Origin: Paracoccaceae bacterium
GTDB lineage: Bacteria; Pseudomonadota; Alphaproteobacteria; Rhodobacterales; Rhodobacteraceae
Assembly (NCBI GenBank): GCA_013214635.1
Contig: JABSSC010000048.1
Location: 1 to 33,467 of the forward strand
Reading direction: 5' to 3'
Length of the DNA: 33,467 nucleotides
The translations under genes were made by a program, and so were the position numbers. Position 1 is the first letter of the stretch. Each line of letters starts with the position of its first letter. Positions 1-33,467 of the stretch are shown here, in pieces. The notes beneath the pieces were generated by a model. It saw nothing but the letters and a program-made list of their open reading frames with translations. It did no database searches and was not told the origin of the DNA.

Positions 1-185
1 TTCGACCATTTGTAATAGATGCCTTGAGATATGCCTTCACGGCGGCACAGCTCTGCAATGTTGTCCTCGCCACGCAAGCCGTCCAGCACGATCCTGATCT
101 TCTCTTCGGATGAATAATGCTTGCGCGTGGCGCGCTTAATATCTTTTACGATCTTCTCGCCAGGGCTCTTCGTTGTCTTTCTCAT
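1..185 (-). CDS. IS3-family transposase OrfA, N-terminal part (runs off left edge)
   Basis: The minus strand from ATG at 185 reads a basic N-terminus (MRKTTKSPGEKIVKDIKRA) followed by a helix-turn-helix of the IS3 OrfA / Tnp_1 type: a YSSEEKIRIVLDGLRGE segment, then IAELCRREGIS and IYYKWSK. In IS3 elements OrfA binds the terminal repeats and is fused by -1 frameshifting to the DDE OrfB to form the active transposase. Only about 61 codons are present because the window ends inside the gene, so whether the element is intact cannot be judged. An AGGAGTGG-like ribosome binding site lies just before the ATG on the minus strand. Family assignment is confident; the exact IS name is not recognised. 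Confidence 0.85.
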   Translation of the reverse strand, partial: MRKTTKSPGEKIVKDIKRATRKHYSSEEKIRIVLDGLRGEDNIAELCRREGISQGIYYKWS

Positions 186-273
186 CGTCCACTCCTCAGT
201 GGTTACGATGAGCAACAAACCCTCTCCAAGCAAATGACCCTATTTGGTCCCATAAGCGCTGACGTCAGACACA
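1..273 (-). mobile_element. Upstream end of an IS3-family insertion sequence (partial)
   Basis: The IS end upstream of orfA is placed at about 271-273. Read on the minus strand, the sequence there begins TGTGTCTGACGTCAGCGC or TGTCTGACGTCAGC, the TG-start expected of IS3-type terminal inverted repeats. It contains the 10-base palindrome CTGACGTCAG at 259-268. The other end lies outside the window, so neither the matching inverted repeat nor a target duplication can be checked; the boundary is an estimate. The element stops about 55 bases from the 3' end of tRNA-Leu. Confidence 0.55.
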
Positions 274-327
274 GATCTAGAAACTTTTTGATAAGCAAAT
301 GGCTTGTTGAATTCTTTAATAAATAAT

Positions 328-414
328 TGGTGCCCAGGAGAGGACTCGAACCTCCACGTCCATACGGACACTAGCACCTGAAGCTAGCGCGTCTACCAAT
401 TCCGCCACCTGGGC
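328..414 (-). tRNA. tRNA-Leu (anticodon CAG)
   Basis: Minus-strand tRNA with acceptor stem GCCCAGG pairing with CCTGGGC, discriminator A and an encoded CCA (plus-strand TGG at 328-330). The anticodon arm is CTAGC-TTCAGGT-GCTAG, giving anticodon CAG, so it reads CUG leucine codons. A long variable arm (GTCCGTATGGAC region) and T-loop GTTCGAGTC fit a class II leucine tRNA, and 87 nt is normal. No introns or mismatches were seen. A well-formed promoter lies just upstream at 432-460. Confidence 0.97.
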
Positions 415-431
415 AGGTGTCGTGGCGGTGG

Positions 432-460
432 CGATTACCGCTGCCACTCGCGCGTGTCAA
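432..460 (-). promoter_or_regulatory. Sigma-70 type promoter of tRNA-Leu
   Basis: On the minus strand, TTGACA (plus-strand 455-460) is followed by exactly 17 bases and then TAATCG (432-437). That puts the start of transcription about 10 bases before the mature tRNA 5' end at 414. A perfect -35 hexamer with optimal spacing suits a strongly expressed stable RNA. No start site was measured. Confidence 0.75.
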
Positions 461-553
461 CGCGAATCCACGTTGTCTGCGCTGTTTTGCGTCTTGTGTC
501 GGCATCACGGCGTTTGTAGATCAAGTCTGTCCATTACCACGAGGCGTGTCACG

Positions 554-1534
554 ATGGCGAATGTCGTCACAATCTTTGGCGGATCAGGCTTTGTCGGCCG
601 ATATATCGCGCGGCGCATGGCCAACGAAGGGTGGCGCGTGCGCGTCGCTGTTCGGCGGCCCAATGAAGCGATCTTTGTGAAGCCGTACGGCGCCGTTGGT
701 CAGGTTGAACCGATTCTCGCCAACATCCGTGATGACCGCAGCGTTGCCGCCGCAATCGATGGGGCCGACGCCGTCGTCAACTGCGTGGGAATTCTGGCGG
801 AGCAGGGGGCCAACTCCTTTGATGCCGTTCAGGCGGATGGGGCAGCGCGCGTCGCCCGGATCGCGGCGTCATCAGGTGTCGAGCGGTTCGTTCAGATTTC
901 AGCAATCGGTGCCGATGCCGAGGCCGAAAGCGATTATTCGCGGACAAAGGCGGAAGGCGAAGCCGCCGTTCTTGAGCATATGCACAATGCGGTGATCCTG
1001 CGTCCGTCCATCGTCTTCGGGACTGAAGATCAGTTTTTTAACCGCTTCGCGGACATGACGCGCATGTCGCCTATGGTGCCCGTTATCGGGGCATCCACGC
1101 GGTTTCAGCCGGTCTACGTCGATGACGTCGCGAAGGCCGCTGTAAAGGGTGTGTTGGGGCAAGCCCAACCCGGCATCTACGAACTTGGCGGACCTGAGGT
1201 CATGACGTTCCGCGAACTCATGCAGATGATGCTGGAAGAGATCCGGCGCCGTCGTTTGGTTGTGTCGGTCCCGATGTGGGTCGGTCGCGTGATGGGCACC
1301 AGCTTTGACATTCTGAATTCAATATCGCTTGGGCTTATCAAGGGTCCAGTGACCCGTGATCAGGTGCGCAATCTCGCGAATGATAACGTGGTGTCGGACG
1401 ATGCCATGACATTTGCGGATCTCGATATCGATCCGGTGCCGATGGAAACGATCTTGCCAGAGTATCTGTGGCGCTTCCGTCCGTCCGGGCAATACGCTGA
1501 GATCACGGATAGCGCGCGCAACCTGCGCCCTTAG
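554..1534 (+). CDS. Complex I NDUFA9-like NAD(P)-binding SDR family protein
   Basis: A 326-residue atypical short-chain dehydrogenase. The N-terminal Rossmann motif is IFGGSGFVG (G9, G12, G15), and a YSRTK motif (Y128, K132) sits where the SDR YxxxK pair is expected. This arrangement is typical of the complex I NDUFA9-like subfamily found in alphaproteobacteria, which in mitochondria is an accessory NADH:ubiquinone oxidoreductase subunit; whether the bacterial protein works with complex I is inference. The start at 554 (MANVVTIFGG) is chosen because homologous Rossmann folds begin right there; the same frame is open upstream from 422, but that stretch lies in the tRNA promoter region and is Cys/Arg rich. 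Its TAG stop overlaps the uppP stop by four bases. Confidence 0.85.
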   Translation: MANVVTIFGGSGFVGRYIARRMANEGWRVRVAVRRPNEAIFVKPYGAVGQVEPILANIRDDRSVAAAIDGADAVVNCVGILAEQGANSFDAVQADGAARVARIAASSGVERFVQISAIGADAEAESDYSRTKAEGEAAVLEHMHNAVILRPSIVFGTEDQFFNRFADMTRMSPMVPVIGASTRFQPVYVDDVAKAAVKGVLGQAQPGIYELGGPEVMTFRELMQMMLEEIRRRRLVVSVPMWVGRVMGTSFDILNSISLGLIKGPVTRDQVRNLANDNVVSDDAMTFADLDIDPVPMETILPEYLWRFRPSGQYAEITDSARNLRP

Positions 1535-2334
1535 GTATAGGCGACCCAAAGCAGGATAAGCCCGAGTGCGATGCGGTAGATGACGTATGGTGTGTAGCTG
1601 ACGCTGCGCAGCAATCGCATCATCAGGACCAGCGCCAAAAACGCAGCAACGAATGACAATGCGGCCGCGATGGCTCCGTCCCGCCAAAACTGGGCGTCGG
1701 CACTGCCGACCGCATCAATACCAAGCAATACGCCCGAGGCGATGATCGTCGGAATCGACATAAGCATGGCGAGCCGTGCGGCATCCCGCCTGTCATAGCC
1801 TAGGTACCGTGCGGCCGAGATCGTGATGCCGGATCGTGACGTTCCCGGGATCAGCGCGATGGCTTGCCACAAGCCCATAACAAGCGCGTCTTTCAGCCCC
1901 CAGCGCCCTGCCGTCTTCTCGACCCCGCCTTTCTGGTCTGCCCAGTACAGCACAAGCCCAAAGATGATCATCGCCCAGCCGACAACTGCAACCGATCGCA
2001 TCGCTGAATCCAGACCGGTGAGCTTTAGTATAAGACCGGCAATGACTACCGGGACCGTTGCAATGACGAGACATAGCGCAAGCCATGTGTCCTGGCTGTC
2101 GATCTGCCAGCGAAGTAATCCCGGGATGCCGCGCAACGCGCGCCTGACGTCGTCCCAGAAGTACAGGATGACCGCCCCAAGCGAACCGACGTGCACCGCG
2201 ACATCAATCGCGAGGCCCTGATCCCCGAAACCTGTGAGATTCGGCAATAAGATCAGATGACCAGAGGAAGAAACCGGCAAAAACTCGGTAATCCCTTGGA
2301 TCAATGCGATCAGTATGAGATGAAAAAGGCTCAC
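1531..2334 (-). CDS. uppP: Undecaprenyl-diphosphatase UppP (BacA)
   Basis: A 267-residue polytopic inner-membrane enzyme that dephosphorylates undecaprenyl diphosphate, recycling the lipid carrier for peptidoglycan and other envelope polymers. The two family signatures are present: EFLPVSSSGH at residues 17-26 and PGTSRSG at 163-169, with about eight hydrophobic segments. Length is normal for the family. The start is GTG at 2334: an in-frame TAA lies only three codons upstream, so no longer start is possible, and the GAGG nearest the start is too close for ideal spacing, which suggests modest translation. Convergent with the NDUFA9-like gene, sharing TTAG at 1531-1534. Confidence 0.95.
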   Translation of the reverse strand: MSLFHLILIALIQGITEFLPVSSSGHLILLPNLTGFGDQGLAIDVAVHVGSLGAVILYFWDDVRRALRGIPGLLRWQIDSQDTWLALCLVIATVPVVIAGLILKLTGLDSAMRSVAVVGWAMIIFGLVLYWADQKGGVEKTAGRWGLKDALVMGLWQAIALIPGTSRSGITISAARYLGYDRRDAARLAMLMSIPTIIASGVLLGIDAVGSADAQFWRDGAIAAALSFVAAFLALVLMMRLLRSVSYTPYVIYRIALGLILLWVAYT

Positions 2335-2374
2335 CTCTGCCGTTTAGCAGCAATTTTGGTGATTTAGAATCCTT

Positions 2375-2402
2375 TTGTTTTCAAACGGATTTCCAATTAT
2401 AA
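2375..2402 (+). promoter_or_regulatory. Candidate promoter for gltD
   Basis: TTGTTT (2375-2380), a 16-base spacer and TTATAA (2397-2402) lie in the AT-rich 219-base gap between the divergent uppP and gltD starts. It would leave a leader of roughly 145 bases before gltD. The match is only moderate and other AT-rich hexamers occur nearby (for example TATAGA near 2460), so this is a candidate. Confidence 0.3.
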
Positions 2403-2553
2403 GTCAGTAATACTGTCCTAAAAATGCGGCGCTGCAGCAGAAAATAGCGATTTGGTCAGGTATAGAATCGTAATTGGGTCAGAAGTTTTGACTTTTATTT
2501 CTTGTTAGATGTCCTTAAACGGGCGGTTCCATGGAAATCGGGAGGGTTCGGCC

Positions 2554-3987
2554 GTGGCTGATAATCCAATGCTCAAGTTCGTTGACGTACCACGCATCAT
2601 GCCAACAAAGCGTGAAGCTGGCGAACGGCGTGAGGATTTCAATGAGATCTACGCCGAGTACGCGCGGGAAAAGGCCGAAGAGCAAGCCTCTCGGTGTAGC
2701 CAGTGCGGCGTGCCCTATTGCCAATCGCACTGCCCATTGCACAACAACATTCCCGACTGGCTGCGATTGACTGCCGAAGGCCGCCTGCGCGAGGCGTATG
2801 ATGTCAGCCAAGCCACCAACACTTTCCCTGAGATCTGTGGCCGTATTTGTCCGCAAGACCGTCTTTGCGAAGGCAACTGTGTGATCGAACAATCGGGTCA
2901 CGGCACGGTCACCATTGGTTCGGTAGAGAAATACATTACCGACACAGCGTTCGAGGAAGGGTGGGTGCGCCCAATCGCACCGACAGCGGAACGCTCTGAA
3001 AGCGTTGGAATTATTGGCGCTGGGCCGGGTGGTTTGGCGGCGGCTGACATGCTGCGCCGGCAAGGCGTTCAGGTCACAGTCTATGATCGCTACGACCGGT
3101 CTGGCGGCCTGTTGGTTTATGGCATTCCCGGCTTCAAGCTGGAGAAAGAGATCGTCACGCGCCGCAATGATCAGCTTGAGCAAGGCGGGGTGGAGTTCGT
3201 CCTGAACTGTAATGTGGGCGAGGACATCTCGTTCGAAGACATCCGCGCGAAGCACGACGCGGTGCTTATCGCGACGGGCGTTTACAAGTCGCGCGATCTT
3301 CAGGCGCCGGGCGTGGGTGCCGAAGGCATCGTGAAGGCGATCGATTATCTGACTGCGTCAAATCGAAAGAGCTTTGGCGATGACGTGCCTGAGTTCGACT
3401 CAGGCGAGCTGGATGCGGACGGCAAGCGCGTCGTGGTCATCGGCGGCGGTGATACGGCCATGGACTGTGTTCGGACGGCAATTCGCCAAGGCGCTGAAAG
3501 CGTTAAGTGTCTGTATCGTCGGGATAAAGCGAACATGCCGGGGTCCCAGCGCGAAGTTCAGAACGCCGAAGAAGAAGGCGTTGAGTTCGTTTGGCTGACT
3601 GCACCGAAGGGCTTTACCGGGGAAGAGGTTGAGGGCGTGATTGTCCAGCGGATGCGTCTGGGACAGCCAGATGCTTCTGGCCGTCAAAGCCCCGAAGTGA
3701 TCGAAGGCGCGGATTATACCGAAGAGGCTGATCTCGTCATCAAAGCTCTGGGATTTGAGCCAGAAGATTTGACGCAGCTTTGGGGTGTTGAAGGACTGGA
3801 CGTCACGCGTTGGGGCACGATCAAGGCGGACTTCCACACGCATGAAACCTCTCTCGATGGGGTCTATGCCGCAGGTGATATCGTCCGCGGAGCATCTCTG
3901 GTCGTTTGGGCCATCCGTGATGGGCGCGAGGCCGCTGAGGCGATCCTTGAACGGTTCAATGCGGGTGCCAAGGTCGCCGCTGAGTAA
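2554..3987 (+). CDS. gltD: Glutamate synthase (NADPH) small subunit
   Basis: The 477-residue beta subunit of bacterial glutamate synthase. It takes electrons from NADPH through FAD and passes them via 4Fe-4S clusters to the large subunit, which forms two glutamates from glutamine and 2-oxoglutarate. Visible features: N-terminal cysteine groups C48/C51/C56/C60 and C95/C99/C105/C109 for the clusters, FAD-binding GAGPGG at 155-160, a second nucleotide-binding IGGGDTAMD near 294-302, and a C-terminal AAGD FAD motif. The frame is open from 2509, but GTG at 2554 is preferred: GGAGGG lies seven bases upstream, and MADNPMLKFVDVPR matches the usual family N-terminus. Followed by a GFA-type gene and gltB. 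Confidence 0.95.
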   Translation: MADNPMLKFVDVPRIMPTKREAGERREDFNEIYAEYAREKAEEQASRCSQCGVPYCQSHCPLHNNIPDWLRLTAEGRLREAYDVSQATNTFPEICGRICPQDRLCEGNCVIEQSGHGTVTIGSVEKYITDTAFEEGWVRPIAPTAERSESVGIIGAGPGGLAAADMLRRQGVQVTVYDRYDRSGGLLVYGIPGFKLEKEIVTRRNDQLEQGGVEFVLNCNVGEDISFEDIRAKHDAVLIATGVYKSRDLQAPGVGAEGIVKAIDYLTASNRKSFGDDVPEFDSGELDADGKRVVVIGGGDTAMDCVRTAIRQGAESVKCLYRRDKANMPGSQREVQNAEEEGVEFVWLTAPKGFTGEEVEGVIVQRMRLGQPDASGRQSPEVIEGADYTEEADLVIKALGFEPEDLTQLWGVEGLDVTRWGTIKADFHTHETSLDGVYAAGDIVRGASLVVWAIRDGREAAEAILERFNAGAKVAAE

Positions 3988-3999
3988 GCCATTTTTCAA

Positions 4000-4040
4000 C
4001 GTCGGCAAAACGTCGGAGTTTCGTCGGCATAACGTCAGAG
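4000..4040 (+). repeat. Two imperfect 19-base direct repeats between gltD and the GFA gene
   Basis: CGTCGGCAAAACGTCGGAG (4000-4018) recurs as CGTCGGCATAACGTCAGAG (4022-4040), 17 of 19 identical, separated by TTT (period 22). Each unit itself contains two ACGTC/CGTCGG cores. It fills most of the 71-base gap after gltD. Function unknown: a small protein-binding site or a slippage product. Confidence 0.6.
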
Positions 4041-4058
4041 CAAGGAAAGCCCCTCGCC

Positions 4059-4496
4059 ATGACCGAATGGACGCAGAAAACTGGTCAATGCCTATGTGGC
4101 GCTGTCAGCTTTACGGCGACGGTCGGATCAGAAATCCAAGCCTGCCATTGCCGGCAATGTCAGCAATGGACTGGCGGGGGACCGCTGTATTCAACCCGCG
4201 CGCGCGACGTTGAAATCACTGGCGAGGAAAACATCGCCGCGCATCATGCCAGCGAATGGGGTGAGCGTGCGGTATGCCGCATCTGCGGCTCGACACTGTA
4301 TTGGCGGATGCAAGGGCGGCCCGTTGCGTTCGTCGCCGCCGGCCTGCTGGACGATCAATCCGGTATGTCCGTGACGGAAGAAATATTCGTAGATTACCGG
4401 CCCGATTGGCTGGCCCCGATTGAGGGCGCCGCGCAAAGCACCGAGGCCCAGGAAATGGCGAAGCTCGAAGAGTTTCTGGCAGGAGAAAACACATGA
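4059..4496 (+). CDS. GFA/CENP-V family zinc-binding protein
   Basis: A 145-residue protein of the glutathione-dependent formaldehyde-activating enzyme (GFA) fold. The zinc-ligand pattern is complete: C11-x-C13, then C29-x-C31-x2-C34, and C72-x2-C75 (CRICGS). Family members include the GFA enzyme of methylotrophic alphaproteobacteria, but most homologues have no proven substrate, so no reaction is claimed. A GGAAAG ribosome binding site precedes the ATG. Its stop overlaps the gltB start as ATGA (4493-4496), which predicts translational coupling to the glutamate synthase large subunit and makes it part of the glt operon. Confidence 0.85.
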   Translation: MTEWTQKTGQCLCGAVSFTATVGSEIQACHCRQCQQWTGGGPLYSTRARDVEITGEENIAAHHASEWGERAVCRICGSTLYWRMQGRPVAFVAAGLLDDQSGMSVTEEIFVDYRPDWLAPIEGAAQSTEAQEMAKLEEFLAGENT

Positions 4497-7400
4497 CCAA
4501 GTTTGACGCGAAATGGGTTGCCGAAGAACAGGCAAAGCGCGCCTTCATGGCCGAAAACAGTCTCTATTCCAGCGAAGATGAGCATTCTTCTTGTGGTGTG
4601 GGCCTTGTCGTCTCAATTGACGGCACGAAGTCGCGCAAGGTTGTCGAACACGGTATCGATGCGCTTAAGGCCGTTTGGCACCGGGGGGCCGTAGATGCCG
4701 ATGGGAAAACCGGCGACGGCGCGGGCATCCATGTGCAAATCCCGATCCCGTTCTTCTATGACCAGATTGAGCGTACCGGACATGAGCCACGCCCGGACGA
4801 GCTGATTGCTGTTGGGCAGGTGTTCCTCCCGCGCACGGATTTCGGTGCTCAGGAAACCTGCCGAACCATCGTTGAGACCGAAGTCCTGCGCATGGGCTAT
4901 TACATCTATGGTTGGCGGCATGTGCCGGTGAATGTCAGCGTTCTGGGCGACAAAGCCAACGCAACGCGGCCTGAGATTGAGCAGATCATTATCTCGAACG
5001 CAAAAGGCGTGGACGAAGAAACGTTCGAGCGTGAGCTTTACGTGATCCGTCGCCGGATCGAAAAAGCGGCCGCGGTTGCGCAGGTGCCCGAGCTTTACGT
5101 CTGTTCGTTGTCCTGTCGGTCGATGATCTACAAGGGCATGATGCTGGCCGAGCAGGTGGCGGAGTTTTATCCCGACCTGAAGGACGACCGGTTCGAGAGT
5201 GCGTTCGCGATTTATCACCAGCGGTATTCGACGAACACGTTTCCGCAGTGGTGGCTCGCGCAGCCGTTCCGCATGCTGGCCCATAACGGCGAAATCAACA
5301 CGCTCAAAGGCAACGTGAACTGGATGAAGAGCCATGAGATCCGCATGGCCTCGGGCACGTTTGGCGATATGGCCGAAGACATTAAGCCGATCATCGCCAA
5401 CGGCGCGTCGGACAGTGCGGCCCTTGATGCGGTGTTCGAGGTTCTGGTGCGCGCCGGGCGTAATGCGCCGATGGCCAAAACCATGCTGATCCCTGAATCG
5501 TGGTCCAAGCAGGCGGTGGAGCTGCCGCAGGCGTGGCGGGACATGTATTCTTACTGCAATTCGGTCATGGAGCCATGGGACGGCCCTGCGGCGCTGGCCA
5601 TGACGGACGGTCGCTGGGTTTGTGCCGGTCTGGATCGGAACGGCTTGCGGCCCATGCGGTATGTTGTGACCGGCGACGGACTTGTGATTGCGGGCTCTGA
5701 AGCCGGCATGGTGCCGGTTGATGAAACGACCGTTGTTGAAAAGGGGGCGCTTGGTCCGGGACAGCTGTTGGCAGTTGATATGGTCGACGGCAAGCTGTTC
5801 CACGACACCGAGATCAAGGACAGGCTCGCCGCCGCGCAGCCCTTTGGTGAATGGGTCGAGCGGATTACCGAAATGGACGATGTGCTGGCCGGTGTGACCG
5901 AGCAGCCGATGTTCACCGGGGATGAGCTGCGCCGTCGCCAGATCGCGGCGGGCTATTCCATCGAGGAACTGGAGCAAATCCTTGCACCGATGGCTGAAGA
6001 CGCGAAAGAGTCGCTGGCCAGCATGGGTGACGACACCCCGCCTGCCGTTCTGTCCAAGAAGTACCGGCCGCTGAGCCATTACTTCCGTCAGAACTTTAGT
6101 CAGGTTACAAACCCGCCTATCGACAGTCTGCGTGAATACCGGGTGATGAGCCTCAAAACCCGGTTCGGCAACCTTAAGAACGTGCTGGACGAGGATTCGA
6201 GCCAGACCGAGATCGTCGTGTTGGACAGCCCCTTCGTGGGTAACGCGCAGTTCGATGCTTTGGTTAAGGGCTTTACCTCGCAAATGGTCGAGATCGACTG
6301 CACGTTCCCAACCGGCGATAACCCAAGCGCACTTTGGGAAGGGCTGGAGCGTATCCGGGCCGAAGCCGAGGACGCTGTGCGGTCCGGTGCGGGCCACGTG
6401 ATCTTGACGGATCATCAACAGGGTCCTGACAAGGTCGCGATGCCTATGATCCTTGCGACGAGCGCGGTGCATTCCTGGCTGACGCAGAAGGGGTTGCGCA
6501 CCTTCTGTTCGATCAACGTGCGGTCCGCGGAATGTATCGACCCGCATTACTTTGCGGTTTTGATCGGATGCGGTGCGACGGTCGTGAACGCTTATCTGGC
6601 AGAAGATTCACTTGCAGATCGGATTGAGCGTGGTCTTCTTGATGGTCCTCTGACCGAGGCGGTTGCGCGGTACCGTGCGGCGATCGATGCCGGTCTTCTT
6701 AAGATCATGTCCAAGATGGGTATTTCGGTCATCTCGTCCTATCGCGGTGGTTTGAACTTTGAGGCCGTGGGCCTGAGCCGTGCGATGGCGCACGAGTTCT
6801 TCCCCGGCATGCCCAGCCGGATTTCGGGCATAGGTGTGTCTGGTATTCAGCGCAGTGTCGAAGGCATCCACGCACAGGGCTTTGGTGGCGGCACGGATGT
6901 TCTGCCCATTGGCGGCTTCTACAAAGCGCGCCGCTCGGGGGAGACCCACGCCTGGGAAGCGACATCGATGCACATGCTGCAAAGCGCCGTGACCCGCGCG
7001 TCTTATGAGATGTGGGCGCAGTATTCGGCCAAGATGAAGGCGAACCCGCCCATTCATCTGCGCGATTTGATGGACTTCAAACCGCTTGGTCGGCCGGTTC
7101 CGATTGAAGAGGTGGAAAGCATCACATCAATTCGTAAGCGGTTTGTGACGCCGGGTATGTCGCTCGGTGCGTTGAGCCCGGAGGCGCACAAGACGTTGAA
7201 CGTCGCGATGAACCGGATTGGGGCAAAGTCGGATTCGGGTGAGGGCGGTGAGGATCCCGCACACTTCCACCCGGAACCCAATGGCGACAATCCGTCGGCC
7301 AAGATCAAGCAGGTTGCGTCGGGCCGCTTTGGTGTGACGGCGGAATACCTGAACCAGTGCGAAGAGCTTGAGATCAAGGTCGCACAAGGGGCCAAGCCCG

Positions 7401-9031
7401 GTGAAGGTGGTCAGTTGCCGGGGATGAAGGTCACCGACCTGATCGCGCGTCTGCGGCATTCGACCAAAGGCGTGACGCTGATTTCGCCGCCGCCGCATCA
7501 CGACATCTATTCGATCGAGGATCTGGCGCAGCTGATCTATGACCTCAAGCAGATCAACCCGCGCTGTAAAGTGACGGTGAAACTCGTTGCGTCCTCTGGC
7601 GTTGGTACGATTGCCGCCGGTGTGGCCAAGGCCAAAGCGGATGTCATCCTGATCTCGGGCCACAACGGCGGAACCGGGGCGTCTCCGGCGACCTCGATCA
7701 AATATGCCGGACTACCATGGGAGATGGGTCTGACCGAGGCGCATCAGGTGCTGGCCATGAACAAGTTGCGCGACCGGATCACCTTGCGGACCGATGGTGG
7801 TTTGCGGACGGGCCGCGATATTGTCATGGCGGCAATGATGGGGGCCGAGGAATACGGGATTGGCACCGCTGCGCTGATCGCGATGGGCTGTATCATGGTG
7901 CGCCAGTGTCAGTCGAATACGTGCCCCGTTGGCGTGTGTACGCAGGACGAAAGCCTGCGGGCCAAGTTCACCGGCAATGCTGACAAGGTCGTAAACCTGA
8001 TCACCTTTTACGCGCAGGAAGTGCGTGAGATTCTGGCCGAGCTTGGCGCGCGGTCGCTGGATGACGTGATTGGTCGGGCAGATTTGCTCAGCCAGGTGAG
8101 CCGTGGGTCGGCGCATCTCGATGATCTCGACCTGAACCCGTTGTTGATCACCGTCGATGGTGCGGATCAGATCGAATACGATGTGAACAAGCCTCGAAAT
8201 GTCGTGCCGGACACGCTGGATGCCGAGATTGTGGCGGATGCCGCACGCTTCCTCAACGAAGGCGAAAAGATGCAGCTGTCCTATGCGGTTCGGAACACGC
8301 ACCGCACCATTGGCACACGCACATCGAGCCACATCGTTCGTGCCTTCGGGATGCGCAATTCGCTGCAACCCGATCATCTGACGGTCAAGCTTTCGGGGTC
8401 GGCGGGTCAGTCACTGGGCGCGTTTGCGGCGCCGGGTCTGAAGCTGGAAGTGTCGGGAGATGCCAACGATTACGTTGGTAAAGGATTGTCCGGCGGCATG
8501 GTCGTCGTGCGTCCACCCATGAACTCACCGCTGGTGGCTGCGGACAACACGATCATCGGCAATACCGTTCTTTATGGTGCAACCGACGGTTACCTTTTTG
8601 CGGCAGGTCGCGCGGGTGAGCGGTTTGGTGTTCGGAACTCGGGCGCAAAGGTCGTCATCGAAGGCTGCGGCTCGAACGGGTGTGAGTACATGACCGGCGG
8701 CGTCGCTGTGATCCTTGGCTCTATCGGTGCGAACTTCGGGGCCGGGATGACGGGCGGTATGGCCTATCTCTATGATCCCGAAGGTGCGGCGCTTGATATG
8801 CTGAACCTCGATTCCATCGTGACCTGCGCCGTGACGGAGCGGTATTGGGAGGCCGAGTTGGAAGATCTGGTGCGGCGTCACCTGGAAGAGACCGGAAGCC
8901 GTCGCGCGGCCGACATCCTTCAGCATTGGGAAGAGGAACGCGAAAACTTCCTCCAGATCGTCCCGAAAGAGATGCTCGACAAGCTGCCGCATCCGGTGCC
9001 GGTCGGTCGGGAGGCCATTCCCGCCGAATAA
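4493..9031 (+). CDS. gltB: Glutamate synthase (NADPH) large subunit
   Basis: The 1512-residue alpha subunit of glutamate synthase. Domain order: a short N-terminal propeptide ending before Cys34 (SSCGVGL), the expected nucleophile of the class II glutamine amidotransferase domain; a central domain; the FMN-binding synthase domain, about residues 860-1230, with the GGTGASP phosphate-binding loop; the 3Fe-4S ligands C1133, C1139 and C1144 (C-x5-C-x4-C); and a C-terminal glycine-rich beta-helix (GXGXG) domain, about 1260-1450. Ammonia released from glutamine is channelled to 2-oxoglutarate. Length is normal. It overlaps the GFA gene by ATGA and is followed by a strong terminator, so it closes the glt transcription unit. 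Confidence 0.97.
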   Translation: MTKFDAKWVAEEQAKRAFMAENSLYSSEDEHSSCGVGLVVSIDGTKSRKVVEHGIDALKAVWHRGAVDADGKTGDGAGIHVQIPIPFFYDQIERTGHEPRPDELIAVGQVFLPRTDFGAQETCRTIVETEVLRMGYYIYGWRHVPVNVSVLGDKANATRPEIEQIIISNAKGVDEETFERELYVIRRRIEKAAAVAQVPELYVCSLSCRSMIYKGMMLAEQVAEFYPDLKDDRFESAFAIYHQRYSTNTFPQWWLAQPFRMLAHNGEINTLKGNVNWMKSHEIRMASGTFGDMAEDIKPIIANGASDSAALDAVFEVLVRAGRNAPMAKTMLIPESWSKQAVELPQAWRDMYSYCNSVMEPWDGPAALAMTDGRWVCAGLDRNGLRPMRYVVTGDGLVIAGSEAGMVPVDETTVVEKGALGPGQLLAVDMVDGKLFHDTEIKDRLAAAQPFGEWVERITEMDDVLAGVTEQPMFTGDELRRRQIAAGYSIEELEQILAPMAEDAKESLASMGDDTPPAVLSKKYRPLSHYFRQNFSQVTNPPIDSLREYRVMSLKTRFGNLKNVLDEDSSQTEIVVLDSPFVGNAQFDALVKGFTSQMVEIDCTFPTGDNPSALWEGLERIRAEAEDAVRSGAGHVILTDHQQGPDKVAMPMILATSAVHSWLTQKGLRTFCSINVRSAECIDPHYFAVLIGCGATVVNAYLAEDSLADRIERGLLDGPLTEAVARYRAAIDAGLLKIMSKMGISVISSYRGGLNFEAVGLSRAMAHEFFPGMPSRISGIGVSGIQRSVEGIHAQGFGGGTDVLPIGGFYKARRSGETHAWEATSMHMLQSAVTRASYEMWAQYSAKMKANPPIHLRDLMDFKPLGRPVPIEEVESITSIRKRFVTPGMSLGALSPEAHKTLNVAMNRIGAKSDSGEGGEDPAHFHPEPNGDNPSAKIKQVASGRFGVTAEYLNQCEELEIKVAQGAKPGEGGQLPGMKVTDLIARLRHSTKGVTLISPPPHHDIYSIEDLAQLIYDLKQINPRCKVTVKLVASSGVGTIAAGVAKAKADVILISGHNGGTGASPATSIKYAGLPWEMGLTEAHQVLAMNKLRDRITLRTDGGLRTGRDIVMAAMMGAEEYGIGTAALIAMGCIMVRQCQSNTCPVGVCTQDESLRAKFTGNADKVVNLITFYAQEVREILAELGARSLDDVIGRADLLSQVSRGSAHLDDLDLNPLLITVDGADQIEYDVNKPRNVVPDTLDAEIVADAARFLNEGEKMQLSYAVRNTHRTIGTRTSSHIVRAFGMRNSLQPDHLTVKLSGSAGQSLGAFAAPGLKLEVSGDANDYVGKGLSGGMVVVRPPMNSPLVAADNTIIGNTVLYGATDGYLFAAGRAGERFGVRNSGAKVVIEGCGSNGCEYMTGGVAVILGSIGANFGAGMTGGMAYLYDPEGAALDMLNLDSIVTCAVTERYWEAELEDLVRRHLEETGSRRAADILQHWEEERENFLQIVPKEMLDKLPHPVPVGREAIPAE

Positions 9032-9061
9032 ATACGCATAGCCTTGCTGGAATCACTAAGA

Positions 9062-9094
9062 CCGGGGACACTGAGGTGTCCCCGGCTTTCGTTT
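9062..9094 (+). terminator. Rho-independent terminator after gltB
   Basis: Perfect 10-bp stem CCGGGGACAC / GTGTCCCCGG with TGAG loop (9062-9085), followed by CTTTCGTTT. It lies 30 bases after the gltB stop and before the lipoprotein gene. Confidence 0.85.
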
Positions 9095-9140
9095 GGGGCG
9101 ACGCATAGACCAGAAAACTATGAAAACATTGGAGGTTTTG

Positions 9141-9512
9141 ATGCGACCGAAGTTCTTGATTGCCCTGCCAACTGCCGCATTCCTGGTGGCCTGTGCGAAT
9201 TCCGGTTCAAGCTACGTGCCGATAATCGACGGTCCGGTTGGACCGAACTTCAATGTTGATCTCGCCCAATGTCAGCAGATCTCGACCCAGCAAGGGGTCG
9301 TCGACGAAAGCACGGCATCAACGGCGGCAACGTCTGCGGTCGCGGCGGGTGCCGCGGCGGCCATCATCGACAATTCCGGCAATAACGCGCTTGATGCCGC
9401 GATTGCGGGTGCTGTGATTGGCGGGGCGGCCAGCACGATCAACAACCGTCAGCAGCAAGAAGCGATCATTCGCAACTGCATGCGTGGACGCGGGTACAAC
9501 GTGGTCGGCTAG
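9141..9512 (+). CDS. Small glycine-zipper lipoprotein
   Basis: A 123-residue predicted outer-membrane or periplasmic lipoprotein. Residues 1-18 form a lipoprotein signal ending in the lipobox LVAC, with C18 as the acylated residue. The middle contains an alanine/glycine-rich segment with repeated small-residue spacing (AAGAAAAIIDN, AIAGAVIGGAAS), as in glycine-zipper families that pack within membranes. A Cys pair near residues 42 and 113 (LAQCQQI, RNCMRGRGY) may form a disulfide. ATG 9141 is chosen because GGAGG lies five bases upstream (9131-9135) and it starts the signal peptide cleanly; a longer frame from 9093 has neither. Biological role unknown. Confidence 0.75.
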   Translation: MRPKFLIALPTAAFLVACANSGSSYVPIIDGPVGPNFNVDLAQCQQISTQQGVVDESTASTAATSAVAAGAAAAIIDNSGNNALDAAIAGAVIGGAASTINNRQQQEAIIRNCMRGRGYNVVG

Positions 9513-9561
9513 ACCTGAATTCCGGGCTGTTCGCGCAGCTTGAATTCGGTTACTTGGCAGC

Positions 9562-10299
9562 GTGGCACAGGCGAAAAAGAAACCCGCGGCGAAAAAGAAA
9601 AAAACCGCCGCGAAACCTAAGAAGCTCCCGCTATGGCGGCGCATTTTGCGCTGGGCTGGGCGGGGCTTGGGGGCTGTTGCTGCCTTCTTTGTCCTGCTCG
9701 TATTTATCTTTGCGTTTCTCCGCCCGCCAACAACGCCTTACATTATTGCCGAAGGGCTGCGGCATGGCGGGATTGATCGGCAGTGGGTGCGGATGCGGGA
9801 TGTGGCCCCTGTGATGGGGCGTTCCGTCGTTGCGGCGGAGGACGCGAATTTCTGCCTGCACTGGGGGTTCGACATCCCGGCGATCCGTGATGCGTTAGAG
9901 GACGGTGCGGGTCGCGGCGCGTCCACACTCACCCAGCAGACAGTCAAGAACGTCTTCCTATGGCAAGGGCGAAGCTGGCCCCGAAAGGCAATGGAGGCGT
10001 TGCTGACCCCGGTGGTCGAACTGGTCTGGACCAAGCGCCGGATTGTCGAGGTGTATTTGAACGTCGCCGAATTCGATACGGGCGTCTTCGGAGTTCAGGC
10101 GGCGGCTCAGCATTACTTTGGCGTGGACGCGCGTGATTTGACCGCGACGCAGGCTGCGCGGTTGGCGGCAGTGCTTCCCAATCCCAAAGAGCGATCGGCG
10201 TCGAGGCCAACAACAGCGCTTCAACGGCGGGCCAATGCCATTGCCGATGGGGCGGAGACAATCCGCCGGGATGGGCGTGCAGACTGCTTTGAGGATTGA
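9562..10299 (+). CDS. mtgA: Monofunctional biosynthetic peptidoglycan transglycosylase
   Basis: A 245-residue GT51-family glycosyltransferase that polymerises lipid II into glycan strands at the inner membrane. A very basic Lys/Ala-rich N-terminus is followed by one membrane anchor (about residues 36-53) and the catalytic domain. The family motifs are present: AEDANF with catalytic E93, GASTLTQQ at 119-126, and KRRIVEVYLN with the second glutamate E163. There is no transpeptidase domain, which separates it from class A penicillin-binding proteins. The start is GTG at 9562, with no strong ribosome binding site; no ATG lies near the N-terminus. uppP, acting in the same lipid-carrier cycle, is 7 kb away. 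Confidence 0.93.
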   Translation: MAQAKKKPAAKKKKTAAKPKKLPLWRRILRWAGRGLGAVAAFFVLLVFIFAFLRPPTTPYIIAEGLRHGGIDRQWVRMRDVAPVMGRSVVAAEDANFCLHWGFDIPAIRDALEDGAGRGASTLTQQTVKNVFLWQGRSWPRKAMEALLTPVVELVWTKRRIVEVYLNVAEFDTGVFGVQAAAQHYFGVDARDLTATQAARLAAVLPNPKERSASRPTTALQRRANAIADGAETIRRDGRADCFED

Positions 10300-10324
10300 A
10301 CTACAGCCCGGTTTTCGGCAATCA

Positions 10325-10350
10325 CCATGGATATACCCCATGGATATACC
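10325..10350 (+). repeat. Perfect tandem 13-base duplication (CCATGGATATACC x2)
   Basis: CCATGGATATACC at 10325-10337 is repeated immediately at 10338-10350, just 16 bases before the glutathione S-transferase start. Both copies contain ATG, and the second is in frame with the gst gene ([15 protein letters not shown]), offering an alternative upstream start. Probably a recent slippage duplication. Confidence 0.8.
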
Positions 10351-10366
10351 ATCGCAAAAGCTGATC

Positions 10367-11032
10367 ATGATCCGACTTTATCACGTCCCCCTTTCTCCAT
10401 TTTGCCGCAAGGTGCGCCTGAGCCTTGGTGAGAAGAAGCTTGAGGTCGAACTTGTCGAAGAGAAATACTGGGAACGTGACCCCGATTTTCTGCGACGCAA
10501 TCCCGCCGGGAAAGTTCCGATTCTGAGGATGGACGGCAAAACGCTGACCGAAAGTTCGGCGATTTGCGAATACATTGAAGAGACGCATCCGACGCCGTCG
10601 CTGATGCCAAAAGACCCCGGAACCCGGCATGAGGTTCGCAGGTTGGTCGCTTGGTTTGACGATACATTCCATACGGAGGTGACGTCGAAACTGCTTTACG
10701 AGCGGGTGAACAAAAAGATCATCGGAACGGGCTATCCCGATAGCTCGAACGTGAAGGCCGGGGCCAAGGCCATTCGCTATCACCTCGACTATATGGAGCA
10801 TCTTCTGGACCAGCGACGCTGGCTGGCGGGGGACGCGATGACGCTGGCAGACTTTGCCGCCGCCGCGCATCTTTCGGCGTTGGATTATATCTCGGACGTG
10901 GATTGGAACCGCTGTGCGAATGTGCGCGACTGGTACGCCAAGATCAAATCGCGCCCGGCGTTTCGCGGATTGCTGGCAGATCAGGTGCCGGGGTTCCCGC
11001 CACCATCGCATTATGCCGATCTGGATTTCTGA
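10367..11032 (+). CDS. Glutathione S-transferase family protein
   Basis: A 221-residue protein with an N-terminal thioredoxin-like domain beginning [15 protein letters not shown] and an all-helical C-terminal domain. The SPFC segment (S10-C13) at the first helix is where GST enzymes place their catalytic Ser or Cys, and GKVPIL with the following [11 protein letters not shown] are the usual glutathione-binding cis-proline and Ser regions. The substrate cannot be inferred. The frame is open back to 10235, overlapping mtgA, but MIRLYHV is the natural start of the fold; an alternative ATG at 10340 lies inside the 13-base duplication. It sits 67 bases after mtgA and just before queG. Confidence 0.88.
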
Positions 11033-11046
11033 TCCAACCCGCGATG

Positions 11047-11114
11047 GGGGGCTGTCTGCCCCCTCTGTGGGCTGCGCCCACATTCACACCCGAAAGTATT
11101 TCTGGACCAATGAA
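11047..11114 (+). repeat. Two hairpins plus GTATTTCTGGACCAATGAA element before queG
   Basis: Hairpin 1 is GGGGGC-TGTCT-GCCCCC (11047-11063); hairpin 2 is TGTGGGC-TGC-GCCCACA (11066-11082). They are followed by GTATTTCTGGACCAATGAA at 11096-11114, whose ATG (11110) is the queG start codon. The same 19-base tail, 17 of 19 identical, follows another hairpin at 15973-16003. The hairpins could also end gst transcription. From memory, comparable hairpin/GTATTT elements recur in Rhodobacteraceae genomes; this was not checked. Confidence 0.6.
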
Positions 11115-12144
11115 GGTTTCGGCCGTGGAGGCTGACCGGGTTAAGTCCAAGGCGCTGGAAGAGGGGTTTTCGCTGGCGCGGATAACCGGGCCGGAGACCG
11201 TGCCGGAAGTTGCTGAGCGGTTGGAGGCCTTTGTTGCGGCGGGCTATCATGGACAGATGGGGTGGCTTGCCGAGCGGCGTCATTGGCGAGGCGATCCGAC
11301 GGCGCTATGGCCAGATGCGCGGTCGGTCATCATATTGGCCGAGGTCTATACGCCGGATCACGACCCTTTGGCTGTTTTGGAGCGGCGCGACCGCGCTGCA
11401 ATCTCGGTTTATGCGCAGAACCGGGATTATCATGACCTTGTAAAAAAGCGCCTCAAGCGGGTTGGGCGTTGGCTGATCGAGGAGGCTGGCGGTGAGATCA
11501 AGGTGTTTGTCGATACCGCGCCGGTGCCCGAAAAGGCGCTGGGTCAAGCTGCCGGTCTGGGGTGGCAGGGCAAACACACCAATCTGGTCAGCCGTGATTT
11601 AGGGAACTGGTTCTTTCTGGGTGCGATTTTTACGACGCTCGAGTTGAAGCGCGATATGGCCGAGATTGATCACTGCGGATCGTGCCGGGCCTGCCTTGAT
11701 GTCTGCCCGACGGACGCCTTTCCCGCGCCTTACAAGCTCGACGCGCGGCGCTGCATCTCTTACCTGACGATTGAGCATCGTGGGCCTGTCGAAGAAGAGT
11801 TGCGCGGCAAACTGGGCAATAGGATTTACGGCTGCGATGACTGCCTTGCCGTTTGTCCCTGGAACAAGTTTGCGGTTGCGGCAAGTGAGATTGGCTATGC
11901 GGGCCGCGAAGACTTGATTGCGCCAGAGTTGGCGGAGTTGGCCGCTTTGGACGATACTGCCTTTCGCGAGCGGTTTCGTGGTAGCCCGATCAAGCGGATC
12001 GGGCGGGATCGATTTGTGCGCAATGTACTGTATGCGATCGGCAATTCTGGCGACCCCCGACTGAAACCATCCGCGCAGCGGCTTGTGAATGACGCGGATC
12101 CGACAGTTGCGGACGCTGCGCGCTGGGCTGTTTCACGGCTCTGA
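11110..12144 (+). CDS. queG: Epoxyqueuosine reductase QueG
   Basis: A 344-residue cobalamin-dependent iron-sulfur enzyme that reduces epoxyqueuosine to queuosine at the tRNA wobble base, the last step of queuosine synthesis. Two 4Fe-4S motifs are clear: C189/C192/C195/C199 ([13 protein letters not shown]) and C242/C245/C249 ([12 protein letters not shown]) with C215 as a further ligand. D135 in VDTAPVPE corresponds to the proposed proton donor. The C-terminal stretch resembles the HEAT-like repeat of longer QueG proteins. ATG 11110 is chosen because it begins a family-like N-terminus; the upstream open frame runs through gst and hairpin sequence. This start codon lies within the repeated GTATTT element. 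Confidence 0.93.
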
Positions 12145-12180
12145 CTGGCGGGACGGTGTTTTCCGCGATAGGCATTGGGC

Positions 12181-13119
12181 ATGTCCGTCGCCGCCCCCAA
12201 TGCCAGTCGCGCGATCGCGCTCAAGGTCGCGTCGGTGTTTCTGTTTGTCGTTATGGCGAGCTTGATCAAGTTCGGCTCCCGCGACGTGCCGCCGGGGGAG
12301 GCGGTGTTTTTTCGCTCGCTTTTTGCGTTGCCGGTGATTTTCGGCTGGCTCGCGCTTAAGGGAGAGTTGGCGGACGGGTGGAAAACCCAGAACCCACTTG
12401 GCCATCTGTGGCGCGGATTGATCGGCACCTCTGCAATGGCGATGTCCTTTGCGGGGCTTGCCATTCTTCCGCTGAGTGAGGTGAAGGCCATTCAGTATGC
12501 CGCGCCGATCCTCGTCGTGGTCTTTGCCGCGCTCATCCTGGGTGAGCGCATCCGAAAAGTTCGGATCACGGCGGTTGCGATGGGAATGATCGGTGTGCTG
12601 ATCATCTTATGGCCGCGTTTGACAACCTTGAGTGATACGGCGAGCGATCCCTATTTGGCGTTCGGCGCGATGATTGTGCTGACGGGGTCGGCCTGTGCAG
12701 CGATGGCGCAGATCTTTGTGCGGCGGTTGGTCGAGACGGAGTCGGCGAGTTCAATCGTGTTTTGGTTCACCATCACATCGACCGTGCTGTCGCTTCTTAC
12801 CGCGCCATTTGGCTGGGCGATGCCTGCGGCGGATGCGTTTGTGGCGCTTGTGCTGGCGGGTTTGTGCGGGGGCGTCGGGCAGATTCTTTTGACCCAGAGT
12901 TACCGCTATGCCGACGTATCCGTCATTGCACCGTTTGATTATATGTCGATGCTGTTCGCATTGGTAATTGGATATGTGCTGTTCGATGAGGTGCCGACTG
13001 CGGCGATGTTGGGCGGTGCGGCGCTTGTGATCGCGGCGGGTGTGCTGATTATCTGGCGCGAGCGGCAGCTGGGCCTGAAGCGCGGGCGCGCTCGGGCGGT
13101 GGTGACACGAGATGGGTAG
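12181..13119 (+). CDS. DMT (EamA) family transporter
   Basis: A 312-residue inner-membrane protein with about ten hydrophobic segments arranged as two EamA repeats, the layout of drug/metabolite exporters. The first repeat ends with an AALILGERIRKVR segment and the second with LFDEVPTAAMLGGAALV, both containing the conserved (L)xE that follows the fourth helix of each half. The substrate is unknown. ATG 12181 is preferred over TTG 12175, two codons upstream. It lies 36 bases after queG and 11 bases before the marC-like gene, so it is likely co-transcribed with them. Confidence 0.85.
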   Translation: MSVAAPNASRAIALKVASVFLFVVMASLIKFGSRDVPPGEAVFFRSLFALPVIFGWLALKGELADGWKTQNPLGHLWRGLIGTSAMAMSFAGLAILPLSEVKAIQYAAPILVVVFAALILGERIRKVRITAVAMGMIGVLIILWPRLTTLSDTASDPYLAFGAMIVLTGSACAAMAQIFVRRLVETESASSIVFWFTITSTVLSLLTAPFGWAMPAADAFVALVLAGLCGGVGQILLTQSYRYADVSVIAPFDYMSMLFALVIGYVLFDEVPTAAMLGGAALVIAAGVLIIWRERQLGLKRGRARAVVTRDG

Positions 13120-13130
13120 AGACGTCTGAG

Positions 13131-13760
13131 ATGGCAACAGGGCTTTTTGAGCAATTTGTGACGCTCTTTGTGGTCGTCGACCCAATTGGAACGGTGCCGG
13201 TTTTTGTTGCGGTCACTGCGGGCGTCGAGCCGAGTTTGCGGCGCCGGGTGGCCTTTCGCGCCTTTCTCATTGCATTGGGTGTCTTGGCCTTCTTCCTCGT
13301 CGCGGGTCAGTTCCTGATCGAGGGTCTTGGCATCAGCTTGCCAGCTTTTCAGATTGCTGGTGGTCTGATCCTCTTTCTCTTCGCGCTGACAATGATTTTT
13401 GGGGAATCCAAGCCAGACCGCGAGCTTGCCGAGGCGGATCGATCAGCCGAAGCAATGAACAAGGCAGTCTTTCCGCTGGCCGTGCCCTCAATCGCGTCGC
13501 CCGGTGCGATGCTGGCCGTCGTCCTGCTAACCGAGAACAACGTTTTCAGCGTCGCGGAACAGGCGGTAACGGCGGGTGTCCTGGTTGTCGTGCTGCTGAT
13601 CGCGCTTCTTGCGATGCTCGCTGCCGGGCCAATCCTGCGGCTTGTTCAGGAAAGCGGCGCGGCCATCGTCAGCCGGGTCATGGGTATGATCCTGGCTGCC
13701 GTGGCCGTCGACAATATCATCGCCGCAGTCTTTGTTTTGATCGCTGAGGGTCCGGTTTAG
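13131..13760 (+). CDS. MarC family (UPF0056) integral membrane protein
   Basis: A 209-residue protein with about six membrane segments. The family signature FVVVDPIGTVPVF near the N-terminus (about residues 13-25) and PLAVPSIASPGAM in the middle identify MarC-type proteins. Escherichia coli MarC was named for its position near marRAB, but a role in antibiotic resistance has not held up and its transport function is unknown. Eleven bases separate it from the DMT transporter gene. It converges on ilvE, sharing TTAG at 13757-13760, so no separate terminator exists between the two genes. Confidence 0.88.
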   Translation: MATGLFEQFVTLFVVVDPIGTVPVFVAVTAGVEPSLRRRVAFRAFLIALGVLAFFLVAGQFLIEGLGISLPAFQIAGGLILFLFALTMIFGESKPDRELAEADRSAEAMNKAVFPLAVPSIASPGAMLAVVLLTENNVFSVAEQAVTAGVLVVVLLIALLAMLAAGPILRLVQESGAAIVSRVMGMILAAVAVDNIIAAVFVLIAEGPV

Positions 13761-14626
13761 GTCCGGACCAGCTTTTCATAGCCTTCCGCGATATCGCGGG
13801 TTAGGGCGCCGACCTCAAAATTGTAATCACCGATCTGGCCAACCGGTGTGACTTCGGCGGCCGTGCCGGTGAGCCAGCACTGTTCGAACCCTTCGAGTTC
13901 TTCTGGCATGATGTGGCGCTCATGCACCTTGACTTGACGGTCCCGCAGCATGCCGATCACCGTCTGGCGTGTGATGCCATTGAGGAAGCAGTCCGGGTCG
14001 GGCGTGTGTACTTCGCCGTCTTTGACAAAGAAGATGTTGGCGCCCGTCGCCTCGGCCACGTAGCCGCGATAGTCGAACATCATGGCGTCAGCGCATCCTT
14101 TGGCCTCTGCCGCATGCTTGGACATGGTGCAGATCATATAGAGACCGGCGGCCTTGGCATGGCTCGGGATCGTCTCAGGGCTGGGGCGTTTCCATTTCGA
14201 GATGTCGAGCTTGGCGCCCTTGAATTTGCTGTCCCCGTAATAGGCACCCCATTCCCACGTTGCGACGGCAAGGCGGACAGGGTTACGGGCGGCTGAGACA
14301 CCCATGTCTTCGCCAGATCCCCGCCAAGCAACCGCGCGTACATAGGCGTCTTGGTGGCCATTGGCCTTCATCGTCTCATACTTGGCCGCTTCGATTTCAT
14401 CGACAGTCCAAGGGATTTCAAAATCGATCATCTTGGCAGACGCGTGCAGGCGTTCAGAATGCTTGCGAGATTCAAAGATCTTACCGTTATATGCGCGTTC
14501 GCCTTCGAAAACGGAGCTGGCGTAATGCATCGCGTGGGTCAGGATATGCACGTTGGCATCCCGCCACGGCACCATCTTGCCGTCGAGCCAAATCATTCCG
14601 TCGCGATCATCATAGGCACCGGCCAT
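13757..14626 (-). CDS. ilvE: Branched-chain amino acid aminotransferase
   Basis: A 289-residue class IV PLP-dependent aminotransferase for the last step of leucine, isoleucine and valine synthesis, also used in their catabolism. K158 in SHAKAAGLYM is the expected PLP Schiff-base lysine, and the DYRGYVAEATGANIFFV region matches the cofactor-phosphate and substrate-binding segment with its conserved glutamate. The start at 14626 (MAGAYDDRDG) has GGGAGGG five bases upstream; six extra in-frame codons from 14644 would include that ribosome binding site and are rejected. Divergent from the petP-like gene across 142 bases with a shared promoter region. Confidence 0.95.
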   Translation of the reverse strand: MAGAYDDRDGMIWLDGKMVPWRDANVHILTHAMHYASSVFEGERAYNGKIFESRKHSERLHASAKMIDFEIPWTVDEIEAAKYETMKANGHQDAYVRAVAWRGSGEDMGVSAARNPVRLAVATWEWGAYYGDSKFKGAKLDISKWKRPSPETIPSHAKAAGLYMICTMSKHAAEAKGCADAMMFDYRGYVAEATGANIFFVKDGEVHTPDPDCFLNGITRQTVIGMLRDRQVKVHERHIMPEELEGFEQCWLTGTAAEVTPVGQIGDYNFEVGALTRDIAEGYEKLVRT

Positions 14627-14697
14627 GGCACCCTCCCTTTCCAAATATTGCGCGAAATAAGTCCGAAACGGTCATAATATTTCGCAAAATCCGACAA

Positions 14698-14743
14698 TCG
14701 CTATCGATTCGGGCTTGGAATGTCAACAAGGCTGACATAAAAT
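14698..14743. promoter_or_regulatory. Back-to-back promoter region with dyad TGTCA-N7-TGACA between ilvE and petP-like gene
   Basis: Plus strand, towards the MarR-type gene: TTGGAA (14715-14720), 17 bases, TAAAAT (14738-14743). Minus strand, towards ilvE: TTGACA (plus-strand 14721-14726), 17 bases, TAGCGA (14698-14703). The plus-strand spacer contains the inverted repeat TGTCA-ACAAGGC-TGACA (14721-14737), which also covers the minus -35 box. A MarR-type dimer bound there could block both promoters; that is inference from position. Confidence 0.5.
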
Positions 14744-14768
14744 TTCGATAAGCTGATGAGAGGATGGC

Positions 14769-15272
14769 ATGAGCGACGGGACCGGGCGAGGGGGCGAAAG
14801 TCTTCTGTTTCTTACCGATGAGCAGCTCAAAAAGGGCATCGAAGCGATGTTCTTTGCCTATCGGGGGTTTACGGCTGATCCGGATTTGATCCTTGATGAC
14901 TACGGGTACGGACGAGCCCATCACCGGGCCATTCATTTCATATCTCGCAGCCCCGGAACCACCGTGAACAACCTCTTGTCGATCCTTGGCGTGACCAAGC
15001 AGTCGCTCAATCGTGTCTTGCGGACCTTGATTGAAGACGGTCTTGTAGAAAGTCGCGTTGGCACGCGCGACAAGCGGGAGCGGCATTTGCACCTGACCGA
15101 GACGGGACAGATATTGGAGGCGGACCTAAGCCGGGTTCAGCGCGACAGGTTGCGCATGGCCTATCGTACCGCGGGCCCCGAGGCGGTTGCAGGTTTTCGA
15201 AAAGTGCTGGAAGAAATGATGGATCCCGAAATGCAGCGTCATTTCCGGTTGCTGAAAGAGAGTGGACCATGA
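14769..15272 (+). CDS. petP: MarR family winged-helix regulator, PetP-like
   Basis: A 167-residue MarR-type transcription factor. The winged helix-turn-helix spans roughly residues 48-120, with recognition helix region VTKQSLNRVLRTLIEDGLV and the wing DKRERHLHLTETG typical of the family. It overlaps by ATGA (15269-15272) an OmpR-type response regulator. That order and coupling match petP-petR of Rhodobacter capsulatus, where PetR was reported as needed for cytochrome bc1 expression and growth. The assignment rests on remembered family and gene order; no petABC genes lie in this window, so the target genes here are unknown. It may bind the dyad at 14721-14737 just upstream. Confidence 0.75.
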   Translation: MSDGTGRGGESLLFLTDEQLKKGIEAMFFAYRGFTADPDLILDDYGYGRAHHRAIHFISRSPGTTVNNLLSILGVTKQSLNRVLRTLIEDGLVESRVGTRDKRERHLHLTETGQILEADLSRVQRDRLRMAYRTAGPEAVAGFRKVLEEMMDPEMQRHFRLLKESGP

Positions 15273-15970
15273 GCGACCCTGACGCCCACCTTTTGATTGT
15301 GGATGATGACGAACGCATCCGGGGGCTCTTACAAAAGTTCCTGATGCGAAATGGGTTCTGGGTTTCCGCCGCGCGGGATGCCGCCCATGCCCGACGGTTG
15401 CTGGAAGGATTGGATTTTGACCTGCTGATCCTCGATGTCATGATGCCGGGCGAAGATGGGATCACCTTTGCAAAATGGCTTAGGGAAGGGTCCGAAGTTC
15501 CGATCCTACTTTTGACCGCCCGCGGCGAGACGGAGAACCGTATTGCGGGGCTCGAAGCTGGGGCCGATGACTACCTGCCCAAACCGTTTGAGCCGAAAGA
15601 ACTGCTTTTGCGGATCAACGCCATCCTGCGGCGCGTTCCGCCGCCGGATGCGGGAGCAACGGTTGCAAAGGTTCTGCATTTGGGACCGATCCGCTACGAC
15701 GTGGAGCGGGGCGAGATGTGGCATGGCGATGATTTGGTCCGCCTTACCGCGACGGAAGCGCAGCTGATGCGGCTTTTTGCGGCCAAGCCCGGTGAACCAT
15801 TGAGCCGAACACAGCTTGTCGAAGATCTTGGTCGCGACAAAGACCGTGCGCAGGAGCGCGCCGTCGATGTTCAAATCACTCGCCTGCGTCGCAAGATTGA
15901 GTCCGACCCAAAGCAACCCCGGTATCTTCAGACCGTTCGTGGTGCGGGGTACATGCTTGCGCCGGATTGA
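15269..15970 (+). CDS. petR: OmpR-family response regulator, PetR-like
   Basis: A 233-residue two-domain response regulator. The receiver domain (about residues 6-120) has acidic D12/D13, phospho-acceptor D56 in LILDVMMP, T83 and K105, all the residues needed for phosphorylation. The C-terminal OmpR winged helix (about 135-230) ends in the usual RYLQTVRGAGYML. Its start overlaps the MarR-type gene by ATGA. No histidine kinase gene is adjacent, so the partner is unknown. The identification as PetR is from pairing with the PetP-like protein and is less certain than the family. Confidence 0.78.
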   Translation: MSDPDAHLLIVDDDERIRGLLQKFLMRNGFWVSAARDAAHARRLLEGLDFDLLILDVMMPGEDGITFAKWLREGSEVPILLLTARGETENRIAGLEAGADDYLPKPFEPKELLLRINAILRRVPPPDAGATVAKVLHLGPIRYDVERGEMWHGDDLVRLTATEAQLMRLFAAKPGEPLSRTQLVEDLGRDKDRAQERAVDVQITRLRRKIESDPKQPRYLQTVRGAGYMLAPD

Positions 15971-15972
15971 TA

Positions 15973-16003
15973 CCTCCGGCGGAGGTATTTGGGGACCAAT
16001 GAA
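15973..16003 (+). repeat. Hairpin plus GTATTTGGGGACCAATGAA element before the deacetylase-like gene
   Basis: CCTCCG-G-CGGAGG (15973-15985) is followed by GTATTTGGGGACCAATGAA (15985-16003), nearly identical to the element at 11096-11114. Here the element ATG (15999) is out of frame with the downstream gene, whose own ATG is five bases further on. Confidence 0.6.
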
Positions 16004-16927
16004 ATGACGATCTATTTTAGCAGTGATGCAGGTCTGAACCATGTCACGCCGCCGGGTCACCCGGAACAGGTTGCGCGGCTTGAGGCCGTGAAGAGGGCGC
16101 TTGCCGATGCGACGCTTGATCGTCGTGACGCGCCGGTCGCGGTGGATGACGAGATCCTGCGCGTTCATCCCGAAGCGTACCTTGATCGCGTGCAGCGCGC
16201 CGCACCCGAAAGCGGATGGCGGTCGCTGGACGCCGACACGCACCTGTCACCTGGATCGCTTGAAGCCGCTTTGAGGGCGGTCGGCGGCAATGTTGCGGCG
16301 GTAGACGCGGTTCTGGGGGGTGAGGCGCAGAACGCTTTCGTGGGCTGTCGTCCACCGGGCCACCATGCCGAGCGAGAAACCGCAATGGGGTTTTGCCTGT
16401 TTGGGAATGTCGCCATCGCCGCAAAGCGCGCGCTTGACCACCACGGGTTGGAACGCGTGGCGATTGTGGATTTTGACGTCCATCACGGGAACGGGACGCA
16501 GGATCTGTTGTGGGATGAAGAACGCGTTCTTTTCGTATCCTCTCATCAGATGCCGCTCTATCCCGGCACGGGTGGTGTGCATGAAACCGGTACCGCCAAC
16601 AACATCGTAAACCTGCCTCTGGCGCCGATGACGGGCGGGGCGGAGATGCGGCACGTGTACGAGAACGAGGTCTTTCCGGCTCTGGCTGACTATGCGCCGG
16701 AACTAGTGCTGATCTCTGCGGGCTTCGATGCCCACGCGGAGGATCCGTTGGCCAATTTGAATTGGCAAACATCCGACTTCCGCTGGTTGACCGAGCGGCT
16801 TTGCGATGTGGCGGAAAGCCATGCGCAAGGGCGCGTGGTCTCGACACTGGAAGGTGGCTATGATCTGGATGCGCTGGGCGAGAGTGTCGCGGCCCATGTT
16901 GATGTCCTAAGGGAGCGGAGCCAATGA
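16004..16927 (+). CDS. Histone deacetylase-like (class II HDAC / acetoin utilization) family protein
   Basis: A 307-residue zinc-dependent amidohydrolase of the arginase/deacetylase fold. The catalytic His pair H120/H121 is in RPPGHHAE; the zinc ligands D158 and H160 are in DFDVHHGNG, and D242 is in AGFDAH; the LEGGYD loop supplies the transition-state tyrosine. Bacterial relatives deacetylate acetylpolyamines or acetyl-lysine, so the substrate is open. The ATG at 16004 begins the fold; an in-frame TTG at 15989 is inside the repeated GTATTT element. It overlaps xseB by ATGA, an arrangement with ispA and dxs that I associate with Rhodobacteraceae. Confidence 0.9.
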   Translation: MTIYFSSDAGLNHVTPPGHPEQVARLEAVKRALADATLDRRDAPVAVDDEILRVHPEAYLDRVQRAAPESGWRSLDADTHLSPGSLEAALRAVGGNVAAVDAVLGGEAQNAFVGCRPPGHHAERETAMGFCLFGNVAIAAKRALDHHGLERVAIVDFDVHHGNGTQDLLWDEERVLFVSSHQMPLYPGTGGVHETGTANNIVNLPLAPMTGGAEMRHVYENEVFPALADYAPELVLISAGFDAHAEDPLANLNWQTSDFRWLTERLCDVAESHAQGRVVSTLEGGYDLDALGESVAAHVDVLRERSQ

Positions 16928-17166
16928 GTGAGACGCCGATTGACGAGATGAGCTTTGAAGAGGCCATGGCGGCTTTGGAGCAGGTTGTCGCGCAGCTTGA
17001 ATCGGGGGACGTTCCGTTGGATCGGTCAATTGCACTGTATGAGCGCGGCGCAGCGTTGAAGGCACATTGTCAGGCCAAGTTGAACGCCGCGGAAGAGAAA
17101 ATCGCCGCGATCACACTGGATGGGTCCGGTCAACCAAGCGGCACGAAGGCGGTCGAAGGTCTGTGA
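16924..17166 (+). CDS. xseB: Exodeoxyribonuclease VII small subunit
   Basis: An 80-residue helical protein with the family signature MSFEEAMAALEQVVAQLE and the segment VPLDRSIALYERGAALKAHC. It binds the large subunit XseA to form exonuclease VII, which degrades single-stranded DNA into oligonucleotides. xseA is not in this window. It overlaps the deacetylase gene by ATGA at its start and ispA by GTGA at its end, so all three are probably translated as a coupled set. Confidence 0.95.
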   Translation: MSETPIDEMSFEEAMAALEQVVAQLESGDVPLDRSIALYERGAALKAHCQAKLNAAEEKIAAITLDGSGQPSGTKAVEGL

Positions 17167-18032
17167 GTTTTCCCGAACGACTGGCGTCTTGTGCGAGTTC
17201 GGTCGAGGCGTATTTGGCCGAACGACTTGCCGGCGGCACCACGGAACTTGATGCAGCGCTCCGATACGCGGCGAAAGGCGGTAAACGCCTGCGCGCCTTC
17301 CTCGTGATGGAGGGGGCGGCCTTGTTTGATGTTCCGCGCGAACAGTCGGTGATTGCGGGCGCCGCAATTGAGGCGCTTCATGCCTATTCCCTAGTGCACG
17401 ATGACCTTCCCTGCATGGATGACGATCCACTGCGCCGCGGCCAGCCCACGGTGCATGTGAAGTGGGATGAAGCGACGGCGGTTCTGGTTGGAGATGCTCT
17501 TCAGACACTGGCATTCGAGTTGCTTGCCGATCCGACCTGCCATGCGGACCCGGCGGTGCGGATCGATCTGGTGGCCTCGCTGGCGCAGGCCGCCGGGCGC
17601 CGTGGCATGGTGTTGGGTCAAGCGCAGGATATTGCCGCGGAAACGGCCGCAACGCCGCTGGATCTGCCATCGATCAGCACTCTACAGGCGAACAAGACCG
17701 GCGCGTTGATCGTTTGGGCGGCAGAGGCAGGGGGGCGTCTAGGGGGCGCTGACATCGCGCCGCTGACGACTTATGCCATGGCACTTGGTCGTGCGTTTCA
17801 GATTGCTGACGATATCCTTGATGTCGAGGGGGATGCTGCAAAGGCGGGCAAGCGGCTTCAGAAGGACGCGGATGCCGGCAAGGCGACCTTTGTGTCGTTG
17901 TTGGGTCTCGATGGAGCGAAAGCAGAGGCGAAAGCGCTGGTTGATGCAGCCGAGGCGGCGCTTGCGCCCTATGGTCACAAGGCCGATGCCTTGCGCGCGG
18001 CGGCGCGTTTCGTTATCTCGCGCGAGTTCTAA
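17163..18032 (+). CDS. ispA: Farnesyl/geranyl diphosphate synthase
   Basis: A 289-residue short-chain trans-prenyl diphosphate synthase that condenses isopentenyl and dimethylallyl units to farnesyl diphosphate. The first aspartate-rich motif is DDLPCMDDD from D80, the insertion-type motif of bacterial enzymes; the second is DDILD at 216-220; GGKRLR at 39-44 binds diphosphate. The start is GTG at 17163, overlapping the xseB TGA; the frame is open from 17067 but that part lies inside xseB and the protein would not align. It is followed 17 bases later by dxs, which makes its precursors. Confidence 0.94.
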
Positions 18033-18049
18033 CACCGCCAAGGCAACCG

Positions 18050-19978
18050 ATGTCCGACAAACTCTCTACGCCCCTGCTTGACCGTGTGTCGACCCCGGCC
18101 GATTTGAAGCCGTTTTCGGATGCCGAGCTGCGTCAGGTTGCCGACGAGCTGCGCCAGGAAACGATCAGTGCCGTCAGCCAAACCGGCGGGCACTTGGGTG
18201 CGGGGCTTGGTGTGGTCGAGCTCACCGTCGCACTTCACGCTGTCTTTGATGCGCCCAAAGACAAGATTATCTGGGACGTTTCGCATCAGTGTTATCCGCA
18301 TAAGATCCTGACGGGTCGGCGCGACCGTATTCGCACCCTGCGCCAAAAGGATGGGCTGAGCGGGTTCACCAAACGGTCAGAGAGCCCCTTTGATCCGTTT
18401 GGCGCGGCGCATTCTTCGACGTCGATCAGTGCGGCGCTGGGATTTGCTGTTGCGCGTGACCTGGGCGGTGCGCCTGAGACCGGAATTGGCGACGCGATCG
18501 CGGTGATTGGGGATGGAGCCATCAGTGCCGGCATGGCCTATGAGGCGATGAACAACGCCGGGCATCTAGGCAAGCGTCTGATTGTTATTCTCAACGACAA
18601 CGAGATGTCGATTGCGCCCCCTGTCGGGGCGATGTCGTCCTATCTGTCACGTCTCTATGCCGGTGCGCCGTTTCAGGAATTCAAGGCAGCCGCCAAAGGC
18701 GCGGTGAGCCTGCTGCCTGAGCCGTTTCAGGAAGGGGCGCGGCGGGCGAAGGATATGCTCAAGCATATGACCGTCGGGGGGACCCTGTTCGAGGAGCTGG
18801 GCTTTGATTACCTCGGTCCGATTGACGGGCATGACATGGACCAGCTTTTGCCGGTTCTGCGCACGGTCAAGGCACGGGCGACGGGGCCGATCCTGATCCA
18901 TGCGATCACGCAAAAAGGCAAAGGCTACGCCCCGGCAGAAGCTGCGCGTGACAAAGGTCACGGTGTCTCCAAGTTTGATGTTGTAACGGGCGAACAGAAG
19001 AAAGCCGCATCAAACGCACCGAGCTATACCAAGGTCTTTGCGCAGAGCCTGATCCAAGAGGCGACTGACGATTCCCGCATATGTGCTGTGACCGCGGCGA
19101 TGCCCGACGGAACCGGGCTTAACCTATTTGCTGAGAGGTTCCCGACCCGGACCTTTGATGTTGCGATTGCTGAACAGCATGGCGTGACATTCTGTGCCGG
19201 GCTTGCCGCCGGTGGGATGCGCCCGTTCTGCGCGATGTATTCGACATTCCTCCAACGTGGTTATGACCAGGTTGTGCATGACGTTGCGATCCAGCGTTTG
19301 CCCGTGCGGTTCGCGATCGACCGTGCGGGGCTGGTGGGTGCAGACGGCGCGACCCATGCCGGTGCGTTTGATGTGGCCTATCTCGCCAACCTGCCGGGGT
19401 TCGTCGTCATGGCAGCGGCGGATGAGGCCGAGCTTGTTCATATGGTCGCGACTGCTGCCGCCTATGACGAGGGGCCGTCGGCATTTCGATTCCCGCGTGG
19501 AGAGGGTGTTGGCATTGATTTGCCCGAGCGCGGTCAGCCGATCGCGATTGGCAAGGGCCGTGTTGTCCGCGAGGGAAGCCGGGTCGCCATTCTTTCATTC
19601 GGTGCGCGGTTGGCCGAGGTTTTGGTTGCCGCCGAAGCGCTTGAAGCGCGTGGGATTTCGGCCACCGTGGCAGATGCACGGTTTGCCAAGCCGCTCGACC
19701 GGGACCTGATCTTGCAACTTGCGGCCAACCATGAAGCGCTGATCACGATTGAAGAGGGTGCGATTGGCGGATTTGGCAGCCATGTGGCGCAACTTCTTGC
19801 TGAGGAGGGGGTCTTTGACACAGGCCTCAAGTATCGGTCGATGGTGCTGCCTGATATCTTCATTGATCAGGCGTCACCGGCGGACATGTACGCTGTCGCC
19901 AAGTTAAATGCTGAGGATATTGAGACGAAGGTGCTTGATACGCTGGGTGTTGCAGATCTTTCGACGCGCCGAGCCTGA
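18050..19978 (+). CDS. dxs: 1-deoxy-D-xylulose-5-phosphate synthase
   Basis: A 642-residue thiamine diphosphate enzyme that joins pyruvate and glyceraldehyde 3-phosphate, the entry step of the MEP isoprenoid pathway. Visible: active-site histidines H48 (GGHLG) and H79 (DVSHQCYPH), the GDG thiamine-binding start at 154-156 with the following NN, and the catalytic glutamate E375 in AEQHGVTF. Domain order is TPP-binding, pyrimidine-binding, transketolase C-terminal, and length is normal. It lies 17 bases after ispA and one base before the next gene, so the isoprenoid genes form one transcription unit. Confidence 0.97.
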
Positions 19979-19979
19979 G

Positions 19980-20675
19980 ATGGTTGAGCATACACATCTG
20001 ATCGATCCCAAGTCCAAGCCAGTCTTGTTCTACCGCTGGATCGTGTTCCTGCTGGCCGCAGGGTACATGCTGTATCAGATCGTCATTGCCGCGGATTATC
20101 TGTTTCCCGGCGGGCCGTTCCGATTTCTGACGATCTGGGCGCTGTGCATGTCGTTCTTTGTCGCCTCTCGCCAGCTTGCTTTTACCGAGGGGCGCAGCAG
20201 CCTTTTATGGTCACGGATGGTGATGGTCACCTGCGTGATCAATGCGCTGGTGGTTGCGCTTTACTGGCGGCTTTACTTCACGGATCCGGCCTTGGTCACC
20301 TCAAACGGACCACCTGTTTGGCACCAGGAATACTATCTTCACTTGATGGGGCCGGTTCTTCAGTGGATTGACGCCCTTTTCATCTTTGGAGCCTTTACGC
20401 GGTGGTGGCGTGCGATTCCGGGGCTGGTTGCGGTATTCCTTGGATATGTCCTGTGGATTGAACTTTTTGTCTCCCGCTTTAACAGCTTTCCCGTTGGATC
20501 TGTGACTGCGGGCTTTCCGTATCCATTTCTGAATTCGCTGACGCTTGATGGGCGGCTCGCGTTCTATGGAACGACTGCGGTTCAGGCAGTTATTGTTCTG
20601 GGTATTTTTGCGTTGATCGGTTGGTCGGTCCGATGGGTCATGACCCGTCACGCTCGGCCTCAAGCAGCGCCTTAA
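19980..20675 (+). CDS. Conserved polytopic membrane protein, possibly FAR-17a/AIG1-like
   Basis: A 231-residue protein with about six hydrophobic segments and few charged residues between them. The segment YYLHLMGPVLQWIDALFIF, with an invariant-looking His before a long helix, and PFRFLTIWALCMSFF near the second helix resemble the FAR-17a/AIG1 (Pr6Pr-type) family, some eukaryotic members of which are threonine hydrolases acting on lipid esters. That similarity is by eye and weak. It starts one base after the dxs stop, so it is co-translated with dxs, and its last 38 bases overlap the 3' end of the opposite-strand SDR gene. No function is claimed. Confidence 0.65.
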   Translation: MVEHTHLIDPKSKPVLFYRWIVFLLAAGYMLYQIVIAADYLFPGGPFRFLTIWALCMSFFVASRQLAFTEGRSSLLWSRMVMVTCVINALVVALYWRLYFTDPALVTSNGPPVWHQEYYLHLMGPVLQWIDALFIFGAFTRWWRAIPGLVAVFLGYVLWIELFVSRFNSFPVGSVTAGFPYPFLNSLTLDGRLAFYGTTAVQAVIVLGIFALIGWSVRWVMTRHARPQAAP

Positions 20676-21507
20676 GCCCGGAACGATAGTCGGGGTAGAG
20701 GAGCTTTACCCCAAGCTCATCCTTGATCCGCGCGTTCGAGACGCGCTTGGATTCGGCGTAAAACGACCGCGCCATGGGTGTCATTTCGGCGGTCTCGTAC
20801 TCTACGGCGGGCGGAAGAGGCAGATCGAGTAGTTCGGCCGCATGTGCGATAACGTCCTGTGGCGGCGCAGGGTCGTCATCGCAGACATTGTATGCGCTTA
20901 TCGGGTTCGGTTGTTCGATCGAGGCCAACAGAACCTGCGCGATGTCATCCACATGGATGCGGGAAAACACCTGTCCGGGTTTGATGATCCGCCGCGCCGT
21001 TCCCGCGCGTACTTTTGCGAACGGGCCACGCCCGGGACCATAGATGCCGGCAAGGCGGAAGATATGAAGCGGCAGGTCGTGCGCCTCGGCCAACGCGGTC
21101 CAGGCACCTTCGGCGGTAACGCGTGCTTCGCCACGCTTTGTGGCGGGTGTCATTGGGGCGCTCTCGTCGACCCAAGCGCCCTTGTGGTCGCCGTAGACAC
21201 CCGTGGTGGACAGATAACCGAGCCATTCAAGGTTTGATTTTGCTGCAATCTTTTCACCGACCTCTGGCAAGACCGGATCGCCGTCCGGCCCGGGTGCGGG
21301 GGACAACAGGATATGCGTTGCTTGCGCAATGTGGTCGTCAATATTCGTCCCCGGCCAGACGACTGGGGTGATTCCGGTTGCGGTTAGCGCGTCAGCCTTC
21401 TCTCGGCTGCGGGTAGTACCGATCACGGACCACCCTCGTGGGACCAAAAGCCGGGCAAGCGCTTTGGCGGAAAAGCCATGCCCAAAGGAGAGAAGCGTTT
21501 TGGTCAT
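20638..21507 (-). CDS. SDR-family NAD(P)-binding protein, YeeZ-like
   Basis: A 289-residue extended short-chain dehydrogenase/epimerase-like protein. The N-terminus SFGHGFSAKALARLL carries the GxGFxA dinucleotide-binding variant found in YeeZ-type proteins, and YLSTTGVYGDHKG and FRLAGIYGPGRG are the usual sugar-epimerase-like segments. The typical YxxxK pair is not obvious, as in other YeeZ-like proteins, so catalysis is uncertain. It converges with the dxs-linked membrane protein, overlapping by 38 bases, and diverges from the adenine deaminase gene with an 83-base gap that must hold both promoters. Confidence 0.82.
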   Translation of the reverse strand: MTKTLLSFGHGFSAKALARLLVPRGWSVIGTTRSREKADALTATGITPVVWPGTNIDDHIAQATHILLSPAPGPDGDPVLPEVGEKIAAKSNLEWLGYLSTTGVYGDHKGAWVDESAPMTPATKRGEARVTAEGAWTALAEAHDLPLHIFRLAGIYGPGRGPFAKVRAGTARRIIKPGQVFSRIHVDDIAQVLLASIEQPNPISAYNVCDDDPAPPQDVIAHAAELLDLPLPPAVEYETAEMTPMARSFYAESKRVSNARIKDELGVKLLYPDYRSGLKALLEAERDGS

Positions 21508-21590
21508 CTGTGCATCCGGATTCGGTGTCGGTTTTGCGAAACTTTATGCCCTGCCCTTGCGCCCGAGAGCAATCTGCGAACAATTGGACC

Positions 21591-23390
21591 ATGACGATAC
21601 TTCCTTTTCCAACTTGGCAAGATGTAGCCCCTCGATTGGTCGCGGTGGCTGCGGGCCGTTCGGCTGCGGATCTGGTGATCCGGGGCGGGACCTGGGTGAA
21701 TGTGCATACGCGTGAAATTCTTCCGGACCATGATTTGGCGATTGCCGACGGGCGTTTCGCCTATTGCGGACCGGACGCGACACATTGCATCGGGCCTGAG
21801 ACCGAGATCATCGAAGCGAATGGGCGATATATGATCCCCGGGCTGTGCGACGGCCACATGCATATCGAATCCGGCATGCTGACCCCGGCAGAGTTTGCGC
21901 GCGCTGTGATCCCGCATGGAACCACAACCATGTTCACGGACCCTCATGAGATCGCGAATGTTCTGGGACTGCGTGGCGTGCGCATGATGCATGATGAAGC
22001 GATGATGCAACCTGTGTCGATCTTTACCCAGATGCCGTCCTGCGCCCCGTCTGCCCCGGGATTGGAGACAACTGGATACGAGATTGGCCCGGATGACGTG
22101 GCCGAGGCGATGGCTTGGCCCGGGATCATTGGGCTGGGCGAGATGATGAATTTTCCCGGTGTGATTTCTGGCAGTCAGCAAATGTTGGCCGAAATTGCTG
22201 CGACGCAAGCTGCTGGCAAAACCGTCGGTGGTCATTATGCCAGTCCTGATCTTGGCCCTGCGTTTCACGCCTACGCGGCAGGTGGCCCCGCAGATGATCA
22301 CGAGGGAACGCGCGAGGAAGATGTTCTGGCGCGGGCGCGGCAAGGCATGCGATCGATGCTGAGACTTGGCTCGGCTTGGTATGACGTTGAGGCTCAGATC
22401 ACGGCGGTGACCGAACGCGGGATTGATCCGAGGTCGGTCATTCTGTGCACTGATGACTGCCACTCGGGCACATTGGTCAATGAGGGCCATATGAACCGTG
22501 TCGTCCGGCACGCGATTGCTTGCGGCTGCGATCCGGTCATTGCCTTGCAAATGGCGACGCTCAACACCGCAACGCATTTCGGGTTAGAGCGTGAACTGGG
22601 GTCCATCGCGCCAGGTCGCCGGGCGGACGTTATCCTAACCTCAGATCTTGTAGGCCTGCCGATTGAGCACGTGATTGCCCGCGGTGTGACCGTGGCGAAA
22701 GACGGTGAGATCACTGTGGAGTGTCCACATTTAAGCTGGCCGGACGATGCCAAGGCTACGGTTAACTTGGGCAAACGACTGACTGGTGCCGATTTCGAAA
22801 TTGCCGCACCGGACGGCGTGACCGAAGTCACCGCCAAAGTTATCGGTGTTGTCGAAAATCAAGCACCCACGCGTGCTTTGACCGCCGACTTGCCAGTCAA
22901 AAGCGGTCTCGCCGAAGGTGTCGGAGATGTCTGTCAAATCGCATTGGTGGAGCGTCATCGCGGGACAGGCGCTGTCACAAATGGGTTTGTTTCGGGATTT
23001 GGCTATCAGGGTCGTATGGCCATGGCCTCAACCGTTGCCCACGACAGTCATCACATGATTGTGGTGGGCACCGATCGAGAGCAGATGGCGCTGGCCGCAA
23101 ACCGTTTGGCCGAAGTCGGTGGAGGTATCACCGTTTGGAAGGAAGATGAAGAGCTTGCGCTTGTCGAATTGCCGGTTGCCGGGTTGATGTCCGACAGTCC
23201 TGCGCGCGACGTCGCAGCCAAAGCTGATCAGATGGTCGCGGCCATGGCTGCCTGCGGGTGCACGTTGAACAATGCCTATATGCAGCATTCGCTGCTTGCT
23301 CTGGTCGTCATACCAGAGTTGAGAATTTCCGATCTCGGACTTGTCGATGTGACCAAGTTCGCGCTCACCAGTCTGTTTGAGAAAGAATGA
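21591..23390 (+). CDS. ade: Adenine deaminase
   Basis: A 599-residue metal-dependent amidohydrolase that converts adenine to hypoxanthine and ammonia in purine salvage. The metal-binding core is present: GLCDGHMHIESGML with H89, H91 and E93, then FTDPHEIANV, and ILCTDDCHSGTL later. The C-terminal domain, with VAHDSHHMIVVG, is the family-specific extension, so this is the AdeC type and not an adenosine-deaminase-like enzyme. ATG 21591 is chosen; the open frame further upstream lies antisense to the SDR gene. It is followed four bases later by amn, which supplies adenine from AMP. Confidence 0.93.
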   Translation: MTILPFPTWQDVAPRLVAVAAGRSAADLVIRGGTWVNVHTREILPDHDLAIADGRFAYCGPDATHCIGPETEIIEANGRYMIPGLCDGHMHIESGMLTPAEFARAVIPHGTTTMFTDPHEIANVLGLRGVRMMHDEAMMQPVSIFTQMPSCAPSAPGLETTGYEIGPDDVAEAMAWPGIIGLGEMMNFPGVISGSQQMLAEIAATQAAGKTVGGHYASPDLGPAFHAYAAGGPADDHEGTREEDVLARARQGMRSMLRLGSAWYDVEAQITAVTERGIDPRSVILCTDDCHSGTLVNEGHMNRVVRHAIACGCDPVIALQMATLNTATHFGLERELGSIAPGRRADVILTSDLVGLPIEHVIARGVTVAKDGEITVECPHLSWPDDAKATVNLGKRLTGADFEIAAPDGVTEVTAKVIGVVENQAPTRALTADLPVKSGLAEGVGDVCQIALVERHRGTGAVTNGFVSGFGYQGRMAMASTVAHDSHHMIVVGTDREQMALAANRLAEVGGGITVWKEDEELALVELPVAGLMSDSPARDVAAKADQMVAAMAACGCTLNNAYMQHSLLALVVIPELRISDLGLVDVTKFALTSLFEKE

Positions 23391-23394
23391 AGAA

Positions 23395-24879
23395 ATGACA
23401 CTCAGCGAACGCAAACTGCCCGTCGTTACGCCTGAGCCGCGCGGCCCTGAGACATTCACCGAAGCGCCTGCGGCTGTTCAACGGTTGAAAGAGCTTTATG
23501 CCGAGGCGACCGAGTTTCTGGCCGAAAAATTCTCTGAGGTTATGCGTGAGGGGCGTCCAGCCTCCCGTTTCCGCGCATTTTATCCCGAGATTCGGTTCAG
23601 AACGGCAAGTTATGCAGCGGTCGACAGCCGTTTGAGTTTTGGCCATGTGGCCGAGCCCGGAACATATTCAACCACCATAACCGCGCCCGAGCTTTTTGCG
23701 AATTACCTTGTCCAACAGATCACCCTCCTCGTGGAGAACCACGGCGTGCCTGTCACCATCGGCGTCTCTGACGTGCCGATGCCGGTGCATTTCGCGGTTG
23801 CTGGCAATGATAATCTGACCGTACCGCAAGAGGGCGCGTTGGATTTCACGTTGCGCGATGTGTTTGACGTGCCGGATCTGGCCACGACCCATGACGACAT
23901 TGCGAATGGTGTGGATTATGTGCACCCGGATGGATCGCGACCGCTGGCACCCTTCACGGCCCCGCGAATTGATTATTCTCTGGCCCGGCTCAGCCACTAT
24001 ACCGCGACGCGTGCAGACCACTTTCAGAACCACGTTCTGTTCACGAACTACCAGTTCTATGTCGAAGAGTTCGAGGCCTACGCCCGGAAGGTGCTGGGTG
24101 AGGCCGAAAGCGGGTACACGGCGTTTGTCGGCCCCGGCAATGTCGAGATCACGACACCGGACGGAGAAATTCCAACGCTGTCCAAACTGCCGCAAATGCC
24201 CAGCTATCACCTTAAGCGGGCGGATGGGAACGGGATTACGCTGGTAAATATCGGCGTCGGCCCCTCGAACGCAAAGACTGCGACGGATCACATCGCGGTC
24301 CTGCGTCCACATGCCTGGCTGATGGTCGGGCATTGCGCCGGGCTTAGGAACTCGCAGCAGCTTGGCGATTTTGTGCTCGCCCATGCGTATCTGCGTGAAG
24401 ACCATGTTCTGGATGATGATCTGCCGATCTGGGTACCGATCCCACCTCTCGCAGAAATGCAGATCGCGCTGGAACAAGCGGTCGCGCAAGAGACGCAGTA
24501 TGAGGGCTATGATCTGAAACGGATCATGCGGACGGGCACGGTCGCGACAATTGACAATCGAAACTGGGAATTGCGTGATCAATCCGGTCCGGTGCAACGG
24601 CTCAGCCAATCCCGTGCGATTGCGCTTGATATGGAAAGTGCGACAATCGCCGCAAACGGGTTCCGGTTCCGCGTGCCATATGGGACGCTTTTGTGTGTTT
24701 CGGACAAGCCGCTTCACGGAGAGCTAAAGCTGCCCGGGATGGCGTCTGACTTCTACCGGACGCAGGTGACACGTCATTTGCTGATCGGAATTCGCGCCAT
24801 GGAGTCGTTGCGGGACATCCCGCTGGAGCGCATCCATTCGCGGAAATTGCGCAGTTTCGAGGAAACAGCCTTCCTCTGA
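23395..24879 (+). CDS. amn: AMP nucleosidase
   Basis: A 494-residue enzyme that hydrolyses AMP to adenine and ribose 5-phosphate. An N-terminal AMP-nucleosidase-specific domain (about residues 1-190, including GVSDVPMPVHFA) is followed by a nucleoside-phosphorylase-like domain with GVGPSNAKTATDHIAVL, MVGHCAGLRNSQQLGD and the catalytic-region DMESATIAANGF. Length is close to the E. coli enzyme. ATG 23395 is preferred over TTG 23377, which would overlap ade. Together with ade it makes a two-step route from AMP to hypoxanthine. The gene is followed by a short hairpin (GGCG-TAAAT-CGCC, 24901-24913) with a T-rich tail that may act as a weak terminator. Confidence 0.93.
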   Translation: MTLSERKLPVVTPEPRGPETFTEAPAAVQRLKELYAEATEFLAEKFSEVMREGRPASRFRAFYPEIRFRTASYAAVDSRLSFGHVAEPGTYSTTITAPELFANYLVQQITLLVENHGVPVTIGVSDVPMPVHFAVAGNDNLTVPQEGALDFTLRDVFDVPDLATTHDDIANGVDYVHPDGSRPLAPFTAPRIDYSLARLSHYTATRADHFQNHVLFTNYQFYVEEFEAYARKVLGEAESGYTAFVGPGNVEITTPDGEIPTLSKLPQMPSYHLKRADGNGITLVNIGVGPSNAKTATDHIAVLRPHAWLMVGHCAGLRNSQQLGDFVLAHAYLREDHVLDDDLPIWVPIPPLAEMQIALEQAVAQETQYEGYDLKRIMRTGTVATIDNRNWELRDQSGPVQRLSQSRAIALDMESATIAANGFRFRVPYGTLLCVSDKPLHGELKLPGMASDFYRTQVTRHLLIGIRAMESLRDIPLERIHSRKLRSFEETAFL

Positions 24880-25009
24880 TCCCGGAAATCGGCACAAAAT
24901 GGCGTAAATCGCCTTATTTTCTTATACTAATCGTTGTGCGAAGCACCAAGATGCAGTTTAAATGCGCAATGAGCCCACAAATCATGGGGCCAGATCGAGG
25001 AGACCAACA

Positions 25010-25297
25010 ATGTCCAAACCGATGACAAAAACTCAGCTTGTCGCTGCACTCGCCGAGGAAATGGGCACAGACAAAAAGTCGGCCGGCGCTGCGCTGGACG
25101 CAATCACCGGAATCATTACCAAGGAAGTATCGGGCGGCGGTGCCGTGACGCTTCCCGGAGTTGGCAAGATCTATTGCCGCGAGCGTCCTGAGCGCATGGT
25201 CCGTAACCCGGCCACGGGCGAGCAGATCAAGAAAGACGCCGACAAGGTTGTCAAAATGACGATCGCCAAAGCGCTGAAGGACAGCGTGAACGGCTGA
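25010..25297 (+). CDS. HU family DNA-binding protein
   Basis: A 95-residue histone-like nucleoid protein. The N-terminal helices (MTKTQLVAALAEEMG) are followed by the beta-arm signature, here GKIYCRERPERMVRNPATGE, and a C-terminal helix; it dimerises and bends DNA. ATG 25010 is supported by GAGGAG seven bases upstream (24996-25001); the 16 codons before it in the open frame match no family sequence. A TATACT (24923-24928) could be the -10 of its own promoter, but no good -35 is seen. A terminator follows at 25328. It is one of the short arm-type HU proteins; which paralogue cannot be told. Confidence 0.93.
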   Translation: MSKPMTKTQLVAALAEEMGTDKKSAGAALDAITGIITKEVSGGGAVTLPGVGKIYCRERPERMVRNPATGEQIKKDADKVVKMTIAKALKDSVNG

Positions 25298-25327
25298 TCA
25301 CATCCTTTTCACGTATGTGAATTTCGA

Positions 25328-25350
25328 GGGTCGCCACTGGCGGCCCTTTT
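25328..25350 (+). terminator. Rho-independent terminator after the HU gene
   Basis: Stem GGGTCGCC / GGCGGCCC with ACT loop (one G-U pair) at 25328-25346, followed by TTTT. It lies 30 bases after the HU stop and 16 before the next start. Confidence 0.75.
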
Positions 25351-25365
25351 CATTAGGTCCGGATC

Positions 25366-26235
25366 ATGGACGTGCGCGCGATCTTTATGGGTTTGGCCTT
25401 TGCGGTGATGTGGTCGTCGGCGTTCACATCGGCCCGCATCATCGTTGCCGCCGCACCTCCCTTGATGGCGCTGTCGCTGCGGTTTCTGATTTCGGGCCTG
25501 ATCGCGTTGGCTATTGCGCGGCTGATGGGCGAGCGGTTGAGGTTGACCCGTGAGCAGTGGATCGCGACCGCACTCTTCGGGTTGTGTCAAAACGCACTTT
25601 ATCTGGGCCTGAACTTTGTCGCGATGCAGACCGTGGAAGCGTCGCTGGCCGCAATCATCGCCTCTTCTCTTCCGCTTTGGGTCGCTTTGATTGGATGGAT
25701 CGCCTTCAGCGAGCGTATGTCCGGCTTGGGCGTGTTGGGTTTGATCGGCGGCTTTGTTGGGGTCGCTTTGATCATGGGATCGCGACTTTCGGGGGGCGTG
25801 GATCCGTTTGGTGTTGCGCTTTGTGTTGTTGGCGTGCTCGCGCTGACCCTGGCGACGTTGGTTCTACGCGGCGCGTCATCGGGCGGGAATATTCTTACCG
25901 TGGTCGGATTTCAGATGCTTTTTGGCAGCGCATTTCTGGCGGTCCCGGCGGTTTTGCTTGAGACACCCGTCATCGAACCCTCTTGGACGCTGGCGGCGGC
26001 CTTTCTCTATACTCTGTTGATCCCTGGACTGGCAGCGACCTGGGTTTGGTTCCTGCTCGTGCGCCGGATCGGTGCCGTGCGTGCCGCGACGTTCCACTTT
26101 TTGAACCCGTTTCTCGGTGTCGCGATTGCTGCACTTGTGTTGGGCGAGGCGATGGGAACATTGGATTACGTGGGCGTTGCAATCATCATGGCGGGGATTC
26201 TGGCAGTGCAACTGTCACGCCAGAAACAAAGCTGA
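25366..26235 (+). CDS. EamA (DMT) family transporter
   Basis: A 289-residue inner-membrane protein with about ten hydrophobic segments in two EamA repeats, distinct in sequence from the one at 12181. It starts MDVRAIFMGLAFAVMWSSAF, a common beginning in this family, and the first half ends IAFSERMSG and the second LVLGEAMGTLDY, both with the conserved E. Substrate unknown; relatives export amino acids or metabolites. It follows the HU terminator, so it must have its own promoter in the 16-base gap or rely on read-through. After its stop lies a six-base hairpin GCCCAT-GTG-ATGGGC (26237-26251) without a T-tract. Confidence 0.85.
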   Translation: MDVRAIFMGLAFAVMWSSAFTSARIIVAAAPPLMALSLRFLISGLIALAIARLMGERLRLTREQWIATALFGLCQNALYLGLNFVAMQTVEASLAAIIASSLPLWVALIGWIAFSERMSGLGVLGLIGGFVGVALIMGSRLSGGVDPFGVALCVVGVLALTLATLVLRGASSGGNILTVVGFQMLFGSAFLAVPAVLLETPVIEPSWTLAAAFLYTLLIPGLAATWVWFLLVRRIGAVRAATFHFLNPFLGVAIAALVLGEAMGTLDYVGVAIIMAGILAVQLSRQKQS

Positions 26236-26303
26236 CGCCCATGTGATGGGCCGAGATGACCCTTTGAAGTGACTTTAAGTGGTACTTGATCCAGTTTCCG
26301 CTC

Positions 26304-27017
26304 ATGGAATTGATCCTTGGATACGCGGCTGGATTGCTCACGCTGATTAACCCCTGCGTGCTTCCTATTCTGCCGATCGTCTTAGCAAGTGCGATGCAAG
26401 CCGGGCGCTATGGGCCGTTGGCCCTTGCGGCGGGCATGGGTGTTTCGTTTGTGGCGCTGGGTATGCTGGTCGCCGTGGCCGGTAGGTCCCTTGGGATCAA
26501 CGAAGTGATGATCGCCAACACCGGCGCCGTTTTGATGATTGCCTTTGGTGTCGTTCTGCTCGTGCCACGCTTTTCGGCGGGCTTTGCGACGGCAACAGCG
26601 GGCATGGCAGCGCGCGCTGACAGCGGTATGAACGACATGGATACCTCAGGCCTTGGCGGTCAGGTTGGTGCGGGTGTCTTGCTTGGTGCCGTGTGGAGCC
26701 CCTGCATTGGTCCGACACTGGGCGGCGCAATCGCGCTGGCAAGTCAGGGCGAAAGCCTTTTGCGTGCCGGGTCGATTATGGTCGCCTTCGCGCTGGGCGT
26801 TGCAACGATCATCGTGGCGCTTGGTTATGGCGCACAGTCTGTAATTCGATCGCGTCGTGACCGGCTGATGGCCTTGTCAAATTACGCCCGTCCAATCGCG
26901 GGCGGCATCTTTATCGCGGTGGGCTTGGGCATTTTGTTCAAGGTTCACCATTTACTGGAATTCTGGGCACTTGAGACGCTGCCGCCTTGGCTGCTCGATC
27001 TGTCCGTTGCTCTTTGA
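26304..27017 (+). CDS. CcdA-like thiol-disulfide transmembrane protein
   Basis: A 237-residue protein with about six membrane segments and two conserved Cys-Pro motifs, INPCVLP (C17) and WSPCIGP, the redox-active pair of the CcdA/DsbD membrane domain. Such proteins pass reducing equivalents from cytoplasmic thioredoxin across the membrane, for cytochrome c maturation or periplasmic disulfide reduction. Start choice is uncertain: ATG 26304 is used, and TTG 26286 in frame adds six residues (MIQFPL). The gene for a secreted thioredoxin-like partner follows by 14 bases, which supports the role. Confidence 0.8.
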   Translation: MELILGYAAGLLTLINPCVLPILPIVLASAMQAGRYGPLALAAGMGVSFVALGMLVAVAGRSLGINEVMIANTGAVLMIAFGVVLLVPRFSAGFATATAGMAARADSGMNDMDTSGLGGQVGAGVLLGAVWSPCIGPTLGGAIALASQGESLLRAGSIMVAFALGVATIIVALGYGAQSVIRSRRDRLMALSNYARPIAGGIFIAVGLGILFKVHHLLEFWALETLPPWLLDLSVAL

Positions 27018-27031
27018 GAGGGAGTTAGACC

Positions 27032-27445
27032 ATGAGACGTCGTACTTTTTTCACTTCTGCACTCGCTGCCTTGATGGCAGGCCCCGCATTAGCGGGGGTA
27101 GGCGCGAAATATAGCCGTGGGCTTGTCGACCAAAAGCTTGCGGAAGGCGACGTTGTCTTTGTCGACTTCAACACTGATTGGTGTGTCACATGCCGCAGTC
27201 AAGCGCGCACGATCCAAAAGCTTGTCGACGAAAATCCTGCGTACATGGCGAACATCACGTTTGTCGACGTGGACTATGATCGTTACGGCAACAGCTCACT
27301 CGCCAACCGTTTGGCCATTCCACGCCGGTCGACGTTGGTCGTGTTGAAAGGTGATCAGGAGCTTGGTCGGATTGTTGCCGGGACACGGCGGGACGACATC
27401 AAAGAGCTTTTGGATATCGCGCTCGCCGCTGCGACCACGTCCTAA
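27032..27445 (+). CDS. Secreted thioredoxin-like protein (CVTC active site)
   Basis: A 137-residue periplasmic thioredoxin-fold protein. The N-terminus [21 protein letters not shown] is a signal peptide, with an RRR-TFF start that resembles a Tat signal, probably cut after A21. The active site is DWCVTC (C51, C54), and the later [11 protein letters not shown] carries the region of the conserved cis-proline, here seen as S-T in place of a clear Ile-Pro-Thr, so this residue is atypical. GGGAG precedes the ATG. Downstream of a CcdA-like protein, it is probably the periplasmic acceptor of its electrons. It converges on the Trm112-like gene, sharing CTAA at 27442-27445. Confidence 0.82.
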
Positions 27446-27621
27446 TCGAGGGCACGTGCCTCGCTTGCCAGCATGATCGGAATACCATTCCGGATCGGGT
27501 AGGCGAGGTGCGCCGCTTTGCAGATAAGCTCGTCGCGTTCACGATCATAAGACAGAACGCCATGCGTCTGCGGGCAAACGAGAGCCTCTAACATGCGCCG
27601 GTCGACGGGTGTCTCGCTCAT
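27442..27621 (-). CDS. Trm112 family protein
   Basis: A 59-residue protein of the Trm112p-like / YcaR family. It reads [19 protein letters not shown] and ends with the diagnostic [13 protein letters not shown] segment. Eukaryotic Trm112 activates several methyltransferases; the role of the short bacterial form is not settled. The usual CPxC zinc knuckle is reduced to C16-P-Q-T with C34 in LICKA. Its ATG overlaps the stop of the LON-domain gene (27618-27621), so the two are translated together, and its stop shares CTAA with the thioredoxin gene. Confidence 0.88.
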
Positions 27622-28262
27622 TGCATGACCTCTTCATTCGAGCCACCGCGCAGCGCGAATTCGATCAGAGTAATTAGCGTCTCGCGCCGTGTGGCAAGGG
27701 AAGGTGCCTCAAGGAGCGCTTGCTTGTCTTCGGGATCAAACGGGCAAAGCATGGAGAGCGAGTTGATCAGCAACTCATCCTCAGCATCTTTGAGTGCATC
27801 CCGGTCTGTCGTCAGGTTCTGCGCCTCGAAATACCGGTCCAGTATTGCCAGCAGACGGTCGCGGTCGAATCCGGAGTCACGTTCCGTGCCGCCCAAGTCC
27901 CGTTCAAACCCCAGCCAATCCACGTCGCACCGGATGTAGGGCGTAAATCCCTCAAGCTCGGCCTGAACTCGGAACCGCGAAATCCCAGACAGAGTGATCA
28001 TATACCGTCCGTCCTCGGTTTCGGAAAAACCGGTCAACCGACCAGCACATCCGATGCTGTGAAGCTTTTTCTTATCGCTACCGGGGACTTCACGTGGCTG
28101 GATCATCCCGATCAGCCGATGCGAGGTTTTTAGCGTATCGTCGAGCATCGCCAGATAGCGGGGTTCAAAGATGTGCAGGGGCAAGCGGGCACGGGGCAGC
28201 AAAAGCGCTCCGGGCAGCGGGAACACCGGTATCGTCTGAGGCAGGTCAGCAGCCGAGAACAT
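27618..28262 (-). CDS. LON substrate-binding domain protein
   Basis: A 214-residue protein consisting only of the N-terminal substrate-binding domain of Lon-type proteases (PUA-like fold). The hallmark start [22 protein letters not shown] is followed by RYLAMLDD and the [18 protein letters not shown] segment. There is no AAA ATPase or protease domain, so it is not a protease; such proteins are widespread but unassigned. It is translationally coupled to the downstream Trm112-like gene and preceded by a 26-base gap from the thioredoxin-TPR gene, suggesting one minus-strand unit. Confidence 0.9.
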
Positions 28263-28288
28263 AAACTAGACGTAGCGTTGTGGCGGTG

Positions 28289-29206
28289 TCAGGCAAATAT
28301 CATCGAAGACAACTTGCGCCGTCCCGTCAAAGCGATTGGGTCCTGTGGCGTCAGCGCGTCGAAGATCGTGAACAGCTGTGCTTTGGCTGCGCCGTCATTC
28401 CATTCGCGATCACGCCGGAACAACTCCAGCAATTCTGTCACCGCTTCTTCGACATCTCCAGCAGCGTGCAGGGCCTGCGCAAGCTCAAACCGTGCTTGCA
28501 GATCGTCAGGGTTCGCATCAACTGCGCTGCGCAATTCGCCAAGCGGTCCGGCATTTGCAGCCTGTTCCGCTAGCTCCAGTTGCGCCCGAGCCGCCTCGAC
28601 CTCGGGGCTTGTGGCGATTTCTTCTGGGACGGTATCCAGCAGTGATTTTGCCTGATCGGTTTGGTCTGCCGCGATATAGGCGCGCACCAAGCCACCGAAG
28701 GCCGCCGCGTTGTGCGGCTCTTCGCCCAGAATTGCCGCGAAAGTCTGAGCTGCATCAGCGGCGGCACCCTCGGCCAGCATGGCCTCTGCGGCCTCAAGTG
28801 CCTCGCCCAGTCCGCCATCGCCCGCGAGCGCGGCGAGACGATCGACAAAGGCGTTAACCTCGGATTGCGGAACTGCGCCTTGGAACATGTCCACGGGCCG
28901 GCCTTGATGAAACGCCACCACGGTTGGAATGGATTGCAGCGGAAGACCCTGTTGGGCAAGCCCGGCGGCAAGACGCTGTTCCGCGTCTACATCGATCTTG
29001 ATCATTTTGACCTTGCCGCGGGCCGCGGTAACGGCCTCTTCCAGCATCGGCCCAAGCGTCTTGCAGGGGCCACACCACGTTGCCCAGAAATCGACGATGA
29101 CAGGTGTTTCCTGGCTGCCTTCGATGACATCGGCCATGAAAGTCGCCTCGGTACCGTCCTTGATCAGATCTCCGTCGGGCGCTTGGTTCGGGTTTAGTTC
29201 CAGCAT
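28289..29206 (-). CDS. Thioredoxin with TPR-like tail (YbbN/CnoX-like)
   Basis: A 305-residue cytoplasmic protein with an N-terminal thioredoxin domain (about residues 20-125) and a helical C-terminal half of TPR-like repeats (about 135-290, with repeated A-x-A-x-x-L patterns). The active site is WCGPC (C45, C48), so unlike E. coli YbbN/CnoX, which has lost the CGPC pair, this one should be redox active. The family holds unfolding proteins and passes them to chaperones. The 161-base gap before it must contain its promoter; a TATAAG hexamer (plus-strand 29237-29242) is a candidate -10 box with a poor -35. Confidence 0.88.
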   Translation of the reverse strand: MLELNPNQAPDGDLIKDGTEATFMADVIEGSQETPVIVDFWATWCGPCKTLGPMLEEAVTAARGKVKMIKIDVDAEQRLAAGLAQQGLPLQSIPTVVAFHQGRPVDMFQGAVPQSEVNAFVDRLAALAGDGGLGEALEAAEAMLAEGAAADAAQTFAAILGEEPHNAAAFGGLVRAYIAADQTDQAKSLLDTVPEEIATSPEVEAARAQLELAEQAANAGPLGELRSAVDANPDDLQARFELAQALHAAGDVEEAVTELLELFRRDREWNDGAAKAQLFTIFDALTPQDPIALTGRRKLSSMIFA

Positions 29207-29367
29207 TCGTGGACCTCACATTCAAAGTTGCGCCTTATATGCGGTGTCTTGGGGCTGCCGCCAAGGTCTTGTCGTGAATGATTTCGCCAGAAGACCTGCT
29301 TTTGACAGCCAAATTCAAGGTTCGGCGAGAAGCCCTAGGGCGAATGAGGCCGACTAATGCGATTGAA

Positions 29368-30156
29368 CTAGAGATCGAACGTTGCAAACACCGGTGCGTG
29401 GTCGGATGGCTGCTCCCACCCCCGAACGTCACGGAGGATTCGGGAACTATGCGCCTTGTCTGCAATGTCCGAAGTGGCCCAGATATGATCGAGGCGGCGG
29501 CCCTTATCCGCTGCGCTCCAATCCTTGGCGCGATAAGACCACCAGCTATAAAGCAGACCTTCTGGAATATCCTTTCGGGTTACATCGATCCATCCACCGG
29601 CGTCTTGTGCCGCAGTCAGATGTTCCACCTCAATTGGCGTGTGGCTTACGATTTTTAAGAGTTGTTTATGACTCCAAACATCATCTTCACGCAGAGCGAT
29701 ATTCAGGTCGCCGACCAGAATTGAACGTTCGGGTTTATCGGATTTTGCCCAGTCCCGCATGTCTGTGAGGTAATCGAGTTTTTGGCCAAACTTCTCGTTC
29801 ACCGCGCGATCTGGCACGTCACCTCCGGCTGGAACATAAAAATTGTGAATCGTGACACCATTCTCAAGACGTGCTGCGACATGGCGTGCGTGACCGAGTG
29901 AAGCGAAGTCAAACTCTCCAGCATCTTCCAGGGGTAGTTTCGACAGGATTGCGACGCCATTGTAGCCCTTCTGACCGCGCGCGACGATGTGATCGTATCC
30001 CAACTCCGAAAACACTTCCGTGGGGATTTTTTCGACCGGAGACTTGCATTCCTGAAGGCAAAGAACATCCGGCGCCTCCTCCGACAGAAGCCGCGCCACC
30101 AGTTGGGCCCGCAACCGGACTGAGTTGATGTTCCAAGTGGCTAGGGTGAAGGGCAT
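29368..30156 (-). CDS. xth: Exodeoxyribonuclease III
   Basis: A 262-residue Mg-dependent nuclease of the endonuclease/exonuclease/phosphatase fold that cleaves abasic sites and removes 3' blocking groups in base excision repair. Motifs: ATWNINSVR (N10), LQECK (E36), the catalytic GDLNIA segment, and the C-terminal SDHAPV with catalytic His, in the family order. The start at 30156 (MPFTLATWN) is supported by GGAGA seven bases upstream; ten extra codons in frame reach to 30186. Length is normal. It is transcribed away from the ribA side, with the DUF924 gene 59 bases upstream on the same strand. Confidence 0.94.
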   Translation of the reverse strand: MPFTLATWNINSVRLRAQLVARLLSEEAPDVLCLQECKSPVEKIPTEVFSELGYDHIVARGQKGYNGVAILSKLPLEDAGEFDFASLGHARHVAARLENGVTIHNFYVPAGGDVPDRAVNEKFGQKLDYLTDMRDWAKSDKPERSILVGDLNIALREDDVWSHKQLLKIVSHTPIEVEHLTAAQDAGGWIDVTRKDIPEGLLYSWWSYRAKDWSAADKGRRLDHIWATSDIADKAHSSRILRDVRGWEQPSDHAPVFATFDL

Positions 30157-30215
30157 TTTGTGTCTCCGACGGTTGCCGCAAGACACTATCTCTGCTGGAT
30201 TCGGGTCACAATCGG

Positions 30216-30869
30216 TTAACTGCCGTCCGGTGGACCGTGGACATGCGGAAAGTCACCCGCGGCGATATAGGCCTCTTCTTCAGGTGTTGAGACACGCCCA
30301 TAGATTGGATTGCGGTGAGGGTGCCGGCCGAAGGTTTCGATGTTCTTGCGCACTTTGGCGTGTTGGCCACGAAGCTGGTCCGCACTGAATGCCAGTTGTG
30401 GCGGCAAGTTCGGGATGATGCTTTCTTCCGTCAGCTTGTCGATCAAATCCATACGCGCCAGATGATCGGGGCCCTCGCAATGGCCTAGCGCGATAATGAA
30501 GAAAACTTTCTCCCACGGCTGGAGCGTCTCAAAGTGGCCATTCTCTACTCCTTCCAGCACAAGCAAGTTTGCCTTGCAGTCTTGGGCAAAGGCCGCCGGT
30601 GTATCGCGCCAGAGAGAGCGCGGAAACTGATCCAACGCGATCAACAACGCCAATCGCCCGCGCGGCGTGTCCGCCCAGTGATCCAGCAATCCTTGCGCTG
30701 CAGCGGTCGTCAGTTCGGCAAAATCGGCTTTGATTCTGGCGTCCATGCCATCTTGCATGCGCTGAAATATCCATTGACCAAAGGTTTCCCTGCTTTCTCA
30801 GAAGCCATCTTTTGGAAACCAGAAGTCCAAAACCTGTTCGGGATCAAAGTGAGTGTGCGCTTGGGTCAT
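30216..30869 (-). pseudogene. DUF924 family gene interrupted by one in-frame TGA
   Basis: Read from ATG at 30869, the frame gives MTQAHTHFDPEQVLDFWFP, continues KDGF, then a TGA at 30798-30800 (codon 24), and continues in the same frame ESRETFGQWIFQRM into a 180-residue run typical of DUF924 (LIALDQFPRSLWRDTPAAF, HRNPIYGR near the end). Family members carry the DFWF motif at the N-terminus, so both sides belong to one gene. TGG to TGA (Trp to stop) by one base would explain it. Without the first 37 codons the protein could still start at ATG 30758. Whether it is a true pseudogene, a read-through gene or a base error cannot be settled. Biochemical role unknown. Confidence 0.7.
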
Positions 30870-30904
30870 GCCTCAAACCTGTGCGCAAGTGACGGGTCGC
30901 TCAA

Positions 30905-30933
30905 GAAAAAAAGCCCGGGCACAAGGCCCGGGC
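30905..30933 (-). terminator. Rho-independent terminator after the CenR-like gene
   Basis: On the minus strand, GCCCGGGC-CTTGT-GCCCGGGC is followed by seven Ts (plus-strand A-run 30906-30912). The 8-bp perfect stem and U-tract make a strong terminator for transcripts from the CenR-like gene and isolate the DUF924 gene, which begins 36 bases further on. Confidence 0.85.
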
Positions 30934-30950
30934 AGTCCAACAGGGAGGTT

Positions 30951-30974
30951 GTCTCTTCATAACCCCGAAGAGAC
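30951..30974 (-). repeat. Stem-loop between the CenR-like stop and its terminator
   Basis: GTCTCTTC (30951-30958) and GAAGAGAC (30967-30974) form a perfect 8-bp stem with an 8-base loop. On the minus strand it is followed by the unpaired stretch AACCTCCCTGTTGGACT and then the terminator hairpin, giving a structured 3' untranslated tail. Confidence 0.7.
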
Positions 30975-30994
30975 CAGGGGAACTTTGATCAGAA

Positions 30995-31681
30995 TCAAGC
31001 TACCAACCGATATCCACCTGATTCCGTAACAAGTAGACGTGCGTTAGACGGATCTGGTTCAATTTTTTGCCGAAGCCGGTAAATGTGTGTCTCAAGTGTG
31101 TGCGTTGTGACACCTGCATTATATCCCCAAACCTCATGCAGCAGCACATCGCGCGCCACGACGCCTTCGGTGGCGCGGTAGAGGAACTTCAAGATATTCG
31201 TCTCTTTTTCGGTCAGACGGATCTTCTTGTCGTCCTCGGTCACGAGCATCTTTTGAGCGGGTTTGAACGTGTAGGGTCCAAGCTGGAAAACCGCATCTTC
31301 GGACTGCTCATGCTGGCGAAGCTGCGCGCGGATGCGCGCCAAAAGAACAGGGAATTTGAACGGCTTAGTGACATAGTCGTTCGCGCCTGCATCAAGGCCA
31401 AGGATCGTGTCAGCGTCACTATCATGGCCCGTTAGCATCAGGATCGGACACTTTACGCCCTGCTTGCGCAAGAGGCGGCACAGTTCGCGTCCGTCGGTGT
31501 CTGGCAGGCCCACATCCAAAATAACGAGATCGTAAATGGCCGCCTTGGCCTTTTCCATGGCCTCTGAGCCATTGCCAGCTTCGAAGACGTCAAAATCTTC
31601 GGTCATGACAAGCTGTTCCCCCAGCGCTTCGCGCAGGTCGTCATCATCATCCACAAGCAGGATTTTCTTCAATTGGGCCAT
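30995..31681 (-). CDS. cenR: OmpR-family response regulator, CenR-like
   Basis: A 228-residue response regulator. The receiver has acidic residues D11-D13, phospho-acceptor D56 in LILDVGLPDTDGRE, T84 and K106; the C-terminal winged helix ends TESGGYRLVA with the conserved TTHTLETHIYRLRQKIE recognition region. This pattern matches the alphaproteobacterial CenR regulators of envelope genes, reported essential in Caulobacter and Rhodobacter; that identification is by remembered similarity. ATG 31681 has AGGAG ten bases upstream; the open frame to 31795 has no family support. No kinase gene is adjacent. Divergent from ribA across 143 bases. Confidence 0.82.
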   Translation of the reverse strand: MAQLKKILLVDDDDDLREALGEQLVMTEDFDVFEAGNGSEAMEKAKAAIYDLVILDVGLPDTDGRELCRLLRKQGVKCPILMLTGHDSDADTILGLDAGANDYVTKPFKFPVLLARIRAQLRQHEQSEDAVFQLGPYTFKPAQKMLVTEDDKKIRLTEKETNILKFLYRATEGVVARDVLLHEVWGYNAGVTTHTLETHIYRLRQKIEPDPSNARLLVTESGGYRLVA

Positions 31682-31824
31682 AATGGATCGCTCCTCGTCT
31701 GTCGTTGGGAACGAGATGCGCAATCGTGGCCTGTGCGACAAGGTTTGCTGCAATTCTCTCACGCGGTCGTGTCGGATGTGCGGGAAATGTTTCAAATTCC
31801 GGGGGTAAACGTTACATCGGGGGC

Positions 31825-32916
31825 ATGGTGAGTCTGCCCAATTCCCTTCGTCCGAAACCTGCCGACCGTATTGCGCGGGCGGTTTCGGACCTGCGTATGG
31901 GATTTCCAGTACATCTTTCTGACCCTACCGGAGGCGCGCTCGTTCTTGCTGCTGAGAACATTCAGGATTCTCAACTCGATGCACTGCGGGAGATGGGCAC
32001 ACCTGAGCTTGCCCTGTCCGATTGGCGCGCCACCACGTTGAAGGTCGCCGCCTATGATGGAGATCTCGTGCGGCTGGACATTCCTCAAAGTGTATCGGCG
32101 CGCTGGATTACCTCGGCCGCAAATCCGGCGGATGATTTGGCCACGCCGATGAAAGGCCCGTTTCGATCAATCCGCGAGGGACGCGCCGATTTGCATCGCG
32201 CGGCGATCCATTTGTGCAAACAGGCGCATTTGCTCCCTGCTGCAGTTCTGGTTGCGACCGGTGCCGCAGAGATTGATCAGGTGCTGACAGTAACGTTGGA
32301 GGAGGTCGACCAGTTCTTTGCCCAGGGACTCGGCTTTCGCGACGTCGTGCATGCGCGCGTGCCGCTTGAACTTGCGCGGAACAGCCAAGTGCACGTGTTC
32401 CGGGCGGAGAATGGCGGCGATGAACACTATGCGATTGAGATTGGCGCGCCCGCCCGCGATGCGCCCGTTCTAACGCGACTTCATTCGGCGTGCTTTACGG
32501 GCGATATTCTCGGATCGCTCAAATGCGATTGCGGGCCGCAGCTTCATGCCGCGCTTGAGGCTATGGGGACCGAGGGGGCGGGTGTGCTTCTCTACCTGAA
32601 TCAGGAGGGACGGGGCATCGGTCTGGCCAACAAGATGCGCGCGTATGCGTTACAGGACCAAGGTTTCGATACGGTAGAGGCAAATCACCGTCTGGGTTTC
32701 GAAGATGATGAGCGTGATTTTCGGATCGGGGCCCGTTTGCTGCAAAAGCTGGGGTTCGACACGGTCCGCCTGATGACGAACAATCCGGCCAAAGTTGCGA
32801 TGATGGAAAGCTGTGGCGTCGCGGTTGTGGAGCGCGTGTCGCTGAAAGTCGGCCAGAATGCACTGAACGCTGGCTATCTAGGGGTGAAGGCAGCCAAGTC
32901 AGGGCATCTCCTGTGA
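31825..32916 (+). CDS. ribA: GTP cyclohydrolase II with degenerate RibB-like N-terminal domain
   Basis: A 363-residue protein. The C-terminal half (about 180-363) is GTP cyclohydrolase II, opening the riboflavin pathway: zinc ligands C223, C234 and C236 in HSACFTGDILGSLKCDC, then LNQEGRGIGLANKMRAYALQ and the catalytic MTNNPAK region. The first 170 residues look like dihydroxybutanone-phosphate synthase (AVSDLRMGFPVHLSDPTGGALVLAAE; RADLHRAAIHLCKQAHLLPAAVL), but the acidic active-site loop and the GHTE stretch are replaced, so that half is probably inactive. Start ATG 31825. The stop overlaps the next gene as GTGA. No FMN riboswitch is visible upstream. Confidence 0.9.
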   Translation: MVSLPNSLRPKPADRIARAVSDLRMGFPVHLSDPTGGALVLAAENIQDSQLDALREMGTPELALSDWRATTLKVAAYDGDLVRLDIPQSVSARWITSAANPADDLATPMKGPFRSIREGRADLHRAAIHLCKQAHLLPAAVLVATGAAEIDQVLTVTLEEVDQFFAQGLGFRDVVHARVPLELARNSQVHVFRAENGGDEHYAIEIGAPARDAPVLTRLHSACFTGDILGSLKCDCGPQLHAALEAMGTEGAGVLLYLNQEGRGIGLANKMRAYALQDQGFDTVEANHRLGFEDDERDFRIGARLLQKLGFDTVRLMTNNPAKVAMMESCGVAVVERVSLKVGQNALNAGYLGVKAAKSGHLL

Positions 32917-33407
32917 CACCGCGGGACCTCGTGGTGACCGGTAGGACGTTGAACTTTGCCGGACGCAGGTTTCCCTGCACGCTGGGTCGCGGCGGCAGTA
33001 CGAAGCGGAAAAAGGAAGGGGATGGAGCAACTCCGATCGGATCCCACAGAATTATCGGAATGCTCTATCGTCCGGACCGCATGGCCCGCCCAGCCGATTG
33101 GGCGCTTCCCATTCGCCCCAGAGACATTTGGTCCGATGATATCAGTGATCCCGACTATAACCTGATGGGGGTCGGCCCCAGCGACTTTGGGCATGAACGC
33201 CTGTTTCGCGCGGACAGGTTGTATGATCTGGTGCTTTTGACGGACTGGAATTGGCCCTATGCGGTGCGTGGGCGGGGTTCAGCGATATTCATTCATCGAT
33301 GGCGGCGCGCGGGATATCCCACAGAGGGATGCGTGGGCTTGCGTCCGCAGGATCTTCGCTGGATTGCACCGCGCCTACGCCATGGAGTTCGACTTATCGT
33401 GCGTTAG
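32913..33407 (+). CDS. L,D-transpeptidase-like (YkuD domain) protein
   Basis: A 164-residue protein with the YkuD catalytic motif IFIHRWRRAGYPTEGCVGL, giving His128 and Cys140 as the expected active-site pair. YkuD enzymes form 3-3 cross-links in peptidoglycan or attach proteins to it. No signal peptide is present: the protein starts VTGRTLNFAGRRFPC, so its location and role are unclear, and it may act on another substrate. The start is GTG at 32913, overlapping the ribA stop as GTGA. It converges on a YggS-type gene, sharing TTAG at 33404-33407. Confidence 0.8.
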   Translation: MTPRDLVVTGRTLNFAGRRFPCTLGRGGSTKRKKEGDGATPIGSHRIIGMLYRPDRMARPADWALPIRPRDIWSDDISDPDYNLMGVGPSDFGHERLFRADRLYDLVLLTDWNWPYAVRGRGSAIFIHRWRRAGYPTEGCVGLRPQDLRWIAPRLRHGVRLIVR

Positions 33408-33467
33408 GTCGGTGTCCGCGCGCCGAAAATCGACGAGCCGACACGAATGTGTGTTGCACCAAATGAG
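33404..33467 (-). CDS. C-terminal end of a YggS-type PLP homeostasis protein (runs off right edge)
   Basis: The last 20 codons read on the minus strand give FGATHIRVGSSIFGART and a TAA stop. GATHxRxGxxIFG is the characteristic C-terminus of the YggS/PROSC family, a PLP-binding TIM-barrel protein that controls pyridoxal phosphate and amino acid pools. Only 64 bases are visible, so the rest of the gene cannot be judged. Its stop shares TTAG with the L,D-transpeptidase-like gene. Confidence 0.75.
   Translation of the reverse strand, partial: SFGATHIRVGSSIFGARTPT

Follow-up and report, generated by a model that had tools for sequence, protein, structure and literature searches.

The DUF924 gene at positions 30216-30869 (minus strand) of the window, that is, of the whole analysed stretch of 33,467 nucleotides from a Paracoccaceae bacterium, appears to be an ordinary interrupted coding sequence. 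The probable explanation, in our view, is a nonsense mutation of recent date, or else strain-level variation, converting a Trp codon to TGA at codon 24, with a probability of roughly 0.6. The observations behind this reading include the following: there is a single TGA, the frame is otherwise unbroken, and codon 24 is TGG in all eight other members of the gene's clade. Among the readings considered, a recent nonsense mutation is the most likely one, followed by a consensus error.

The gene, its frame and its surroundings

The features of the locus, all on the minus strand, are the following:

30995..31795, minus: response regulator gene lying upstream, its output domain of OmpR type (coordinates of the listed ORF, whose actual start is probably more internal)
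30913..30933, minus: terminator-like hairpin with a T run between the response regulator and DUF924 genes, its end lying 43 bases upstream of the DUF924 start
30216..30869, minus: coding sequence of DUF924 (PF06041): 217 codons followed by TAA, with an interruption at codon 24
30801..30869, minus: first 23 codons, including the conserved VLDFWFP segment and a predicted helix at 10-17
30798..30800, minus: in-frame TGA, codon 24 (TGG in 8/8 other members of its clade)
30529..30774, minus: out-of-frame 81-codon ORF, its ATG 23 nt beyond the TGA; Shine-Dalgarno match -4.6, slightly better than that of Met38
30756..30758, minus: Met38, an in-frame ATG inside the gene, whose Shine-Dalgarno match is weak (-3.1 kcal/mol)
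29368..30156, minus: downstream exodeoxyribonuclease III gene (xth), ATG at 30156, Shine-Dalgarno match -6.6

The translation of 30216-30869 reads MTQAHTHFDPEQVLDFWFPKDGF*ESRETFGQW..., with a sole TGA at codon 24, and beyond the TGA the frame is open down to the TAA at 30216-30218. This bears out the sequence-only reading, which had described one in-frame TGA with a continuous frame on either side; the DFWF motif, the fit of a Trp in 'GF-W-ES' and the ATG at 30758 are also as it stated.

With the TGA read as a residue, the protein scores 144.3 bits against Pfam DUF924 (cut-off 27) over residues 13-205, the profile match thus running through the stop. The AlphaFold2 model of the read-through protein (mean pLDDT 92.3; structure alignment made without rows L070, L109 and L113) has helices at 10-17 and 27-38. 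Its predicted fold resembles the solved DUF924 member 2i6h (Atu0120), with a VIA-align Z of 20.3 (174 residues aligned, rmsd 2.3, covering residues 5-205; next row Z 7.9) and a Foldseek E of 6.4e-08. As both flanks match one family in one frame, and as the N-terminal side carries L14, W17, F18 and P19, which are invariant in a 30-row alignment, the occurrence of the stop inside a DUF924 gene goes beyond chance. A search of NCBIfam with the read-through protein assigned no family, and a literature search on DUF924 / PF06041 found no paper within the limited collection searched. The genome, a draft assembly of 348 contigs (3.35 Mb, 96.5% complete), also holds a distant intact DUF924 paralogue at C317, 32% identical.

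Seven distinct loci share the order regulator-DUF924-xth (L010, L025, L033, L034, L100, L102, L109), and in eight others (L035, L038, L043, L044, L047, L054, L105, L108) xth lies on the opposite side of DUF924; at most loci this comparison covered a flank of only about 1.5 kb. In L116-L120, five loci taken with wider flanks from the genomes that matched best, neither the regulator nor xth is a neighbour of DUF924. The best sequence matches sit in other neighbourhoods, and less similar ones keep the regulator-DUF924-xth order, a mismatch that may stem from genes having moved or been replaced at the DUF924 locus. Terminator-like hairpins are about as frequent in the region as in shuffles (2 found, 1.6 expected). 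Elsewhere in the window, a 139-codon ORF at 9093-9512, between the glutamate synthase and transglycosylase genes, has no Pfam match at E 0.001.

Codon 24 and constraint among relatives

The comparison set of 90 distinct relatives consists of the best 80 of 114 loci, with titles mostly from alphaproteobacteria, and the best 30 from a search of 295 genomes; contained duplicates were collapsed. The window's own copies (L002 and L083) were left out, as were three damaged relatives:

L114, 2017-2637 (G055:C1:1551016-1551636), minus: second G055 copy, with an internal TAA
L055, 1501-2018: orthologue from a MAG whose frame shifts near residue 164, either genuinely or through an assembly error
L106, 1300-2100 (G020): orthologue lacking the family N terminus, its first ~33 residues replaced by a motif-less sequence and the remainder open and conserved

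In the tree of the window protein and the 90 relatives (quick search), the window protein falls inside a clade of nine with SH-aLRT 98, together with L085, L004, L003, L014, L023, L016, L012 and L019. The sequence-only reading had suggested that one substitution at a Trp codon parts an intact gene from a broken one, and had proposed aligning the codon with that of close relatives. This alignment gives TGG in each of the eight, supporting the suggestion, and all eight also have an in-frame ATG upstream. TGA at codon 24 is seen only in the window's own copies, L002 and L083, the codon being unreadable in L106. Across the 90 relatives, the column contains W in 29, L in 15, E in 14, Q in 12, other residues in 20 and Cys in none, the distant rows being less surely aligned there. 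Judging from these alignments, Trp is the ancestral residue at codon 24 of the window's branch, yet dispensable across the wider family.

The subfamily itself is sparsely distributed. The search of 295 genomes of the same taxonomic family yielded, at E<=1.5e-49, 31 matches spread over 30 genomes, own genome included, and in a second, overlapping draw the subfamily was found in 23 of 389 genomes at E<=1e-45. Within the 389-genome relatives set there was no relative closer than G027 (71%); a plasmid search with the query from Met38 on returned 12 records, all below 60% and hence none above the 71% of G027.

The rest of the gene was compared with the relatives column by column. The window protein departs at one of 53 near-invariant columns, Gly40 to Asp; of the 90 relatives, 42 keep to every such column, 37 differ at one and 11 at two or more. 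The affected codon (30750-30752), 16 codons beyond the stop, encodes Gly in all 90 relatives. This change could be a hint of relaxed constraint, although 9 of the 90 relatives also break one or more otherwise strictly invariant columns, the window protein breaking one. Relative-rate tests of the window gene against L085 with seven outgroups gave p values of 0.19-1.0; it carried the larger number of private changes with five outgroups and the smaller number with one, with a tie for the remaining one, none of these differences being significant. In the quick-search tree its terminal branch measures 0.27, the median being 0.21.

The remainder of the gene thus presents no clear decay and little sign of it, from which it follows that the break is either young or not real. 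For a neutral copy, the chance of acquiring no second stop is about 0.34 after 5% divergence and 0.11 after 10%. A young break would itself show no relaxed constraint, and the lack of further decay fits an intact gene with one wrong base equally well.

Explanations for the stop

If the nonsense mutation is real, a single-base change would have converted the Trp codon 24 to TGA in the sequenced population, and translation would stop after 23 residues. The remainder would be made at a low level only, through leaky UGA decoding by the normal tRNA-Trp or through weak re-initiation, and hence the DUF924 gene would be silent or nearly so. The untranslated stretch may in addition reduce xth transcription through polarity. 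A dispensable gene would explain why the loss is tolerated: the subfamily is missing from most of the relatives sampled (see the two draws above). Two other damaged copies, the second G055 copy with its TAA and the frameshifted L055, also speak for the mutation, as does another isolated in-frame stop in the same genome, described below.

The strongest competitor is a base-calling or consensus error in the draft assembly, in which case the organism's codon is no stop and the gene is intact; this is a real possibility, though distinctly less likely than the mutation. Such an error would yield the same picture as a real nonsense mutation. The fragmentation of the assembly into 348 contigs is consistent with it, as is the normally constrained appearance of the rest of the gene, and in Mycobacterium smegmatis sequencing errors accounted for 28 of the 73 interrupted genes that were resequenced (PMC1852416). 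However, the assembly is not error-ridden: stops were found in 0 of 95 ABC-ATPase, 0 of 52 BPD_transp_1 permease-domain and 1 of 39 short-chain dehydrogenase matches of the own genome. In addition, the TGA at 30798-30800 lies outside any homopolymer run. Real interrupted genes usually outnumber substitution errors in short-read assemblies.

The sole stop among these 186 domain matches, a TAA, lies at around codon 28 in a short-chain dehydrogenase gene (L126, G000:C140, 272-859, minus strand). The fraction of 1/186 scales to some 30 interrupted genes genome-wide, though the interval is very wide, from about 1 to 180. Isolated in-frame stops are not unusual in this genome. The second of the two DUF924 copies of the subfamily in G055, a genome of one contig, provides a further case, its in-frame TAA lying about two thirds along the gene. 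Stops of this kind are also common in bacterial genomes according to the M. smegmatis study (PMC1852416).

Two further options of the sequence-only reading, an internal start and read-through, fare poorly compared with a recent nonsense mutation or a base error, which fit best. According to the former, ATG 30758 (Met38) is where translation starts, or where it resumes once the TGA has been passed, and the product is a functional short protein; this we hold to be unlikely. The ATG is in frame, and the resulting 180-residue product would still score 131.9 bits for Pfam DUF924. An equivalent ATG is kept in all seven relatives checked, its counterpart in L014 having a fair Shine-Dalgarno match (-7.1 kcal/mol), and the window's own full-length start is weak as well (-3.7). 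The G020 relative without the family N terminus (L106) matches only from residue 34. On the other hand, a product starting at Met38 would lose both predicted helices, 10-17 and 27-38 (bar residue 38), of a confidently predicted model that aligns to 2i6h from residue 5, well ahead of Met38, and would lack the invariant L14, W17, F18 and P19. The upstream in-frame ATG found throughout the clade also speaks against this option: in all six clade members scored it lies 35-37 codons upstream, with Shine-Dalgarno values of -4.0 to -11.2 kcal/mol. Met38 here has a weak one (-3.1), and for re-initiation it would face competition from the out-of-frame ATG nearer the stop (-4.6). Although L106 counts in its favour, an active short product from Met38 is unlikely.

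The least probable of the alternatives considered at length is useful read-through, where UGA would be read as Trp, perhaps in a regulated manner, sustaining a low level of full-length protein; we consider it very improbable. Leaky decoding of UGA by tRNA-Trp, a near-cognate reading described in PMC13092985, would insert the residue of the relatives, codon 24 being Trp throughout the nearest clade, and the frame downstream of the stop is still constrained. Against this, we found no sign of recoding at codon 24. Release factor 2 is present, with prfB of the own genome scoring over the cut-off. The tRNA-Trp(CCA) gene, absent beside secE and located via Rfam tRNA hits, has an anticodon stem of full five pairs, and there was no UCA anticodon among the 35 typed tRNA genes; these 35 include none for Ile, Asp or Tyr, so some tRNA genes are missing from the draft, perhaps a suppressor among them. 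The 61 bases from the TGA fold no better than shuffles (z 0.27), giving no recoding hairpin, and no relative with a readable codon carries TGA at this position. Hence, with the release factor and tRNA-Trp both ordinary, the read-through option finds little in its favour. Were the TGA nevertheless real and retained, tRNA-Trp leakage could conceivably yield a little, perhaps condition-dependent, full-length protein with the ancestral Trp, the stop serving as a volume control, a scenario to which we attach hardly any weight.

Three other candidates were rejected or found no support. Selenocysteine at codon 24, rightly dismissed already from the sequence, is rejected, as the best match of a SelB profile search of the own genome, 96.5% complete in assembly, reached 165.4 bits, below the cut-off of 242.25; the sole tRNA-Sec hit over the cut-off was typed as tRNA-Leu(taa) by ARAGORN; none of the 90 homologues has Cys in the column; and the hairpin is missing. 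A change of code to UGA=Trp is rejected, given prfB, the termination of 14 of the 22 window ORFs taken as genes by TGA, and no in-frame TGA within the 186 domain matches of three families in the own genome (one TAA). A special suppressor tRNA has no support, the tRNA-Trp being ordinary and a UCA anticodon being absent from the incomplete set of 35 tRNA genes found.

Returning to the nonsense mutation, we suggest that the DUF924 gene be annotated as interrupted, and neither as recoded nor as encoding a short protein. A real stop would be a further sign that the DUF924 subfamily is dispensable in these alphaproteobacteria.

Comparison with known systems

The window gene shares with 2i6h and the DUF924 family the all-helical fold and an over-cut-off profile match that continues through the stop. 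It differs in being broken at codon 24, and hence lacks the intact open frame, which is needed for a working DUF924 member although not for descent from the family.

UGA-to-Trp reassignment or read-through via a tRNA-Trp with a four-pair anticodon stem, which PMC13092985 ties to UGA reading, resembles the present case in that the stop stands at a Trp position. In contrast to that system, the genome here has a 5-bp stem and RF2, and TGA ends 14/22 of the window genes examined.

The closest likeness is with the interrupted coding sequences of Mycobacterium smegmatis, 94 in number (PMC1852416), which display the same lone in-frame stop in a conserved frame and the same ambiguity between mutation and error. 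There is no difference in kind; in the present case, the relatives reveal the ancestral codon.
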